Assembly: GCA_020621865.1 (NCBI GenBank)
Contig: JAHRYW010000005.1
Span: 107,663-171,662, forward strand
Direction of reading: 5' to 3'
Source of the DNA: Betaproteobacteria bacterium
GTDB lineage: Bacteria > Pseudomonadota > Gammaproteobacteria > Burkholderiales > Rhodocyclaceae
Length of the DNA stretch: 64,000 bases
Positions within the stretch are counted from its first letter, which is position 1, and the number at the start of each line of letters is the position of its first letter. The notes under the pieces were generated by a model, which made no database searches, was not told the origin of the DNA, and saw only the letters and a program-made list of their open reading frames with translations. A program made the translations under genes and the position numbers. Shown in pieces: positions 1 through 64,000 of the stretch.

Positions 1-929
1 TCGCTGGTGGCGATCTTGTTGATCGCGCTGACGGACTCGGAGAGGGCCGGAAAATCGCTCTTGTGGCGCATTCGCCGCAACAGGAATTCGAGCGTCGCCT
101 GCCGGCCGCTGCCGGTCACTGGCGCTTCTTCAGGTTCCAGGTAATTTTCCAGTGCTTCGGCAAACTGCGCCGCGCTCTGGTAACGCAGCGCCGGATCGCG
201 GGCCACGGCTTTTTTCAAAATCGCCTCTAAATTGCCATCGACCGTAGCATTCTCGGGCAGCACCAGATCTTCGTTGGCGACACGCTGCATGATGACCCGG
301 ATGTCGTTGCCGATGAAGGCGCGCTGGCCGGTCAACATCTCGAACAGGATGACACCGGCCGAAAAGACGTCGGATCGCTCACCGGCCTCGCGGCGCAGCA
401 CATACTCCGGCGCCATGTAGGCCGGCGTGCCATTGATTCGCTCCATGCCGTCCGGCGTACCGTCGACCCGCGCCGCAATGCCGAAATCCATCACCCGCGG
501 CGTGCCGTTGTCGTCGAGCAGGATGTTCGACGGCTTCAGGTCGCGGTGGATGATGCCCTGCCCATGCGCATGGGCGACCGCATCAAGAATCGGGCGCAGG
601 ATGCCGATCGCCTTGACCGGCGATAAGGCTCCGCTTTGGCGGAGAAAATCCGCCAGATTCTTGCCCGGCACGCATTCGAAAACCAGGTACAGATCGCCGC
701 CCTGCTCGCCCGCCTCGAAGATCGGCACGATGTTCGGATGGCGCATCTTGCCGACTGTCCGCGCCTCGCTGAGCAGGGTGCGATTCTGCGCCGGATCGGG
801 ATGGGCGAAGTGCATCGTCTTGATGGCGACTTCGCGCTGCAATTGCGGATCAAAACCGAGATAAACGACGCTTTGCGCGCCACGCCCCAACTCCCCCCGG
901 AGTTCAAAACGACCGATGTAACGCGCCAT
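1..929 (-). CDS. Ser/Thr protein kinase, 3' end outside window
   Basis: Hanks-type kinase read from the minus strand; it is missing from the ORF track because it is open at the left edge. About 309 residues are visible. They show a glycine loop (GRGAQSVV, near residue 15), the VAIK lysine (K37), the catalytic loop HRDLKPSN near residue 128, and DFG near 148, so the kinase domain looks complete and active. After the domain comes a stretch reading SDFPALSESVSAINKI. In betaproteobacterial kinases this often leads into an HDOD domain, but that part is outside the window, so the fusion is inference. The ATG overlaps the TAA of the DUF3293 gene by one base, which suggests translational coupling with the rmuC operon. 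One copy of the dispersed repeat lies in frame inside the kinase domain and encodes ENATVDGN. Confidence 0.9.
   Translation of the reverse strand, partial: MARYIGRFELRGELGRGAQSVVYLGFDPQLQREVAIKTMHFAHPDPAQNRTLLSEARTVGKMRHPNIVPIFEAGEQGGDLYLVFECVPGKNLADFLRQSGALSPVKAIGILRPILDAVAHAHGQGIIHRDLKPSNILLDDNGTPRVMDFGIAARVDGTPDGMERINGTPAYMAPEYVLRREAGERSDVFSAGVILFEMLTGQRAFIGNDIRVIMQRVANEDLVLPENATVDGNLEAILKKAVARDPALRYQSAAQFAEALENYLEPEEAPVTGSGRQATLEFLLRRMRHKSDFPALSESVSAINKIATS
229..251 (+). repeat. Dispersed GACCGTAGCATT repeat, copy 1
   Basis: Perfect 12-base core at 240-251, preceded by AAATTGCCATC. It is inside the kinase gene; in the kinase reading direction AAT GCT ACG GTC gives Asn-Ala-Thr-Val. A further GGCTTTTTT lies upstream at 207-215, like the T-rich arm of longer copies. 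Confidence 0.75.
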
Positions 930-1357
930 TATTCCGTTTCTTCAACCCAGACCAGATGCGGCACGCCATCCGGGCCTCCGCAGACGACGGCATTTTGCCC
1001 GTAATCGAGGGCCAATGCACAGGCGTCTTCCAGCACCAGATCGGGGACGAAGCAGCTTTCCTCGATCGGCCAGTCACCGGCATCCGGCACATTCTGGCCG
1101 GCATAGGGTTCGTAGTTGCCTTCGATCAGGTCGCATTCCAGCTGCGCCTGACGCTCGGCGTTGATCACCTCGGCGGTTGGCTGCGAGCCGGGATTGTGCG
1201 CAGTGATGATCGCAAAGGCATCGCTGCCGGCCGTTTCCAGCCAGCAGCGCAGCATCTCGCAGGGTTCATCCAGCCGCAGGTCGCAAATGCCGCCGGGCAG
1301 AAACACCCGGTAGGTCGTCGCCCGGTAGGCGACCTCCAGCTCACTCGTCTTCGCCAT
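929..1357 (-). CDS. DUF3293 family protein
   Basis: A 142-residue cytoplasmic protein. The sequence matches the DUF3293 pattern as I know it: a short N-terminal strand region, then AIITAHNPGSQPT, a central Glu-rich section and a C-terminal VCGGPDGVPHLVW. No catalytic residues are assigned in this family and I infer no function. It starts 17 bases inside the end of rmuC and its stop overlaps the kinase start, so rmuC, this gene and the kinase probably form one transcript. Confidence 0.8.
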   Translation of the reverse strand: MAKTSELEVAYRATTYRVFLPGGICDLRLDEPCEMLRCWLETAGSDAFAIITAHNPGSQPTAEVINAERQAQLECDLIEGNYEPYAGQNVPDAGDWPIEESCFVPDLVLEDACALALDYGQNAVVCGGPDGVPHLVWVEETE

Positions 1358-2675
1358 CGAAATCCGCCACCCCGATCAATTGTTCCGCATCGGCCGCCGG
1401 CAACGCCTCGACCTCCTTCAGCTTGCGCGACAACTGCCGCGTCCGCGTTTCCGCCTTGGCAATGCTGTTGCTCGCTTCGTCCAGCTTCTTTCGGGTATGC
1501 GCCAGCGCCTCGCCGAACTTGCCGAACTCGGTCTTGACGGCGCCGAGCACGGCCCAAACCTCGGCCGAACGCTGCTCGATGGCCAGCGTCCTAAAGCCCA
1601 TCTGCAGGCTGTTGAGCAGTGCCGCCAACGTCGTCGGCCCAGCCAGGCTGACCCGGTAGTCGCGCTGCAAGGTTTCGGCCAGTCCTGGCCGGCGCAGCGC
1701 CTCGGCATAGAGGCCTTCGAGCGGCAGGTAGAGCATCGCAAAGTCAGTCGTGTGCGGCGGCGAGACGTACTTCTCGTGGATGCTCTTCGCCTCGTTTTTC
1801 AGGCGCGTTTCGATGGCCCGCGAGGCCTCCTCGACGGCTGCAGGATCGGCCCGCTCCTGGGCGTCGAGCAGGCGCTGGTAATCCTCGATCGGATACTTGG
1901 CGTCGATCGGCAGCCACACCACGGCGCCGTCGTCCTTGCCCGGCAGGCGGATGGCGAAATCGACCCGCTCGTTGCTGCCCGGACGGGTCGCTACATTGGC
2001 GGCGAACTGGTCGGCGGTCAGCAACTGCTCAAGCAGCGCCGACAACTGCACCTCGCCCCAGGTGCCGCGCGTTTTCACATTGGTCAGCACGCGCTTCAGG
2101 TCGCCGACGCCGGCAGCCAACGTCTGCATCTCGCCCAGCCCGCGATGGACCTGCTCCAGCCGGTCGCTGACCAGCTTGAACGACTCGCCCAGGCGTTGCT
2201 CCAGCGTCGCGTGGAGTTTCTCGTCGACGGTGCGGCGCATCTCTTCCAACTTGTTGGCGTTATCGGCCTGGATCGCCGTCAGGCGCCCCTCGACGGTCAG
2301 CTTCAGACGTTCGAAACGCTCGTCGAGGCCAAGCGAGAAGCGGTTCAGCTCGCGGGCGAAGGCTTCCAGCCGCTCCGCCTGCAGGGTGCCGAACTGACCG
2401 ACCTGCGTCGTCACCGCCTGGCTCAGCAGATTGGCCGACTGCGCCCGCTCCTCACGGTCGCGGAAGGCCTCCTCGGCATCCTCGCGCCGGCCGCGCGCCA
2501 GCTCCTCGCGCAGTTCACGTTCGAGGCGCATCAAGCCTTTTTCTTGCGTCTCCTGCAAGGCCCGGAAGCGCGCTTCGTCGTCCTGTCGCCGATTGCCGCG
2601 CATCAACAAAGCCACCTGCAGCAGGATGACCACCACCATGCCGGCCACCAGGGCCAGCCCCATCGCTTCACTCAT
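1341..2675 (-). CDS. rmuC: DNA recombination protein RmuC
   Basis: A 444-residue member of the RmuC family, proteins linked to limiting inversions at short repeats. It has one N-terminal membrane segment (about residues 5-25), a long coiled coil rich in Arg, Glu and Leu (about 30-210), and then the nuclease-like RmuC core with KRVLTNVKTRGTWGEVQL, LPIDAKYPIEDYQRL and the conserved YLPLEGLYAEALRRPG. Length is typical. Start ATG at 2675 lies eight bases from the end of the upstream DUF748 gene, so the two are probably co-transcribed. Function in this organism is inferred from family membership. Confidence 0.95.
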   Translation of the reverse strand: MSEAMGLALVAGMVVVILLQVALLMRGNRRQDDEARFRALQETQEKGLMRLERELREELARGRREDAEEAFRDREERAQSANLLSQAVTTQVGQFGTLQAERLEAFARELNRFSLGLDERFERLKLTVEGRLTAIQADNANKLEEMRRTVDEKLHATLEQRLGESFKLVSDRLEQVHRGLGEMQTLAAGVGDLKRVLTNVKTRGTWGEVQLSALLEQLLTADQFAANVATRPGSNERVDFAIRLPGKDDGAVVWLPIDAKYPIEDYQRLLDAQERADPAAVEEASRAIETRLKNEAKSIHEKYVSPPHTTDFAMLYLPLEGLYAEALRRPGLAETLQRDYRVSLAGPTTLAALLNSLQMGFRTLAIEQRSAEVWAVLGAVKTEFGKFGEALAHTRKKLDEASNSIAKAETRTRQLSRKLKEVEALPAADAEQLIGVADFDGEDE

Positions 2676-2682
2676 TGTCAGC

Positions 2683-5600
2683 TCACTTCAGGGAGAAATC
2701 GGCGCGGCTGGCCTTCGCCCCGCCATTCTTGTCCTTATCGTCCGCCTCGACCTTCGGCGGCAGCAGGAAAATCCGTTCCGGCGGCACCTTGCCCTGCTCG
2801 ACCAGCCAGGCCTGGACCGTCTCGGCCCGCCGCGTCGCCAGCGCCCTCAGATCGTCGTCGCTGGCCGGGAAATTGGTCAGCATCAGCTTTTCCATTTCCT
2901 CAACCGGCAGTTCCTTCTGCAGGCCGATCATGTTGCGCGGCTTGGGGAACTTCGCTTCCTTGTAGGCCCGGGTCAAATAGACCTTGGTCTCCTCGGGTGC
3001 AATGACGATGTCGTCGAGCGATTTGCCTTCGCCGGACTTCTTCAGGTCTTTCAGTTTTTCGGCTTTCATCGCCCGTGCGATGGTGGCGCGCTTGATGCCT
3101 TCCTTGTCGGCTTCCGGATCGGCCCGGCCGGTGATTTCCAGCTTCAGCGAATTGCGCTCGTTGAGCGCCTTGGCCAGGGCTTCCAGCTTCTTGCCGGCCG
3201 CCTCGTTGATCGCCGCATAGCCGGCGACGAACTCGACGTTGGACAACTCGTCGCCACCGCCGAACAGGGAGCCGAGCAGCGCGAACGGCGAGGTCACCGC
3301 CTTGACGAAGAGATTGACGATAACCTTGATGACCAGGCCGCCAATCGAGAATTGCGGGTCGTCGAGGGAACCGGAAATCGGCAGGTTCAGGTCGATCTCG
3401 CCGCGGTTGTTCTTGAGCAGCGAAATGGCCAGGTTGACCGGGAGCTTGGTCGCATCCGGACTTTCGATCTTCTCGCCGAAAGTGAACTGGTCGATGAACA
3501 GGCGGTTTTCGGCCGCCAACTGGTTGTTCTCCAGTTTGTAGGCAACGTTCAGCGACAGTTTGCCCTTCTCGATCGCGTAGCCGGCGTATTTGCCGGAATA
3601 CGGGGAGAAACCGACCATATCCACGCCGGTGATGTCGGCCTTGAGGTCGAGGTAGGACTTGGCGGCCAGCGGATTCAGCTTGGCCAGGATCTGGACCGGT
3701 GCCGAGTTGGCATACTTGCCGCGAATCTCCAGGTCGGCCACGGTGTCGGCCGCCGATGACAGGCCAGTGACCCGCCCGCCCAGCTTGGTCAGGTTGACCG
3801 TGTAGTTGGGCTTGACGAAAAAGTCCGAGAAATTGACCGAGCCGTTCTGCAGCGTGATCTTGGCTATCTTGATCGGCACTGGCGGTTTGGCCGCCACGCT
3901 CTCCTTGCCGGCTTGCTTGCCGACTTCCTTGACTGCCGGCTTGGCATCGGCCAGCTTGGTCTCACCCGCCTTGACCTCCGGCTTGCTCGCATCCTTGACC
4001 GGCGCCGCTTCGCCGGCCGGCTTCTTGACGATGTCCGCGACGTTAAGCCGGCCTTCCTTGTTGAGGATCAGGCGCGAGTAGAAATCGGTCAGGGCGATTT
4101 CGCCGATATTGATCGCCATCGGCTCCAGGCGGAAATCAATACCGCCGAAATACAGCGATTTCCATTTCAGGAAATCCGCACTGTTCTGCTTGTCGACGGC
4201 AACCAGATCGCCCAGCGTAAAGGAGCCCTTGTAAGCAGCTTTCAGGCCGGCGGAATCGAGCTTGGCCGCGAGTTCGCCTTTGTTGGAGGCGAGGCCGCGG
4301 GTCAGCGAAACATTGAGGAACTGGCCGAAATACGGCTCGACCGGGACCAGCGGAATGCCCACCGTCTCAAGCTTGAGCGCCACGTCGAGCGGAAAGAGCT
4401 GCAAGCTGCCGTCGACCGTCAGGCTACCCTTCTTGTTGATCTGGCTCTTCAGCGCAATCGTGCCCTTCTTGTTCGGCTCGTTGGTCAGGCCCTGGGCGAC
4501 CAGGTTGAAGCCTTCAATCTCCTGCACCGCGGCCGGCTGTGTCGCCTGGTCGTCGAAGCGTAAGCCGAGATCATCGATACTCAGCTTGCCGACCTTGCCG
4601 ATCCACGCCTGTTTGCTCTCGGCCTTGGCTGGCGCCTTGGCCTTGCCATCGTTGCGGACCGTGGTGGCGCGGGCGGTTTTCAGCGCCGGCGGGCTGACCC
4701 ATTCGATCTTGCCGTCCTTGCTACGCTGCATGCGGGCACGGGTGCCGCGGTTGATCACCTCGGCGATATCGACGCGATGCGCCGCCAGGTCGACGCTGAT
4801 TCCCTTGAAAGCCATGTTTTCGACACGCAAGCGTTCGCCGAAATCAACCTGGTAACTGACCTCGCTGATCGCGAGCGGCTCGGCCATTTTGCTGTCGACC
4901 TTGCCGACACTGACCTGCAGCTTGCGCACCTGGCCTTCGACCGGCGTCGGAGTGGATTCGTCCTGCCAGCGGATCAGGCCATTGGTCAGCGCCACCCCAC
5001 CCAAGGACCACGCGAAGGGCTTGGCTGCTTCCGCTTGCGGGGCCGGTGCATCGGCCGCCGGCGCCTTGGCCAGTTTATCCAGCAAGCGCAGGACATTGAA
5101 CTCGCCCTGGCGATTGACGGCCAGCGAAACCTCCAGGCCATCGAGCGCAATCTGCTTGATTGCGACCAGACGGTTGATCGGATCGGCATTCTCCACCTCG
5201 ATATCGAGCCGCTTCCAGCCGGCCAGCGCCCGGCCGTCGCTTTCGGTCACGGCCAGACCGGAGAGGTGCAAGGCGCCGACTACGGACACCGAATAGACCT
5301 GATCGGAAACCTCCCTGAACATCGCCTTCAGTTCGCTGTCGAGCAGGCCGGCAGTCAGGCGGAAGGGCAGCGAATCGGGCAGATAGGGCTGCAAGCCGGC
5401 CAGGTCAAAGCGATCCAGGTCGAGGTTCAGTTGGCTTTCGCGGGACTCCGAGAACGGTTTGCTGTCCCCGGTCAGGGCCAGCGGCGAGCCGTTGATCACG
5501 GCCGAAAACGAAGGCTTGACGACAATCTCCGCCTGATAGGGCAGGCTGGAAACGAAAGGCAGCGCCAGGTTGATATCGCTGACGGTATGCTGCTTGCCCT

Positions 5601-6135
5601 TGGGCTGGTCATCAAAGACGATCTTGCCGTTGATCAACTGGATGTTGTTGATCGAAAAACGGGGCGTTCCCTTTTCCGGCTCGTCTTTCGGCTTCATCCA
5701 CTCGTCGAGCAGGTCGGAAATGTCGTAGCGTCCCTCGGCAACGCGGCTGACGGCAAGCCGCGGCCCCTGCAGCCGGATCTCGTCGACGACGACCGCCAGT
5801 TTGAAAATCGAGGCCGAGGAGACATTGACGAAAAGCTCATCGAAGCCGACGACCTCTTTGCCCTCTTCGGTCTTGACCGAGAAGCCGTTGACCCGGGCAG
5901 ACAAACCGTAGGGGTTGATGTCGATGCCATCGATGCTGACCTGGCGATGCAACTCAGTCGAGAGTTGCTTCAGCAAAATGGATTTGAGCAGGGGCGGCGC
6001 GGCAAAAAAACCAAAAAGACCGAAAACCAGCAGAAAACCACCCAGCCATTTACCGATTTTGACGCTGCGAGGGGATTTCAGCGCCGCAGAAAGGCGTGAC
6101 ATTGTTACGGAATTGCTTGCAGTCTGCTCTGCCAT
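2683..6135 (-). CDS. Large DUF748/AsmA-like protein
   Basis: A very long envelope protein (1150 residues from the ATG chosen). One N-terminal membrane helix (around FLLVFGLFGFFAAP) is followed by repeated beta-rich AsmA-like segments of the DUF748 type, an Ala/Lys linker (AEAAPVKDASKPEVKAG region), and a C-terminal part resembling an OmpA-like region (AAINEAAGKKLEALAKAL, ITGRADPEADKEG). AsmA-like proteins are thought to bridge the inner and outer membrane for lipid transport; that role here is inference. The ORF track starts at a GTG (6177), but the ATG at 6135 (MAEQTAS) has a G-rich sequence upstream and is preferred. It overlaps no neighbour and precedes rmuC by eight bases. Confidence 0.85.
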   Translation of the reverse strand: MAEQTASNSVTMSRLSAALKSPRSVKIGKWLGGFLLVFGLFGFFAAPPLLKSILLKQLSTELHRQVSIDGIDINPYGLSARVNGFSVKTEEGKEVVGFDELFVNVSSASIFKLAVVVDEIRLQGPRLAVSRVAEGRYDISDLLDEWMKPKDEPEKGTPRFSINNIQLINGKIVFDDQPKGKQHTVSDINLALPFVSSLPYQAEIVVKPSFSAVINGSPLALTGDSKPFSESRESQLNLDLDRFDLAGLQPYLPDSLPFRLTAGLLDSELKAMFREVSDQVYSVSVVGALHLSGLAVTESDGRALAGWKRLDIEVENADPINRLVAIKQIALDGLEVSLAVNRQGEFNVLRLLDKLAKAPAADAPAPQAEAAKPFAWSLGGVALTNGLIRWQDESTPTPVEGQVRKLQVSVGKVDSKMAEPLAISEVSYQVDFGERLRVENMAFKGISVDLAAHRVDIAEVINRGTRARMQRSKDGKIEWVSPPALKTARATTVRNDGKAKAPAKAESKQAWIGKVGKLSIDDLGLRFDDQATQPAAVQEIEGFNLVAQGLTNEPNKKGTIALKSQINKKGSLTVDGSLQLFPLDVALKLETVGIPLVPVEPYFGQFLNVSLTRGLASNKGELAAKLDSAGLKAAYKGSFTLGDLVAVDKQNSADFLKWKSLYFGGIDFRLEPMAINIGEIALTDFYSRLILNKEGRLNVADIVKKPAGEAAPVKDASKPEVKAGETKLADAKPAVKEVGKQAGKESVAAKPPVPIKIAKITLQNGSVNFSDFFVKPNYTVNLTKLGGRVTGLSSAADTVADLEIRGKYANSAPVQILAKLNPLAAKSYLDLKADITGVDMVGFSPYSGKYAGYAIEKGKLSLNVAYKLENNQLAAENRLFIDQFTFGEKIESPDATKLPVNLAISLLKNNRGEIDLNLPISGSLDDPQFSIGGLVIKVIVNLFVKAVTSPFALLGSLFGGGDELSNVEFVAGYAAINEAAGKKLEALAKALNERNSLKLEITGRADPEADKEGIKRATIARAMKAEKLKDLKKSGEGKSLDDIVIAPEETKVYLTRAYKEAKFPKPRNMIGLQKELPVEEMEKLMLTNFPASDDDLRALATRRAETVQAWLVEQGKVPPERIFLLPPKVEADDKDKNGGAKASRADFSLK

Positions 6136-6209
6136 GATATTCTGCCCCGATTGCTTTATATCGGTTAAATTTAGCACACCGGCACCACACCAAACTCAGT
6201 AAAAATTAC

Positions 6210-6608
6210 ATGAAGTGGATCGTTGAGGACATCGCGCGAGCTCTGGAACAGCTCAAACTCTGGCAAACCTGGCTGGTTATCGGCCTGCTCGCCATGTTCG
6301 CCGGACTGGCCTATCTGGTCGGCAGCTTTGCCTTCCGGACCGATGCCGTCCTGATATTCCTGAATCGCACGGTCGGTTCCTGCCGCGAACTGAACAATGG
6401 CTCGATTATCTTCATGTTCTGCGGAATGATCTTCTTCCTGTTCACTGCCGTACTGACTCTGGGCGAACTGCAAAGCTACTTCGATTTCCAGGAACGTAAG
6501 GCCTATCACCAGTCCAGGCTAGCCCTGCGCTGGGGCATTTTCTGGGGCTGCACTGCCATTGTGATCGCCATCGCGGCGCTGATATTTTTCAATCAATACT
6601 GCCGCTAG
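6210..6608 (+). CDS. Small membrane protein, unknown
   Basis: A 132-residue protein with three clear hydrophobic segments (about residues 20-40, 65-85 and 108-128). It also has an amphipathic start and two cysteines in the region between helices 1 and 2 and the second helix (SCRELNN, FMFCGM). I do not recognise the family. It sits between the divergent DUF748 gene and the response regulator gene, 28 bases before the latter, so co-transcription with the response regulators is possible. No function is inferred. Confidence 0.65.
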   Translation: MKWIVEDIARALEQLKLWQTWLVIGLLAMFAGLAYLVGSFAFRTDAVLIFLNRTVGSCRELNNGSIIFMFCGMIFFLFTAVLTLGELQSYFDFQERKAYHQSRLALRWGIFWGCTAIVIAIAALIFFNQYCR

Positions 6609-6636
6609 ACTGCATCGATCGCCCACGCCCGCCGCC

Positions 6637-7578
6637 ATGAAAATCCTCGTCGTCGAAGACAATCGCCCCAGCCTTGACGCACTGCTCCAGTCCGTCCGGC
6701 ACTTCGGCGCAGCGGCCATCCCGGCGGAAAGCGGTGGCGCCGCGCTGGCGGCATTCGCCAGCGAGCGGCCAGACCTGGTGCTGCTCGACAGCGCCCTGCC
6801 GGACATCAGCGGCTTCGAAGTCGCGCAGAAAATTCGCGCCCAGGAAACCCCGGGCGACTGGACGCCGATCATTTTCCTGTCCTCGCCGGATGACGAGGCG
6901 GGTATCGAAAAAGGCATCGCAGCCGGGGGCGACGACTATCTGCACAAGCCGTTCAGCGAAATCGTGCTCGGTGCCAAAATTCGCGCCATGCAGCGACTCG
7001 TGCTGATGCGCGCTTCACTGCTTGCCCTGACCCGCAAACTCGATGCGACCAATCAGGAACTGCAGCGTATTTCGTTGATGGACGGCCTGACCGGTGTCGC
7101 CAACCGCCGCTATTTCGACGAAACCATTTCCGTCGAATGGCGCCGTGCTCGTCGCCACTCGAACAGCATGGCCGTGATGATGTTCGACATCGATCATTTC
7201 AAGCTTTACAACGACACCTACGGGCACTTGGCCGGTGACGAATGCCTGCGCCGGATCGCCGCGACTATCCGCCAGAACACCGCACGCCCCTCCGACCTGG
7301 TCGCCCGCTACGACGGCAAGGAATTTGCCGTGATCCTGCCTGAAACGACCATCGGCGGCGCGGTGCTGGTGGCCGAAAAAATTCGCCAGGCTATCCACGA
7401 CCTGAACATTCCGCAGGCGCCAGGTTCCAGCGACCGCATCACGCTCAGCATCGGTGTCGCCTCGGCCGCGCCGGGTTTCGACAATCCGCCGGACGACCTG
7501 ATCCACGCCGCCGACCAGGCACTACGCCGGGCCAAGGCCGAAGGGCGGGATCGCATCTGCCGCGCCGACGCTGCCTGA
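6637..7578 (+). CDS. Response regulator with degenerate GGDEF domain
   Basis: A 313-residue PleD-type protein. The receiver domain (1-120) has the acidic pocket VVEDN and the likely phospho-acceptor in LVLLDSALPD (near residue 51), plus the HKPF lysine. A coiled linker precedes a GGDEF domain (about 150-310) with DIDHFKLYNDTYGH intact. The signature is DGKEF instead of GG(D/E)EF: the first Gly is Asp and the metal-binding acidic residue is Lys. The c-di-GMP synthase may therefore be inactive and serve as a binding or protein-interaction domain. It is followed 12 bases later by a single-domain response regulator, probably in one operon. Confidence 0.9.
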   Translation: MKILVVEDNRPSLDALLQSVRHFGAAAIPAESGGAALAAFASERPDLVLLDSALPDISGFEVAQKIRAQETPGDWTPIIFLSSPDDEAGIEKGIAAGGDDYLHKPFSEIVLGAKIRAMQRLVLMRASLLALTRKLDATNQELQRISLMDGLTGVANRRYFDETISVEWRRARRHSNSMAVMMFDIDHFKLYNDTYGHLAGDECLRRIAATIRQNTARPSDLVARYDGKEFAVILPETTIGGAVLVAEKIRQAIHDLNIPQAPGSSDRITLSIGVASAAPGFDNPPDDLIHAADQALRRAKAEGRDRICRADAA

Positions 7579-7590
7579 ATTAGATAGAAC

Positions 7591-7992
7591 ATGAGCAAAA
7601 AACGCCTTTCCGTCATCATTGCCGACGACAACGACATGATGCGCAGCATCCTGCGCGGCATGCTGCGCGGCGAGGAATACGACGTCATCGGCGAAGCCCG
7701 TAACGGCCTGTCCGCCGTCGAAATGATCGAACGGCTGAGGCCCGATATCGTCTGCATGGACGTCGTGATGCCGGAGAAAAACGGTGTCGAGGCGCTGTCC
7801 GAAATCAAGGCCAAGCTTCCTGAAACCGAGGTCATCATGGTGACCAGCAACTCCGACCCGGAAACCGTTCAGGAATCGATCCAGAACGGGGCCAGTGGCT
7901 TCATCATCAAGCCTTTTAACGCTGCCCGCGTGCTCGATACGCTGGAAAAGATCGGCAACCGGATACGCCAGCGCAAGCCTTCAGCCGGCTAA
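7591..7992 (+). CDS. CheY-like response regulator
   Basis: A 133-residue stand-alone receiver domain. It shows the acidic pair IIADDND, the phospho-acceptor Asp in VCMDVVMPEKNG, the conserved Thr/Ser (MVTSNS) and the switch lysine (IIKPFNAARVL). There is no output domain, so it probably works by protein contact, as in chemotaxis or phosphorelays. The cognate kinase is not evident nearby. It lies downstream of the GGDEF-type regulator and converges with gloB. Confidence 0.9.
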   Translation: MSKKRLSVIIADDNDMMRSILRGMLRGEEYDVIGEARNGLSAVEMIERLRPDIVCMDVVMPEKNGVEALSEIKAKLPETEVIMVTSNSDPETVQESIQNGASGFIIKPFNAARVLDTLEKIGNRIRQRKPSAG

Positions 7993-8023
7993 AAAGCGCA
8001 GCCGGGCTTGCCGCAAGGCCGGC

Positions 8024-8782
8024 CTAAAAGTTGTTCCGCCATTCGCGGATAAATTTGAAAATTGCCGTTTTTTTGCCGCTTACCGTAGCATTTTGCTGTC
8101 TTGCTGCAGCGATCACGTCCGCTTCCGTGCACCGCAAGAAGGGGTTGGTTGCCTTCTCCTCGCCCAGGGTCGACGGCACGCTCGGCCGGCCGGCGGCACG
8201 CAGCGCGGCGACCCGGGCAATCCGCTCGCGCAATGCCAGGTTGTCCGGTTCGACGGCGAGCGCGAAGCGCAGGTTCATCTCGGTATATTCGTGGGCACAG
8301 TAGATCAGCGTGTCGTCGGGTAAGGCAGCAATGCAGTCGAGCGACGCCGACATCTGTTCCGGCGTGCCTTCGAACAGCCGGCCGCAACCGGCGCCGAACA
8401 GTGTATCGCCGCAGAACAAGCGGCCTGTTGCATAGTAGGCAAGATGCCCGAGCGTATGACCGGGGACCGCCAGAACATCGACCGGCGTACCAAGAATCTC
8501 CAGGCGCTCGCCACCGCTCAGGGGGTGGGTGCAGCCTGTGATAGACTCGTTGCCCGGTGCGTAGACCGCCACCGGCCAGCACGCTTTCAGCTCGGCAACC
8601 CCGCCCTGATGATCGGCGTGGTGATGGGTGATCAGGATGCCTTCGAGCGTCAGCCCCTCGGCCTGCAGGCGCGCCTGGACGGGCGCGGCATCGCCGGGGT
8701 CGACGACAACGGCGCGCTGGCCCCGGGTCAGCAGCCAGATGTAATTGTCCTTGAATGCGGGAATGAACGACACGTCAAACAT
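8024..8782 (-). CDS. gloB: Hydroxyacylglutathione hydrolase (glyoxalase II)
   Basis: Metallo-beta-lactamase fold enzyme that hydrolyses S-lactoylglutathione to lactate and glutathione in methylglyoxal detoxification. The dinuclear metal motif THHHADH is present near residue 55, with GHTLGH, GDTLFGAGCGR and CAHEYTEMNLRFA further on, and the glutathione-binding C-terminal region. The ATG at 8782 (MFDVSFIPAF) matches the family start better than the upstream GTG at 8803. The last ~20 codons are built from a copy of the dispersed repeat (QNATVSGKK then AIFKF), so the C-terminus has been formed or replaced by it. Divergent from the methyltransferase gene, as in E. coli gloB-yafS-rnhA-dnaQ. Confidence 0.95.
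   Translation of the reverse strand: MFDVSFIPAFKDNYIWLLTRGQRAVVVDPGDAAPVQARLQAEGLTLEGILITHHHADHQGGVAELKACWPVAVYAPGNESITGCTHPLSGGERLEILGTPVDVLAVPGHTLGHLAYYATGRLFCGDTLFGAGCGRLFEGTPEQMSASLDCIAALPDDTLIYCAHEYTEMNLRFALAVEPDNLALRERIARVAALRAAGRPSVPSTLGEEKATNPFLRCTEADVIAAARQQNATVSGKKTAIFKFIREWRNNF
8054..8092 (+). repeat. Dispersed repeat, copy 2
   Basis: Long-form copy with a T7 run and core TTACCGTAGCATT (one mismatch to the consensus G). Lies wholly inside the 3' end of gloB. Confidence 0.8.
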
Positions 8783-8810
8783 GCCGGAACTATCGAGCGA
8801 CACGCCCCGG

Positions 8811-9539
8811 ATGTCAATTCCCGGACTGGAGGCCTGGCTGGCCTCCGCCCCCGGCCGCTACGTGCTGGACTGGGAACAGCGCCAGCTCGATGCCGTGGTC
8901 GCCGACATCTTTGGCTTCAATGCGCTGCAGATCGGTCTGCCGCAAGGCGACTTCCTTCGCGCTAACCGCATTCCGCTGCGCCAGAAAGCCGGTTGCCAGG
9001 GCGCGGTCGATGTCCTGTGCGATGCCACCGCCCTGCCCTTCGCCTCGAACAGCACCGATCTCGTCGTCCTGCCGCATGTGCTCGAATTCAGCGACGAGCC
9101 GCACCAGATCCTGCGCGAAGTGGAACGCATCCTGATCCCCGAAGGCCAGGTCATCGTCGTCGGCTTCAACCCGCTGTCGCTGTGGGGCATGAAGCGAAAA
9201 ATCGACCGCAGCGGCGAATTCCCGTGGAACGGCAGCTACCTGTCGCTGAATCGCCTCAAGGACTGGCTGCAACTGCTCGGCTTCGAGGTCGACCGCGGCC
9301 AGCTGGGCTGCTACGTGCCGCCGTTCGATCAGCTGAAATGGCTGCAGAACTGGCGCTTCATCGAAAACGCCAGCAACCGCTGGTGGAATTTCTCCGGCGG
9401 CGTCTACGTGCTGCGTGCCATCAAGCGCACGCACGGCATGCGGCTGATCACGCCGAAATGGAAAACCCAGGGCGTACGTGCCAAGGCGCTGCGTCCGATT
9501 GCACAGAAGGAAGGCCAATGGCCACTGAAGAAACCGTAG
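8811..9539 (+). CDS. SAM-dependent methyltransferase (YafS-like)
   Basis: A 242-residue class I methyltransferase of the Methyltransf_11 type. It has [23 protein letters not shown], corresponding to the post-I and motif II region, and [21 protein letters not shown], the typical motif III. The glycine-rich motif I is weak. The substrate is unknown. Position between gloB and rnhA is the same as E. coli yafS. Start ATG 8811 ([10 protein letters not shown]) is chosen because the upstream in-frame ATG at 8745 would overlap the divergent gloB. Its end overlaps rnhA by 22 bases. Confidence 0.85.
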
Positions 9540-9973
9540 AAATCTTTACCGATGGCGCCTGCAAGGGCAATCCCGGCCCCGGCGGCTGGGGCGCCATCCT
9601 GCGCCTCGGGCCGCACGAGAAGGAACTGTGGGGTGGCGAGAAGGAAACCACCAACAATCGCATGGAACTGACCGCCGCCATCCGCGCCATTGAAGCGATG
9701 AAGCGCCCGGTCGCCGGCAAGATCTACACCGACTCGCAATACGTGCTGAAGGGCATCAACGAGTGGATTCACGGCTGGAAGCGCAACGGCTGGAAGACGG
9801 CCGACAAGAAGCCGGTCAAGAATGCCGACCTGTGGCAGCAGCTCGATGCCGAAGTCAAGAAGCACAAGCTGGAGTGGGTCTGGGTCAAGGGCCATGCCGG
9901 CCACCCGGAAAACGAACGCGCCGACGCCCTGGCCAATCGCGGCATCGAAGAACTGAACAAGGAAGCGGCATGA
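9518..9973 (+). CDS. rnhA: Ribonuclease HI
   Basis: A 151-residue RNase HI that cuts RNA in RNA-DNA hybrids. The catalytic carboxylates are visible in order: [14 protein letters not shown] (Asp), [11 protein letters not shown] (Glu), YTDSQYV (Asp), and the C-terminal [14 protein letters not shown] (His, Asp). The Lys/Trp-rich handle [13 protein letters not shown] is present. The ATG lies inside the methyltransferase end. The stop TGA overlaps the dnaQ ATG (ATGA), indicating coupled translation. Confidence 0.97.
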
Positions 9974-10686
9974 GACAGATCGTCCTCGACACCGAAACCA
10001 CCGGCCTCGACCCGCGCCACGGCCACCGCATCATCGAAGTCGCCTGCATCGAGATGGTGAACCGCCGCCTCACCGGCCACCACCTGCACAAGTACGTCAA
10101 TCCGGAGCGCGAGATCGACGAAGGCGCCCAGGCAGTGCACGGCATCAGCCTCGAATTCCTGGCCGACAAGCCGAAGTTCGCCGACATCGCCGACGAGTTC
10201 CTGGAATTCATCAGCGGCGCCGAGCTGATCATCCACAACGCCCCGTTCGACATCGGCTTCCTCAACGCCGAACTCGACCGCCTCGGCCGCGTACCGGTCG
10301 GCACCATCTGCAACGGCGTCATCGACACCCTGCGCATGGCCAAGGACCTGCACCCCGGCAAGCGCAACAGCCTAGACGCGCTGTGCGAACGCTACGACAT
10401 CGACAACTCCAGCCGCACCCTGCACGGCGCCCTGCTCGACACCGAACTGCTGGCTGAAGTCTTCCTGGCCATGACCCGCGGCCAAAACAGCCTGATGATC
10501 GAACCCGACACCGCACCGCGCCCGAACATCGGCGCCGACGGTCAGGTCCGCCAGCGCAAGCCGCTGATCGTCCGCCACGCCACGGCCGATGAACTGGCCG
10601 AACACGAGCGTGTACTCAAAGCCATCGACAAGGAGTCGAAAGGCGCCTGCCTCTGGCTGCCCAAGCCCGAAGCCGAAGCCGCCTGA
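9970..10686 (+). CDS. dnaQ: DNA polymerase III epsilon subunit (3'-5' exonuclease)
   Basis: A 238-residue proofreading exonuclease of the replicative polymerase. DEDD motifs are present: LDTETTGLD (Exo I), [11 protein letters not shown] (Exo II), and [15 protein letters not shown] (Exo III with the catalytic His). The C-terminal tail beyond about residue 185 is the linker that binds the alpha subunit and includes an Asp/Arg-rich segment. Overlaps rnhA by four bases and precedes the lipase gene by eight bases. Confidence 0.97.
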
Positions 10687-10694
10687 AAGCCGGC

Positions 10695-11579
10695 ATGGTT
10701 CCTTTTTCGCTGCTCGTCTGGATCGCGCTGGAGGTCGGCGGCTACCTCTATGTCGGCCGGCACTTCCTGCACCTGACCTGGCCGCTGGCCATCGTCGGCG
10801 CAATCAATTGCGTCCTTGGCCTGCGCTTCTGGATCAACGCTGTCACCTGGTTCTACGGCAGCAAATACGCCTCGCCGGCACCGCCGCTGGCGCCGGCCAA
10901 ACGCCTGCGCATGATGGCCGTCGAATACGCGACTTTCCTGCTCAATTTCCTGTTCGTCCTGCCCCTTGAACGGCTGTGGATGCCGAAAGACCGGCTGCGC
11001 CCCGGGCCGCGGCCGGTCCTGCTGGTGCACGGCTATGGCGTCAGCCGCGGCATCTGGTGGCTGCTTCGCCGCCGACTGGAAGCCGCCGGCCATACGGTCG
11101 CCACGGTCAGCCTGGTGCCGCCCTACACCAGCCTGGGCAAACTGGTGCCGCAATTGAACCAGCGCATCGAGGAAGTCTGCACCGCTACCGGCAGCCGCCA
11201 GGTGACGCTGATCGCGCACAGCATGGGCGGCCTGGTCTGTCGCTCCTACCTGGCCCGCCACGGCAATGAGCGGGTCGACCGGCTGCTGACGCTGGCCACG
11301 CCGCACCAGGGCACCGCACTGGCCCGCATCGGCATCGGCCAGAACGCCCGCGAAATGGAACCGGGCTCGCTGTGGCTGACCGACATGGCCGCCGAACCGC
11401 TGAAGATTCCGGTGATCAGCCTGCGCAACCCCTACGACAACTACGCGATGCCGCAGGACAACCAGCGCCTGCCCGGCGCCACCGACATCGAATTGCCGGC
11501 GACCGGCCACCTTGCCATACTCTACGATTCCCGCATCGCCGAGCTGCTGCTCGAACTGCTCAAACAGAGAAGACCATGA
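10695..11579 (+). CDS. Membrane-anchored alpha/beta hydrolase (lipase-like)
   Basis: A 294-residue protein with two or three N-terminal hydrophobic segments (about 5-25, 30-50, 75-92) followed by an alpha/beta hydrolase domain. The oxyanion region LLVHGYGVSRGIWW and the nucleophile elbow AHSMGG (Ser near 178) match triacylglycerol lipase/PGAP1-like proteins. A late HL (TGHLAIL) offers the catalytic His. The substrate is not predictable. The stop overlaps the start of the aminopeptidase gene by ATGA. Confidence 0.85.
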   Translation: MVPFSLLVWIALEVGGYLYVGRHFLHLTWPLAIVGAINCVLGLRFWINAVTWFYGSKYASPAPPLAPAKRLRMMAVEYATFLLNFLFVLPLERLWMPKDRLRPGPRPVLLVHGYGVSRGIWWLLRRRLEAAGHTVATVSLVPPYTSLGKLVPQLNQRIEEVCTATGSRQVTLIAHSMGGLVCRSYLARHGNERVDRLLTLATPHQGTALARIGIGQNAREMEPGSLWLTDMAAEPLKIPVISLRNPYDNYAMPQDNQRLPGATDIELPATGHLAILYDSRIAELLLELLKQRRP

Positions 11580-12880
11580 ACATTCCCGACACCGCCCGCG
11601 CCCAGGCCCGTGATCTGCTCGACTTCATCGACGCCAGCCCCAGCCCCTGGCACTCCGTACAGACCTGCGAAACGCGACTGCAGGCGGCCGGCTTCTCCCG
11701 TTTGGACGAGACCGAGCGCTGGCTTCTGGCCCCCGGCGGCCGCCACTATGTCGTGCGCGGCGGGTCGTCGATCATCGCGTTCATCGTCGGCAGCCGGCCG
11801 GCCAGCGAAACCGGCCTGCGGATGATCGGCGCCCATACCGACTCGCCCGGCCTGCGCCTGAAGCCGAAGCCGGCCGAAAACGCCGCCGGCATGGTCCGCC
11901 TCGGCGTCGAGGTCTATGGCGGGCCGATCCTCGCCACCTTCGCCGACCGCGACCTGTCGCTGGCCGGCCGCGTCAACGTGCGCGTTCCCGGCGGATTCGA
12001 AACCCGGCTGGTGCGCTTCGCCGAACCGCTGCTGCGCCTGCCCAACCTGGCCATCCACATGAACCGTGAGGTCAACGAGAGCGGCCTGAAATTCAACAAG
12101 CAGACTGAGCTACCCCTGCTGCTCGGCGTTGCCAAAGATGGCACGACGGCCGAAGCGCGCTTCCGCCAGCCGATTGCAGATCTGCTCGGCGTCGAACCGG
12201 ATGCCCTGCTGACCTGGGAGCTGAATGCCTACGACACGCAAAAAGGGTCGTTCTGGGGCGTCGATCAGGAGTTCGTCGCCAACAGCCAGCTCGACAACCT
12301 GGCCTCCTGCCATGCCGCGCTGAGCGCCCTGCTCGCCGCCCAGGAACCTGAAACCACCTGCCTGTGCGCCTTCTTCGACCACGAGGAAGTCGGCAGCGAA
12401 AGCGCTAGCGGCGCCGGCGGCAGCTTTGTCCAGGATGTCATCGCCCGGCTGGCCACCGGTGCCGGACTCGATGGCGAAGACCAGCGCCGGATGCTGGCGC
12501 GCAGTTTTTTCATCAGCGCCGACATGGCGCACGGCTGGCACCCGAATTTCCCGGCCGCCTACGAGCCTTGCCACCATGCGCTGGTCAATGCCGGGCCGGT
12601 GATCAAGAGCAACGCCAACCAGCGCTACAGCACCAGCGCCGAAACGGCCGCCCGCTTCATGGCGCTCTGCGAGCAGGCCGGCGTGCCCTGCCAGCAATAC
12701 GCACACCGTACCGATCTCGGCTGCGGCAGCACCATCGGCCCGATCGTCGCCGCCCGGCTGGGCATCCCCAGTGTCGATGTGGGCTCGCCGATGTGGGCCA
12801 TGCACAGCATCCGCGAAAGTGCCGGCGTGCTCGACCACGGCTACATGATCGCCGCACTGAGCGCCGTTTTCGCTGCCTGA
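11576..12880 (+). CDS. apeB: M18 family aminopeptidase
   Basis: A 434-residue zinc aminopeptidase of the M18 (aspartyl aminopeptidase) family. Metal ligands are visible in GAHTDSPGLRLKP (first His/Asp), FFDHEEVGSESASGAG (Glu-Glu catalytic and bridging), SADMAHGWHPN and the late MWAMHSIRE (His). Length and domain layout are normal for the family. It removes N-terminal acidic residues from peptides in the cytoplasm, by family knowledge. It is translationally coupled to the lipase-like gene. Confidence 0.93.
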   Translation: MNIPDTARAQARDLLDFIDASPSPWHSVQTCETRLQAAGFSRLDETERWLLAPGGRHYVVRGGSSIIAFIVGSRPASETGLRMIGAHTDSPGLRLKPKPAENAAGMVRLGVEVYGGPILATFADRDLSLAGRVNVRVPGGFETRLVRFAEPLLRLPNLAIHMNREVNESGLKFNKQTELPLLLGVAKDGTTAEARFRQPIADLLGVEPDALLTWELNAYDTQKGSFWGVDQEFVANSQLDNLASCHAALSALLAAQEPETTCLCAFFDHEEVGSESASGAGGSFVQDVIARLATGAGLDGEDQRRMLARSFFISADMAHGWHPNFPAAYEPCHHALVNAGPVIKSNANQRYSTSAETAARFMALCEQAGVPCQQYAHRTDLGCGSTIGPIVAARLGIPSVDVGSPMWAMHSIRESAGVLDHGYMIAALSAVFAA

Positions 12881-12954
12881 GCCCGCATCCGCGCCGGCTG
12901 ACCGAGGCGGGCGCTCGCCGATGGATGGTCGTTGCCGGGCAGTGCCGGCGCTCC

Positions 12955-13290
12955 CTACTCCGCGGGCTGCTTCGTCCCCATCATCTCGTTGCAGGTCGCC
13001 CGGCCGAAGGCTTCGGCCTTCTTCGGGCTGGAAATCTGCGGCTCTTCGTAAATGCGCTTGATGATATGGTTGGTGATCCGCGCGCCGTCGCTGCCGTCTT
13101 CGTCGAACAGCTTCATCGGCCGGCCGCGGTCGCGGTTGTAGAAGGCTTGCAGGGCGTGGTCGCGGACGCGTTCGCAGAAGCGAATTTTTTGGGCGTCTGG
13201 CATGCTGTCGTCGACATGGCCGGCGTGGCCATGTGCCCAGGCACCGGAAACGGCCAGCAGGCCGAGCAGCATCAACGAGTAGCGCTTCAT
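12955..13290 (-). CDS. Small periplasmic protein next to cytochrome c
   Basis: A 111-residue protein with a signal peptide (MKRYSLMLLGLLAVSGAWA) and then a His-rich start (HGHAGHVDD). Two cysteines (RFCERV, ATCNEM) could form a disulfide. I do not recognise the family. Its ATG overlaps the stop of the dihaem cytochrome gene (ATGA), so the two are co-translated and it may assist that cytochrome, possibly as a metal-binding helper; that is inference only. Confidence 0.75.
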   Translation of the reverse strand: MKRYSLMLLGLLAVSGAWAHGHAGHVDDSMPDAQKIRFCERVRDHALQAFYNRDRGRPMKLFDEDGSDGARITNHIIKRIYEEPQISSPKKAEAFGRATCNEMMGTKQPAE

Positions 13291-13949
13291 TCCTTGGGCT
13301 CCTGGATCGAGGTCAGATAGGCCATGATGTCCTGTATATCCTGCGGCTTGAGGGCATTTAGGCGGCCGACCGTGCCGTCTTCGTCGTGCGGCCGGTCGCC
13401 CTTCAGGTAGAGGTCGACCTGGCGCATCAGGTAATTGGTGTATTGCCCGACCAGCATCGGGAACATGCCGCGCCCCTTGCCGGTCTTGCCGTGACAGGCG
13501 GCGCACTGTTTCTGGTAGATCGCCTCGCCGTTGGCCAGATCGCCTTCGGCCCGCGGAATGATCATCACCCGGTCGGCCATCTGCAGCTTGGTCAGCGCAT
13601 CCTCGTTGCCGGTAAAAGTTGGCATCTTGGTATCGAGCACAATGCCCGACAGGTAGGCGGCGATGTCCTTGATGTCCTCGTCGGACAGTTCGCGCTCCTG
13701 GGTGTAGGGGAACATCGGGATGTTGACCCGCGTCCGCGACCGGAAATTCTTTAGCTGGCTTTCGATGTACTTGACCTGTTGGCCGGCAATGCGCGGATAT
13801 TCGCCACGCTTGCCGCCCTGGCCGTTGTCGCTGTGGCAGGCCGCGCAGGTGCCATTGATTTCCTTACCCTTTTCGAGATCGGCTGCAGCCGCGGGGTAAC
13901 TGAGCGCCAAACAGGCGGCCAACAATGAAAATCGCAAACGATGCAACAT
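13287..13949 (-). CDS. Dihaem c-type cytochrome (c4/c-class I)
   Basis: A 220-residue exported cytochrome with signal peptide LRFSLLAACLALSYPAAA and two CAACH haem sites, one in each of two homologous class I domains (about residues 40 and 140). Methionine ligand candidates lie in NIPMFPYT and GMFPM. This fits a cytochrome c4-type periplasmic electron carrier. The ATG at 13949 is chosen over the longer track ORF because it begins the signal peptide. It is divergent from the RegB-like kinase gene, whose homologues respond to respiratory electron flow. Confidence 0.9.
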   Translation of the reverse strand: MLHRLRFSLLAACLALSYPAAAADLEKGKEINGTCAACHSDNGQGGKRGEYPRIAGQQVKYIESQLKNFRSRTRVNIPMFPYTQERELSDEDIKDIAAYLSGIVLDTKMPTFTGNEDALTKLQMADRVMIIPRAEGDLANGEAIYQKQCAACHGKTGKGRGMFPMLVGQYTNYLMRQVDLYLKGDRPHDEDGTVGRLNALKPQDIQDIMAYLTSIQEPKE

Positions 13950-14035
13950 GCGGGACAACTCCGGAGTTTGATGCGGCGAATTGTCGCACCTCTCAAGCGA
14001 CTGAAAATTGACACAAATCACGCATAATCCTTCCC

Positions 14036-15295
14036 ATGCCTTCAGCCCCCTGCACCAGCGAAACTTCCGACCACCTGGCCACCTTGCGCCGACTGGTCGG
14101 TGGTCGCTGGGTGGTGCTCGCCATCCAGGCCCAACTGACCCTGCTCGGCCCGGGCCTGCTCGACATCCCGGTACCGCAAGTGCCGCTGCTCGGCATTATC
14201 GCCATCGCCGGGCTGGTCAATGGCCTGGCCCAATGGCGCGTCGCCGCGGCGCACGCCGCCAGCGCCTGCGAACTGTTCGTCCAGCTGCTGTTCGATCTCG
14301 GCACGCTGAGCGCCGTCGTCTTCTTCAGCGGCGGCGCCGCCAACCCTCTCGTCTCGCTGCTGCTGCCGCCGGTGGCTATCGCCGCCCTGACGCTGCCGGC
14401 GCGCTTTGTCGCCGTCATCGCCGGCATTGCCATCGCCGCCTACTCGCTGCTGATGTTTTTCTTCGTACCGCTGCCGCTGCCGGACGCCACCCGCGCCACC
14501 CGCCTGCACCTTGGCGGCATGTGGCTGATCTTCGTCGTCTCGGCAGTGATGATCGGCTGGATCATCGTCCGCATGACCGAGCGGATTCGCCAGCGCGATG
14601 CCGAGCTGGCCGCCGCCCGCGAACAGGCGCTGCGCGACGAACGGGTGATGGCGATGGGTACACTGGCCGCCGGCGCCGCCCACGAACTCGGCACGCCGCT
14701 CGGCACGATGGCGCTGCTCGCCGGCGAACTGGCCAATGACGCCAGCCTAAGCGAGCCGGTGCGCGAGGACATCGCCCTGCTCCGCCAGCAGATCGGCGTC
14801 TGCAAGGAGATCATCACCGGCCTGTCGCGCCGGGCCGGTGCCGAACGCCTGGAGAATGCCCAGTCGCAAGCCGCCGACCGCTGGCTGGACAGCCTGCGCC
14901 AACGCTGGCACGCTGCCCGGCCGCAGGCGAGCAGCCGGATGGTCGTAGCCAGCGACGGCCCGGCGCCGGAGATCGTCGCCGACCCGCGCCTGGAGCAGGC
15001 CGTACTGAACCTGCTCAACAACGCCGCCAACGCCACGCCGAGCCCGCTGGAAATCCGCCTGGCCTGGTGCACGGACACGCTATGCATCGACATCCGCGAC
15101 CGCGGCCCCGGTTTTCCGCCCGCGGTCCTCGCCCTTGGCGGCCAGGCCGCTTTTCCGGCCCATGAACGCGGCAGCGGGGTCGGCCTGATGCTGACCCGCG
15201 CCGCCATTGAACAGCTCGGCGGTACGCTGAGCCTGAGCAATCCCGAAGAAGGCGGCGCCCTCGCCCGCATCGAACTGCCCCGAAAGCCCGCATGA
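14036..15295 (+). CDS. RegB/PrrB-like redox sensor histidine kinase
   Basis: A 419-residue kinase with about six N-terminal membrane segments (up to residue ~180). The loop FFSGGAANPLVSLLLPP resembles the quinone-interacting GGxxNP region of RegB. The phosphorylation site is in AAGAAHELGTPLGTM. A Cys in IGVCKEII matches the position of the redox-active Cys of RegB. The N box (LNLLNNAANAT) and G boxes (DRGPGFPP, GSGVGLML) complete the ATPase. By family knowledge RegBA controls respiratory and nitrogen genes according to redox state. Its stop overlaps the regulator gene (ATGA). Confidence 0.88.
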   Translation: MPSAPCTSETSDHLATLRRLVGGRWVVLAIQAQLTLLGPGLLDIPVPQVPLLGIIAIAGLVNGLAQWRVAAAHAASACELFVQLLFDLGTLSAVVFFSGGAANPLVSLLLPPVAIAALTLPARFVAVIAGIAIAAYSLLMFFFVPLPLPDATRATRLHLGGMWLIFVVSAVMIGWIIVRMTERIRQRDAELAAAREQALRDERVMAMGTLAAGAAHELGTPLGTMALLAGELANDASLSEPVREDIALLRQQIGVCKEIITGLSRRAGAERLENAQSQAADRWLDSLRQRWHAARPQASSRMVVASDGPAPEIVADPRLEQAVLNLLNNAANATPSPLEIRLAWCTDTLCIDIRDRGPGFPPAVLALGGQAAFPAHERGSGVGLMLTRAAIEQLGGTLSLSNPEEGGALARIELPRKPA

Positions 15296-15825
15296 GCGAA
15301 CTGACGCTGATCATCGACGACGACCCGAGTTTCAACGCCATCCTGGTCCGTACCCTGGAACGCCGCGGCCACCCGGCGCGTGGCGCGCAGGATGCGGCCT
15401 CGGCGCTGGAAGCCGCCCGCACCACGCAGGCCGGGCGCATCGTCCTCGACCTCAACCTGAATGGCACGTCCGGCCTGGCGCTGATCCCGCAATTGCTGGC
15501 CATCAACCCGGACTGCCGTATCGTCGTGCTGACCGGCTATGCCAGCATTGCCACCGCGGTCGACGCGGTCAAGCTCGGTGCCATCCAGTACCTGGCCAAG
15601 CCGGTCGAGATCGAGGCGATCCTGTCGGCCTTCGACGATGACGACGGCCCGGACTTCGATCTGCCCGCCTCGGACGAACCGCTGTCGGTCGACCGCCTGG
15701 AATGGGAGCACATCCAGCGCGTACTCAACGAAAACGACGGCAATATCTCGGCCACCGCTCGCGCCCTGAAGATGCACCGGCGCACCCTGCAGCGCAAGCT
15801 GTCGAAGCGGCCGGTCAAGACCTGA
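15292..15825 (+). CDS. RegA/PrrA-like response regulator
   Basis: A 177-residue regulator: receiver domain (IIDDD, phospho-acceptor in IVLDLNLNG, LTGYASIATAV, KPVE) and a C-terminal Fis-type helix-turn-helix (EHIQRVLNENDGNISATARAL then MHRRTLQRKL). This is the domain layout and HTH type of RegA/PrrA/ActR. Encoded directly behind the RegB-like kinase and translationally coupled. A plausible global redox regulator of the cytochrome, nos or nif genes here, but no binding sites were identified. Confidence 0.9.
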   Translation: MSELTLIIDDDPSFNAILVRTLERRGHPARGAQDAASALEAARTTQAGRIVLDLNLNGTSGLALIPQLLAINPDCRIVVLTGYASIATAVDAVKLGAIQYLAKPVEIEAILSAFDDDDGPDFDLPASDEPLSVDRLEWEHIQRVLNENDGNISATARALKMHRRTLQRKLSKRPVKT

Positions 15826-15941
15826 AACGCTCCCCGGCCACCGTCAGCCATCGCCTGAATTGCAACAAGTTGTTGCCAATCGGCCGGAAAAGGTAATTTC
15901 CCGACCGATTGGCCGGCCAGCCAGCCATCTGTCCTCGTACA

Positions 15942-16763
15942 ATGCTGCCGATGTTTTTTCACCCAAACGCTTCCGCACGACGTTCGCTGGCCTGGTCGCT
16001 GGCCGCTTCGGCGCTCGTCCATGGGCTGGTCCTGCTCTTCCCCGACCAGCAGCCGGAAGTCGCAAGCCCACCGCCCCGACTGGAAGCCCGATTTGCCCCC
16101 CGCAACGAAGTACCGAGCGCGGAGCCCAAGGTCCAGCCCGCGGCCAACGCTGCCCCCCGGCCGGCAAAGAGCCGGGCGGATCGGCCGAAGATCCTGAGCA
16201 CCCAATCGCCTTCGCGCGTCGCGGTGGCCCCCGAGCGGACATGGTCTGCGGCCGAAAAAGCCGACATGAACCGCTTTATCGACGAACTGGACAAGGCGCC
16301 CCGGCCAACCTTGGCCGAACGCTCCCTGGCGATGGCCAGGGAGCAGGCGAAAGAGATCGCACGCCAGGACGAAGCCGGCGCCGCCAGCCTGGAATTGCGC
16401 CCCAATGCCGCGCCGCCCGACCCGTTCAGCCTGTCGATGTACGTCGAGGGCCTGCTCAAGCGCCTGAACCGCAGCGCCAGCTTCGTCAAGAACGACCCGC
16501 GCACCAAAGGCGTCAAAACGGCCTCGGTGAAATTCAGGATCAATCCGGATGGCAGCCTGAAATCCTTCGAGGTCATCAACGAAGCCGACCAGGCCGGCGA
16601 AATCGCCTTCATCCGCTCGGTCGTCGAACGGGCCGTGCCCTTCGCCCCCTTCCCGGCCGACATCGACAAATCAGCCCGCTCGCTGACCATGACCATCTGC
16701 ATCCGTCCGGCCGGCTCGGGCGGCGGCTTCGGCTTCAGCCGGTCAAGCGACCGGCATTGTTGA
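15942..16763 (+). CDS. TonB/TolA-like energy transducer protein
   Basis: Roughly 273 residues. An N-terminal membrane anchor (LAWSLAASALVHGLVLLF, with the His typical of TonB anchors), a Pro/Ala-rich periplasmic stretch, and a C-terminal TonB-like domain (VKFRINPDGSLKSFEVI, IRSVVERAVPFAPFP). No ExbB/ExbD genes are adjacent. The start is uncertain: ATG at 15942, 15951 or the track ATG at 15909. It ends just before dispersed repeat copy 3. Confidence 0.75.
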   Translation: MLPMFFHPNASARRSLAWSLAASALVHGLVLLFPDQQPEVASPPPRLEARFAPRNEVPSAEPKVQPAANAAPRPAKSRADRPKILSTQSPSRVAVAPERTWSAAEKADMNRFIDELDKAPRPTLAERSLAMAREQAKEIARQDEAGAASLELRPNAAPPDPFSLSMYVEGLLKRLNRSASFVKNDPRTKGVKTASVKFRINPDGSLKSFEVINEADQAGEIAFIRSVVERAVPFAPFPADIDKSARSLTMTICIRPAGSGGGFGFSRSSDRHC

Positions 16764-16780
16764 AACCGCTTCCCCGGAAA

Positions 16781-16820
16781 ATTTCAATTTTCGGCTTTTT
16801 TTCCGGCTGACCGTAGCATT
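16781..16820 (+). repeat. Dispersed repeat, copy 3
   Basis: Full 40-base copy: AATTTTCGGC arm, T7 run, CCGGCT and a perfect GACCGTAGCATT core. It occupies the space between two convergent genes; its last base is the first base (complement) of the ybdK stop codon. Confidence 0.9.
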
Positions 16821-17962
16821 CAGGGCAGCCGCCCGGCCCAGCGCGCGCAGCCCTGGCGCACGACTTCCTCGAGCGATCCCTCGCTGGCGTGGGTGGCGCG
16901 GACTTCGCTGGCGCCGTTGCGACCCTGCAGGACTTCGGTGCGCAGCAGATTGAGCGCTTCGGTCGAGCCGAGATCGTAGGCATGGACTTCGACCAGCGCC
17001 ATGGTGCGCAGGATGTCGTCACGAATCACCCGTTGCTCTGCACTGCCGGGAACGACCAGCCGGCCGTCGTAACCGAAGCGACAGGCCTGGAAGCGGTTGA
17101 AGGTGTAGACCAGGTAATCGTCTTCGCGCGGCTCAACCGGCTTCTCTTCCAGCAGATAGCGCGCCAGCGCCTGGGCATAGGCGGCGATCTGCGCCGCGCG
17201 CTCGACGGTCAGCGGGGTATCCATGACGCGCAGTTCGATGGTGCCGAATTCCGGCTTGGGCCGGATATCCCAGTAAAAGTCCTTCATGCTCTTGACGACG
17301 CCGGTGGCGATCATCTTGCGGTAATAGGCGGCGAAGTCGTCCCAGGTCAGCACGAAGGGCGCGCGCCCGCTGAGCGGGAAGGCGAAGACCGAATTGAGCC
17401 GGGCCGACTGGAAGCCGGTATCGACCCCCTGGACAAAGGGCGAGGCCGCCGACAGCGCGATCAGGTGCGGAATGTAGCGACCGAAGGCGTGCAGCAACCA
17501 GAGCGCCTTGTCCGGGCAGGCACAACCGATATGGACGTGCTGGCCGAAAACGGTGAATTGCTTGGCCAGATAGCCGTAGAGTTGTGACAGATGGTGGAAG
17601 CGCGGCGCATCGAAAATGGCCTGCCGGCCCCAGTGCTGGAAGGGATGGGTCCCACCGCCGGACAGCAGAACGCCGAGGCGGTCTGCCTGATGGACCAGGG
17701 TATCGCGGATGCTGCGCAACTGGCCGAGCGCGTCGACATAATCGACACAGATGCCGGTCGACAACTCGATCATCGAATCGGTAATTTCCGGTTTGACATC
17801 GCCTGGATGCTCGCGGCCGGCCATCTCGCGCAGCAGATCCGGTGCCGCGCCGAGCAGGTCGTAGTCCTGGCCGCTGACGATCTGCAGCTCGAGCTCGATG
17901 CCGAGCGTCAAGGCGGCGGACTGCGAGAATGTGCCCAACTCGTGTTCGGTCTCGTCACTCAC
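16820..17962 (-). CDS. Carboxylate-amine ligase, YbdK family
   Basis: A 380-residue member of the glutamate-cysteine ligase 2 (GCS2/YbdK) family. Motifs: GIELELQIV near the start, [30 protein letters not shown], and [15 protein letters not shown]. YbdK has weak gamma-glutamylcysteine synthetase activity, but the true substrate in this branch is unknown. The start is GTG 17962. It overlaps the CPA2 antiporter gene by eight bases, so both are probably in one operon. Its stop codon TGA abuts repeat copy 3. Confidence 0.88.
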
Positions 17963-19220
17963 GGCGCTCTCCGCTGAATTTCAGGCACAAGGCAACAATG
18001 ACCGGGCCGACCAGTTCCATGATCGCCGCAGCGCTCATCGCGACCGGGATCAGGGTGCCTTGCAGTTCCGGGTAAAGCTGACCGACATCGGCCGCCGCCA
18101 CCAGCACCGGCCCGGCGGTCGGCGACAGCGCCAGCCCGAGCAGCAAGCCCTGGCGCCAACTGATACCGGCCGGCCGCGCCAGCAGCAGCACGCCGCCCAG
18201 CTTGGCCAGGCTGCGCGCCCCGATCAGGACCAGTGCCAGGATGCCGCCGGTGAGCAGATGATCGATCCGGATCTGCATGCCGACGACCAGGAAGAGCATG
18301 ACGACCAGCACCCCGCCGACCGAACCGAAATGCCGTGGGAAGACCCAGGCCCGCGGCGTGCCGTTGCGCAGGACCAGACCGGCGAACAGCATGCAGAGCG
18401 TCACCGGCAGCCGCAAGGCCTCGATCAGGCCGATCGTCATCAGCACCAGGCCGAGCAGAACGATGGAGGCGTACTCGTCGCGCATTTTGATCAGCCAGCG
18501 ATCGACGCGACTGATCGCCTCGGCCAGCAATTTACCGACGACCAGGCCGGCGCCGAGCAGGTAGAGCGGATGCGAGATGGCCAGCACCCAGTCGCCGCGA
18601 TAGTGCTGGTGCAAGCCGCCGGTCGCCAGATGAAGCGTGACTACGGCATAAATCGTATTCAAGGCCGTCAGCACCAACAGGCGGGTACTGACCTGCCCCT
18701 GCGCCTTGCTCTCGGCAACCACCCGCATGATCACCGCCGGCGACGAAGCCATGCCGATCGCCCCCATCAGCACCGCCGGCACCATGGCCATGCCGAGGTA
18801 GCGGCCGACGGCGAACACCGCACCAAAGGCGGCCAGCGATTCGCAGAAACTGGTCAGCAACAGCCAGCGGTTGTGCCGCAACCAGGCCAGGTCGACCCGG
18901 CTGCCCAATTCAAGCAGCAGGATGGCCAAGGCGACGTTCAGTCCCCAGCGCAGCCATTCGCTGTGTTGGGCGACCAGCGGATCGCCGGCCAGCGCGGCGA
19001 CCACCATGCCGATGACCGGATAGGCCGTAATCCGCGGCAGGCCGAGATTCTGGCGCACCCATTCGCCGGCCAGCGCGGCGCCGACGACGGCCAGCGCAAT
19101 CCACAGCAGCGGGCTGAAGTTGGGCGGCCAGTCGGGCAGGAAAAAAACCGCGTGTTCCAACTCAGTTGCCTCCCCGGTTGCCGTTCCGGTTCGACAGGCA
19201 GAGAATGCGTTCATTGGCAT
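17955..19220 (-). CDS. CPA2-family cation:proton antiporter
   Basis: A 421-residue polytopic protein (about 12 hydrophobic segments) of the Na+/H+ exchanger fold. Supporting motifs are [23 protein letters not shown] and the late [15 protein letters not shown]. No C-terminal TrkA-N domain is present, so it is shorter than KefB/C. The ORF start at 19220 gives a long hydrophilic leader; a TTG at about codon 21 preceded by GGGGAGG may be the true start. Overlaps the ybdK-like gene. Confidence 0.82.
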
Positions 19221-19249
19221 TCTGCGCCCAGCTGGGCGGGGAGTTCTCC

Positions 19250-20031
19250 ATGAAACGTACGCTCAAGATCGGCCTGTCGGCCCGCCTGCTCCACCCACGG
19301 CCCGGTGGCATCGGCATGGAAACCAAGACGCTGCAGTATCTGGAGCAGTCGGTTGCCCAGTGGATCATGGCCCGGGACGTGCTGGTCTTCATGATTCCCT
19401 CCATTACGCAGGATGGGATGCTGAATCGTAGCGCCATTCGTTTGAGCGACTACGCCAAGAATCTCGATGGACTGGTGCTGCAGGGGGAGCCGACATCAGT
19501 CCCGCCGCCTATGGTGAAGAGGAACTCCGCCCCGAATGGTCAGGCGACCGAACCCGGGATATGTATGAAATGGAATTGCTCCATGAGTTCCTCGAGATTG
19601 GCAAACCGGTGCTAGGCATCTGCCGCGGCGCCCAGCTGATCAACGTTGCCATGGGCGGCTCGCTGTATCAGGACATCGCCTCGCAACTTCCGGAATCCAT
19701 CGTCCATGTCGCCGAGGCCTATGACCGGCACGCCCACGAGATCACGCTGGAACCCGGCGGGCTGCTGGAAAAACGCCTGGGGAATGCCGCTCAGCGCAAG
19801 GTGATTTCGATCCACCACCAAGGCATCCGCACCCTCGGCCGCGATCTGGTGATTGAAGCGCGGGCAGCCGGCGACGGCATGATCGAGGCAATCCGCGGCA
19901 GCGGCCGCAATTTCCTGCTCGGTCTGCAGTGGCACCCGGAATTCCGGCGCCCGAGCGACGAGGACGTGCTCGACTGCCTGCCCCTGCTCGAAGCCTTTCT
20001 CGACGCCACCCGCAGCCGGCACTGGCTGTAG
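19250..20031 (+). pseudogene. Gamma-glutamyl-GABA hydrolase-like protein, frameshifted
   Basis: Class I glutamine amidotransferase (peptidase C26, PuuD-like). The first part starts at ATG 19250 (MKRTLKIGLSARLLHP) with GGGGAG upstream. The second part carries GICRGAQLINVAMGG (nucleophile Cys) and LQWHPEF (His-Glu). The two parts are in different frames. The family motif LQGGADISPAAYG would need six G at 19483-19488 where five are present (CAGGGGGAGCC). Adding one G restores a single reading frame with all motifs. Either a real one-base deletion or a homopolymer sequencing error. Confidence 0.85.
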
Positions 20032-20054
20032 CCACGCCAATCCGTGATGGCCGG

Positions 20055-20070
20055 GCCCGGTTACCCGGGC
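20055..20070. terminator. Hairpin between convergent genes
   Basis: GCCCGG-TTAC-CCGGGC is a perfect stem between the ends of the amidotransferase gene and the PCuAC gene. No T run follows in either direction, so termination is only possible. Confidence 0.35.
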
Positions 20071-20073
20071 TCC

Positions 20074-20109
20074 AATGCTACGGTCAGCGGCAAAAAAAGC
20101 CGAATTTCA
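20074..20109 (-). repeat. Dispersed repeat, copy 4
   Basis: Reverse-oriented long copy with perfect core. It starts exactly at the PCuAC stop codon (TGA is read from the repeat end) and contains CGGC-T7-GCCG. Confidence 0.9.
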
Positions 20110-20571
20110 GTGTTTGTGTTCCATGGCCGGCATACCGGCCGCCATCGGGCGTACCACCTTGGCCTCGACCTGCTTGCTGCTGCCGTCGTCGAAGGTCAGC
20201 GTGATCGGCACGACGTCGCCTTCCTTCATCGGCGCCTTGAGGTCGATCATCATCACGTGCAGGCCGCCCGGCTTGAGCACGGCCTCGCCCTTGGCCTTGA
20301 TGTCGATGGCCGGCACCGGCCGCATCTTCATGACGCCGCCTTCGTTCAGGTGGGTGTGCAGCTCGGTCACCTTGGAGACCGGATTGTCGGCCTTGAGCAC
20401 CTTGACGTCCTTGTCGCCGTTGTTCCTGATCACCATGAAGGCACCGGTTGCCGGCGCATTGGGTGGGGCCAGGCGGACATAGGGGTCCTGCACGGAGACA
20501 TGGTCGGCAGCGCCGGCAAAAACACCGGCCGAGAACAGCAGGCTGGCAGCGAACAGGGACAGGTGTTTCAT
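20107..20571 (-). CDS. PCu(A)C periplasmic copper chaperone
   Basis: A 154-residue exported protein with signal peptide (LSLFAASLLFSAGVFAGA). It has the PCuAC copper motif: His-Met ligands in ELHTHLNEGGVMKM and, about 22 residues on, GLHVMM. The tail MPAMEHKH adds further Met/His. These chaperones carry Cu(I) to the CuA sites of cytochrome oxidase and, by analogy, nitrous oxide reductase. It is the last gene of a divergent operon with SCO and FixH-like genes opposite nosZ. Confidence 0.93.
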   Translation of the reverse strand: MKHLSLFAASLLFSAGVFAGAADHVSVQDPYVRLAPPNAPATGAFMVIRNNGDKDVKVLKADNPVSKVTELHTHLNEGGVMKMRPVPAIDIKAKGEAVLKPGGLHVMMIDLKAPMKEGDVVPITLTFDDGSSKQVEAKVVRPMAAGMPAMEHKH

Positions 20572-20583
20572 GGCAAATCTCCT

Positions 20584-21186
20584 TCAGGGTTGTTGCAGAT
20601 GTTTGCGGATGGCGACGACGACCTGGTCGGGCGGCGTGGCGTGGGCGATCTTGGCGACCAGTTCCCCGTCCGGGGCGATGACGAAGGTGTCCGACGAGTG
20701 GTCGACGACATAGCCGCCACCGGCCGTAGCGACCTTCTGCTCGGCATAGAACACGCCGTAGCGCTTGGCGATTTCGGCAATAGCTTCAGCCGTGCCGGTG
20801 GCGCCGACGATGGCCGGGTGGAAGAACTCGGCATACTCCTTCAGGCGCTCCGGCGTGTCGCGCTTCGGGTCGACCGAAACGAAGATCATCGCCACCTTGC
20901 CCAACTCCTCCGGCGTCAGCAGCTTGAGGCCTTCGGCGGTGGCAGCCAGCGAGGTCGGGCAGACATCCGGGCAGAAGGTATAGCCGAAATAGACCAGCAC
21001 CAGCTTGCCGCGGTAATCCTTCAAGGACACCGGACCGGCTGCCGACTGCAGCGTGAAATCGCCACCCGCCGCAATCGCAGCCCGGGGAATCGGGCGCTCC
21101 GGCATCTCGGGATGCCAGAACAGTGCCACACCCAGCACGACCAGGGCGAGCAGGCCGGCAATCGCCGTCAGGATTCGTTCGGACAT
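20584..21186 (-). CDS. SCO1/SenC family copper metallochaperone
   Basis: A 200-residue protein with one N-terminal membrane helix and a thioredoxin-like SCO domain. The Cu-binding CPDVC is present in GYTFCPDVCPTS and the distal His ligand in VDHSSDTFVI. SCO proteins help metallate or reduce CuA centres. Next to nosZ, its likely client is the NosZ CuA site, but cytochrome oxidase is possible. ATG 21186 overlaps the stop of the upstream gene by one base (TGATG). Confidence 0.93.
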   Translation of the reverse strand: MSERILTAIAGLLALVVLGVALFWHPEMPERPIPRAAIAAGGDFTLQSAAGPVSLKDYRGKLVLVYFGYTFCPDVCPTSLAATAEGLKLLTPEELGKVAMIFVSVDPKRDTPERLKEYAEFFHPAIVGATGTAEAIAEIAKRYGVFYAEQKVATAGGGYVVDHSSDTFVIAPDGELVAKIAHATPPDQVVVAIRKHLQQP

Positions 21187-21653
21187 CAGTGCTCTCCCGT
21201 CCCAAAGCGATACGGCACCGCGATGCGCTCGCTGCCGGTTTCGATCAGCACCGTCGCCTGCCAGTCCATGTGTCCGGTGATGCACACCGGCAAGGTCACT
21301 TCGCCGACGAAGCGACCATCGCCGCCGGCCACCAGTTGCGGACGGTTGAGGCCCATGTTCATGTCGATGCCAGCGAAATCGACCTCGACCCGCGCCGGCG
21401 TGAAACCGCGTGTCGCCACCTCGACCTGGAAAGGCTTGACCAGCGGAATCGGCCGCGTCGCCATGTTCAGCTCGATCTGACCGCCGTTCGGCAGCGTCAC
21501 CGCGCAGGCTTGCTGCTGCAGGTTACAGGCCGGATCGGGCTGTACCGTCAGGTCGGCTTTCGGCAACAGCATCGGCGACAGCTTGTAGCCGACCACCACC
21601 ACCAGCGCGATCAGCTCCATGCCAATCAGATCAATCAGGATTTTCTTATTCAC
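21186..21653 (-). CDS. FixH-like membrane-anchored protein
   Basis: A 155-residue protein starting at GTG 21653. It has an N-terminal membrane helix (about residues 7-25), then a soluble domain with two cysteine positions (PACNLQQQACAV) and the sequence DFAGIDMNMGLNRPQL, followed by VCITGHMDW. The Met-rich stretch and beta-sandwich pattern recall FixH/YtkA-like copper-related proteins. First gene of the copper operon divergent from nosZ, sharing 196 bases of regulatory DNA with it. The family assignment is tentative. Confidence 0.65.
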   Translation of the reverse strand: MNKKILIDLIGMELIALVVVVGYKLSPMLLPKADLTVQPDPACNLQQQACAVTLPNGGQIELNMATRPIPLVKPFQVEVATRGFTPARVEVDFAGIDMNMGLNRPQLVAGGDGRFVGEVTLPVCITGHMDWQATVLIETGSERIAVPYRFGTGEH

Positions 21654-21718
21654 AAGTCAGGGCCGGGACTTCAGGCAGCAGAGAAGGCAGCATTTTCGCC
21701 GATGCGGCATTTTCAGAT

Positions 21719-21767
21719 TTAATAAACATCAATTCTTTCACAGACCACGAGGCATACAGTGTGCGGC
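21719..21767 (+). promoter_or_regulatory. Candidate class II FNR/DNR promoter of nosZ
   Basis: TTAATAAACATCAA (21719-21732) matches the FNR-type consensus TTGAT-N4-ATCAA at nine of ten positions. TACAGT at 21755-21760 follows after exactly 22 bases, the spacing of a box centred at -41.5 from a start near 21767. That would give a leader of about 83 bases to the nosZ ATG. Confidence 0.55.
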
Positions 21768-21849
21768 AAATTGTCGCAGTGGCATTTAGCTGCAGGCGAC
21801 GATGGGGGAATGGGAGTTCCAACTTCTGGTATTCATGGGAGAAACCGAG

Positions 21850-24132
21850 ATGAGAAAATTTGCAGTGAAAACCACCGCGCTGCTGTTGGCCGCAGGCTTT
21901 GCAGCCACGGCGTGGTCCGCCGAATCGCTGCAGGACGTGATGAAGCGTCGCGGCCTTAGCCAGCAGGACCTGCTGGCTGCGTCCAAGACCTACGTCCCGA
22001 CCGGCAAGCGCGACGAATTCGTCGTCTTCAGCTCTGGCGGCCAGTCCGGCCAGATCATCGTGTATGGCATTCCGTCCATGCGCATCCTCAAGTACATCGG
22101 CGTGTTCACGCCGGAACCCTGGCAGGGCTACGGCTTCGATGAAAACTCCAAGGCTGTGCTGAACCAGGGCAGCATCGATGGCAAGACCATCACCTGGGGT
22201 GACACGCACCACCCGGCCATCTCGGAAACCCAGGGCAAGTACGACGGCCAGTTCCTGTTCATCAACGACAAGGCCAATCCGCGCCTCGCCGTGATCGACC
22301 TGCGCGACTTCGAAACCAAGCAGATCGTCGTCAACCCGATCTACAAGTCCGAACACGGCGGTGCCTTTGTCACGCCGAACACCGACTACGTGATCGAAGC
22401 CGCCCAGTACGCCGCACCGCTCGAGAACAAGAAGTTCTACCCGCTCGAAGAGTTCAACGAGAAGTATCGCGGTGGCGTCACCTACTGGAAGTTCGACCGC
22501 AAGGAAGGCCGCATCAACCCGAAGGAATCCTTCTCCCTCGAACTGCCGCCGTACTCGCAGGACTTGTCCGACGCCGGCAAGGGTCCGTCCGACGGCTGGT
22601 CCTTCACCAACTCCTTCTGTTCCGAGCGTTACGTTGGCGGCATCGAAAAGGGCCGTCCGCCGTATGAAGCCGGTTGTTCCGCCAAGGACACCGACTACAT
22701 GCACGTAATCAACTGGAAGAAGGCCGCCGAACTGGTCGCCGCCGGCAAGGCCAAGACCATCAACGGTCACAAGGTCCTGCCGATGGACGTTTCGATCAAG
22801 GAAGGCATCCTCTTCCTGGTACCGGAACCGAAGTCCCCGCACGGCGTTGACGTGACCCCGGACGGCAAGAGCATCATCGTCTCCGGCAAGCTCGACACCC
22901 ACGTTTCCGTCTATTCCTTCGAGAAGATCCAGGCCGCCATCAAGGCCGGCAAGTTCGAATCCAAGGATCCGTACGGCATCCCGGTCATCGGCATGAAGGA
23001 CGCCCTGGACAAGCAGGTTCAACTCGGCCTCGGCCCCCTGCACACCCAGTACGACTCCAAGTCCTGCCTGGCCTACACCTCGCTCTACGTGGATAGCCAG
23101 GTCGCCAAGTGGAACTACTGCGAAGGCAAGGTCGTCGACAAGATCTCGGTGCACTACAACATCGGTCACCTGATGACCATGGAAGGCGATTCCATGGATC
23201 CGAAGGGCCGCTACCTGGTTGCGCTGAACAAGCTGGCCATCGACCGCTTCGTGCCGGTCGGCCCGCTGCATCCGCAGAACCACCAGCTGATCGACATCTC
23301 GAACGACAAGATGCAACTGTTGTACGACATGCCGCTGCCGCTGGGCGAGCCGCACTACGCCGTCGCCATCGACGCCACCAAGCTGAAGCCGGGCGTGCGT
23401 TACAAGGTCGGTACCGATTCCCGCACCGACAAGCAGCATCCGGGCATGGTCCGTGCAGGCGAAGAGCGTATCGAGAAGAAGGGTAACAAGATCACCGTCT
23501 ATGGCACCCTGATCCGCTCGCACATCACGCCGGAAACCATCGAAGCCGACGTCGGCGACGAAGTGACCGTCCATCTGACCAACCTCGAACGTGCCCAGGA
23601 CGAAACCCACGGCTTCACCGTGTCGACCTACAACGTTCACGCCTCCGTCGAACCGGGCAAGACCGTCACGGTCAAGTTCAAGGCCGACAAGGAAGGTGTC
23701 TACCCGTACTACTGCACGGAATTCTGCTCCGCGCTGCACCTCGAAATGCAAGGCTACCTGCTCGTCAAGCCGAAGGGCTGGAAGCCGACCAAGACCGAGA
23801 TTGCCAAGCAGAACTACACCGAGGCTGACTACAAGGCAACGATCAAGAAGGTTGCCGACACCCAGGTCGTCATCGATTCCGTGGTCGGTTACATCACCAG
23901 CGTGAATTACAAGGACTTCCCGGATGTCGTGGCCATGGTCGAAGACGCAACCGACCAGCTTGGCAAGATGAAGGATGCCAAGGCCAAGCACGAAGCCGCT
24001 GCCGCCAAGAAGGACTGGGAACAGGCCAATCTGTGGGCCGAGCAAGTCTGGCAATACCAGGTCAAGGCAGCCGACCTCGGTCTGCGCGCCAAGACCTACC
24101 TCGAGCAGAACGGTGCCAAGAAGGTCAAGTAA
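21850..24132 (+). CDS. nosZ: Nitrous oxide reductase, clade II (Sec-type)
   Basis: A 760-residue periplasmic enzyme that reduces N2O to N2. The ATG at 21850 begins a Sec-type signal peptide (KTTALLLAAGFAATAWSA) instead of the twin-arginine leader of clade I, which marks the atypical clade II. CuZ ligands lie in the beta-propeller (for example WGDTHHPAI near 117, SEHGGAF, PSPHGVDV-like KSPHGVDV). The C-terminal cupredoxin has the CuA motif CTEFCSALHLEM near residues 622-633. There is no C-terminal CXXCH, unlike the haem-bearing NosZ of some epsilonproteobacteria, so the two cytochromes encoded next may donate electrons. A GGGAGAAACCGAG sequence precedes the start. The track ORF from 21802 is longer but lacks support. 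Confidence 0.97.
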   Translation: MRKFAVKTTALLLAAGFAATAWSAESLQDVMKRRGLSQQDLLAASKTYVPTGKRDEFVVFSSGGQSGQIIVYGIPSMRILKYIGVFTPEPWQGYGFDENSKAVLNQGSIDGKTITWGDTHHPAISETQGKYDGQFLFINDKANPRLAVIDLRDFETKQIVVNPIYKSEHGGAFVTPNTDYVIEAAQYAAPLENKKFYPLEEFNEKYRGGVTYWKFDRKEGRINPKESFSLELPPYSQDLSDAGKGPSDGWSFTNSFCSERYVGGIEKGRPPYEAGCSAKDTDYMHVINWKKAAELVAAGKAKTINGHKVLPMDVSIKEGILFLVPEPKSPHGVDVTPDGKSIIVSGKLDTHVSVYSFEKIQAAIKAGKFESKDPYGIPVIGMKDALDKQVQLGLGPLHTQYDSKSCLAYTSLYVDSQVAKWNYCEGKVVDKISVHYNIGHLMTMEGDSMDPKGRYLVALNKLAIDRFVPVGPLHPQNHQLIDISNDKMQLLYDMPLPLGEPHYAVAIDATKLKPGVRYKVGTDSRTDKQHPGMVRAGEERIEKKGNKITVYGTLIRSHITPETIEADVGDEVTVHLTNLERAQDETHGFTVSTYNVHASVEPGKTVTVKFKADKEGVYPYYCTEFCSALHLEMQGYLLVKPKGWKPTKTEIAKQNYTEADYKATIKKVADTQVVIDSVVGYITSVNYKDFPDVVAMVEDATDQLGKMKDAKAKHEAAAAKKDWEQANLWAEQVWQYQVKAADLGLRAKTYLEQNGAKKVK

Positions 24133-24172
24133 TACGCAGCCGAAAAGTCTTGATCTGACTTAAGGCAATTAT

Positions 24173-24202
24173 CGAGGGGCAGAGCGATTCTGCCCCTCGT
24201 TT
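24173..24202 (+). terminator. Hairpin between nosZ and cytochrome gene
   Basis: CGAGGGGCAGA-GCGAT-TCTGCCCCTCG is an 11-bp perfect stem followed by TTTC. It can act as a partial terminator or as a 3' mRNA stabiliser that lets nosZ be made in excess of downstream genes. Confidence 0.65.
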
Positions 24203-24222
24203 CATTTCAGGAGGGAAAAACC

Positions 24223-24531
24223 ATGAAATTTGTAATGTCTCTGATCGCTGCCGCCCTGGTCGCCAGCCCCGTCATCGCCGCTCCGGACGGCGCCAAGCTC
24301 TACGCCGAGAAGACCTGCAACGCCTGCCACGGCCCCAAGGGTGACAAGCCCCTGATGCCGAACTACCCGAAAATCGCCGGCCAGAATGCTGCCTACACCG
24401 AACAGCAGATGAAGGACATCAAGAGCGGCGCCCGCAACAACGGCCAGACGGCTGCCATGAAGGGCGTCATGCATCTGGTCAACGACGAGGAAATCAAGGC
24501 ACTTTCCGAATACCTCGCCAAGCTTAAATAA
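24223..24531 (+). CDS. Monohaem cytochrome c of the nos cluster
   Basis: A 102-residue class I cytochrome c with signal peptide (FVMSLIAAALVASPVIAA), one CNACH site near residue 33 and Met-ligand candidates in LMPNYPKIAGQ and GVMHLV. A very strong AGGAGGG ribosome site precedes the ATG. Position straight after nosZ corresponds to a nosC-type cytochrome of clade II clusters. Likely electron donor to NosZ, or relay between NosB/G/H and NosZ (inference). Confidence 0.9.
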   Translation: MKFVMSLIAAALVASPVIAAPDGAKLYAEKTCNACHGPKGDKPLMPNYPKIAGQNAAYTEQQMKDIKSGARNNGQTAAMKGVMHLVNDEEIKALSEYLAKLK

Positions 24532-24538
24532 CTTGAAA

Positions 24539-24558
24539 AAGCCCGGCCTTCCGGGCTT
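24539..24558. terminator. Hairpin after first nos cytochrome
   Basis: AAGCCCGG-CCTT-CCGGGCTT, stem of 8 bp. The U tract is short on the plus strand (TTAT) and better on the minus side (five A before the stem). Confidence 0.5.
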
Positions 24559-24642
24559 ATGACGCACATCAAGGAATGCTGATATAGGTGCATCGATAAT
24601 GCATTCAGCGTTCGGAACCATCTGACACAAAGGACACCAAAC

Positions 24643-25410
24643 ATGAAAGCATCATTTCTGCTGATTGGCCTGCTCTCCGCCGGCATCGCTTTCGCCGCCC
24701 CCCCGGCCCCGAAAACCGAGGGCATCGAAGGCAAGGATTACAAGTGGAATGCCCAGTCCGGCGAAAAGGTCGAGGCACTGACCAAGAAGGGTGACAAGAA
24801 GCGCGGCGAAGAAGGTTATGAAACCTGCGGCGCCTGCCACCTGCCCTCCGGTGCCGGCCGTCCCGACGGCACCTTCCCGCAGCTCGCCGGCCAGCACACC
24901 ACCGTGCTGATCAAGCAGATGGCCGACATCCGTGCCGGCCTGCGCGACAACCCGACGATGTACCCGTTTGCCGCCACGCTGACCGATGCTCAGGAACTGG
25001 CCGACGTTGCCGCCTACATCGAAAGCCTGTGCATTCCGCCTGACCACGGCCATTACGACTCCAAGCCGGGCGACGCCGGCAAGGACTGGAAGGTTCCGGC
25101 TGATACCGACAAGCGCATCGCCGAAGGCAAGGCGCTGTACGAAAAGGAATGCCTGGAGTGCCACGGCAAGAACGGCGAAGGCAACAAGGAAAAGTTCTAT
25201 CCGGTGATCGCCGGCCAGCACTACAAGTACCTGCTGCGCCAGATGACCGAAATTCGTAACGGCCATCGCCGCAACGCCAATCCGGACATGGTCAAGATCA
25301 TCAAGAAATACACCGATGACCAGCTGATTTCCATTTCCGCCTACCAGGCCAGCCTGCAGATGCCGGGCAACATGTGCAAGCCGAAGGCTGGCGCAGGCAA
25401 GAAGAAGTAA
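24643..25410 (+). CDS. Dihaem cytochrome c of the nos cluster
   Basis: A 255-residue exported cytochrome with signal peptide (ASFLLIGLLSAGIAFAA) and two class I domains carrying CGACH (near 63) and CLECH (near 170), each followed by QLAGQ or VIAGQ and a helix with Met. The C-terminal tail is Lys-rich. It resembles cytochrome c4-like NosC2 proteins of clade II clusters. It lies between two hairpins, so it may be made at its own level. Confidence 0.9.
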   Translation: MKASFLLIGLLSAGIAFAAPPAPKTEGIEGKDYKWNAQSGEKVEALTKKGDKKRGEEGYETCGACHLPSGAGRPDGTFPQLAGQHTTVLIKQMADIRAGLRDNPTMYPFAATLTDAQELADVAAYIESLCIPPDHGHYDSKPGDAGKDWKVPADTDKRIAEGKALYEKECLECHGKNGEGNKEKFYPVIAGQHYKYLLRQMTEIRNGHRRNANPDMVKIIKKYTDDQLISISAYQASLQMPGNMCKPKAGAGKKK

Positions 25411-25432
25411 GTAGTTTGCAGTAAGCTTGATG

Positions 25433-25456
25433 GGTTGCCCGCCTGAGCGGGCAACC
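25433..25456 (+). terminator. Hairpin after second nos cytochrome
   Basis: GGTTGCCCGC-CTGA-GCGGGCAACC, a 10-bp perfect stem located 22 bases after the stop codon. It has no long T run, so it is probably an attenuator or an mRNA end-protecting structure ahead of nosB. Confidence 0.55.
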
Positions 25457-25501
25457 TTCACCCGACGCCGCGGGTGGCGTCAGACCACAGAGAACAGCAA
25501 T

Positions 25502-26476
25502 ATGGAAAAGCAAAACAAAATCATCGGCGGCCTTACCTTGATCTCATTGATCTGCCTGATCGCCGCCTACTTTGCCCCGATCTGGTGGGTTTCGCTGACC
25601 GCCCCGAATTATCCGGCCGATGCCTTCCCCGATGGCATCCGCATCCATTTCCATTTCGACGGTGTCTATAACGGCTGCAAGGTAGCCGGCAAGGGCACGC
25701 GGATGGCCAACGAGATCATCCAAAAGGATCTCGCCCACGACGACGAGCGCTACAACCCCATCCTCGACGCCCAGAAGAACGTCGACAAGGGTGCCGAAGG
25801 CCTCGATTGCGTCCATGAAATGAACACCATCAACCACTACGTCGGCATGTTCCCGATCGCCACCGGTGCGCCGGTCGAAAAGCCGCTGGCCAAATTCTTC
25901 TTCGGCTTCTTCGCGGTGATGATGGTGGCTTTTGCCATCGCCCGCAAAAAAGCGCGAATTTTGACGCTGACCGTAGGCTTTGCTGCCGTCGCCGCCTGGA
26001 TGATCGTCGACCAGTTCGTCCTCGGCCATCTGGCCAGCCATGTCGAGCACTACATGCAGGAAGCCGGCACCTTCTTCAAGGAACCGGACAAGATCAAGGT
26101 CTGGGGCGACAACGTCCTCAGCATCTCGAAGATCGTCATCTTCGGCCTGATCGCCGTGATGGGCGTGGTCATCGCCGGCACCGCCCTGGTTCGCCCCTTC
26201 CAGCTGCTGCTGGCCCTGGTCCCGGCCCTGCTGCCCGTCTTCTTCGTGATCACCTACGCCGGCTGGCTGTGGTTCTTCGGCCACAACCTGCATCCGTGGG
26301 GCGCCTTCACCGTCAAACCCTTCATGCCCACGGTCTTCGGCGAAGGCAAGGTCGCCCAGTTCTCGACCTTCTCCTATCCGTACTGGGGCTACGGCCTGCT
26401 GCTGATCATCTTCGTCTGCATGATGCTGGCCCTGCTGATCCGTCGCAAGCAGCTGCGCGAAGGCGGCGCCGAGTAA
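25502..26476 (+). CDS. nosB: NosB-like inner membrane protein
   Basis: A 324-residue membrane protein with about six helices: one at the N-terminus (IGGLTLISLICLIAAYFAPIWW), a periplasmic domain of about 110 residues with two Cys (YNGCKV, LDCVHEM), and five more helices from residue ~140 on. Its place between the cytochromes and nosD matches NosB of clade II clusters, a protein required for N2O reduction whose exact function is unclear. ATG 25502 (MEKQNKII) is preferred to the longer track ORF. A degraded copy of the dispersed repeat lies in frame at a cytoplasmic loop (RKKARILTLTVGF). Confidence 0.82.
   Translation: MEKQNKIIGGLTLISLICLIAAYFAPIWWVSLTAPNYPADAFPDGIRIHFHFDGVYNGCKVAGKGTRMANEIIQKDLAHDDERYNPILDAQKNVDKGAEGLDCVHEMNTINHYVGMFPIATGAPVEKPLAKFFFGFFAVMMVAFAIARKKARILTLTVGFAAVAAWMIVDQFVLGHLASHVEHYMQEAGTFFKEPDKIKVWGDNVLSISKIVIFGLIAVMGVVIAGTALVRPFQLLLALVPALLPVFFVITYAGWLWFFGHNLHPWGAFTVKPFMPTVFGEGKVAQFSTFSYPYWGYGLLLIIFVCMMLALLIRRKQLREGGAE
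25944..25979 (+). repeat. Dispersed repeat, degenerate copy 5
   Basis: GCTGACCGTAG matches the core side, but CATT is replaced by GCTT and the upstream arm is scrambled (AAAAAAGCGCGAATTTTGACG). It is inside nosB. Weakest family member; a chance resemblance cannot be excluded. Confidence 0.4.
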
Positions 26477-26480
26477 GCCC

Positions 26481-27836
26481 GTGATCCGCCTGCGCCAACT
26501 CGCCAGCTTCGGCCTGGCCACGTCGCTCCTGCTGGTCATCAGCCAGGGGATCTCCGAAACCCAATCGGAAGTCCCCGCCGGCATGGGCGCCCGCGCCGAT
26601 GTCGACCGCCCGAAGCCGACCTTCATGCTGCACGAGCGCGACAAGCGGGTGCACGGCCTGAAGCCCTTCCAGGAACTGGTCGACCAGGCAGAGCCCGGCA
26701 GCGTGCTGCGCCCCCCCGCCGGCAACTATGCCGGGCCGGTCGTCATCACCAAACCGCTGACCATTGAAGGCGACGGCAAGGTGACCATCGACGCCGGCGA
26801 CCGCGGGACGGTGATGGTGCTTAACGCCAGCGACACGACCATCCGCGGCATCCACCTGACCGGCTCCGGCGATTCGCACGACACCGACGATTCCTGCCTC
26901 GACGTCCGCGGCAACAATAACGTCATCGAGAATGTGATCGCCGACAACTGCCTGTTCGGCATCGACCTCAAGCAATCCAACCACAGCACCCTGCGCCACA
27001 ACCGCATCTCCTCAAAGGATCGCGAACTGGGCGTGCGCGGCGATGGCCTGCGCCTGTGGTACAGCAGCGACAACCTGATCGAAGGCAACGAGGTCATCGA
27101 CTCGCGCGACATGGTGGCCTGGTATTCGCACCGCAACATCTACCGCAACAACCTCGGCAAGCGCAGCCGTTACTCGATCCATTTCATGTTCGCCAACGAC
27201 AACATCGTCGAAGGCAACCGCTTCTACGACAATGCCGTCGGCGTCTATTTCATGTACACCGAGGGCGGTGTCCTGCGCAATAACGTCATCTCGCACGCCA
27301 CAGGTGCCACCGGCATGGGCATCGGCTTCAAGGAGTCGTCAGGCACGCTGGTTGAAAACAATGAAATCATTTACTGCGGCATCGGCGTCGGTTCCGACCT
27401 TTCGCCCTTCCAGCCCGATTCGACCATCGAGTTCAAGGGCAACCGCTTTGCCTACAACGGTATCGGTGTCCTGTTCAATTCGGAAACCGGCGGCAACAAC
27501 CTGCGCGACAACGTTTTCGAAGGCAACCTGACCCAGGTCAGCTACGGTAGTCGCAGCGGCGCCGACAATGCCGCCAAGAACTCCTGGGCGGCCAACTACT
27601 GGGACGACTACCAGGGCTTCGATCGCAACGGCGACGGCATCGGCGACCAGAAGCATGAACTGTATTCCTACGCCGACCAGATCTGGATCGAGCTGCCGAT
27701 GGCCCGCTTCTTCCGCAGTTCGCCCGTCCTCGAACTGCTCGATTTCCTCGAACGACTCGCCCCCTTCTCGACGCCCGACCTGATCCTGCGCGATGAGCAA
27801 CCGCGTTTCGTCAAACCGGAAAGGAAAGCTGCATGA
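26481..27836 (+). CDS. nosD: NosD, periplasmic copper-site maturation protein
   Basis: A 451-residue exported protein made of right-handed beta-helix repeats (pattern N-x-I-x-x-N-x-I/V, for example NNNVIENVIADNCLFGI and NIVEGNRFYDNAVGVYF), typical of NosD/CASH proteins. Signal peptide LASFGLATSLLLVISQGISE. NosD works with the ABC transporter NosFY to build the CuZ centre of NosZ. Start codon is GTG, four bases after nosB. Its partner genes nosF and nosY are 12 kb downstream, not adjacent. Its stop overlaps nosG (ATGA). Confidence 0.93.
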   Translation: MIRLRQLASFGLATSLLLVISQGISETQSEVPAGMGARADVDRPKPTFMLHERDKRVHGLKPFQELVDQAEPGSVLRPPAGNYAGPVVITKPLTIEGDGKVTIDAGDRGTVMVLNASDTTIRGIHLTGSGDSHDTDDSCLDVRGNNNVIENVIADNCLFGIDLKQSNHSTLRHNRISSKDRELGVRGDGLRLWYSSDNLIEGNEVIDSRDMVAWYSHRNIYRNNLGKRSRYSIHFMFANDNIVEGNRFYDNAVGVYFMYTEGGVLRNNVISHATGATGMGIGFKESSGTLVENNEIIYCGIGVGSDLSPFQPDSTIEFKGNRFAYNGIGVLFNSETGGNNLRDNVFEGNLTQVSYGSRSGADNAAKNSWAANYWDDYQGFDRNGDGIGDQKHELYSYADQIWIELPMARFFRSSPVLELLDFLERLAPFSTPDLILRDEQPRFVKPERKAA

Positions 27837-28705
27837 GCGACCAGGAAGACGACCGCCAAGCGCCGGCCGGCACCACCTCAAGCGCCGCGCCTGCCGTATC
27901 GATCGCCAAGCGACAGACCAACCGTCGCCGCGTACTGCGCACCATCCTGCTGACCGGCGGCGTGCTCGGTGCCGCGATGTCCGGTTTCCTGCCGCTGGTT
28001 TACGCCCAGAAGAAACGCCTGCGCCCGCCCGGCGCGCTCGACGAAAAGGACTTCCTGTCGAGCTGCATCAAGTGCGGCCAGTGCGTGCAAGTCTGCCCGG
28101 TTTCGGCCATCAAGCTGGCCGACCTGGTCGACGGCATGGGCGTCGGCGCACCGTACATCGATGCCCGTGAGCAAGCCTGCGATTTCTCCTGCGATGCCGT
28201 GCAATGCATCCTGGCCTGCCCGACCGGTTCGCTGACTTACCACAAGCCCGATTTTCTGCCCGTGCGCAACGGCGCCGCGCTGGCCGCCAAGCCCATCCTG
28301 CTGGCCAAAGAAAAGGACGCCGAACCGACGCTGAACCTCAACGAGCGCATCGGTGTCGCCCGCCTGGTCCGCCCGGAGGCCTGCCTGGCCGTCCAGGGCA
28401 AGGGCTTCAAGGGGCAGACGCGCGGCCCTGGTTTCAAGGGCAAGATGCGCTACATGGCCGTCGATCGCTGGAAGCCGATTCCGATCGCCGAGCACCCCTA
28501 CGACGTCGCCGAATGCGACCTGTGCGCCAGCGAATGCCCGATCAAGGGGGCCATCTCGATCGAAACCGTCTTCGCCCCGGATGGCAGCCAGCGCAAGTCG
28601 CCGGTCGTCCATGAACCCTGCGTCGGGTGCGGCGTCTGCGAAATGGTCTGTCCGGTTGAACCGACGGCCATCGCCATCGAAGCCCGGGAGGTGTGGAAAG
28701 TATGA
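27833..28705 (+). CDS. nosG: NosG/NapG-type iron-sulfur protein
   Basis: A 290-residue ferredoxin-type protein with four Cys clusters: CIKCGQCVQVCP, CDFSCDAVQCILACP, CDLCASECP and CVGCGVCEMVCP, so up to four [4Fe-4S] clusters. A hydrophobic segment follows an Arg-rich stretch (NRRRVLRTILLTGG), resembling a Tat signal or membrane anchor. With NosH it is thought to pass electrons from quinol towards periplasmic cytochromes. ATGA overlaps at both ends with nosD and nosH. Confidence 0.9.
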   Translation: MSDQEDDRQAPAGTTSSAAPAVSIAKRQTNRRRVLRTILLTGGVLGAAMSGFLPLVYAQKKRLRPPGALDEKDFLSSCIKCGQCVQVCPVSAIKLADLVDGMGVGAPYIDAREQACDFSCDAVQCILACPTGSLTYHKPDFLPVRNGAALAAKPILLAKEKDAEPTLNLNERIGVARLVRPEACLAVQGKGFKGQTRGPGFKGKMRYMAVDRWKPIPIAEHPYDVAECDLCASECPIKGAISIETVFAPDGSQRKSPVVHEPCVGCGVCEMVCPVEPTAIAIEAREVWKV

Positions 28706-29688
28706 GCGAACGCCTGAAACGCCGCTTCGTAGACCAGATCAAGGTGCTGTTCGGCTGGGATCCGGCCAAGCCAAGCAAGCCGGAGGACATCAGTCCCGAA
28801 GCGCAGAAGATTCATTTCTACAAGAAGGGCAACCGCGATCTGATCGAGCAGAAGCTGCATGCACGCGCCCATGCCGAACACGGCAACAAGTGGCGTAACC
28901 GCCGCTGGGCAACGCTGATTTTCGCCAACCTGCTGTTTGCCGTTTCCTTCGCCCTCGACATCCAGATTCTCGAAGGCGCGCTGACCGCCTCGCGCTTCGT
29001 CGGCTTCCACCTGATCGACCTGAATTCAGCGCTGCAGGTCATGCTGGCCCACAAGCACATCATCAACAACCTGCTGATCGGCACCGGCACCGTACTCGTG
29101 CTGTGGGTACTGCTGGGCGGGCGCACCTTCTGCTCCTGGGTCTGCCCCTATCACCTGCTGGCCGAATGGGCGGAAAAGCTGCACCTGTTCCTGGCCAAGA
29201 AGAAACTGGTCACCGACCAGACCATGGACCGTCGCCTGCGCACCGTCTTCTGGATCGTCTTCGCGCTGCTCGCCCTGGCTACCGGCTACACCGTCTTCGA
29301 GGCCATCTCGCCGACCGGCATTCTCTCCCGTGCGCTGATCTACGGCCCGGGACTGGCCGTGCTCTGGGTGCTGGCCCTGCTCTTCTTCGAAGTCTTCTTC
29401 TCGCGCCGCGCCTGGTGCCGCTACGCCTGCCCGATCGGCCTGACCTACGGCGTCGTCGGCATCGTTTCGCCGCTGCGCATCAAGTACAAGCTCGACGGCT
29501 GCTTCCATGAAGGCGACTGCCGCAAGGTCTGCCTGGTGCCGCACGTGCTCGACACGGTGATCAAGGGCCGCGCCGTCGAAACCGAAGTCGCAATCGGCCC
29601 CGACTGCACACGCTGCGGCCTGTGCGTCGACACCTGCCCGACCGGCTCGCTGACTTTCGAGGTCAAGGGCCTGTCGAAACTGATGTGA
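28702..29688 (+). CDS. nosH: NosH/NapH-type quinol-linked membrane ferredoxin
   Basis: A 328-residue membrane protein with four or five helices. It has two Cys-Pro motifs typical of NapH/NosR C-termini (FCSWVCPYHLL, WCRYACPIG) and a C-terminal ferredoxin site (CTRCGLCVDTCPTG). NapH-like proteins oxidise quinol and feed NapG/NosG. The ATG at 28702 overlaps the nosG stop. The nos transcript seems to end here: the stop codon TGA runs straight into dispersed repeat copy 6, and no nosR is present. Confidence 0.9.
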   Translation: MSERLKRRFVDQIKVLFGWDPAKPSKPEDISPEAQKIHFYKKGNRDLIEQKLHARAHAEHGNKWRNRRWATLIFANLLFAVSFALDIQILEGALTASRFVGFHLIDLNSALQVMLAHKHIINNLLIGTGTVLVLWVLLGGRTFCSWVCPYHLLAEWAEKLHLFLAKKKLVTDQTMDRRLRTVFWIVFALLALATGYTVFEAISPTGILSRALIYGPGLAVLWVLALLFFEVFFSRRAWCRYACPIGLTYGVVGIVSPLRIKYKLDGCFHEGDCRKVCLVPHVLDTVIKGRAVETEVAIGPDCTRCGLCVDTCPTGSLTFEVKGLSKLM

Positions 29689-29722
29689 TTTTGGCCAAAA
29701 TTTCCGGCTTACCGTAGCATTT
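29687..29722 (+). repeat. Dispersed repeat, copy 6
   Basis: Starts within the nosH stop codon. The arm contains the perfect palindrome TTTTGGCCAAAA, then TTTCCGGC and core TTACCGTAGCATT (one mismatch). Confidence 0.85.
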
Positions 29723-30037
29723 ACGGCGGTCCGCCGGGCAGCTGCAAAATCTCGACTAGGTTGACCGCCTGATCTCACGACATCTGACCACGCAATATGG
29801 TTGCCTTGACCTGTTGCCGACAGACAGCAGTCGGCCAATTGCCGCCGGTCGCAGAAGCTTACACATAGCGGACGCTCAAACTTTCCAAATGCATAATGCT
29901 TGTTCATCGGCCCCAATGCCGATAATCTCTTTGTCATTCAATGTTTGAGGCCCCATTCAATGTCTCCGCATGATTTCAAGAACCTGCCGCTTATGAACCT
30001 GAAACGCAATACAAGCAATCACTTGGATTGATGCCTG
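29723..30037. other. Intergenic, GC drop, no gene seen
   Basis: A 315-base stretch where GC content falls from the nos cluster towards the GC-poor ORF that follows. Track ORFs here are shadows without start sites or family features. No terminator or promoter is convincing. Confidence 0.5.
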
Positions 30038-31150
30038 ATGCTAAATATTGCCCTTGCGCTCGCTTTTGCATTTTCATCACTGCTATCACCAGGAGGGCGA
30101 ATTCTTCGCTTGGCAATTGAAGAGCCCGTTCTACATAGCCTCCCTCCCTACCAAGGGCATTTGCTTTTGGCATTCGCGAACTATTGGGTTCCAGCCGTTA
30201 TAGCGTATTTAGCGCTGCGCTTATTACGTGCTAATTCTTGGCTCTGGCCACGTCCAGCCATTCACGTTTTACTAGGGCTGGCAAACGCTCTAATTGTGTT
30301 TTATTTTGCTGCAAGGGTGTTTGCGTCCACGGTACAGGGTGGTGGCGCGAGTTTCGCAGTAATGTCATTTGCTCCGCTTGTGATTTTTCCAGCATGGGCA
30401 ATGCTGGCCGCGGGGCTTATTTGGTTGGCATTTCGTTCAATCCGCAATCGACAAGAAACCCAACCTATCGGTTCTAGGGCGCTTGGCATTGGCGAGGGAA
30501 TTGCGATAGCAATGGCGCTAGGCATCCCTGCTGTAGCAGTTGCATCAACTTTGTTTCTTACAGAAAACGCTCCCTTTAGACTCGCAAAAGAAGCGGATAA
30601 GTTGTTCAATGAAAAATGCAAGAGTGCCGGTGAAGTCATTATCAATCACCCTCAAAATGTCCAGAGCATCTACCTCGACCAAGACGGAGGGCAGTACTTT
30701 GACAACATAGTCAACGGTGTCTATGGCAGCTATGGAAGCAGCATTCTTGGTGAACCGCTGGTGAATAGCGGGTTGCTGTTGTACTTCGAAAAGAAAAATG
30801 ATCGGCAACAAATTGATGGAGGTATCGCCAAGTACCATAAGCATGGTCTCAAGGACTGGAAAGGCGAGCCAGTAGAGGAACTCACAAGCGAATACGGCGT
30901 GTTCCAAAAATCTCTAGTTAGCGACAGCGATGAGAAGAGACTGGGAGTTCGCGGGATGGAGATTACGATAAAGAATATGAAGACTGAACAGACTGTCGCA
31001 ACTCTCACGTTCTTTACGAGTAGCCGCCATAGAAAAATTTGCGGTCAGTCTAGCGATGGGCGTTTTGGTGTGAGTGATTTCATTAGAAAGTCACTGAACC
31101 TGACGAGGCAGTTTCCCGATGCGTTTCCAGCGGCTACGCAGCGTCCCTGA
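30038..31150 (+). CDS. GC-poor membrane protein, unknown
   Basis: A 370-residue ORF, visibly poorer in GC than everything around it (blocks near 30540-30600 are about 43 percent GC) and with different codon use. Four to five hydrophobic segments in the first ~185 residues are followed by a soluble domain of ~180 residues with FNEKCKSAGEVII and a late KICGQSSDG. I do not recognise a family. It stands alone between nosH and the CarH-like gene. The base composition suggests recent transfer. No ribosome site is obvious before the ATG. Confidence 0.6.
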   Translation: MLNIALALAFAFSSLLSPGGRILRLAIEEPVLHSLPPYQGHLLLAFANYWVPAVIAYLALRLLRANSWLWPRPAIHVLLGLANALIVFYFAARVFASTVQGGGASFAVMSFAPLVIFPAWAMLAAGLIWLAFRSIRNRQETQPIGSRALGIGEGIAIAMALGIPAVAVASTLFLTENAPFRLAKEADKLFNEKCKSAGEVIINHPQNVQSIYLDQDGGQYFDNIVNGVYGSYGSSILGEPLVNSGLLLYFEKKNDRQQIDGGIAKYHKHGLKDWKGEPVEELTSEYGVFQKSLVSDSDEKRLGVRGMEITIKNMKTEQTVATLTFFTSSRHRKICGQSSDGRFGVSDFIRKSLNLTRQFPDAFPAATQRP

Positions 31151-31289
31151 TCTATCGCATTGAAGGTCCGCATTCGAAAAACTTGATCGGCAGCTATGGG
31201 TCGATTCGAGCCGGCCAGGTAGATGCGACTCTGTGGTCAGCTTGGTTGAGCATGCAGGGTCTGGCCAGCGCGATTCTGCAGGTAGCGCC

Positions 31290-32195
31290 TCAGCGCTCCC
31301 CGCCCCGCCATGCGGCCAGGGCCGCCGTTGCATCTTCCAGCGTGACCAGCCGTTTGATCCCGGGCACGTCAGCCAGCCGCCGGATACCACCGCCGCCCAC
31401 CCACAGCGCCACTTCATCCGGCAACGCCGCCCGTAGCTGTTGCAGCAGCATCGGTATCTGGCGCTGGGGAAAAGCCACCGAAAACGAGAGCGCGACGATA
31501 TCGGCACGATGGGCCGTCGCCGCACGGCTGATCTCGAGCAGCGGCATCTGCGTCCCCAGCGGGATGCACTCCGCCCCCTCCAGCGCGAACAGCGCTTCGA
31601 CCATCAACAGCCCCAGCACATGTTGCTCGTCCGGTACGCTGGTCAGCAGGATGCGCGGGTCGCGCGGGCCGGTTGGCAAGGTGGCGACCGCCTGGCGGAG
31701 CAAACGCTTGGTCAGTTCGGTGAACAGGTGTTCCTCGAAGACCTCGAAAGTGCCGCGCTCCCAGTATTCACCGACCTGACTGGTCAACGGCGCCACAGTG
31801 TCCTGGACAAAACCCTGCAGTCCCTGGCGGGCCAGACGCTGTTGCATGGCCTGCTGGTAAGCGGCGACGTCGTGCCGCTTGATCAGCGACAACAGTTCGT
31901 CGAGTTCGCTGGCGGCAACCGGATCGGCTGACCTGATCGGCTCCTTCCGGCGCGGCGCCAGCACGGCCAGTTCGGCGACCGGCGTCGCAATCAGCTTGCC
32001 AGGGCGATGCCCGGCATCCATCAGCCGCTTGATCAGGCGTAGCCGCTCGACCTGCTCGGGCGGATAGCAGCGCTCGCCGTTGGCGTCGCGCTCCGGTACG
32101 GGGAATCCATAGCGGCGTTCCCACATGCGCAGGACGTCCTTGGACAGGCCGGTATCGCGCTCGACAGCGGCGATATTGAAATGGGTGGCATTCAT
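31290..32195 (-). CDS. CarH/LitR-like B12-binding MerR-family regulator
   Basis: A 301-residue regulator. A MerR-type winged helix-turn-helix is at 8-75 (LSKDVLRMWERRYGFPVPERD). A helical bundle follows with the adenosylcobalamin-capping motif W-x9-E-H (W145, E155, H156), then a B12-binding Rossmann domain with E-x-H-x2-G (E190-Q-H192-V-L-G195). These residues and their spacing correspond to those in CarH photoreceptors, where light breaks the Co-C bond and the tetramer leaves DNA. ATG 32195 (MNATHFNIAA) is chosen over an upstream Met. Divergent from the gpx operon, with a CarH-like tandem operator in between. Light sensing itself is an inference from motifs. Confidence 0.88.
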   Translation of the reverse strand: MNATHFNIAAVERDTGLSKDVLRMWERRYGFPVPERDANGERCYPPEQVERLRLIKRLMDAGHRPGKLIATPVAELAVLAPRRKEPIRSADPVAASELDELLSLIKRHDVAAYQQAMQQRLARQGLQGFVQDTVAPLTSQVGEYWERGTFEVFEEHLFTELTKRLLRQAVATLPTGPRDPRILLTSVPDEQHVLGLLMVEALFALEGAECIPLGTQMPLLEISRAATAHRADIVALSFSVAFPQRQIPMLLQQLRAALPDEVALWVGGGGIRRLADVPGIKRLVTLEDATAALAAWRGGER

Positions 32196-32203
32196 ATTTG
32201 TCC

Positions 32204-32254
32204 TGTACAAACGTTAGACAAACCATTGACAAACGATTCTTTGATGTCTATCTT
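32204..32254 (+). promoter_or_regulatory. CarH-type 11-bp tandem operator with promoter
   Basis: Three head-to-tail 11-mers without gaps: TGTACAAACGT, TAGACAAACCA, TTGACAAACGA (32204-32236). The third contains the -35 box TTGACA (32226-32231). TATCTT at 32249-32254 follows at 17 bases. Three 11-bp direct repeats overlapping the -35 box is the layout known for CarH operators, so repression in the dark by the divergent regulator is expected. Confidence 0.75.
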
Positions 32255-32270
32255 ACGAACAAGAACTCGA

Positions 32271-32285
32271 TTTGTCCAGGACAAA
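32271..32285. promoter_or_regulatory. Perfect palindrome downstream of the gpx promoter
   Basis: TTTGTCC-A-GGACAAA, located in the expected 5' leader. It shares the GACAAA half-site with the tandem operator, and a similar inverted repeat (TTTGTCCTGTACAAA, 32197-32211) lies on the other side. It may be a second binding site or an mRNA hairpin. Confidence 0.5.
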
Positions 32286-32303
32286 ACAAACAAGGAATAT
32301 TCC

Positions 32304-32864
32304 ATGACCAAGCTGCCCAAAAAAATTCTTGCGCTGGCCGCCCTGGTTTCAGCCTGTCTCGCTGGCCCGGCCTACGCCGCCCCCTGCCCGCCCTTGCTGA
32401 ACCAAGCGCTGACCAGTTTGCAGGACGGCAAGCCAATGCCGCTCTGCCAATACGCCGGCAAGGTCATCCTGGTCGTCAATACCGCCAGCTACTGCGGCTT
32501 CACCTCGCAATACGACGGCCTGGAAAAGCTCTACGCCCGGCTCAAGGACAAGGGGCTGGTCGTGCTCGGTTTTCCGTCCAACGACTTTGGCGAACAGGAG
32601 CCGGGCAGCGAAAAGGAAATCGCCGAGTTCTGCCGCCTGACCTATGGCGTCGAGTTCCCGATGGCTGGCAAGACCGTGGTCAAGGGCAAGAACGCGCATC
32701 CCTTCTACCTCAGGCTGGCCGAGATCACCGACAGCCGCCCGAAGTGGAATTTCCACAAGTATCTGATTAACCGCGATGCCACGCAGGTCGTCGCCTTCGG
32801 CAGCTTCACCAAGCCGGACGATGCCGACCTGCTGAAGACCATCGACCGCTTCCTGGCCCAGTAA
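32304..32864 (+). CDS. Periplasmic glutathione peroxidase family protein
   Basis: A 186-residue peroxidase with signal peptide (ILALAALVSACLAGPAYA). The peroxidatic residue is Cys in NTASYCGFTSQY. The conserved GFPSNDFGEQEPG (Gln) and KWNFHKYLI (Trp-Asn) complete the tetrad. Reduces peroxides or lipid hydroperoxides, probably with thioredoxin as the reductant as in other Cys-type enzymes. AAGGA precedes the ATG at 32304. First gene of the operon behind the CarH-type operator. Confidence 0.93.
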   Translation: MTKLPKKILALAALVSACLAGPAYAAPCPPLLNQALTSLQDGKPMPLCQYAGKVILVVNTASYCGFTSQYDGLEKLYARLKDKGLVVLGFPSNDFGEQEPGSEKEIAEFCRLTYGVEFPMAGKTVVKGKNAHPFYLRLAEITDSRPKWNFHKYLINRDATQVVAFGSFTKPDDADLLKTIDRFLAQ

Positions 32865-32874
32865 GGAGACTGCC

Positions 32875-34203
32875 ATGACGACCAGAAAACGCATCGCCGT
32901 CGTCGGCGCCGGCATTTCCGGACTGGCCAGCGCCTGGCTGCTGAGCCGCCACCACGACGTCACGCTGTTCGAAGCCGGCAGCTACCTCGGTGGCCACACC
33001 AACACCGTCGACGTGACGCTCGAAGGCCGTACGCATCCGGTCGATACCGGCTTTCTCGTCTTCAACGAAAAAACCTATCCCAACCTGATCGCGCTGTTTG
33101 AGCACCTCGGCGTGGACAGCGTCGAGACCGAAATGTCCTTTGCCGTCAGCCTGGAGAATCCGCGCCTCGAATGGGCCGGCAGCAACCTGGCGACAATTTT
33201 CGGCCAGAAGCGCAACCTCGTTCGCCGCGAATTCTGGCGCATGCTGGCCGACATCCTGCGCTTCAACCGCGACAGCAACGCCTGGCTGCTCGCTCACCCC
33301 GACAACCGGCGCAGCCTGCGCGAATTCCTGTCCGAAGGTCGCTACTCGGCCGCCTTCGCCGACTGGTACCTGCTGCCGATGGCCGCCGCCATCTGGTCCT
33401 GCCCAACCGGCCAGATGCTCGACATGCCGCTCGCCACCTTCATCCGCTTTTGCCAGAACCACGGCCTGCTGCAGGTCTTCGACCGCCCGATGTGGCGCAC
33501 CGTGTATGGCGGCGGGCGCGAATACGTCCGCCAACTGGCCGCCGAAATCAAGGCCAACGGCTCGCACTGTCGCCTCGCCTGTCCGGTCAGCGCCGTCACC
33601 CGCGACGGCGGCGGCCTGCGCGTCACCCATGGCCGCGGCAGCGAAAGCTTCGATCAGGTCGTCATGGCCTGCCACAGCGACCAGTCGCTGGCCATCCTCG
33701 GCTTCACGGCCAGCGATGCCCAGCGCGAGGTGCTGTCGGCCATCCGCTACCAGCCCAATCGCGCCGTGCTGCACACCGACCCGGCCCTGCTGCCGCGCGA
33801 CCGCAAGCTGTGGTCGGCCTGGAACTACTTTGCCGCTGCCGGCCAGCCCGGCGAGCAGCCGGTCGGCGTCTCCTACCTGATCAACAAGCTGCAGCCGCTG
33901 CCGTTCCAGACGCCGGTCGTCGTCACCCTCAACCCGGCCCGCGAACCGGATCCGGCCAAGGTGCTGGCCGAATTCGACTACGCCCACCCGATCTTCGACG
34001 GCCCGGCCATCGCCGCGCAGCAGCGTCTGCGCGACCCGGCCAGCGGCATCCAGGGCGAGGGCGGCATCTGGCTGGCCGGCGCCTGGGGCAGCTACGGATT
34101 CCACGAAGACGGTCTCAAATCGGCGCTGCGCGTCGCCAACGGCCTGGGCATCCAGGCGCCGTGGCAAGCCGGCAGCGGCAGTTCGCAGCAAGCCCAGGCC
34201 TGA
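32875..34203 (+). CDS. FAD-dependent amine oxidase-like protein
   Basis: A 442-residue flavoprotein with the dinucleotide fold AVVGAGISGLASAW and the GG doublet SYLGGHTNTV near the N-terminus, and a closing FAD motif near IWLAGAWGSYGFHEDG. It belongs to the phytoene desaturase/amine oxidase-like group that always accompanies DUF1365 and Cfa-like genes. The reaction is unknown; in clusters that make modified or furan fatty acids such enzymes act on unsaturated or methylated acyl chains, which is only an analogy. Ten bases after gpx. Confidence 0.88.
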   Translation: MTTRKRIAVVGAGISGLASAWLLSRHHDVTLFEAGSYLGGHTNTVDVTLEGRTHPVDTGFLVFNEKTYPNLIALFEHLGVDSVETEMSFAVSLENPRLEWAGSNLATIFGQKRNLVRREFWRMLADILRFNRDSNAWLLAHPDNRRSLREFLSEGRYSAAFADWYLLPMAAAIWSCPTGQMLDMPLATFIRFCQNHGLLQVFDRPMWRTVYGGGREYVRQLAAEIKANGSHCRLACPVSAVTRDGGGLRVTHGRGSESFDQVVMACHSDQSLAILGFTASDAQREVLSAIRYQPNRAVLHTDPALLPRDRKLWSAWNYFAAAGQPGEQPVGVSYLINKLQPLPFQTPVVVTLNPAREPDPAKVLAEFDYAHPIFDGPAIAAQQRLRDPASGIQGEGGIWLAGAWGSYGFHEDGLKSALRVANGLGIQAPWQAGSGSSQQAQA

Positions 34204-34210
34204 CCCCGCC

Positions 34211-34975
34211 ATGACCGCCCGCCCCCGGCTCTTTCTCGGTAACGTGATGCACCGCCGCCTGCGGCCGGTGGTCAATGCCTTCGTCTATCCGGTGTTCTAC
34301 ATCCAGTTGCCGCTGCGCGATCTGGAATCCGCAATTTGCCCGTTTTTTGCCATCGACCGTAGCTATCTGCTCAGTTTCTGGCAAAAGGACCACGGCCCGC
34401 GCGACGGCAGCCCGCTGCTACCGTGGATCACCGCCCGCCTGCGCGAACGCGGCCTGCCCGACGACGGCGAGATCATCCTGCAGACCTTCCCCCGCCTGTT
34501 CGGCTACGTCTTCAACCCCGTCAGCTTCTGGTTCTGCCACGACCGCAGCGGGGCGCTGATTGCCGTGCTGGCCGAGGTCAACAACACCTTCGGCGGCACC
34601 CACGCCTACCTGCTGCACAACCCCGGCGGCGCGCCCCTGCGCGATGGCCAGTTACTGCGCGCCGACAAATGCTTCCATGTCTCGCCGTTCAACGAGATCG
34701 TCGGCGGCTACCGCTTCCGCTTCCATCTCGACCGGCCGGCCCAACTGGCCCGCATCGACTACGACGATGCCGACGGCGAACTGCTGCGCACCGCCATCGC
34801 CGGTAAACCGCGCGAGTGGCGTTCGAGCGCGCTGCTCGGCGCCTTCCTGAAAATGCCCGTCATGACGGCCGGCGTAATGCTGCGCATCCACTGGCAGGCC
34901 CTGAAACTCTGGCTCAAAGGCGTGCCCTTCCGTGGCGCCCGCGTCCCTCAACCTCTCCGGGAATCGACCAAATGA
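34211..34975 (+). CDS. DUF1365 family protein
   Basis: A 254-residue protein with the DUF1365 pattern: GNVMHRRLRPVVNAFVYPVF, QTFPRLFGYVFNPVSFWFC, EVNNTFGGTHAYLL and KCFHVSPFNEIVGGYRFRF. The function is unknown, but it is almost always between an amine oxidase-like gene and a Cfa-like gene, as here. A dispersed repeat copy lies in frame and encodes AICPFFAIDRS near residue 45. Stop overlaps the next start by ATGA. Confidence 0.92.
   Translation: MTARPRLFLGNVMHRRLRPVVNAFVYPVFYIQLPLRDLESAICPFFAIDRSYLLSFWQKDHGPRDGSPLLPWITARLRERGLPDDGEIILQTFPRLFGYVFNPVSFWFCHDRSGALIAVLAEVNNTFGGTHAYLLHNPGGAPLRDGQLLRADKCFHVSPFNEIVGGYRFRFHLDRPAQLARIDYDDADGELLRTAIAGKPREWRSSALLGAFLKMPVMTAGVMLRIHWQALKLWLKGVPFRGARVPQPLRESTK
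34331..34363 (+). repeat. Dispersed repeat, copy 7
   Basis: GCAATTTGCCC arm, T6 run, GCCATC and GACCGTAGCT (core diverges in the last bases). In frame inside the DUF1365 gene, using a different reading frame from copies 1, 2 and 9. Confidence 0.7.
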
Positions 34976-36156
34976 ACCATACGATGATCCTGCGCGGCGG
35001 CGAAACCCTGGCCCGCGACACCCGTCTGATTTTCGACCTGCTGGAGAACCTGCACGGTGGCCTGCTGGAAATCCGCCTGCCCAACGGCTGCTGCGCCTTG
35101 TTCGGCGACGGCGAACACCCCATTGCGCTCCACATCCACGACGAAGCGGTCTTCAGCCGGGTGCTGGCGCGCGGCGACATCGGCCTGGCCGAAGCCTACC
35201 TCGACGGTCTCTGGGACTGCCCCGACATCACCGGCCTGCTGACCCTGCTGGCGCGCAACCGCGCGGCACTCGGCAAAGCGGTGTACGGCTCGTGGCCGCG
35301 CCTGCTGGCGGCCCGCGTCCGGCACTGGCTCAACCGCAACAGCCGCATCGGCAGCCAACGCAACATCATGGCCCACTACGACCTGGGCAACGATTTCTAC
35401 AAACTCTGGCTGGACCCGAGCATGAGCTACTCGGCCGCCATCTACCGCGACGCCGATGACGGCACGCTGCAAACCGCCCAGCACGCCAAGTACCGCCGCA
35501 TCCTGCAACGGCTGAAGGCCGAACCGGGCGAGCGCGTGCTGGAAATCGGCTGCGGCTGGGGCGGCTTTGCCGAAATGGCCGTGGCGCAAGGTCTGGCCGT
35601 CACCGGCCTGACCCTGTCGCCGGCCCAGCTCGCCTGGGCGCGCAAGCGCGTTCCAGCCGCCGACCTGCGCCTGCAGGACTACCGCGACACGAACGAGCGC
35701 TTCGATCACATCGTCTCCATCGAAATGTTCGAAGCCGTCGGCGAACGCTTCTGGCCCGGCTATTTCAAGACCGTGGCCAAGGCGTTGAAGCCGGGCGGCC
35801 GGGCGGTGATCCAGAGCATCACCATCCGCGACGACCTGTTCCCCAGCTACCGCAAGGGCACCGACTTCATCCAGCAATACATCTTCCCCGGCGGCATGCT
35901 GCCATCGCGCAGTGCCTTCCGCGCCGCTGCCGCCCGGCAGGGGCTGGCCGTCCGTCACGAATACGCCTTCGGCCTCGACTACGCCCGCACCCTGGCCGAA
36001 TGGCGCCAGGCCTTCGAAGCCAACTGGCCGGCCATCGCCGCGCAAGGCTTCGACGACACCTTCCGTCGCCTCTGGCGAATGTACCTGTGCTACTGCGAGG
36101 CCGGCTTCCTGGCCGGCAACGTCGATGTCGTCCAGTTCGAACTTTCCCATCGCTGA
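34972..36156 (+). CDS. Cyclopropane-fatty-acid synthase-like methyltransferase
   Basis: A 394-residue SAM-dependent methyltransferase of the CFA/UfaM family. The N-terminal domain has ALHIHDEAVFSRVLARGDIG and AYLDGLWDC; then AHYDLGNDFYKLWLD. The SAM site is VLEIGCGWGGFAEMA, with SIEMFEAVGERFW and FIQQYIFPGGMLPS further on. It adds a methylene or methyl group to unsaturated acyl chains of phospholipids. In light- or singlet-oxygen-induced clusters of this composition the related enzyme (UfaM) starts furan fatty acid synthesis, so either product is possible. Confidence 0.9.
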   Translation: MNHTMILRGGETLARDTRLIFDLLENLHGGLLEIRLPNGCCALFGDGEHPIALHIHDEAVFSRVLARGDIGLAEAYLDGLWDCPDITGLLTLLARNRAALGKAVYGSWPRLLAARVRHWLNRNSRIGSQRNIMAHYDLGNDFYKLWLDPSMSYSAAIYRDADDGTLQTAQHAKYRRILQRLKAEPGERVLEIGCGWGGFAEMAVAQGLAVTGLTLSPAQLAWARKRVPAADLRLQDYRDTNERFDHIVSIEMFEAVGERFWPGYFKTVAKALKPGGRAVIQSITIRDDLFPSYRKGTDFIQQYIFPGGMLPSRSAFRAAAARQGLAVRHEYAFGLDYARTLAEWRQAFEANWPAIAAQGFDDTFRRLWRMYLCYCEAGFLAGNVDVVQFELSHR

Positions 36157-36170
36157 GCATCCCGGCTGCG

Positions 36171-36210
36171 AATGCTACGGTCGGCGGCAAAAAATGGCCA
36201 AAATCGAAAT
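36171..36210 (-). repeat. Dispersed repeat, copy 8, spanning a start codon
   Basis: Perfect core AATGCTACGGTC on the plus strand, then GGCGGCAAAAAATGGCCA. The ATG of the next gene is inside the repeat (36194-36196), so the repeat supplies the start codon and the first residues (MAKIEI). Confidence 0.88.
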
Positions 36211-36733
36211 CTTCTCGGCGCCGCGCCGTCGCCTGCTGGCGGCCCTAGCCGCGCTACCCTTGGTCGTCCGACCTATCGTCGCCCTGGCCAGCACCGACCC
36301 GACCACCGGCCTCGCCCGCTGGGGCAGCGGCGAATTCCGGCGCTTCGGCTTTCTCGTCTATGAAGCCACCCTGTGGGCCGGCGACGACCCGCAACGCCCA
36401 CCGCTGGCCCTGAAGCTCACCTACCGGCGCAACATCGCCGGCCAAGCCATTGCCGAAGCCAGCGTCAAGGAAATCCGCCAGCTCGGCCTGGCGGACGAAG
36501 CCACGCTAAAGCGCTGGGGCCTGCAAATGACCGCACTGTTCCCGGACGTCAAACCCGGCGACCAGATCACCGGCCACTACCGGGCCGAGGGCGCCGAATT
36601 CCGTTTCAACGACCGCCCACTCGGCCGCCTCGACGACCCGGCCTTCGCCCGCGCCTTCTTCGCCATCTGGCTCGACCCGAAGACCAGCGCACCCGACCTG
36701 CGCGCCGCGCTGCTCAAGCGCCCGGCAGCCTGA
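36194..36733 (+). CDS. Chalcone isomerase-like domain protein
   Basis: A 179-residue protein with a signal-like N-terminus (RRRLLAALAALPLVVRPIVALA) and a chalcone-isomerase-like fold region (RRFGFLVYEATLWAG, ALKLTYRRNIAGQAIAEASV, FPDVKPGDQITGHY, FFAIWLDPKTS). Bacterial members are thought to bind fatty acids or other lipids rather than flavonoids. The start and first residues come from dispersed repeat copy 8, and no Shine-Dalgarno is visible apart from the repeat's own GGCGGCAAAAA. Third lipid-related gene in the operon. Confidence 0.82.
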   Translation: MAKIEIFSAPRRRLLAALAALPLVVRPIVALASTDPTTGLARWGSGEFRRFGFLVYEATLWAGDDPQRPPLALKLTYRRNIAGQAIAEASVKEIRQLGLADEATLKRWGLQMTALFPDVKPGDQITGHYRAEGAEFRFNDRPLGRLDDPAFARAFFAIWLDPKTSAPDLRAALLKRPAA

Positions 36734-36734
36734 A

Positions 36735-37958
36735 ATGACCACCGGCCGCGTCCTCGCCTACGGCCTGCTCGGCCTGCCGCTCGCCTTCGCGGCGTTGCCG
36801 GTCTACGTCCATGTGCCGCGCTTCTACGCTGAAACGACCGGCCTGCCGCTGGCCCTGCTCGGCGTCGTCCTGCTCGGCGCCCGTTTGCTCGATGCCGGCA
36901 TCGACCCCTGGCTCGGCTGGCTGGCCGACCGCGTCTCCCGCCGGCGCATGCTCGCCCTCGCCCTGCTGCCCTTCGCCATCGGCTTCGTCGCCCTGCTCAA
37001 CCCGCCGAGTGCCTCGCCTGCCCTCTGGCTGCTCGCCTCACTTGCCCTGACTTATCTTGGCTTCTCGGCCGCCACCGTCGCCTACCAGGCCTGGGGCGCC
37101 GACCTCGGCCATGATGCCGGGGAGCGCACCCGGCTAACCGCTGCCCGCGAAGGCTTCGGCCTGCTCGGCGTGGTTCTCGCCGCGGCGCTGCCCGGCCTGC
37201 TCGCCAGCCACCTCGACGCAGGCATCGCCCGCCTGAGCTGGGTGCTGCCGCCGCTGTTGCTGATCGCCGCCGCGACCACCTTTTCGCGGGTCGCCGCTGG
37301 GCCGACCGTCGAAACGCTCAGCCAGCCGCTGCTGCCCAGCCTGCGCCGCGTCGTCGCCGATCCGGCCTTCCGCCGCCTGCTGCTGGTCTTCGTCGCCAAC
37401 GGCATCGCCGCCGCGCTGCCGGCCACGCTGTTCCTCTTTTTCGTCGCCGATGTGCTGCAACTGACCGCCGCCAGCGGCGCCCTGCTTGCCCTCTATTTCA
37501 TCGCCGGTGCCGCCTCGCTGCCACTCTGGGTACGCGCCGCCGCCCGCCATGGCCGGGTCGCTGCCTGGCTGGCGGCCATCGCCCTGTCGATCGCCGCCTT
37601 CGCCGGCGCCAGCCTGCTCGGCCCCGGCGATCTCTGGCCCTTCGCCGCCATCTGCCTGGCCTCCGGCCTGGCCCTCGGCGCCGACCTGACACTGCCCGCC
37701 GCCATGGCCGCCGACCTCGGCGAACGTCAGGGGCAGGCCGGTGCCTGCTTCGGCGTCTGGAACTTCGTCGCAAAACTCAACCTGGCGCTGGCCGCCGGTC
37801 TATCCCTGCCGCTGCTCGGCAGCCTTGGCTATGTGCCGGGCAGCGGCGCCGGCCTGCCTGCCCTGACTTTCGCCTACGCCCTGCTGCCACTCGCCTTCAA
37901 GGCCCTGGCCGGCCTGCTGCTCTGGCGCTGGCGCCATTTCCTGGAGAACATCCGATGA
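36735..37958 (+). CDS. MFS transporter of the stress operon
   Basis: A 407-residue 12-helix transporter with the MFS loop 2-3 motif (WLGWLADRVSRRRML) and GPH-like features (FSAATVAYQAWGADLG, AAREGFGLLG). Similar MFS genes are regularly found in the Cfa/DUF1365/DUF3833 cassette; the substrate is unknown, with a lipid or its precursor the natural guess. Starts one base after the preceding stop and overlaps the lipoprotein gene by ATGA. Confidence 0.85.
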   Translation: MTTGRVLAYGLLGLPLAFAALPVYVHVPRFYAETTGLPLALLGVVLLGARLLDAGIDPWLGWLADRVSRRRMLALALLPFAIGFVALLNPPSASPALWLLASLALTYLGFSAATVAYQAWGADLGHDAGERTRLTAAREGFGLLGVVLAAALPGLLASHLDAGIARLSWVLPPLLLIAAATTFSRVAAGPTVETLSQPLLPSLRRVVADPAFRRLLLVFVANGIAAALPATLFLFFVADVLQLTAASGALLALYFIAGAASLPLWVRAAARHGRVAAWLAAIALSIAAFAGASLLGPGDLWPFAAICLASGLALGADLTLPAAMAADLGERQGQAGACFGVWNFVAKLNLALAAGLSLPLLGSLGYVPGSGAGLPALTFAYALLPLAFKALAGLLLWRWRHFLENIR

Positions 37959-38476
37959 AACTCATGCTTGCTGCCGCCCTGTCGCTGGGCCTCGCCGGCT
38001 GTGCCGCGACCGGCGTCGAACAATACCGCGCCGAACAACCGGCGCTCGACCTCAAAACCTACATGAACGGCACGCTCGACGCCTGGGGCATGTTCCAGGG
38101 CCGCTCGGGCGAGGTCAAAAAGCGCTTCCACGTCGTCATCGAGGCCCGTTGGCAGGGCGATACCGGCGTGCTCGACGAGCAGTTCAAGTGGTCCGATGGC
38201 ACCACCTCGCGCCGGGTGTGGACGCTGACCCGGCAGGCCGATGGCAGCTTCCGCGGCAAGGCCGACGACGTGATCGGCGAGGCAATCGGCGAAGTCGCCG
38301 GCAATGCCCTGCGCTGGCGCTACGTGCTAGCCCTGCCGGTCGACGGCAAGGTCTATCACGTCGATTTCGACGACTGGATGTTCCTGATGGACGACAAGGT
38401 GATGCTGAACCGCTCGGCCATGTCGAAATGGGGCTTCCATCTCGGCGAAGTGACCCTGACCTTCGTCAAGCGATGA
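37955..38476 (+). CDS. DUF3833 lipoprotein
   Basis: A 173-residue lipoprotein with lipobox LAGC (Cys near residue 16) and the DUF3833 pattern (LDLKTYMNGTLDAWGMFQ, FKWSDGTTSRRVW, ALPVDGKVYHVDFDDWMF, MSKWGFHLGEVTLTF). Lipocalin-like lipid binding has been proposed for the family, but the function is not established. Overlaps both neighbours by four bases. Confidence 0.9.
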   Translation: MKLMLAAALSLGLAGCAATGVEQYRAEQPALDLKTYMNGTLDAWGMFQGRSGEVKKRFHVVIEARWQGDTGVLDEQFKWSDGTTSRRVWTLTRQADGSFRGKADDVIGEAIGEVAGNALRWRYVLALPVDGKVYHVDFDDWMFLMDDKVMLNRSAMSKWGFHLGEVTLTFVKR

Positions 38477-39228
38477 ACCCGGCCATCACCGACTGGAAAG
38501 GCAAGCGCGTCTGGCTGATCGGCGCGTCGAGCGGCATTGGCGCCGCGCTGGCCGGCGAACTGGCCCGCCGTGGCGCCCGCCTGGCGATCTCGGCGCGCAA
38601 CGCCCGCAAGCTGCAACGCATCGCCATCAACGGCGCCCTGCCGGTCCCCTGCGACGTTACCGACACCGACAGCCTGGCCGCCGCCCGGAGCAGCGTGCTG
38701 GGCGCCTTCGGCAGCATCGACCTGGTGATCTACCTGGCCGGCGACTACGTGCCGATGCGCGCCGACGACTTCAACCTGGCCGTCGCCGAGCAGATCATCA
38801 ACGTCAACTTCATCGCCGCCATGCATGTCGCCGCCGCCGTCCTGCCCGACCTCCGGCCCGGCGGCGGCATCGCCTTCGTGGCCAGCGTCGCCGGCTACCG
38901 TGGCCTGCCCAAGGCGCTGTGCTACGGGCCGGGCAAGGCGGCGCTGATTCACTTTGCCGAAGTCCTGCACCTCGATCTGGCGCCCAAGGGCATCGGCGTC
39001 TGGGTCATCAACCCCGGCTTCGTCGCCACGCCGCTGACCGCGCAGAACGATTTCTCCATGCCGGCGCTGCAAACGCCCGAAGAGGCGGCCAATGCTACGG
39101 TCGAAGGCTTTAAATCGGGAAATTTCGAAATCCATTTCCCGAAGCGCTTCACCCGCCTGATGAAACTGCTAGCCATCCTGCCCTACCGCTGGTATTTCCC
39201 GCTGATCCGCCGCTTGACCGGAGGCTGA
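38473..39228 (+). CDS. Short-chain dehydrogenase/reductase
   Basis: A 251-residue SDR with the nucleotide motif GASSGIG, an NxxG-type site (LAGDYV), the catalytic Ser in FVASVAGYRG and YxxxK in CYGPGK. The PGFVATPLT segment is typical. The substrate is unknown; it is part of the lipid-modification operon. A dispersed repeat copy encodes NATVEGFKSGNFEI near residue 207. Confidence 0.9.
   Translation: MNPAITDWKGKRVWLIGASSGIGAALAGELARRGARLAISARNARKLQRIAINGALPVPCDVTDTDSLAAARSSVLGAFGSIDLVIYLAGDYVPMRADDFNLAVAEQIINVNFIAAMHVAAAVLPDLRPGGGIAFVASVAGYRGLPKALCYGPGKAALIHFAEVLHLDLAPKGIGVWVINPGFVATPLTAQNDFSMPALQTPEEAANATVEGFKSGNFEIHFPKRFTRLMKLLAILPYRWYFPLIRRLTGG
39091..39130 (-). repeat. Dispersed repeat, copy 9
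   Basis: Perfect core AATGCTACGGTC on the plus strand, followed by a diverged arm ending in GGGAAATTTCG. In frame inside the SDR gene. Confidence 0.8.
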
Positions 39229-39229
39229 C

Positions 39230-39652
39230 ATGAGCATCGACACCCTGATTCGTTTCTACGAAACCCTGACCCCGGCCGACATCGCCCGCTTTCCCGAGTT
39301 CTATGCCGACGACGCCTTCTTCAAGGACCCGTTCAATGAAGTCCACGACGTCGCCGCCATCCAGCGCATCTTCAGCCACATGTTCAAGCAGGTCGGCGAA
39401 CCGCGCTTCGTGGTCGGCGAGCGCGTCGTCGATGCCCGCGGCGCCATGCTGGTGTGGACCTTCCATTTCCGCATCCGCCCGTGGTGCGGCGAACCGCTGA
39501 CCCTGCGCGGCGTCTCGCACCTCAAGTTCGACGCCCACGGCAAGGTCAATTACCACCGCGACTACTGGGACGCCGCCGAGGAGCTATACATGAAACTGCC
39601 CGGCCTGGGCCTGCTGATGCGCGGCCTGCAAAAGGCGCTGGGCAGCCGTTAG
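39230..39652 (+). CDS. NTF2-like (SnoaL-type) protein
   Basis: A 140-residue NTF2-like fold protein (LIRFYETLTPADIARFPEFYADDAFFKDPFNEV, DYWDAAEELYMKLP). Members bind small hydrophobic ligands or act as isomerases. It is the usual last gene of the SDR/DUF3833/MFS/Cfa cassette and begins two bases after the SDR stop. The operon probably ends here, 96 bases before nosF; no terminator hairpin is evident. Confidence 0.87.
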   Translation: MSIDTLIRFYETLTPADIARFPEFYADDAFFKDPFNEVHDVAAIQRIFSHMFKQVGEPRFVVGERVVDARGAMLVWTFHFRIRPWCGEPLTLRGVSHLKFDAHGKVNYHRDYWDAAEELYMKLPGLGLLMRGLQKALGSR

Positions 39653-39699
39653 ACCCGGCGCTCCAGGGCCTTGAATGGCGGCTGCCAGGCCGCGGATTT

Positions 39700-39748
39700 T
39701 TGATCGAAATTCAATGTCGGCCCTGCCGCCCCTTCTATAATCCGGCCC
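39700..39748 (+). promoter_or_regulatory. Candidate class II FNR promoter of nosF, leaderless
   Basis: TTGATCGAAATTCA (39700-39713) has a perfect FNR half-site TTGAT and a poor second half (8 of 10 overall). A perfect -10 TATAAT (39736-39741) follows after exactly 22 bases, the same spacing as at nosZ. The predicted start (39748-39749) coincides with the nosF ATG, so the mRNA would be leaderless; no Shine-Dalgarno is present. Confidence 0.5.
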
Positions 39749-40600
39749 ATGATCCAGTTCACCCAAGTCGCCAAGACCTTTCGCAAAGCCCGCGTGCTCG
39801 ATGGCATCAGCCTGAACATCGGCCTCGGCGAACGCGTCGCCCTGATCGGCTCCAACGGTGCCGGCAAGACCACCCTGATCCGCTGCCTGCTCGGCGAATA
39901 CACCTACGACGGCAGTGTCGCCATCAACGGCCTCGACCCGCGCAGCAATCGCACAGCCGTGCTCGGCAGCATCGGCTTCGTGCCGCAGCTGCCGCCGCCG
40001 CTGAAGATGCCGGTCGGCCAGCTGATCGACTTCTCGGCCTCGCTGTGCGGCACCGACCCGCAGCGCATCCACGCCATCGCCAAGCGCCTCGGCCTCAACC
40101 TCGACGACATCCTGTCCCGCCAGTTCGTCCGCCTCTCCGGCGGCATGAAGCAGAAGCTGCTGATCGCCATCGCCCTCGGCCGCGACGCCAAGGTGCTGGT
40201 CATGGACGAGCCGGCCGCCAACCTCGACCCGGAAGCGCGCAAGATTTTCTTCGACCTGCTGGCCGAACGCCTCGACGACGCGACGATGATCATCTCCAGC
40301 CACCGCCTCGACGAAGTCTCGGCGCTGGTCAATCGCGTCATCGAAATGGACATGGGCAAGGTCGTCCTCGACGACAAGGTGGCCGACGCGGTCACGCTGA
40401 CCGCCCGTCTGGCCTGCCGCGTCGTGCTCAGCCGCTTCGAGCCGGCCTTCGCCAAGGCGCTCGACGGCTGGAAGCTGCAGAGCAGCGACGACAACCGCGT
40501 GTGGACCGGCGAGATCGCCGGGCCGGACCGCCTGCGCTTCCTCGGCATCGTTTCCCGTTACACGGCGCTGGTCAGCGACCTGTCGCTGTCCGAGATCTGA
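39749..40600 (+). CDS. nosF: NosF, ABC transporter ATP-binding subunit
   Basis: A 283-residue ATPase with Walker A GSNGAGKTT, Q-loop region VPQLPPPL, signature LSGGMKQK, Walker B VLVMDEPAAN and the switch His in ISSHRLDEV. With NosY and NosD it forms the NosDFY complex that modifies and assembles the CuZ site of NosZ. First gene of nosF-nosL-nosY-tlpA, 10 kb from nosH. Confidence 0.93.
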   Translation: MIQFTQVAKTFRKARVLDGISLNIGLGERVALIGSNGAGKTTLIRCLLGEYTYDGSVAINGLDPRSNRTAVLGSIGFVPQLPPPLKMPVGQLIDFSASLCGTDPQRIHAIAKRLGLNLDDILSRQFVRLSGGMKQKLLIAIALGRDAKVLVMDEPAANLDPEARKIFFDLLAERLDDATMIISSHRLDEVSALVNRVIEMDMGKVVLDDKVADAVTLTARLACRVVLSRFEPAFAKALDGWKLQSSDDNRVWTGEIAGPDRLRFLGIVSRYTALVSDLSLSEI

Positions 40601-40602
40601 CC

Positions 40603-41094
40603 ATGTGCGACAGCCATCGCCGCCAGTTCATCGGCCGGCTCGGCCTCGGCGGCCTGCTGCTGACCCCGCTTGCTGCCGCGCTTTCCGCTTGCGGCAGCAA
40701 GGGCGGCTGGCCGGACGGCATGGCCGAGATCAAGTGGGACCGCGATACCTGCGCCCGCTGCAGCATGGTCATCTCCGACCGCCGCTTCGCCGGCCAGATT
40801 CGCGGCGGCCCGGACGGCACCGTCTTCAAGTTCGACGACCCCGGCTGCCTCGCCTTCTGGCTCAAGGAAAAGGCCGACAAATACCCGTGGCTGGCCGATG
40901 CCGGCACGAAAATGTGGGTTGCCGATTTCAACAGCAAGAGCCGCGACGAGATGGTCTGGCTCGACCCGCGCCGCGCCTACTACGTGACGCGCACCTCGCC
41001 GATGGGCTATAACTTCGCCGCCGTCGCCGCGCCGCTGGCCGGCGCCATCGATTTCACCGACATGCGCCAGCACGCGCTGGCCAAGGGTAAGTAA
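40603..41094 (+). CDS. nosL: NosL copper-binding lipoprotein
   Basis: A 163-residue NosL with RRQFIGRLGLGG (twin-arginine-like) and a lipobox LSAC, so it is exported and lipid-anchored. The Cu(I)-binding region has CARCSMVISDRRFAGQI, and the FDDPGCLAFWL and YYVTRTSPMGY segments are typical. NosL hands Cu(I) to apo-NosZ via NosDFY. Two bases separate it from nosF and it abuts nosY directly. Hidden in the track inside a longer shadow ORF. Confidence 0.93.
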   Translation: MCDSHRRQFIGRLGLGGLLLTPLAAALSACGSKGGWPDGMAEIKWDRDTCARCSMVISDRRFAGQIRGGPDGTVFKFDDPGCLAFWLKEKADKYPWLADAGTKMWVADFNSKSRDEMVWLDPRRAYYVTRTSPMGYNFAAVAAPLAGAIDFTDMRQHALAKGK

Positions 41095-41922
41095 ATGAAA
41101 CAACTGTGGCTGACCGCCAAACTGGACATCGTCGAATCGCTGCGTGCCCGCTGGTTCCAGATCTACACGCTGGTCTTCGGCGGCATCGTCGCCCTGCTCT
41201 TCCTCTTTGGCCTGACCGAATCGCGCGTCCTCGGCTTCATCGGCCTGTCGCGCCTGCTCGTCACCTACATCCAGCTGACCATGGCCATCCTGCCGATCTT
41301 CGTGCTGATCACCACGGTCCGCTCGGTAGCCGGCGACCGCGAGGCCGGCGTCTTCGAATACCTGCTCTCGCTGCCGGTGTCGCTGTCCGCCTGGTTCTGG
41401 GGCAAGATCGTCGGCCGCTACATCGTCGTCTTCGCGCCGGTCTTCCTGGCCATGCTCGGCGCCGTGATCTGGGCAACGATCAGCGGCATCGAAGTGCCGT
41501 GGGACATGTTCGGCTACTACACCGCGCTGCTCGCCGTCATGGCCATGTGTTTCCTCGGCATCGGCATGCTGATCTCCTCGGTGGCCCGCACCACCGACAT
41601 GGCCCAGGGCGCCGCCTTCATGGTCTGGCTGTTCCTGCTCCTCTTCCTCGACCTGATCCTGCTCGGCATCATGATCCAGGGCAAGGTCGCCCCGGAAATC
41701 GCCGTCACCCTGGCCCTGGTCAACCCGCTGCAGGTCTTCCGCACCGCCGCGCTGGCCTTGTTCGACCCGCAACTGATCGTCCTCGGCCCTTCGGCCTACG
41801 TCATCCTCGACCTGTTCGGCACGGCCGGCTACAAGGTCTTCGCGCTGGCCTACCCGGCGGCGCTCGGCCTGGTCAGCGCAACGGTCGGCTACTTCCTGTT
41901 CCGCCGCGGTGACCTGCCGTGA
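41095..41922 (+). CDS. nosY: NosY, ABC transporter permease
   Basis: A 275-residue permease with six hydrophobic segments, the NosY pattern VRSVAGDREAGVFEYLLSLPVS and WFWGKIVGRYIVV, and SYLLDLFGTAGYK-like YVILDLFGTAGYKVF near the C-terminus. Partner of NosF and NosD in CuZ maturation. Its stop overlaps the GTG of the thioredoxin gene. Confidence 0.93.
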   Translation: MKQLWLTAKLDIVESLRARWFQIYTLVFGGIVALLFLFGLTESRVLGFIGLSRLLVTYIQLTMAILPIFVLITTVRSVAGDREAGVFEYLLSLPVSLSAWFWGKIVGRYIVVFAPVFLAMLGAVIWATISGIEVPWDMFGYYTALLAVMAMCFLGIGMLISSVARTTDMAQGAAFMVWLFLLLFLDLILLGIMIQGKVAPEIAVTLALVNPLQVFRTAALALFDPQLIVLGPSAYVILDLFGTAGYKVFALAYPAALGLVSATVGYFLFRRGDLP

Positions 41923-42413
41923 AAAAGCTGTTCGCGCTTTTCGTTTTTGGCCTTTTTTCCGGGCTGACCGTAGCCAATGACCAGCCGTCGTCGGCCCCGC
42001 TGTTCGCCGCGACGCTGAGCGACCTCGACGACAAGCCGGTGGCGCTGGAGCGCTACAAGGGCAAGCCGCTGGTCGTCAATTTCTGGGCCCGCTGGTGCGG
42101 CCCCTGTCGGGCCGAAATCCCCGAGTTGATCAAGTTCCGCGCCGACCAAAAGGGCAAGGTCGAGGTGCTGGGCATCGGCATCGAGGACAAGGCCGAACCG
42201 GCCAAGGAATTCGCCAAGGCCTACGACATGGACTACCCGGTGTTCGTCGCCAAGGCGCAGGGCATCCCGCTGATGCAGGCGCTGGGCAACAGCAAGGGCG
42301 GCCTGCCCTACACGCTGTTTATCGACCGCCACGGCCAGGTCGTGCACAAGAAGATGGGCCTCGTCAGGAAGGCCGATCTCGATGCCGTTCAGGAAGCCTT
42401 GCTGAAGAAATAA
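41919..42413 (+). CDS. TlpA-like periplasmic thioredoxin
   Basis: A 164-residue thioredoxin-fold protein with signal peptide and active site WCGPC in VNFWARWCGPCRAEI (near residue 58). TlpA proteins reduce the Cys of copper chaperones and CuA sites, which fits the nos operon. Start is GTG 41919 overlapping nosY. The hydrophobic core of the signal peptide (VFGLFSGLTVA) is encoded by a copy of the dispersed repeat, a striking case of a repeat turned into an export signal. A strong terminator follows. Confidence 0.92.
   Translation: MKKLFALFVFGLFSGLTVANDQPSSAPLFAATLSDLDDKPVALERYKGKPLVVNFWARWCGPCRAEIPELIKFRADQKGKVEVLGIGIEDKAEPAKEFAKAYDMDYPVFVAKAQGIPLMQALGNSKGGLPYTLFIDRHGQVVHKKMGLVRKADLDAVQEALLKK
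41938..41978 (+). repeat. Dispersed repeat, copy 10, in signal peptide
   Basis: TTTCGTTTTTGGCC arm, T6 run, CCGGGCT and GACCGTAGCCAAT (one inserted C in the core). Lies fully within the tlpA signal-peptide codons. Confidence 0.85.
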
Positions 42414-42440
42414 GCTTCGGCCACGGCCAAGGACAAATAA

Positions 42441-42471
42441 AACGGGGAAGGCAGCTGCCTTCCCCGTTTTT
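42441..42471 (+). terminator. Rho-independent terminator of nosFLY-tlpA
   Basis: AACGGGGAAGGCAG-CTGCCTTCCCCGTT is a perfect 14-bp inverted repeat followed by a run of six T. Located 28 bases after the tlpA stop. Best terminator in the window. Confidence 0.93.
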
Positions 42472-42534
42472 CAATTTTGGGCAAAATTTCCGGCTGACCG
42501 CGCCCCAACGGAAGTCCCCTTGGGGGATAGCATT
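42471..42534 (+). repeat. Dispersed repeat, copy 11, split by 27-bp insert
   Basis: TCAATTTTGGGCAAAATTTC, CGGCT and GACCG (to 42500), then 27 foreign bases (42501-42527), then TAGCATT (42528-42534). Removing the insert restores a perfect GACCGTAGCATT. The insert contains the palindrome TCCCCTTGGGGGA and CCCCAA...TTGGGG. Confidence 0.85.
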
Positions 42535-42536
42535 CG

Positions 42537-42845
42537 CTACTTGATGGCATCCAGAAACTGCTGGCGCACCTCGGCCAGCGCATTCCGGCTGCCTTCCGGC
42601 ACCAGCCGTTCGCAGGATTCGTAAAAACGCTCGAAGGCCGTGCGTACCCGCACCGCCTCCAGCCGCCCCTTGACCGACGAGGGGTTGCTCTCCGCCGCCG
42701 GCACGTCGAGCGGCTTGAGGATCGCGTAGCGCGGAATGATGCGCTGCCCGCCCTCTTCCGACGCTGCCGTGAGCGGCCCGGTCTTCACATACACCACGCC
42801 TTCGTATTCGAAACGGGCGCCGATGGCCAGATGCTGAAGTTTCAT
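42537..42845 (-). CDS. Conserved small protein, unknown
   Basis: A 102-residue soluble protein (MKLQHLAIGARFEYEG start; YVKTGPLTAASEEGGQRII; RTAFERFYESCERL). The first half looks like a small beta-barrel and the second half is helical and charged. No family recognised. ATG 42845 is chosen because the longer track ORF reads antisense through the kinase region. Stop TAG lies two bases from the split repeat. Convergent with the nos operon. Confidence 0.65.
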   Translation of the reverse strand: MKLQHLAIGARFEYEGVVYVKTGPLTAASEEGGQRIIPRYAILKPLDVPAAESNPSSVKGRLEAVRVRTAFERFYESCERLVPEGSRNALAEVRQQFLDAIK

Positions 42846-43080
42846 GTGTTTTCCCTGAAATGAAGCGGTAACCAGGCGTTTGCCCCCAACCACTCTCCGG
42901 ACATTGTACCGGGCCAGCCCGCCCGGCACGGCATTTGCCAATTTCGACACGGGCCAATCTGATCCCGGCGCCGGAATTATTTTCCCGGGCATCGGTCGAA
43001 CAACAACAGGAAAAATTCTTCTCGTCAGCGGGGCTCCTGAAGCATCGGCAAATCTGGCGATTCCATCGAGGGCGTTCGAT

Positions 43081-44211
43081 ATGGACATGAAGGCAGCAGA
43101 TAGCGAAGCCTCCGAAGACAACGCGAGTTCGTCCACCGGACACGGTTGCCCGGTATTGCCGGGAATGCCGAGCGGCAAGCAGTTGGGAGAAGATTCGTTT
43201 CGTCGGGTCGTCGAATGGGCGCCCAGCGCGATGGTCATGATCGACCGCGAGGGCATCATGGTCATGGTCAATACACAGACCGAGAAAATGTTCGATTACG
43301 GCCGCCAGGCCCTGATCGGGCAATCGGTGGAAATGCTGGTGCCTGAACGTTTTCGAGCCAACCATCGCCACTTTCGCGGGGGCTTTTTCGACGACCCGCA
43401 ACCACGCCCGATGGGTGTCGGCCGCGACCTGTTCGGCTGCCGTGCCGACGGCAGCGAATTTCCGGTCGAGATCGGCCTCAACCCGATCGATACCGAAGCC
43501 GGCGCCATGGTCCTTGCCTCGATCATCGACATCACCGAACGACGGCGCGCCCAGCAATCGCTGGAAAGCGCCCTGCGCGAAAAAACCGTTCTGCTCAACG
43601 AAGTCCACCATCGGGTCAAGAACAACCTGCAGGTGATCACCAGCCTGCTCAACCTGCAGGCCGATTTTGCCGCCGACCCACGCATCCGCGCCATCCTGGC
43701 CGAGAGTTGCGGCCGGGTCAGGGCCATGGCGCTGACCCACCAGCTGCTTTACGAACGCAAGGATTTCTCGCGCCTCGAACTGGGCGACTATCTTGAACGC
43801 CTGGTGCAGTCGATCCGCGCCACCTACCGGTCGACCGGCGACCGCATCGGCCTGCGTCTCGAATCACCGCCCGACGGGGTGCAACTCGACCTCGAACGAA
43901 CCATCCCCTGCGGCCTGCTGGTCAATGAGCTGGTGACCAATTCGTTCAAGCACGCCTTTCCCGGGGAACGTACCGGGGAAATTGTCATCGAACTCAAGGA
44001 AGACAGCGACGGCCGAATCGCCTTCAGCGTCGCCGACAACGGCATCGGCCTGCCGCCCGACGAGAAGCTGGCGAAAAGCAACTCGCTCGGCCTGCAACTG
44101 GTCCAGTTGTTCATCGAACAATTGCACGGCGAATTGCAGACCGACCGCCAGGACGGCTGTCGATTCACTGTCAGCTTCCCGAAAAACCTCGCAGGAAAGG
44201 ATGCCCCATGA
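43081..44211 (+). CDS. PAS sensor histidine kinase (HisKA_2 type)
   Basis: A 376-residue kinase without membrane segments. PAS domain at about 40-160 (FRRVVEWAPSAMVMIDREG, GCRADGSEFPVEIGLNPI). The phosphorylation box of the HisKA_2/HWE-like class follows (LLNEVHHRVKNNLQVITSLL), and then an HATPase domain (LLVNELVTNSFKHAF, DNGIGLPPD). A cytoplasmic sensor that likely phosphorylates the adjacent response regulator, whose start overlaps its stop (ATGA). Cofactor of the PAS domain unknown. Confidence 0.9.
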   Translation: MDMKAADSEASEDNASSSTGHGCPVLPGMPSGKQLGEDSFRRVVEWAPSAMVMIDREGIMVMVNTQTEKMFDYGRQALIGQSVEMLVPERFRANHRHFRGGFFDDPQPRPMGVGRDLFGCRADGSEFPVEIGLNPIDTEAGAMVLASIIDITERRRAQQSLESALREKTVLLNEVHHRVKNNLQVITSLLNLQADFAADPRIRAILAESCGRVRAMALTHQLLYERKDFSRLELGDYLERLVQSIRATYRSTGDRIGLRLESPPDGVQLDLERTIPCGLLVNELVTNSFKHAFPGERTGEIVIELKEDSDGRIAFSVADNGIGLPPDEKLAKSNSLGLQLVQLFIEQLHGELQTDRQDGCRFTVSFPKNLAGKDAP

Positions 44212-46652
44212 GCGCAAGACTGCCGGTCAACCTGATGCTGGTCGAGGACGAACGGATTGTTGCCTTCGATCTCAAGCGGCAACTGCAGGGTTTCGGTTAC
44301 GAGGTCGGCAGCATCGTCGCCAGCGGCGAGCTGGCCATCGACCGCGCCGAAGCCGACCGACCCGACCTGGTACTGATGGACATCCATCTCGAAGGCAAGC
44401 TGGACGGCATCGAGGCCGCCATCGAAATCCGCAACCGCTGCCGGATACCGGTCGTCTTCCTGAGCGCCTATGCCGAGGACGACACCTTGCGCCGCGCCCT
44501 CGACAGCCGCCCCTTCGGCTACCTGGTCAAACCCTGCGAGGGCCGCGAACTGCACGCCACCATCCAGATGGCCCTGGCCCGGCGCGAGGACGAAGCGGCG
44601 GTGCAGGAAAGCGAGGAACGCCTGAAACTGGCCCTCGATTCGGCTTCGCTCGGCGTCCTCGAATGGAATCCGGCCCTGAACCGGCTGAAGGGCGACAGCT
44701 ATCTCGGCGTGCTGTTCGAAAACGAGGCCAAGCCGATCGACGAATCGTGGGAAGCCTTCATAGCTCACGTGGACGAAGCCGACCGCGACCGGGTGCGCAA
44801 GACCCTGAACTCGGCGGTGCAGGAAGGCCAGGCGGTCTGCATCGAGTTCCGCACCACCGGCAACGGCTTGCCGCCCCGCTACATGGAAGCCCATGCCAAG
44901 GCCTATGGCGGCAAGGGTGAAGTCAGCCGGGTGGTCGGCATCCTCAAGGACATCACCCAGCGCCACCGCGATGAGGAACAGCTACGGCAGTCCGGCGTCG
45001 TCTTCGACACCACGGCGGAAGCTCTGGTGATCACCGACGCCGACCGGCGCGTGGTGGCGGTCAACCGGGCTTTTTCGCGGATTACCGGCTATGAAGAAAC
45101 GGAAATCATCGGCAACGACCCGGACCGGATGCTGCGCGTCACGCCTTGCCTGGAACACTACGCCGCCTTCCTGCAGTCCGATGCCGCCGGCTTCTGGCAT
45201 GGCGAAGTGCGCTGCCACCGCAAGGACGGCACGGCTTTTCCGGCCTGGCAGAGCGTCAGCGCGGTACGCGACACCAAGGGTCGGCTGACTCACTACGTCA
45301 GCGCCTTTTCCGACGTCACGGCGATCCACGATGCGCATCGGCAACTCAATCACCTCGCCCACCACGATCCGCTGACCGGCCTGCCCAATCGCCTGCTCTT
45401 CGACGACCGCCTGGAAAACGCCATGGAGCAGGCCTTGCGCAACGAACAGCGCTGCCTGCTGATGTTCCTCGACCTCGACAGCTTCAAGGTCATCAACGAC
45501 ACGCTGGGACACGCGGTCGGCGACGAACTGCTGCGCATCGTCGGTGACCGGCTGCGCAGCGTGCTGCGCGCCAGCGACACCGTCGCCCGCCTGGGCGGTG
45601 ACGAATTCGTGATCCTGACCGGCACCGCCAACCCGGATTACGCCGCGCAACTGGCGCAAAAAATCCTCGACCAGCTCAGCCTGCCGATCGAGATTTCCGG
45701 CGAGCCGCTGTCGATCACCGGCAGCGTCGGCATCGCCATCTTTCCCGACAACGGCAGCGACGGCCAGCAACTGATGCGGGCCGCCGACATGGCGATGTAC
45801 ACGGCCAAGGCTGAAGGCCGCAATCGCTTCAATTTCTACGCCAAGGACATGTCCGAGCGGGCGCACGAGCGGATGTACATCGAGCAGGGCCTGCGCCGCG
45901 CAGTCGCCACCGATGCGCTGGCCGTCTATTACCAGCCCCGCGTCGATCTCGCCGACCAGCACATCGTCGGGGTCGAGGCGCTGGTCCGCTGGCCGCACCC
46001 GGAACGCGGCCTGGTCATGCCGAGCAGCTTCATCGCCATCGCCGAAGACAGCGGCGTCATCGAAGCGCTGGGCCGCTGGGTACTGTTGCGCACCTGCCGG
46101 GAAATGCTGGGCATCGTCCAGGAAGCGATGGCGGCCGGCCGGCATTTCCATGTCGCGGTCAATGTGTCGGCCCGTCAGTTCCTGAGCAGCGACTTCGTCA
46201 GCATCGTCAGATCGGCGCTCGACGAAACCGGTTTCCCGGTCGCCGCGCTGGAACTGGAAATCACCGAGAGCACGCTGCAGGCCACCGAACGCAGCCTGGC
46301 CGTCCTCCATGCACTCAGGGCGCTCGGCGTCTCGATCAGCATCGACGACTTCGGCACCGGCTATTCGTCGCTGAGCGTCTTGCGCGACCTGCCGATCAAC
46401 CGCATCAAGATCGACCGTTCCTTCATCGTCGACATGCCGGCCAGCGAAGGCCAGCGGGCGGTCATCGAAGCCATCGTCGGACTGAGCCGGGCGATGGGCA
46501 TGGCGATCACCGTCGAAGGCATCGAAACGCCGGAACAGGCAGCCATCCTGCAACAACTGGGCTGCCAGGAAGGCCAGGGCTTTCTCTACGGCCAGGCAAT
46601 CAGCTTCGGCAGCCTGGTTCGTCTGCTCAGCCCGGGCGGCGGCCGGCAATAG
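44208..46652 (+). CDS. Response regulator-PAS-GGDEF-EAL protein
   Basis: An 814-residue c-di-GMP protein. Receiver (1-125; LVEDER, phospho-acceptor in LVLMDIHLEG, VKPCEG), two PAS regions (about 140-255 and 260-385, with HRKDGTAFPAW), GGDEF (about 395-555) and EAL (about 570-810). The GGDEF motif is intact with an I-site RASD five residues before it. The EAL part has VEALVRW and DDFGTGYSSL, so both synthesis and breakdown are possible. Coupled to the PAS kinase. Confidence 0.95.
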   Translation: MSARLPVNLMLVEDERIVAFDLKRQLQGFGYEVGSIVASGELAIDRAEADRPDLVLMDIHLEGKLDGIEAAIEIRNRCRIPVVFLSAYAEDDTLRRALDSRPFGYLVKPCEGRELHATIQMALARREDEAAVQESEERLKLALDSASLGVLEWNPALNRLKGDSYLGVLFENEAKPIDESWEAFIAHVDEADRDRVRKTLNSAVQEGQAVCIEFRTTGNGLPPRYMEAHAKAYGGKGEVSRVVGILKDITQRHRDEEQLRQSGVVFDTTAEALVITDADRRVVAVNRAFSRITGYEETEIIGNDPDRMLRVTPCLEHYAAFLQSDAAGFWHGEVRCHRKDGTAFPAWQSVSAVRDTKGRLTHYVSAFSDVTAIHDAHRQLNHLAHHDPLTGLPNRLLFDDRLENAMEQALRNEQRCLLMFLDLDSFKVINDTLGHAVGDELLRIVGDRLRSVLRASDTVARLGGDEFVILTGTANPDYAAQLAQKILDQLSLPIEISGEPLSITGSVGIAIFPDNGSDGQQLMRAADMAMYTAKAEGRNRFNFYAKDMSERAHERMYIEQGLRRAVATDALAVYYQPRVDLADQHIVGVEALVRWPHPERGLVMPSSFIAIAEDSGVIEALGRWVLLRTCREMLGIVQEAMAAGRHFHVAVNVSARQFLSSDFVSIVRSALDETGFPVAALELEITESTLQATERSLAVLHALRALGVSISIDDFGTGYSSLSVLRDLPINRIKIDRSFIVDMPASEGQRAVIEAIVGLSRAMGMAITVEGIETPEQAAILQQLGCQEGQGFLYGQAISFGSLVRLLSPGGGRQ

Positions 46653-46676
46653 GCACCTGCCGCCCGTACCAAGCGA

Positions 46677-47915
46677 TCAGGGCGCGCGGCCCATTTCGAC
46701 AAAAGCTTCCATCAGCAGCTGCGGATTGTCCATCAGCCGCTGCTTCCACTTGCCGAGCTTGCGCCGCGTCTGGATCAGGCCACGAATGGCGCCGACGTGC
46801 TGGGTGCGGCCGATGGTGATGGCACCGATCAGGCAGTCGTCATGGAAACACAGGCGGGTGTAGAGATACTTGCCCTCGTCCACCTTCTCGACGATCTCGC
46901 CGCCCTCGCGCCCCTGCCACAGGCCGAAGGTATGGGAGACCAGGCCGACCGTGTCGAGCACGTTCATGCTCAGGCTGCCGCGATAAGGCACGCGCTTGCC
47001 GATCATGTTGAGTGCCGCGACACGGCCATGCTCGGTAGCCGTCGGCTGCAGCGCGTGGACGACCCACTCGCCGGTCGAGAAATCGCGCCCCTGCGCCACG
47101 TCGCCGGCCGAGTAGATGCACGGCACCGTCGTTTCCATGAATTCGTTGATCACGATGCCCTGGTCGATTTCGGCCCCGGTGCCTTCCAGGAAGGAAATAT
47201 TCGGACGCACGCCGGTGGCCAGGATGATCAGGTCGGCATCGATCGTCCGGGTATCCATGACCAGTCGCGGGCCGGCCTCGATGCGTTCGACCTTGCCCTT
47301 GGTGATGATCTCGACACCCTTGTTCTCCAGCCAGCGCTGCAGCATCGAACTGCCTACCGGCGTCATCATCGAGCGCAGGATCTGCCCGGCGCGGCCGGCG
47401 ATCACCGACAGCTGCACCCCGCTCTGGACCAGCGACTTCATGCACACCCCGGCGACAAAGCCGGCGCCGAGCATGACCACCCGGTTGCCCGGCTTGAGCT
47501 TCTCGGCAATCGCCCGGGCGTCTTCCAGCGTCCAGCAGGTCACCACACCCGGCAGATCGGTGCCGGCCACCGGCGGCAAGGCCGGCGACGAGCCGGTCGC
47601 CACCAGCAGGCGGTCGTAGGCGATGCTTGATCCGTCATCCAGATCGACCGTGCCGCCCGTTGGGCCGGCATGCACCTTCAATGCCTTGCGATTGAGGTAA
47701 CGGACCCCGAGCGACTCGAAATGGCCGACGGTCTTGCGCTGGGCAGCGCCCGCCTCGTCGATCCGGCCGGTCAGGATGTAGGGAATCGCCATGCGCGCAT
47801 AGGGCTCGCCCGGCTCGCCGCTGATCAGGGTGACTTCGCCGGACGGGTCCTGCTGGCGAAGGGTTTCGGCGGCCCTGACGCCAGCCGGGCCGGCGCCGAT
47901 AAGAACGTATTTCAT
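46677..47915 (-). CDS. NAD(P)/FAD-dependent oxidoreductase
   Basis: A 412-residue pyridine nucleotide-disulfide oxidoreductase-like flavoprotein. FAD motif YVLIGAGPAGVRAAETL at the N-terminus, LVATGSSPALPPV, a second dinucleotide fold (RVVMLGAGFVAGVCMKSL), and the late IYSAGDVAQG. No CxxC redox pair is present, so it resembles rubredoxin/ferredoxin reductases or NirB-like N-terminal domains. Electron partner unknown. ATG 47915 is preferred over the track start 30 bases upstream. Confidence 0.85.
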   Translation of the reverse strand: MKYVLIGAGPAGVRAAETLRQQDPSGEVTLISGEPGEPYARMAIPYILTGRIDEAGAAQRKTVGHFESLGVRYLNRKALKVHAGPTGGTVDLDDGSSIAYDRLLVATGSSPALPPVAGTDLPGVVTCWTLEDARAIAEKLKPGNRVVMLGAGFVAGVCMKSLVQSGVQLSVIAGRAGQILRSMMTPVGSSMLQRWLENKGVEIITKGKVERIEAGPRLVMDTRTIDADLIILATGVRPNISFLEGTGAEIDQGIVINEFMETTVPCIYSAGDVAQGRDFSTGEWVVHALQPTATEHGRVAALNMIGKRVPYRGSLSMNVLDTVGLVSHTFGLWQGREGGEIVEKVDEGKYLYTRLCFHDDCLIGAITIGRTQHVGAIRGLIQTRRKLGKWKQRLMDNPQLLMEAFVEMGRAP

Positions 47916-48043
47916 GGAAACGGCTTTCATTTGAATGACCGCCAATTCTATCCATCCGGATCGGGAATGACAGCGTTTGCCGCATTGATTTCTGGCGCTT
48001 TGCTAAGCTGTAAGCATCGATGCATTTTTATGGATGGCGGATC

Positions 48044-50074
48044 ATGAAAATCCTACGTCGCCTGGCCCTCGTTGCCGGGGCGCTGCTGCTTCTGGTCGGG
48101 ATAGCCGTTGCCGCCCTGTTCGCGCTGTTTGACGAGAACAAGCTCAAGGCGCAACTGATCGACGGCGTCTACGCTTCGACCCAGCGCAAACTGGCCATCG
48201 ACGGCGAGCTGGCGCTGTCGGTGTGGCCCGATGTCGGCGTCCGGGTCGGCCGGCTGACGCTGACCGAGCGCGGCAACGACACGCCGTTCGCCAGTGTCGA
48301 GTCGGCCCGCCTGGCTGTCGCCGTCCTGCCCTTGCTGAACAAACGCGTCGAGGTTCGCCGCATCGAGATCGATGGCCTGGATGTCAAGCTGATCAAGAGA
48401 AAGGACGGCAGCCTCAACATCGACGACCTGGCCGGCGACAAAAAGGCATCGGCAAGCGCCGAACAGCCGAAAGCCAGCCGGCCGCTGCAGATCGACATCG
48501 CCGGCGTCGAACTGCGCAATGCCCGCCTGACCTGGCGTGACGAGATGGCCAACACGACGACGAGCATTGCCGACCTCGATTTCTCCAGCGGCCGCCTGCT
48601 CGGCGATCCGGCGGCCCGCCGCTTCCGGGTCGAGAAGCTGACGCTGGCGACCACGGGCAGCCACGGCGCCGATCCGTTCGAACTGAAACTGGCGGCACCG
48701 CTGCTCAGTCTGGAAGGCGAAACCCTGGAAAGCAAGGCGGTCGATCTGCTGGCCAGGCTGAACGGTACCGACCGGAGCGTCGAGGCACGCCTCGGCCTGG
48801 CCGGCATGAGCGGCTCGGGCAAGGCGCTCAAGGTCGCTGATTTCCGCTTCGCGCTCGACGCCAAGTCCGGCGATGCGACGATCAAGGCGCAACTGGCTTC
48901 GCCGGTGGCCGTGGATAGCGAAACCCGGGTCATCGCGCTGGAAAAACTCGCCGGCACCATTGACCTGGCCAGCCCAAAAATGCCGATGAAGCAGCTGAAA
49001 CTGCCGCTATCCGGAAAGCTGCGCACCAATCTTACCAAGCAAACGGCCGACCTCGATCTGGCGACGGCAGTGGACGATTCGAAGATCGCTCTGCAAGCCA
49101 GGGCCGGCAAATTTTCGCCCCTCGATCTCGAATTCGCACTGGATATCGACCGCCTGAACCTCGACAAATACCTGCCGCCTGAACCCGCCGGGGCCGCGAA
49201 GCCTGCGGCCAAGGCCGCCGGAAGCGACGCGAAAATCGACCTGAGCGCCCTGAAGACGCTCAATCTGAAGGGCAGCGTCAACATCGGCCAATTGACGGCA
49301 CACCGCATCGACGTCTCCCGGCTGTCGGCAAAGCTTTCGGCGACAAATGGGCACCTCGACATCGCGCCGCTGACGGCCGGGCTCTATGGCGGCACGCTGA
49401 ACGGCAGCGTCGGCATCAATGCCCACGACAACCGGTTCGCCATCCGCCAGAACCTGGCCGGTATTCAGATCGCGCCGCTGCTCAAGGCCCTGATCGACAA
49501 GGACCCGCTGGAAGGCCGCGGTTCGGTGTCGGTGGACGTGACCACCCGGGGCGATACCGTGCCGGCGCTGAAGAAGGGCCTGGCCGGGCAGGCCGCGCTC
49601 GACCTGCGCGATGGCGCGGTCAAGGGGATCAACATCGCCAAGTCGTTGCGCGACCTGCAGGGGATGCTCGGCACCAAGAAGACGACGACCGTCGCCGCCA
49701 GCAGCGCCGAGAAAACCGATTTCTCCGAACTCTCGGCCAGTTTCCGGATCAATGCCGGCGTCGCCCACAACGACGACCTGCAAATGAAATCCCCGCTGCT
49801 ACGCCTGACCGGCAACGGCGACATCGACATCGGCGAGGACCGGCTCGACTACCTGGCCAAGATCAGCGTCGTCAACACGACCACTGGCCAGCAGGGCAAG
49901 GATCTCGCCAAGCTCAAGGGGGTCACGATACCGCTGCGCATGCGCGGCCCGTACTCGCAGATTTCCTACTCGCTGGAGTTGGGCAACGTCGTCGAGGAAG
50001 TGGTCAAGGAGCAGATCAAGGAGAAGGCGAAGACAGAGCTGGGCAACAAGTTGAAGGGTCTGTTCGGCCGTTAG
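48044..50074 (+). CDS. AsmA family envelope protein
   Basis: A 676-residue AsmA protein: N-terminal membrane helix (LALVAGALLLLVGIAVAALFALF), AsmA N-terminal domain (GELALSVWPDVGVRVGRLTL), beta-rich central part and the C-terminal AsmA_2 pattern (FRINAGVAHNDDLQMKSPLLRLTGNGDIDIG). AsmA proteins take part in phospholipid or LPS homeostasis of the outer membrane. Start ATG 48044 fits the helix better than 48020. Stands alone, followed by a small flagellar-like gene. Confidence 0.92.
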   Translation: MKILRRLALVAGALLLLVGIAVAALFALFDENKLKAQLIDGVYASTQRKLAIDGELALSVWPDVGVRVGRLTLTERGNDTPFASVESARLAVAVLPLLNKRVEVRRIEIDGLDVKLIKRKDGSLNIDDLAGDKKASASAEQPKASRPLQIDIAGVELRNARLTWRDEMANTTTSIADLDFSSGRLLGDPAARRFRVEKLTLATTGSHGADPFELKLAAPLLSLEGETLESKAVDLLARLNGTDRSVEARLGLAGMSGSGKALKVADFRFALDAKSGDATIKAQLASPVAVDSETRVIALEKLAGTIDLASPKMPMKQLKLPLSGKLRTNLTKQTADLDLATAVDDSKIALQARAGKFSPLDLEFALDIDRLNLDKYLPPEPAGAAKPAAKAAGSDAKIDLSALKTLNLKGSVNIGQLTAHRIDVSRLSAKLSATNGHLDIAPLTAGLYGGTLNGSVGINAHDNRFAIRQNLAGIQIAPLLKALIDKDPLEGRGSVSVDVTTRGDTVPALKKGLAGQAALDLRDGAVKGINIAKSLRDLQGMLGTKKTTTVAASSAEKTDFSELSASFRINAGVAHNDDLQMKSPLLRLTGNGDIDIGEDRLDYLAKISVVNTTTGQQGKDLAKLKGVTIPLRMRGPYSQISYSLELGNVVEEVVKEQIKEKAKTELGNKLKGLFGR

Positions 50075-50137
50075 GCACAAGCTGCGGCTGGCACGGGATA
50101 TGCTGAATACACTCACCTCATTTTAGCGGAGTCACTC

Positions 50138-50353
50138 ATGTCGATCAGTTCCATCCTCAGCTCGGGCATGCAAAGCATGCAGGCCAGCATCAACCGCACG
50201 GCCATCGCCGGCAGCGGCCTGAACGTCGAAAACGGCGATCTGGCGGCCAAGATGGTGGCCATGCGCCAGGGCGAGATCGAGGCCAAGGCGGCGGCCAACG
50301 TGATCAAGACCGGCGACCAGATTCTCGGCACGCTGATCGATATCCGCGGCTAA
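50138..50353 (+). CDS. Small flagellar-rod-like protein
   Basis: A 71-residue protein (SISSILSSGMQSMQASINRT, KTGDQILGTLIDIRG). The pattern resembles the terminal coiled regions of flagellar rod or hook proteins, where N- and C-terminal helices pair, but the middle is missing. Such short proteins are common next to unrelated genes in betaproteobacteria. Function unknown. Confidence 0.65.
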   Translation: MSISSILSSGMQSMQASINRTAIAGSGLNVENGDLAAKMVAMRQGEIEAKAAANVIKTGDQILGTLIDIRG

Positions 50354-50670
50354 GCCGGCAAGAGTTGCCGGCCGGGGGTTCCGGCGCAGAGCAAATCTCG
50401 AGCCGTAACCTATTTGCAATTTCGGTTTTTTTGGGGGCCGACCGTAGCATTTGCCGGAAATACGGATGGACGAAGTGCCATGAAGCAGAGTGTCGCGCCC
50501 CCTGGTCCAACAATCAATTCAGTACCTGCTGCCCGTGGTGGCTGCCCTCCCGCCGAGGTGCCGCCTTTCATCTTCAGTCACGGCAGCACATCGGGCGTAT
50601 CGCCATTTGCTGATTCGGGGTAAGGTTGGGAGTTGGGGAAACACACCAACCATCTACAGGAGACTGAATC
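50354..50670. other. Intergenic, repeat copy and no gene
   Basis: 317 bases with dispersed repeat copy 12 near the start. The small ORF 50414-50623 has no family feature and begins inside the repeat. The last 30 bases hold an AGGAG site for the DUF3014 gene. Confidence 0.5.
50416..50452 (+). repeat. Dispersed repeat, copy 12
   Basis: GCAATTTCGG arm, T7 run, GGGGGCC and perfect GACCGTAGCATT. Truly intergenic. Confidence 0.9.
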
Positions 50671-51462
50671 ATGAAAAGGTCAACCTGGTCGGCTGTTGTC
50701 GCCCTGACGCTGATTGGCGGGTTTGCTGCCTATCTCAACCTGCACCCGGATGTCGAGCCGCCATCCGCGCCCCTGCCGCAGGTTGAGGCTCCACCTCCCC
50801 TGGCGCCGATGGCACCCGAGCCGGCCATCCGTCATCCATTGACGATCGCACCTGAAACCACGCCCCTGCCGTCGCTGAACGATAGCGATGCTCCTTTCCT
50901 GAAGGCCGTGGGCGAGTTGCTCGGTAAGCGCTGGATGGCGGTTTTTCTCGACTACGATGTCATTCACCGGCTGGTCGTCACAATCGACAATCTGCCACGC
51001 AGGCAGATGTCGTCGAGCAATGTGCCGCTCAAGTCACCGCCACGTGCCTTTGTGACCGTAGGCAAGGATGAGTCCCTGGCGATCGCCCCCGGCAATGCGG
51101 CGCGGTACGCCGGTTATGCCAAGCTGGCTGGCGCACTTGATGCCACCCGGGTGGCGGATCTCTATTTCCGCTTCTATCCGCTGTTCCAGAAGGCCTACGA
51201 TGAATTGGGCTACCCCAACGCCTACTTCAACGATCGACTGGTCGAAGCCATCGACGATCTCCTGGCGGCGCCGGAACCCGCTGCACCGATTAAGCTGGTT
51301 CAGCCCGGCATCCTGTACAAATTCGCCGATCCCGAGTTGGAGGCCCGCTCCGCCGGGCAGAAGATCATGATCCGCATGGGGCGCGAGAATGCCCTCCGGA
51401 TCAAGGCCAAGCTGCGTGAAATCCGGCAAATTGTGGCCCGGGGGCCGGCCACGCCGTCCTGA
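50671..51462 (+). CDS. DUF3014 family protein
   Basis: A 263-residue protein with one N-terminal membrane helix (SAVVALTLIGGFAAYLNL), a Pro-rich linker and the DUF3014 domain (DVIHRLVVTIDNLPRRQMSS, ARVADLYFRFYPLFQKAYDELGYPN, DRLVEAIDDLL, GQKIMIRMG). Periplasmic location expected; function not known. AGGAGACTGAATC precedes the ATG. The segment FVTVGKDES happens to contain GACCGTAGG, not counted as a repeat. Confidence 0.88.
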   Translation: MKRSTWSAVVALTLIGGFAAYLNLHPDVEPPSAPLPQVEAPPPLAPMAPEPAIRHPLTIAPETTPLPSLNDSDAPFLKAVGELLGKRWMAVFLDYDVIHRLVVTIDNLPRRQMSSSNVPLKSPPRAFVTVGKDESLAIAPGNAARYAGYAKLAGALDATRVADLYFRFYPLFQKAYDELGYPNAYFNDRLVEAIDDLLAAPEPAAPIKLVQPGILYKFADPELEARSAGQKIMIRMGRENALRIKAKLREIRQIVARGPATPS

Positions 51463-51522
51463 TTTTCAAGGCAATGACAATCCGGCGGTTTCGGCCACGC
51501 AAATAGGGAAGCCATTCGCCAA

Positions 51523-52470
51523 TGACCGATCTGATCGTTGCTTCGCTGACTGGAAAACCGGTCATCACCTTTTTTGAGCTGCCGCTGGACGGCATCAACG
51601 CGCTGCATCCGGGGCGATGATCATGGCCACCGTCGGGTTCCTGACCAGCACCGTCCTGTTCACCCTGACCACCTCCTTCGCGCTGCCACTCACCCTGCTC
51701 CAGGCGGCGATCCTGGCCGTTCCGTTCGCCGTCATGAGCAGCGCAGTCGCCATTCCCAGCAGCAACTTCCTGCCGCCTCAGGGGCGCGAGTTCGTGGTTT
51801 GCGAAAGCGCCTTTTCCGACATCCTCGGGGCACTTGTCTTCTTTTCGCTGCTCAACTCGAACGGCACCGTGGTCAGCACCTTTCTCGGCCTCATTGGCGG
51901 CGACATCCTGTCGCTGCTGCTGGCCTGCCTGTTCGGTCTCTATGCGGCAGGTAAACTAATGCACCTGTCGCCCCTGATCCTGGTCTTGCTGTTCGGGCTG
52001 GCGCTGAACAATCCACGGCTTCTTGCCCGGCTTCCACCTTTCCGCAAATGGCTGAATGGCAACTACGATGCGACGCTCAATGAATTCGAGGTCCTGACCT
52101 CGGAACTGACCTTTGCCGTGCGCGGCGGCCTCTTCATCCTGCTCGGCTACTGGACAAATTTGTCCGACCTGGCGTCGCTGGAAGCCTGGCTGGCAGCCAT
52201 ATTGATACTTGGCGTGGTTTGCGGCAGCCGTTACTACATGCTGCGCATGATCCGCTTCGAATACTCGATCCCCCTGACCTGGATCGCCCCTCGGCCTGAT
52301 CACCGTGCTGCTATTCCCTGGTGGCCACAAAAAGCCTTCCTTTACCAAGCTATCTGGAAGGAACCGTCATGCTTGTCATAATGGTCTCGACAACGCTGAT
52401 CGGCGTCGGACGTCTGCAGTGGACAGCCGACTATCCGTCCGAATCCACGGAAAGCCCGGAACCTACCTGA
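51523..52470 (+). pseudogene. Cation:proton antiporter, decayed
   Basis: Three frames together resemble an Na+/H+ antiporter. First piece: ATG 51523 to LPLDGINALHPG, ending at a stop at 51618-51620. Second piece from 51617: MIMATVGFLTSTVLFTLTT and LRMIRFEYSIPLTWIAPR. Third piece: GLITVLLF and, in yet another frame, YSLVATKSLPLPSYLEG and VMLVIMVSTTLIGVG, ending at TGA 52470. A one-base loss in a G run (ATCCGGGGCG, five G expected) explains the first break. Most of the N-terminal half is absent. It is therefore clearly non-functional. Confidence 0.75.
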
Positions 52471-52486
52471 CCTGAAGGAGAAACAA

Positions 52487-52888
52487 ATGCAACTTGCCAT
52501 CATCTCTGCAATCCTCACGGCCATCGTTGCCGTCTTCTTCGCCATGCAGAACAATGTGCCGGTCACCGTCAATTTCCTCTTCTGGCGCTTCGACAGCTCC
52601 CTTGCCATGGTGTTGCTACTCGCCCTGGCCTTGGGAGCGATTGTCGTCGCATTGCTGAGCACCCCGGCGACCCTCAAAGCCCAATGGCGACAATCGCGTC
52701 AGAAGCGCCGAATCGAAGCGCTGGAAAAAACCGTCGAGGACCAGCAACGGAGAATCGCCGACCTCGAAAGTCACCTTCCCGCCGATCCGGATGGCACAGC
52801 GCCGCGCCCGTATGTCGGACTCAAGCAATTGCTCGCTGGCAGTGGTGACGAAACCCTGGTCAATCAGCCGCCACCGGACCAGAGATGA
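52487..52888 (+). CDS. LapA-domain (DUF1049) membrane protein
   Basis: A 133-residue protein with the DUF1049/LapA pattern: two helices (AIISAILTAIVAVFFAMQNN; AMVLLLALALGAIVVALLS), the linker VPVTVNFLFWRFDSSL between them, and a cytoplasmic coiled coil (RIEALEKTVEDQQRRIADLESHL). LapA/B in E. coli regulate LPS assembly. AGGAG precedes the ATG. Confidence 0.88.
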   Translation: MQLAIISAILTAIVAVFFAMQNNVPVTVNFLFWRFDSSLAMVLLLALALGAIVVALLSTPATLKAQWRQSRQKRRIEALEKTVEDQQRRIADLESHLPADPDGTAPRPYVGLKQLLAGSGDETLVNQPPPDQR

Positions 52889-52968
52889 TCCACGTTCGCC
52901 GGCCTTCGATTGGCCGTCGCGGCAAAAATCTGCCACACTGAAAATGGCCTTACCATCGGGAGACCAAG

Positions 52969-53256
52969 ATGAGCACGAAAGACGAATACATCCGGAAAAT
53001 GCACTCGCGACTGGATCAGCTCAACAGCGAGATCGACAGACTCGTCGCCCGCAAGGACCAGCTTCAGGAAGCCGGGCACAGCGAATTCAACAAGCAGATG
53101 GAAGAGCTTCGCCACCGCCGCGAAGATGCCATGGAAAAACTGAAACAGCTTCAGGGCGCCAGTGAAAGCGCTTGGGGCGACATCAAGAGCGGCATCGAGA
53201 TGGCCTGGGAAGCCCTCGCCCAAGCCACTGAATCGGCCCGCTCCCGGTTCAAGTAG
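52969..53256 (+). CDS. Coiled-coil stress-response-like protein
   Basis: A 95-residue highly charged helical protein (LDQLNSEIDRLVARKDQLQ; KQMEELRHRREDAMEKLKQL) ending with an amphipathic helix (AWGDIKSGIEMAWEALAQAT). This is the pattern of small sll1863-type or apolipoprotein-like stress proteins. GGGAGACCAAG precedes the ATG. Function unknown. Confidence 0.75.
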   Translation: MSTKDEYIRKMHSRLDQLNSEIDRLVARKDQLQEAGHSEFNKQMEELRHRREDAMEKLKQLQGASESAWGDIKSGIEMAWEALAQATESARSRFK

Positions 53257-53649
53257 ACAGCCTTTTCCTCTGGCTGGTGCACGGGGTGAGTAACGCACGC
53301 CCATTGCTCGCCTGACGCCCCACGTCGGTACCGATTCCGGTGTGATTGCGCCCATGTGGCAGCGAAAACAGGAGACGGAAAACGTGGCCAACCCCGAAAG
53401 TGCTTGCTTTGCCAGCACCAGCGACCAGCCAGGGCAGGAATTGAGCAACTCTTTGCCTTTGCGGGGCAAATATTGATTGGTCCGTCATTTGATTAGACAA
53501 GGGCTGGGTGGGCATCCGCGGGCACGGACTCAATCAGAAGCTGCCACCACTTCCGAAAACGATCTGAACGAAACGCTGGCGCTGGCGAGGAGTTTGCCCC
53601 GCATGAGGTTCAAACAGTGCTTGAAGCTAAACGTATCCGGTGGTCATTC
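53257..53649. other. Intergenic, no gene seen
   Basis: About 390 bases without a convincing gene. The ORFs listed in the track show no family motifs. It borders a transposase remnant, so it may be the left part of a decayed insertion. Confidence 0.45.
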
Positions 53650-53915
53650 AAGAACCGGCCCTGCTTCCAGCATTAACTGGCCCACCATTTCCGGCGTCTT
53701 GCTGCGCAAGATGAAATCACCCTTTGAGCGTGGTCTTGATCCCAAGAAAAGTGGTTTCAATCATCCAGCGCGCCTGATATAGCGCCGCTGATTCTTGCGC
53801 GGGCGCCTTGGCCGGGGCCAGCCGTGTCGCTATCGGACGGTAGATCGCTCTACGCCAGGCAGCCGATAGTCAATGACGCGCACCGTCAGGGACTGTGGAT
53901 ATCCCGAGATTCCGT
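53650..53915 (-). mobile_element. IS4-type transposase remnant
   Basis: On the minus strand, three frames together give a DDE transposase C-terminal part: SLTVRVIDYRLPG, then TRLAPAKAPAQESAALYQAR joined to WMIETTFLGIKTTLKG, then DFILRSKTPEMVGQLMLEAG. The IS4 signature Y-(2)-R-(3)-E-(6)-K is complete in YQARWMIETTFLGIK. At least two frameshifts and missing ends mean that it is dead. No inverted repeats were found. Confidence 0.8.
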
Positions 53916-53960
53916 CTTCTTGGGGGCTAGGGGGCGGGTTGAAATTGAGAGAGATACGAT

Positions 53961-54887
53961 CTATCTGTCAGACGTTCTTGGGCCGGCAAGAGTAGCCAGC
54001 TCGCCGTCAGCAGCAGCCTCGACCAGCCACGCTTTGACCAGCGCTGCCGCATGACGCAGCGGCTGCCGGGCGGGGTGCACGACGTAGTAGGCGTTGGCCA
54101 GCGGCAGACGATGCCCGAAAGGTTCGCATAGCAGGCCGTCGGCCAGTTCGGCGGCGACCAGCAGCGGGCTGGTCATCACGGCGCCCTGCCCCTGCTTGGC
54201 GGCCTCGATGGCCATCAAGGCCTGATCGAAGTGGATGCGTGGCAGAGCGGCCACAGCCATCGGCGCCAGGTTGCTGAATCCGCTGAACCAGCGCTCCCAG
54301 AAGGGCAGCATGGTAGTGACCAGCAGCGTGGCGCGGCGCAGGTCGTCGGCTTCGCGCAGGGCCAGCGAGGCGGCATAGGCCGGCGTGCAATAGACGCGCG
54401 CCTGGTCGGTGTACAACAGCGTGGCGTCGAGTTGCGGCGCCTTGCCGTCGAAGTAGCGGATGGCCAGGTCGATGGCGTCGCGCTCGAAATCGACCAGTTG
54501 GGCCGAGGCATTGAGGTGCAGTTCCAGCCCCGGATAGCGAGTCAGCAGACCGGCCATCCGGCTGGTGAACCACTTGGCCGCAAAACTCGGTGGCATCGAC
54601 AGCCAGACGGCCATGCTGCGACTATCGCGGACCTTGCGGCTGGCGTCGGCGATCTCGGCCAGCGCCGGCTGGATGCGTTGCCAGTAGGCGCGCGCCTCTT
54701 CGGTCGGCAGCACCTGGCGAACCTCGCGGACGAACAGCGCAACACCCAGCCAGTCTTCCAGCTTGCGGATCTGCTGACCGACGGCGCCGGGGGTCACGCA
54801 CAATTCGGCTGCGGCCATAGAAAAACTATGGGTGCGCATCGCTGCATCGAATACCAGCAGGGATTTGAGTGGCGGGTATGAATTCAT
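53961..54887 (-). CDS. LysR-family (GcvA-like) regulator
   Basis: A 308-residue LysR regulator: helix-turn-helix FDAAMRTHSFSMAAAELCVTP with GAVGQQIRKLEDWLGVALF, then a type 2 periplasmic binding fold (AIDLAIRYFDGKAP, VVHPARQPLRHAAALVKAWL). The GcvA-like subgroup has the PPLKSLLVF start. Divergent from the MFS gene with 95 bases between, so it most likely controls that transporter in response to its substrate. Confidence 0.92.
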   Translation of the reverse strand: MNSYPPLKSLLVFDAAMRTHSFSMAAAELCVTPGAVGQQIRKLEDWLGVALFVREVRQVLPTEEARAYWQRIQPALAEIADASRKVRDSRSMAVWLSMPPSFAAKWFTSRMAGLLTRYPGLELHLNASAQLVDFERDAIDLAIRYFDGKAPQLDATLLYTDQARVYCTPAYAASLALREADDLRRATLLVTTMLPFWERWFSGFSNLAPMAVAALPRIHFDQALMAIEAAKQGQGAVMTSPLLVAAELADGLLCEPFGHRLPLANAYYVVHPARQPLRHAAALVKAWLVEAAADGELATLAGPRTSDR

Positions 54888-54982
54888 AATGTAGAAAAAC
54901 TATCACATACCACATATTAAATCAGTTGCCCGCGAGCCGCTCGCCGGCCACAATCAAAACACCCCAACACGAATAAAACATC

Positions 54983-56200
54983 ATGTTCCATTCCCTGCGC
55001 CGCCCGGACGTTCTCGCCGTGACCCTCGCCGCTGCCGGCATCCTGATGGTCACCATGGGCATCCGCCAATCCTTTGGCCTCTTCGTCAGCCCGATCAACA
55101 CCGCCACCGGCATGGGCATCGCCGCGATCAGCCTGGCGCTCGCCGTCGGCCAGTTCGCCTGGGGCGCCATCCAGCCCATCGCCGGCGCCGTCGCCGACCG
55201 CTATGGCCCGCGCGCCGTGCTGATCGGCGGCCTGATCCTGCTCGCTGCCGGCTGCGCGGCGACCCCCTTCATCGATGGCGGCTTCGGCCTGACCGTCACC
55301 CTCGGCCTGCTCGCCGCCATGGGTTCCGGCGCCGGCAGTTTCTCGGTGCTGATCGGCGCCGCAGCACAGCGCCTGCCGCTCGAATCGCGTGGTGCCGCCT
55401 CGGGCGTCATCAACGCCGGCGGCTCCTTCGGCCAGTTCGTTTTCGCCCCCGTCCTGCAAAAGCTGATCCAGAGCATCGGCTGGATGGGCGCCCTGTGGGC
55501 GATGGCTATTGCCGCGCTGGCCACGTTGCCGCTGGTCGGCAAGCTGACCGCCGGCAGCGCCCCGCCGCCGCCCCGCGCCGACGGCGAGGCGCATCTCGGC
55601 CGGGTCGTTCTCGACGCCCTGAAGGATCCGAGCTACCTGCTGCTGCACGCCGGCTTCTTCACCTGCGGCTTCCACATCGCCTTTCTGGTCACCCACTTGC
55701 CCGGCGAAGTGAACCTGTGCGGCCTGCCGCCCACGGTCGCCAGCTGGTCGCTGGCCATCATCGGCCTGGCCAATATCTTCGGCAGCCTCTACGCCGGCGG
55801 CTGCATCGCCCGCTACCGCAGCAAGCACGTGCTGGCCGCGATGTACGCCTCGCGCGCCGTGCTGATCGCCCTCTATCTGATGGCGCCGCGCACCGAACTG
55901 ACCTATTACCTGTTCGCCGCCGGCCTCGGCTTCACCTGGCTGGCCACTGTACCGCCGACTGCGGCGCTGGTCGGCAAGCTGTTCGGTACCCGCTACCTGG
56001 CGACGCTGTTCGGCCTGACCCTGCTCTCCCACCAGATCGGCGGCTTCCTCGGCGCCTGGCTGGGCGGCATCGCGATCACCCGCTACGGCGACTTCACCTG
56101 GATGTGGTACGCCGACATGGTGCTGGCTGCGCTGGCCGCGCTGGTCAACCTGCCGATCCGCGAGGCGCCGGTCGCCCGCCCGGTGGCGCAGCCGGCCTGA
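54983..56200 (+). CDS. MFS transporter controlled by LysR
   Basis: A 405-residue 12-helix MFS protein (GIRQSFGLFVSPINTATGMG; WGAIQPIAGAVADRYGPRAVL with the loop 2-3 motif). It resembles the OFA/monocarboxylate-type permeases often labelled CynX/NimT. The substrate is not predictable. Paired with the divergent LysR gene. Its stop TGA is followed within eight bases by dispersed repeat copy 13. Confidence 0.88.
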   Translation: MFHSLRRPDVLAVTLAAAGILMVTMGIRQSFGLFVSPINTATGMGIAAISLALAVGQFAWGAIQPIAGAVADRYGPRAVLIGGLILLAAGCAATPFIDGGFGLTVTLGLLAAMGSGAGSFSVLIGAAAQRLPLESRGAASGVINAGGSFGQFVFAPVLQKLIQSIGWMGALWAMAIAALATLPLVGKLTAGSAPPPPRADGEAHLGRVVLDALKDPSYLLLHAGFFTCGFHIAFLVTHLPGEVNLCGLPPTVASWSLAIIGLANIFGSLYAGGCIARYRSKHVLAAMYASRAVLIALYLMAPRTELTYYLFAAGLGFTWLATVPPTAALVGKLFGTRYLATLFGLTLLSHQIGGFLGAWLGGIAITRYGDFTWMWYADMVLAALAALVNLPIREAPVARPVAQPA

Positions 56201-56207
56201 GCGGATT

Positions 56208-56244
56208 CCAATTTTGGCTGTTTTTTCGGGCTGACCGTAGCATT
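56208..56244 (+). repeat. Dispersed repeat, copy 13
   Basis: CCAATTTTGGCTG arm, T6 run, CGGGCT and perfect GACCGTAGCATT, directly after the MFS stop codon. Confidence 0.92.
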
Positions 56245-56292
56245 TGCCTGTCGGCCCGCAAGCGGGCTGCGAGTAACGTCGCAGCGCTAAAA

Positions 56293-56598
56293 CTACGCAG
56301 CCCTTTGCAGCGGGCGCACTTCTTCGGCGATCTGGCTGCCGGCTTCGTTTTCTGCCCGCTTCAAATCAAATGCGCTTTGCAGGTTCAGCCAGAACTGCGC
56401 CGTCGTGTCGAAATAGCGCGCCAGGCGCAGGGCCGTATCCGGCGTCACAGCGCGCCGCTCACGCACGACGTCGTTAATCCGCGGCGCCGGCACGTGCAGC
56501 GCCATCGCCAGGGCATTGGCGCTCATCCCCAAGGGGGCGAGATATTCTTCCCGGAGGATTTCGCCGGGATGAATCGGTCGCATGTTGTTGGTCGCCAT
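56293..56598 (-). CDS. higA: HigA-type antitoxin
   Basis: A 101-residue XRE-type antitoxin: RPIHPGEILREEYLAPLG, then helix-turn-helix MSANALAMALHVPAPRINDVV and RYFDTTAQFWLNLQSAFDL. This is the HigA/VapI pattern. It neutralises the toxin encoded just upstream and represses the operon. Order toxin-antitoxin is the usual one for higBA. ATG 56598 (MATNNMRPIHPGE) is preferred to the longer track ORF, which would overlap the toxin gene. Confidence 0.92.
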   Translation of the reverse strand: MATNNMRPIHPGEILREEYLAPLGMSANALAMALHVPAPRINDVVRERRAVTPDTALRLARYFDTTAQFWLNLQSAFDLKRAENEAGSQIAEEVRPLQRAA

Positions 56599-56612
56599 CT
56601 GGTGCCTCTCGT

Positions 56613-56894
56613 TCAGTGATAATCCACAATCTCGACATTCATCGGCCCGTTGTCGGTCCACACAAAGCACACGCGCCACTGGTCGTTGATGCGAATGCTG
56701 TGCTGACCGGCCCGGTCACCGCTTAGCCCTTCAAGGCGATTGCCCGGCGGCGAGCGCAAATCCCGCAACTCCAGCGCATCGTCCAGCATTTGCAACTTGC
56801 GCTGCGCGACGCTCTCAATGTTCCGAAACCGCCTCGGGCTGCCACCTTCGTAAATGGCTTGGGTGTCGGCGCAGCGGAATGAACGTATCGTCAT
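56613..56894 (-). CDS. higB: HigB-type toxin (RelE superfamily)
   Basis: A 93-residue mRNA-cleaving toxin, complete in length: MTIRSFRCADTQAIYEGG, RRFRNIESVAQRKLQMLDDA, LEGLSGDRAGQHSIRINDQWRVCF and VEIVDYH. The IRINDQWRVCFVW motif is the RelE/HigB core. Fourteen bases upstream of higA, so one operon. Confidence 0.92.
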   Translation of the reverse strand: MTIRSFRCADTQAIYEGGSPRRFRNIESVAQRKLQMLDDALELRDLRSPPGNRLEGLSGDRAGQHSIRINDQWRVCFVWTDNGPMNVEIVDYH

Positions 56895-57021
56895 GGATGA
56901 ATGCTAGAACGAGAGCGGTTAAACGTCAAGCGTTAAACGAATGGCGATTACTACGCCATTTTCTCGCTTGAGTAAGCGAATGAATTTAATTCGAGCCCCT
57001 TTGGCGCTTTGGCGGCTCGTG

Positions 57022-57465
57022 CTATTCGCCCATGGAAGGCAGCGTGACACGACCATCACCATATCGGCGCATGTACGGATACAACACAAGACGGCCTTCG
57101 CTATCAGCACCTACTTTGGCAATGATTGTACCTTCGTCGCCGTTTCTGTGATTGGGGCCACAACTGGTGAACTCGAATTTCATGGCAATTTTGTCGCCTT
57201 GATGAACCTTTGCATCAGAAGCCTTTAGAAGCTGAACGACCTTTGCCGTAGCCGTTCCATCATTTACGTCTGACAAGGAAATTTTCGCAATCACATCCGC
57301 CTCAGGTTGCAGATTGGGAATGGTCTCAAAAAAAAGCGTGTTTTCCATACCAAGTCCTCGACAAGCATGGACTTGCGGAGAAACCAGCAGGAAGCCAAAG
57401 GCCAATGCAATGCTTGTCAAAGAGGTCAAAGACATTTCCTGTTTTCGTATTTCCGCGTTGGCCAT
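57022..57465 (-). CDS. Exported small protein, unknown
   Basis: A 147-residue protein with a signal peptide (SLTSIALAFGFLLVSPQVHA, followed by Cys) and a beta-rich soluble part (ISLSDVNDGTATAKVVQLL, KFEFTSCGPNHRNGDEGTII). GC content is lower than in the neighbours. The start may be ATG 57465 or ATG 57435. No family recognised. Lies beside the higBA locus, consistent with accessory DNA. Confidence 0.62.
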   Translation of the reverse strand: MANAEIRKQEMSLTSLTSIALAFGFLLVSPQVHACRGLGMENTLFFETIPNLQPEADVIAKISLSDVNDGTATAKVVQLLKASDAKVHQGDKIAMKFEFTSCGPNHRNGDEGTIIAKVGADSEGRLVLYPYMRRYGDGRVTLPSMGE

Positions 57466-57589
57466 TCCGACTCTCCTGGAGCCTTATGAAGTTTGGGCAT
57501 TCTGGTTGTGCGTTAGCACAGCGTCAATATTGGCCAACCGCATAAATACGGGATTTGTCATTTCGGTTGGCGGCAGGCCAGCGACCGAG
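57466..57589. other. Intergenic upstream of nifE region
   Basis: No gene seen before repeat copy 14; together with the repeat and the nifE control region the gene-free stretch is 317 bases long. Confidence 0.45.
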
Positions 57590-57630
57590 AATTTCGTTTT
57601 TGGCCATTTTTTCGGGTCGACCGTAGCATT
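57590..57630 (+). repeat. Dispersed repeat, copy 14
   Basis: AATTTCGTTTTTGGCC arm, ATTTTTTCGGGTC and perfect GACCGTAGCATT. It lies upstream of the nifE control region. Confidence 0.92.
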
Positions 57631-57678
57631 CGCCTAATAGGGCCACGCGCACCGGCAGAAGCGCCACCGACCGTCCAT

Positions 57679-57694
57679 TGTCAGATAAACGACA
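57679..57694 (+). promoter_or_regulatory. NifA upstream activator site
   Basis: TGT-CAGATAAACG-ACA fits the NifA consensus TGT-N10-ACA exactly. It is centred about 80 bases before the predicted start, a normal distance for IHF-assisted looping. Confidence 0.75.
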
Positions 57695-57738
57695 GCCCCC
57701 GCCGCCCGCGTCCCCTATAAAATTCAACCACTTACATT

Positions 57739-57754
57739 TGGCACCGTTCTTGCT
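57739..57754 (+). promoter_or_regulatory. Sigma-54 promoter of nifE
   Basis: TGGCAC-CGTTC-TTGCT is a perfect -24/-12 element (TGGCAC-N5-TTGCW). Transcription would begin near 57766, 17 bases before the nifE ATG. AAGGAG follows as the ribosome site. Confidence 0.9.
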
Positions 57755-57782
57755 GAACTCCCTGCAGTTCAAGGAGAACGCC

Positions 57783-59183
57783 ATGAAAGCCAGCGAAATC
57801 CAAGCCCTGCTCGATGAGCCGGCCTGTACGCACAACAAGAAGGAAAAGTCCGGCTGCGCCCGGCCCAAGCCCGGTGCCACCGCCGGCGGCTGTTCCTTCG
57901 ACGGGGCGCAGATCGCCCTGCTGCCGATTGCCGATGTCGCCCACATCGTGCACGGCCCGATCGCCTGCGCCGGCTCCTCGTGGGACAACCGCGGCACGCG
58001 CTCCTCCGGCGTCACCCTCTACCGCATCGGCATGACCACCGACCTGTCGGAAACCGACGTCGTCATGGGGCGCAGCGAGAAACGGCTGTTCCACGCCATC
58101 AAGCAGGCCATCGACAGCTATTCGCCGGCCGCCATCTTTGTTTACAACACCTGCGTCACCGCCCTGGTTGGCGACGACGTCGGCGCTGTCTGCAAGGCCG
58201 CGACCGAACGCTGGGGCACACCGGTGGTGCCGGTCGATGCCGCCGGCTTCTACGGCACCAAGAATCTCGGCAACCGGCTGGCCGGCGAGGCGATGTTCAA
58301 GCACGTCATCGGCACCCGCGAGCCGGCACCGGCCAAGCCGCGCGCCGACGGCCTGCCGACCTACGACGTCAACCTGATCGGCGAATACAACATCGCCGGC
58401 GAGTTCTGGCATGTCGCGCCACTGTTCGACGAACTCGGCCTGCGCATCCTGTGCACGCTGTCCGGCGACACCCGCTTCCACGAGTTGCAGACCATGCACC
58501 GCGCGAAGGTGAACATGGTGGTCTGCGCCAAGGCGCTGCTCAACGTGGCGCGCAAGATGGAGGAGAACTACGGCATCCCGTTCTTCGAAGGCAGCTTCTA
58601 CGGCGTCCAGGACATGAACAACGCCCTGCGCGACTTCGCCCGGATCATCGGCGACCCCGACCTGATCGCCCGCACCGAAGCGCTGATTGCCCGCGAGGAA
58701 GCCAAGTCCAGCGCCGCCCTCGACCCCTGGCGCGAAAAGCTGCGCGGCAAGCGCGTGCTGCTCTACACCGGCGGCGTCAAGTCGTGGTCCATCGTCTCGG
58801 CGCTGCAGGATCTCGGCATGAAGGTGGTGGCCACCGGCACCAAGAAGTCGACCGAAGAGGACAAGGCGCGCATCCGCGAGCTGATGGGCGACGACACCAA
58901 GATGATCGACGACGGCAGCCCCAAGGCCCTGCTCTCCATCTACCGCGAATACCATGCCGACATCCTGATCGCCGGCGGCCGCAATCTCTACACGGCGCTG
59001 AAGGCGCGCATTCCCTTCCTCGACATCAACCAGGAACGCGAGTTCGGCTACGAAGGCTACGCCGGCATGGAAGAACTGGCCCGGCAGCTTGCCCTGTCGA
59101 TGAACAGCCCGGTCTGGGAAGCGGTGCGCCGGCCGGCCCCGTGGGCGCGTCAGAAGGCGGCCGGAACGGTGCTCGCCGCCTGA
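57783..59183 (+). CDS. nifE: NifE, nitrogenase FeMo-cofactor scaffold subunit
   Basis: A 466-residue NifE, the alpha-like half of the NifEN scaffold on which the iron-molybdenum cofactor is finished. It shows the conserved N-terminal cysteines ([34 protein letters not shown]), [48 protein letters not shown] and the C-terminal [18 protein letters not shown]. The start ATG is 57783, after AAGGAG. No nifN follows, although nifN usually overlaps or abuts nifE; the next gene is on the opposite strand. The sigma-54/NifA control region supports function. Confidence 0.95.
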
Positions 59184-59186
59184 ATC

Positions 59187-60392
59187 TCAGCGCTCGCTGT
59201 TCAGCTCGATGGCCAGCGTGGTATTGCCCAGCTTGGCTTTGACCGGGGCGGCGAGGATGTCGCCCTTGGCCGGCTCGGCCGATCCGGTCTTGGATATCTT
59301 CGCGCTGATCTGTACTTCGGGGAACTGCGAAATCGTCCGCCCCGGCATGATCGCCGCGCTGTCGTCGAGGCGGAACTCGATCGGGAAATCGCTGCCCTTG
59401 TAGCGGCCGACGGCCAGCGGCGGGCCGCTGCCATCCGGCGCCTTGGCGACGACAAACAGGGTATCCCCGGCCGACACCTTGCCCTTCAGTTTCGGGCTGA
59501 TCGTCACGACACCGCCGACCGCGCCATTCGGCACGCCCGGCTCGGCGCCTGCCGGTTTCTTGCCGGACAACATGCTGTTGGCTTCGGCGATGTTGGCATC
59601 GGCCAGCTTGGCATCCATCGAATCGGCCGGGGCCACCGCCTTCATGCGCTTCCAGAAATCGATGGCGGCCTTGTAGTCAGCCCGGTCGAAGGCCTCGCTG
59701 CCGGCCAGGGCCAGCGCCTTGACGTGCTTGGGATCGGCCGCCACGGCGCGCTTGACGATCTTGCGGCCTGCCTCGTCCCACTGACGTCCCTTGGCCATCA
59801 CGTGGGTGTCGGCCCAGTCGGCCAGCATCGCGGCATCCGGCGGCAACAGTGCGGCAGCTTTTTCGTAGGCGGCATCGGCTTCGCCATACCTTCGCAACTC
59901 GCCATAGGTCTTGGCCAGCAGGAGCCAGCCTTCGCCATTGTTCGGATCAGCCGCCATCTTGTCGGCCAGTCGCTTGACCACGGTGTTCAGGTCGCCGCCC
60001 GAGGGCGCCTTGGCTGTTTGTTCCGCTCCCGGCACCTTGAACGCCTCCTCCGGAGCGGCGCCCTTGTCGGCGCCCTTGAATGCCGCATAGCCCACGGCAA
60101 CCAGGATCAGCACAGCGATGACTGGCAGGCCACGGCGTAGCAGCGGCGGGGTCAACCATGCCTTTTCCGCAGGCGACTCCAGCACGGCGGCGTGCAACGC
60201 TGCCTGCCGGCGGTCGAATTCTTCCTGGCTGATCCGTCCTTCGGCCCTGGCCAACAGCAGCTCCCGCAACGATGTCGCAATATCGACCTTGGGCTCGGAC
60301 GATGACTTCCGCTGCGCGGCATATTTCCCGACCGCCAGAAGCATGACCAGCGAAAGAATGATACTGGCCAAGCCGATGTATACGATTTCCAT
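59187..60392 (-). CDS. ccmI: CcmI/CycH cytochrome c maturation protein
   Basis: A 401-residue protein with two N-terminal membrane helices (about 5-22 and 88-107) and the CcmI linker (ARAEGRISQEEFDRRQAALHAAVLE). A TPR domain follows (GWLLLAKTYGELRRYGEADAAYEKAAALLP) with a C-terminal beta-rich domain (VTISPKLKGKVSAGDTLFVVAKAP). CcmI holds apocytochrome c for haem attachment. No other ccm gene is here; instead it neighbours the barrel and multi-CXXCH genes, whose product would need intensive haem loading. Confidence 0.88.
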   Translation of the reverse strand: MEIVYIGLASIILSLVMLLAVGKYAAQRKSSSEPKVDIATSLRELLLARAEGRISQEEFDRRQAALHAAVLESPAEKAWLTPPLLRRGLPVIAVLILVAVGYAAFKGADKGAAPEEAFKVPGAEQTAKAPSGGDLNTVVKRLADKMAADPNNGEGWLLLAKTYGELRRYGEADAAYEKAAALLPPDAAMLADWADTHVMAKGRQWDEAGRKIVKRAVAADPKHVKALALAGSEAFDRADYKAAIDFWKRMKAVAPADSMDAKLADANIAEANSMLSGKKPAGAEPGVPNGAVGGVVTISPKLKGKVSAGDTLFVVAKAPDGSGPPLAVGRYKGSDFPIEFRLDDSAAIMPGRTISQFPEVQISAKISKTGSAEPAKGDILAAPVKAKLGNTTLAIELNSER

Positions 60393-60462
60393 GATTTCCT
60401 ACCTGACTTCAGGGTGTTAAGCGAACTGTCCGTCGAGCCGACGACGATGATGCTGAGACAGT

Positions 60463-62817
60463 TTATCGATAGTCCCAGCGAATACCGAGGTAAAGGTATT
60501 CGCGCCTGAACTGGCTGGAAGTCGGACCGGTACTCCGGTTGTTGTTCATGCCGACTTCGGTTTCCAGGAAGAGGCTGTTCCGCCACTGGTGGGCGAGTTT
60601 CACGCTGGGCGAAAAATCCGTCGAACCCGAGCCATCGTCGCGGTTTTGCCGGAAATAGCGAAGGTTGCCTTCCAGGCGCCAGTTTTCCGCCAGGGGATAG
60701 ATGTAATTCAGGCCAAGATTCTGGCCGCTGACGCCGGGGCTGAAGAAAAACCCGGCCGTGGCGACGCCGACGGCATTGGGCACGAACAGGTTGGTGCCAA
60801 TGGCTTGCAGCGAAACCATGTGGGTACGTCCGGTGGCGTTCTGGCCGGCCTGGCAGGTGTTGGTCGATGCATCGTAGCTGTTGGGCGCGCATAGATCGTA
60901 AACCGAGGTATCGCCGCGCGGCCCGCCAAGGCAGCGCGGATCGTTGGTTTCCCGGTTCTCGACGCCGCGCGAACAGATCTGGTCCAGCGACAGCAGTGCA
61001 TTGGTCGCACCGATCGACGACATCCGATAATCGACGCCGAATTGCCAGCGGTCACCGTAGGGCATGGTCATGCCGGCCGCAAACATCGTCGAGGCCGCGG
61101 TCGAGTCTGCCGCCAGCTTGCGTGCCTGGCTGATCCCGAGATTGTTCACCAGGTCAGTTACGTTGCTGTACCCAGATACGCCCAGCGCATTGATCAGGCT
61201 GTAGGACGGGCTGTTCCGGTAGTCGTAGGAAACGAAGTAATTGTTGCCCGAAGAACCAAGGTAATTTCCCTGCAGCGCCACGATATTCAGGCCCTTGTAC
61301 AGCACGTCGTAATCGACGGTGCCGTATCCGGAAAACTGGCCGTCGAAATAACGAAACTCCGAACCGAGCGCTCGCCGATTCAGGTAACCATCGATATTCT
61401 GCTCGATCGCATACAGGCTGGCACCGGGGCGCCCGAGTTGCGGCAGCAATTCGACACTGGCGCCATAAAAATCCTTGTCGAACGGCGAGTTGAACTCGAC
61501 CGCCTTGCCGTAAACCGCATTGATGCGCCAGTCGTTACCGAAGGTATAGCCGCCGTTGATACCATCGAAGCGTTCCAGCACGCCGGCACCGTTGGGATTC
61601 TGACGGCCGGCGCGGACGAAATAGCCGACTTCACGGTCGGTCCGCTCGGCGTAGGCTGCGTACACCCGGTTGTAGCTCCGGTCGGGCTGCATGAAATTAC
61701 GAAAATCGGTGTCGCGGAAGACAATACGGGTATCGGTCACGGCATCGCGTAAGCGGGCATTGAGGCTGGCAGAGGAGACCAGGGTCTCCTGATCCTTGTT
61801 CTTCGGGCCGGAGTCGACTTGCGAGCGGCCGGTGAAGAAGTACGACGACAGACTGCCGGTCACCTGCCATTCGGCCGGCTTGTCGTCGCGCACGATACGT
61901 GCGGGCTGCCGCCTGACGACATCCGCCGCCGGCAATCCGGCCAGGCGCTGCTTGAGCCTGGGCACTTCGGCACTGGCCGGATAAAGCTTGATAAACAGCT
62001 CATATTCGGCTCGCGCCTTGGCAATTTCACCGTTCTGCTCACGCGCCTCGCCGATCAAGGCCTGAGCCGCTTCGGTCTGGCTGTTGGCGGGCAAACCGAG
62101 AATGCGATTCAGGCGATTGATGGTCTTGTTGTAATCCTTGCCAGCGAAAGCCTCGCGCGCCTCGGCCAGATAAGCCCGAGCCAGGGATTCAAGCTTCTCC
62201 GGCGACAGCGGGGGCGGTGCAGCCCCCTTGTCGGCGTCCGGAGTTTGGACAGGCTCGACCAGCTCAGCAGTGGGCTCAGGCGCGACGGCCTGTAGTTTTT
62301 CCGGAGTTGCTACCGGCTGTTTCTCCGGTTTTTCCGGCGCCTTGGCGGCCGGCTTGCTTTTCTGATCGGCGGGCAGCGGCACGAAGATCAGGATGCTGCG
62401 ATTGTCGCTGCCCGGGCGCACCGAATACTGCGTTGTTTTGGCAAAGGTGATCAACATGCCGTTGACCACTTCGGGATAGGCCACGGTGAACCGGGGAATC
62501 AGATCGCTTTTCGGCGAGCGCATGGTTTCCTGCATGACTTCGTTTTCGACGAAGCCGGGCTTGGTCACCCGAAAAAAGACCCTGAGGAACTTGCCCTCGT
62601 CCTCCGGGCCATGGCGCAGATACTGGATCTCCGTCGTGAAGCGGATGGTGACCTGTGCTTGGTCGGCCAGCCGGGCAATCTCGATCGAATCGATAACGTT
62701 TGCATGAGCATTGGCGGCCATCAGGAAAGCTGCGGCCAGGAGGCCAGTCAGCTTGGCAAAGACCGCAAAAAAGCGCTCTCCGAAGAGAGCGAACCAGACT
62801 GTATTTTTTCTCAACAT
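60463..62817 (-). CDS. TPR outer-membrane beta-barrel protein
   Basis: A 784-residue exported protein. Signal sequence FAKLTGLLAAAFLMAANAHA; an N-terminal AMIN-like beta domain (VIDSIEIARLADQAQVTIRF); a Pro/Lys-rich linker; TPR-like helices (EAREAFAGKDYNKTINRLNRIL); then a long region of alternating aromatic beta strands ending in LYLGIRWDYR, which is how outer-membrane barrels end. The ATG at 62817 overlaps the TGA of the CXXCH gene (TGATG), so the two are translated together. A barrel beside a multihaem-like protein suggests a porin-cytochrome conduit, which is inference. Confidence 0.8.
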   Translation of the reverse strand: MLRKNTVWFALFGERFFAVFAKLTGLLAAAFLMAANAHANVIDSIEIARLADQAQVTIRFTTEIQYLRHGPEDEGKFLRVFFRVTKPGFVENEVMQETMRSPKSDLIPRFTVAYPEVVNGMLITFAKTTQYSVRPGSDNRSILIFVPLPADQKSKPAAKAPEKPEKQPVATPEKLQAVAPEPTAELVEPVQTPDADKGAAPPPLSPEKLESLARAYLAEAREAFAGKDYNKTINRLNRILGLPANSQTEAAQALIGEAREQNGEIAKARAEYELFIKLYPASAEVPRLKQRLAGLPAADVVRRQPARIVRDDKPAEWQVTGSLSSYFFTGRSQVDSGPKNKDQETLVSSASLNARLRDAVTDTRIVFRDTDFRNFMQPDRSYNRVYAAYAERTDREVGYFVRAGRQNPNGAGVLERFDGINGGYTFGNDWRINAVYGKAVEFNSPFDKDFYGASVELLPQLGRPGASLYAIEQNIDGYLNRRALGSEFRYFDGQFSGYGTVDYDVLYKGLNIVALQGNYLGSSGNNYFVSYDYRNSPSYSLINALGVSGYSNVTDLVNNLGISQARKLAADSTAASTMFAAGMTMPYGDRWQFGVDYRMSSIGATNALLSLDQICSRGVENRETNDPRCLGGPRGDTSVYDLCAPNSYDASTNTCQAGQNATGRTHMVSLQAIGTNLFVPNAVGVATAGFFFSPGVSGQNLGLNYIYPLAENWRLEGNLRYFRQNRDDGSGSTDFSPSVKLAHQWRNSLFLETEVGMNNNRSTGPTSSQFRREYLYLGIRWDYR

Positions 62818-64000
62818 CAATCCCATTTGGTATAGGGCGTGCCTTTGCGGCCAAGCGGTTTGTGGCAACCGGCCATGGAGCAATCGTTGCCCGCCTTCGA
62901 TCCTTCATGGCTGCCAATTCTGATTTTCTCCATGGATCCCATGTAGGTCGCCGTCGAACTGTGGCAGGTGGCACAGCCGGTCTGCATCGCACCGTGGTTC
63001 ATGCGCTCGACGGTAAAGGATGTCGTACTCGAGTGGCAGTTCGAGCATTCGTTGCCGAGCAGGCCGGCCAGCGTCGTCGGGACATGGTTTACCGGCTTGG
63101 CGACAACGCCCGGATACCTGACGTCATGGCAGCTCTGGCAACTGACGGCACCGATGTGATTGAAGGTATACGGCCCGGTCCAAGTCGTCTTCTTGTGGCA
63201 GGCATCGCAACTGGCTGTGGTCGGCAGGTGGTTGCCCGGCTTGAAATCCATCTCGGGGTAGGTGCTGACATGGCATGTCGAGCAGCTGCCCGCTGCGACG
63301 CCAGTGTGCGCATAGGGCGTAATCAGCGGCAACCAGGATATGCCGGTCCGGTGACAGACATCGCAGGATTGCGTGGTCGGAATATGCGGGACCGACTTGC
63401 CGGCCGCGTTGATGCCGTTGTGGCAGGTCGAGCAGCTGCCCGGCGCAACCCCGGTGTGCTTGAAGCTGGTCGGCCTCCATTGCACGGTGGTATGGCAGGT
63501 GTCGCAGGACTGCGTGGTCGGAATATGAGTGACCGGCTTGGCATCGGCGCCCAGCGTCGTGTAGGCGCCGCCGTGGCAAGTTGCGCACTTGCCGGTCGTG
63601 CCGGAGTGGTTCATGGTCGCCGGGGCGAAGGCCGTGAAATTGGTGTGGCAGGTGTCGCACTGCGCGGTCGTCGGTACGTGGTTGGTCGACTTGCCCAGCG
63701 CATTGGTGCCGTTGTGGCAGGTCGAGCAGCGCCCGGCTACGGCCGGCACGGCAGTCGTATGGTTGAAGCTGCCAGTCGCCCAGGTCGTCGTCGAGTTGTG
63801 GCAGGTCGAGCATTGCGCCGTCGTCGCGATGTGCGTCGTCGGCTTCATCTGGGCGTTTTGCGACAGGTAGGCGCCGCTGTGGCAGGTCGAGCACTGGGTC
63901 AGCCCGGTATGGCTCATCGCCGACGGCGACCAGGAAACAAAACCGTTGGTGTGGCAGGTGTCGCACTGGCTGGTGACCGGGATGTGCGATGCCGGCTTGC
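62817..64000 (-). CDS. Multi-CXXCH exported protein, 5' end outside window
   Basis: The open frame reaches the right edge, giving 394 visible residues without a start. Fourteen CXXCH motifs (CDTCH, CSTCH, CATCH, CDVCH, CDACH, CQSCH, CSNCH) and one CX4CH (CSMAGCH) occur at regular steps of about 20-30 residues within larger repeats of the form HIPTT-x-x-CDTCH ... MNHTG-x-x-x-CSTCHNG. Histidines between motifs (NHVPTT, THIPTT, FNH) could be distal haem ligands. This is the pattern of large multihaem c-type cytochromes used for extracellular electron transfer. However, some CXXCH-repeat proteins of this type bind few haems. Coupled to the barrel gene and close to ccmI. Confidence 0.88.
   Translation of the reverse strand, partial: KPASHIPVTSQCDTCHTNGFVSWSPSAMSHTGLTQCSTCHSGAYLSQNAQMKPTTHIATTAQCSTCHNSTTTWATGSFNHTTAVPAVAGRCSTCHNGTNALGKSTNHVPTTAQCDTCHTNFTAFAPATMNHSGTTGKCATCHGGAYTTLGADAKPVTHIPTTQSCDTCHTTVQWRPTSFKHTGVAPGSCSTCHNGINAAGKSVPHIPTTQSCDVCHRTGISWLPLITPYAHTGVAAGSCSTCHVSTYPEMDFKPGNHLPTTASCDACHKKTTWTGPYTFNHIGAVSCQSCHDVRYPGVVAKPVNHVPTTLAGLLGNECSNCHSSTTSFTVERMNHGAMQTGCATCHSSTATYMGSMEKIRIGSHEGSKAGNDCSMAGCHKPLGRKGTPYTKWD

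Follow-up and report, generated by a model that had tools for sequence, protein, structure and literature searches.

What is known of CarH-type receptors comes mainly from their control of carotenoid genes. The 64-kb window analysed here (the whole stretch of DNA, 64,000 nucleotides) encodes a MerR-type regulator that a first-pass annotation had taken for a CarH-like B12 photoreceptor, transcribed divergently from an operon that begins with a glutathione peroxidase gene. This locus raises the questions of whether the protein is a cobalamin-dependent, light-released repressor, which DNA sites it recognises and which genes it governs.

The regulator has the domains and fold of CarH

The regulator gene occupies the following position in the window.

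31290..32195, minus strand: CarH/LitR-type regulator (Pfam, phmmer, residue map and conservation, AlphaFold2, Foldseek)

The open reading frame starts with an ATG at 32195 on the minus strand and encodes 301 amino acids, arranged as a MerR DNA-binding domain, a B12-binding_2 four-helix bundle and a B12-binding Rossmann domain. MerR_1 (4.8e-14), B12-binding_2 and B12-binding each score above the Pfam cut-off, and the N-terminal MerR domain contains the RxWERRY recognition helix (R23-M-W25-E-R-R-Y29). Using phmmer, we found the closest solved relatives to be the Thermus CarH entries (2e-29). When the AlphaFold2 model of the regulator (pLDDT 88) was compared with the PDB by Foldseek, CarH structures filled all fifty top places (best E 1e-18, to 5c8d), and the cobalamin domain matched CarH with a TMt of about 0.8 and an rmsd of about 3 Å (TMt 0.85 for 5c8a). 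The CarH family NF052513 gave the best NCBIfam match, yet at 124.6 bits against a curated cut-off of 400, which is a naming threshold and not a biochemical feature. The proposed CarH-like identity is thus supported by CarH-type domains, by the fold and by the ligand residues described below; in a finished Azoarcus genome record, the homologue is labelled merely 'MerR family'. We saw only one homologue of the regulator in the source genome (G000). The related genomes G304, G313 and G338 have one further homologue each, 39-42% identical.

Ligand residues are conserved while light-state residues differ from Thermus CarH

To place the cobalamin pocket, we aligned the regulator with Thermus thermophilus CarH (TtCarH), and W145, E155, H156, E190, H192 and G195 align with W131, E141, H142, E175, H177 and G180, respectively. 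The alignment of 110 loci (the window plus 109 relatives) shows no change at W145, E155, E190 or G195 and a single exception each at H156 and H192, so the motifs W145-x9-E155-H156 and E190-x-H192-x2-G of the first-pass annotation were placed exactly and are near-invariant. An intact Wx9EH is the stated criterion separating CarH from the B12-independent CarA (PMC9304148), and this adenosyl cap is intact in the regulator (W145...E155-H156). Compared with the published B12 motif of CarH, D/ExHx2G-x41-SxT/V-x22-27-GG (PMC9304148), the regulator reads E190xH192x2G195, x41, S237xS239, x27, G267G268; the spacing is exact and the single deviation is SxS for SxT/V.

The residues associated with the light state are different. 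TtCarH His132, which directly follows the Trp, corresponds to Glu146 in the regulator, and this Glu is shared by 68 of 69 Rhodocyclales sequences, even though the residue after it varies; more distant relatives mostly have Met, Ala or Val. In TtCarH, His132 is required for full light-driven break-up of the tetramer, and the H132A variant is mostly tetrameric after light (PMC10442372), while other tested cobalamin photoreceptors carry Arg, Gln or Tyr at this position (PMC11796333). A His after the Trp, and with it the bis-His light state, is common but not universal in CarH and class I LitR. Likewise, the Arg176-Asp201 dimer pair of TtCarH is Gln191/Gln216 in the regulator, such a charged interface pair being usual, not universal, in the same proteins. 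Of the published light signature of cobalamin photoreceptors (GxxW, EH, GxxH, GxxxP; PMC11796333), GxxW, EH and GxxxP were found and GxxH is replaced by DxxH (D189xxH). Hence, the earlier statement that the protein has the residues used by CarH to bind adenosylcobalamin and sense light holds for the ligand residues and was too strong for light sensing. With Glu146 in place of His132, the bis-His form of TtCarH is not available as the light state, which must be reached by another route; with the dimer salt bridge lost as well, it must differ from that of TtCarH.

The loss of His132 and of the Arg176-Asp201 pair, together with the change of GxxH to DxxH, would also fit a CarA-like repressor that keeps the cobalamin fold, works without light-cleavable adenosylcobalamin and leaves its operator in response to a second protein or to oxidative stress; Myxococcus CarA binds B12 without needing it (PMC8156234, PMC9304148). 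However, CarA is devoid of the Trp of Wx9EH and its flanking residues, whereas Trp145 is invariant here and accompanied by EH and the lower His, and such conservation of the pocket is hard to explain without an adenosyl ligand. We therefore regard a CarA-like repressor as unlikely.

The divergent operon resembles a furan-fatty-acid gene cluster

The operon on the opposite strand comprises nine genes.

32304..32864, plus strand: glutathione peroxidase (gpx), optional first gene (Pfam GSHPx)
32875..34203, plus strand: FAD-dependent amine-oxidase/phytoene-desaturase-like protein, putatively UfaD-like (Pfam Amino_oxidase; carotenoid-desaturase-like matches; UfaD description and gene order, PMC7380195)
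34211..34975, plus strand: DUF1365 protein, putatively UfaO-like by position (Pfam DUF1365; between the UfaD-like and UfaM-like genes)
34963..36156, plus strand: cyclopropane-synthase-type SAM methyltransferase, putatively UfaM-like (Pfam CMAS)
36134..36733, plus strand: chalcone-isomerase-like protein (Pfam Chalcone_3; syntenic)
36735..37958, plus strand: MFS_2 transporter (Pfam; syntenic)
37955..38476, plus strand: DUF3833 protein (Pfam; syntenic)
38467..39228, plus strand: short-chain dehydrogenase, SDR (Pfam; syntenic)
39230..39652, plus strand: SnoaL-like protein, last conserved operon gene (Pfam; syntenic)

The gene order from the FAD oxidoreductase through the SnoaL-like gene is conserved across Rhodocyclales and several Burkholderiales loci, and gpx is missing at the regulator locus in about a third of relatives. 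The name 'gpx operon' given earlier is too strong; the constant core consists of the FAD oxidoreductase, DUF1365 and CFA-type methyltransferase genes and those downstream. In Rhodopseudomonas, ufaD, ufaO and ufaM are furan-fatty-acid genes (PMC7380195), and the first three core genes fit their description in domain type and order. By this analogy, we infer that the divergent operon is a furan-fatty-acid (ufaD-ufaO-ufaM-like) operon.

The whole regulator-ufa locus also lies on pAZKH, a 738-kb plasmid of Azoarcus sp. KH32C (L196); this was the one relative in our plasmid search, and it is annotated there only as a MerR regulator and generic enzymes. In genome G319, two regulator-gpx-ufa loci (L147 and L148) lie near both ends of one contig, and both regulator copies contain stop codons, possibly assembly or read errors. 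We also considered, and rejected, control by Sigma-E/ChrR. A search of 21 genomes gave no ChrR above the cut-off, and this speaks against the operon being under the usual singlet-oxygen sigma control.

Direct repeats and palindromes cover two divergent promoters

Between the regulator gene and gpx, we mapped the following elements.

32197..32211, plus strand: palindrome E1, TTTGTCCTGTACAAA, includes repeat 1; on the minus strand, its AGGA likely serves as the regulator's ribosome-binding site as well (promoter alignment)
32204..32214, plus strand: direct repeat 1, TGTACAAACGT (TnnACA kept in 58 of 65 relatives)
32215..32225, plus strand: direct repeat 2, TAGACAAACCA (kept in 52 of 65 relatives)
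32226..32236, plus strand: direct repeat 3, TTGACAAACGA, includes the operon -35 box TTGACA at 32226-32231 (pattern and promoter scan)
32249..32254, plus strand: operon -10 box TATCTT, 17-bp spacer (promoter scan; 44 of 65 relatives have TATCTT at this offset)
32250..32278, minus strand: candidate divergent regulator promoter, TGGACA (32278-32273), 17 bp, TAAGAT (32255-32250) (independent scan)
32271..32285, no strand assigned: palindrome E2, TTTGTCCAGGACAAA (TTTGTCYWRGACAAA), over the regulator's own -35 (0 of 100 shuffles)

The three gapless 11-bp repeats with the consensus TNKACAAACSW that had been read from this promoter were confirmed at 32204-32236, and all three units match the published CarH repeat nnnnTnnACAn (PMC9304148). 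A triple TnnACA at 11-bp steps has a single occurrence in the 64-kb window and none in 100 dinucleotide shuffles; the whole 2.9-Mb assembly contains one copy of a stricter form. The -35 box TTGACA inside the last repeat was also detected by an independent promoter scan, as TTGACA-17-TATCTT. We aligned 67 Rhodocyclales promoters on this -35 box, which gave in outline TTTGTCCTgaACAAA.gtTaGACAAAc.gTTGACA, 17 bp, TATcTTACGAACAAa, 7 bp, TTTGTCtAGGACAAA (n = 67); removal of duplicates left 65 relatives, in 50 of which all three repeats are intact. The conservation of repeat 2 is the cleanest evidence for an operator, because this unit overlaps neither the -35 and -10 boxes nor the ribosome-binding site; in some relatives it is degenerate. 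At three loci (L052, L080 and L094), the step from repeat 2 to repeat 3 is 12 bp, not 11, with the promoter spacing intact, and these are natural variants that bear on repeat phasing.

On the minus strand, we assign TGGACA-17-TAAGAT as the probable promoter of the regulator gene itself; TRGACA is present in 64 and TAAGAT in 44 of the 65 relatives, and the -10 boxes of the two divergent promoters overlap. By their sequence, the operon and regulator promoters are both sigma-70-like. E2 lies at an identical offset in 63 of the 65 relatives, and its position over the -35 of the regulator's own promoter would imply autoregulation. The halves of the palindromes are the same NnnACAAA unit as in the direct repeats. 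Of 39 relatives of less than 66% identity, 29 have the palindrome core TGTCnWnGACA upstream (shuffle mean 0.07) and 10 have a TTGACA behind the core in 11-bp phase (shuffle 0), so a palindrome with an in-phase direct repeat is kept more widely than the triple repeat.

Two other readings were rejected. Taking the conserved TTTGTCC by repeat 1 as a mere ribosome-binding site fails to explain E2, and the sites of distant relatives are often far from the start codon. Similarly, a chance origin of the repeats and palindrome was rejected on the basis of the shuffles, reversed-pattern controls and the co-occurrence described below. With regard to the 'complete tandem operator' of the first-pass annotation, the CarH-type repeats over the -35 are indeed conserved, but the palindrome is the element conserved most deeply, and that account, correct for the repeats, had missed the divergent promoter of the regulator, the palindrome at 32271-32285 and the palindromic surroundings of repeat 1 (32197-32211).

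The palindrome recurs at a photolyase locus and co-occurs with the regulator

We used pattern searches to locate other sites in the genomes. The only other perfect palindrome in the source genome, TTTGTCCTAGACAAA, lies at 62710-62724 of contig 4 (position 4211 of L161), with a lipocalin-DUF2256-DPRP photolyase operon on one side and a divergent SDR gene on the other (L161 = G000:C4:58500-67000, 1947-5062). Palindromes were found at the photolyase and/or SDR locus in G000, G301, G304, G305, G316, G329 and G333, and in the six genomes other than the source they precede all or some of the lipocalin, DUF2256, photolyase and SDR genes. In most of these six, as judged by eye, a -35-like TRGACA belonging to the SDR promoter lies under the palindrome, and a -10-like CAATAW follows after 17 bp. 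Judging from the shared site, the lipocalin-DUF2256-photolyase/SDR locus is a probable second target of the regulator, and the case for light control is strengthened because a photolyase operon carries the same operator palindrome.

Other occurrences were also recorded. At about 4002 of L190 (G314:C11:247600-255600), the palindrome TTTGTCCTGGACAAA separates a DUF3429-like gene from one that, by eye, resembles a BLUF blue-light-sensor gene, and at 4078 of L183 (G315:C7:4000-12000) a palindrome is followed about 30 bp downstream by a plausible start codon of a lipoprotein-like gene. The source genome has a second, classical photolyase gene (PF00875; G000:C16:100593-101069), and no exact palindrome was reported near it.

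The photolyase sites consist of the palindrome without tandem repeats, as would be expected if E1, E2 and the photolyase site were bound by a different regulator and the CarH-like protein owned the direct repeats only; this would be compatible with our preferred reading of the main operon and would drop photolyase from the regulon. The distribution of the sites argues otherwise. Of the genomes tested, 19 of the 20 that have the regulator also have a palindrome with the canonical centre, against none of the 24 that lack it (p = 1e-11), 2 of these 24 having a palindrome match with another centre. Within the genus (41 genomes), 32 of the 35 genomes with the regulator contain the triple repeat, and none of the 6 without it do (p = 2e-5); since the centre was defined after the sites had been seen and the genomes are related, these p-values are guides only. 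Given also that both palindrome halves are the NnnACAAA unit of the direct repeats and that a single homologue of the regulator was seen in the source genome, we consider a separate palindrome-binding regulator very unlikely.

Discussion

Homology, the conservation of motifs, promoters and operator, the co-occurrence of operator and regulator, and the second operator site were all established by computation, and they lead us to regard the protein as probably an adenosylcobalamin-binding CarH/LitR repressor that shuts off the ufa, photolyase and its own genes in the dark and releases them in the light. By analogy with the family, the regulator would bind adenosylcobalamin, for which the source genome (75% complete) encodes a BtuR-type cobalamin adenosyltransferase along with four cobalamin riboswitches. 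In the dark, both promoters would be shut by a cobalamin-bound oligomer, which at the divergent operon would cover the -35 by sitting on E1 plus direct repeats 2 and 3, and at the regulator gene would cover the -35 by sitting on E2; it would also occupy the single palindrome before the photolyase/SDR locus. Once green or blue light had broken the Co-C bond, the oligomer would fall apart or rearrange, allowing transcription of the regulator gene, the photolyase operon and the furan-fatty-acid operon (with gpx) as a photo-oxidative defence; the functions of the enzymes are likewise predicted. The main weakness of this dark-repressor reading is that both His132 and the dimer salt bridge are missing. 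More tentatively, a betaproteobacterial branch of CarH may exist in which Glu146 or another carboxylate takes the upper cobalt position after photolysis, a dimer grips the palindrome and in-phase direct repeats, and B12 runs a photo-oxidative regulon of the type that Pseudomonas runs with LOV proteins. Our literature search found no experiment showing cobalamin binding or light response for any member of the regulator's clade, nothing on the clade, on DUF1365 with MerR or on a RegPrecise-type reconstruction, and no paper devoted to the Burkholderia class III LitR.

Several known systems invite comparison. Thermus thermophilus CarH (PDB 5C8D/5C8E/8C31) shares domain order, fold, Wx9EH and the lower-ligand motif with the regulator, and three 11-bp repeats with the -35 within one of them with the window. 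In contrast, identity is about 30%, Glu146 and Gln191/Gln216 stand for His132 and Arg176/Asp201, and Thermus CarH controls carotenoid genes, whereas the predicted regulon here consists of lipid and photolyase genes, with added palindromes. For CarA/CarH of Myxococcus xanthus, the crt promoter is described as having both inverted and direct repeats over its TTGACA -35; there, however, the inverted repeats fade among relatives and the direct repeats carry binding (PMC9304148), while here the palindrome is most conserved. The core furan-fatty-acid genes are also shared in kind with the Rhodobacter Sigma-E/ChrR singlet-oxygen regulon, as is the link to light-related stress (PMC7380195, PMC6852236), but the Rhodobacter ufa genes are under the control of an ECF sigma factor and ChrR, whereas here no ChrR scored above the cut-off (21 genomes) and the promoters look sigma-70-like.

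In its predicted targets, the regulator resembles class II LitR of Pseudomonas (PplR of P. putida and PmlR2 of P. mendocina, with a short LOV partner), which controls photolyase, cryB, SDR and UfaM genes through the LOV protein; repression of photolyase, FAD oxidoreductase, SDR and UfaM-type genes is shared, and we count as a further likeness its sites, located at the -35 and downstream of the start of transcription (PMC9758184). This resemblance, and the palindrome beside a BLUF-like gene in one related genome (L190), would suit a LitR-type repressor that takes its light signal from a partner photoreceptor (LOV or BLUF). Class II LitR, however, has no intact B12 domain and keeps the four-helix domain only, recognises TGTACA-N12-TGTACA and leaves light sensing to the LOV protein, whereas the regulator has an intact Rossmann B12 domain above the Pfam cut-off (PF02310, with the lower-ligand His), a domain content that rules out class II identity, and Pfam found no LOV gene within the operon. 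A partner-driven LitR is thus highly improbable. The conserved pocket and the mostly tetrameric H132A TtCarH after light (PMC10442372) would also be compatible with a sensor of cellular adenosylcobalamin level that represses when the cofactor is plentiful, but photolyase and photo-oxidative lipid genes follow a light logic, the palindromes examined had no recognisable cobalamin gene next to them and the genome already employs cobalamin riboswitches, which makes such a sensor the least credible reading of all.

If the adenosylcobalamin-dependent dark repressor is the right reading, a CarH-type sensor appears to govern furan-lipid synthesis and photolyase in a large betaproteobacterial group (relatives of Dechloromonas, Azonexus and Accumulibacter). 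The conserved Glu in place of His132 provides a natural test of whether CarH needs bis-His coordination to respond to light, and with the operator sites known exactly, light control can be tested directly in strains in culture, for example of Dechloromonas or Azonexus.
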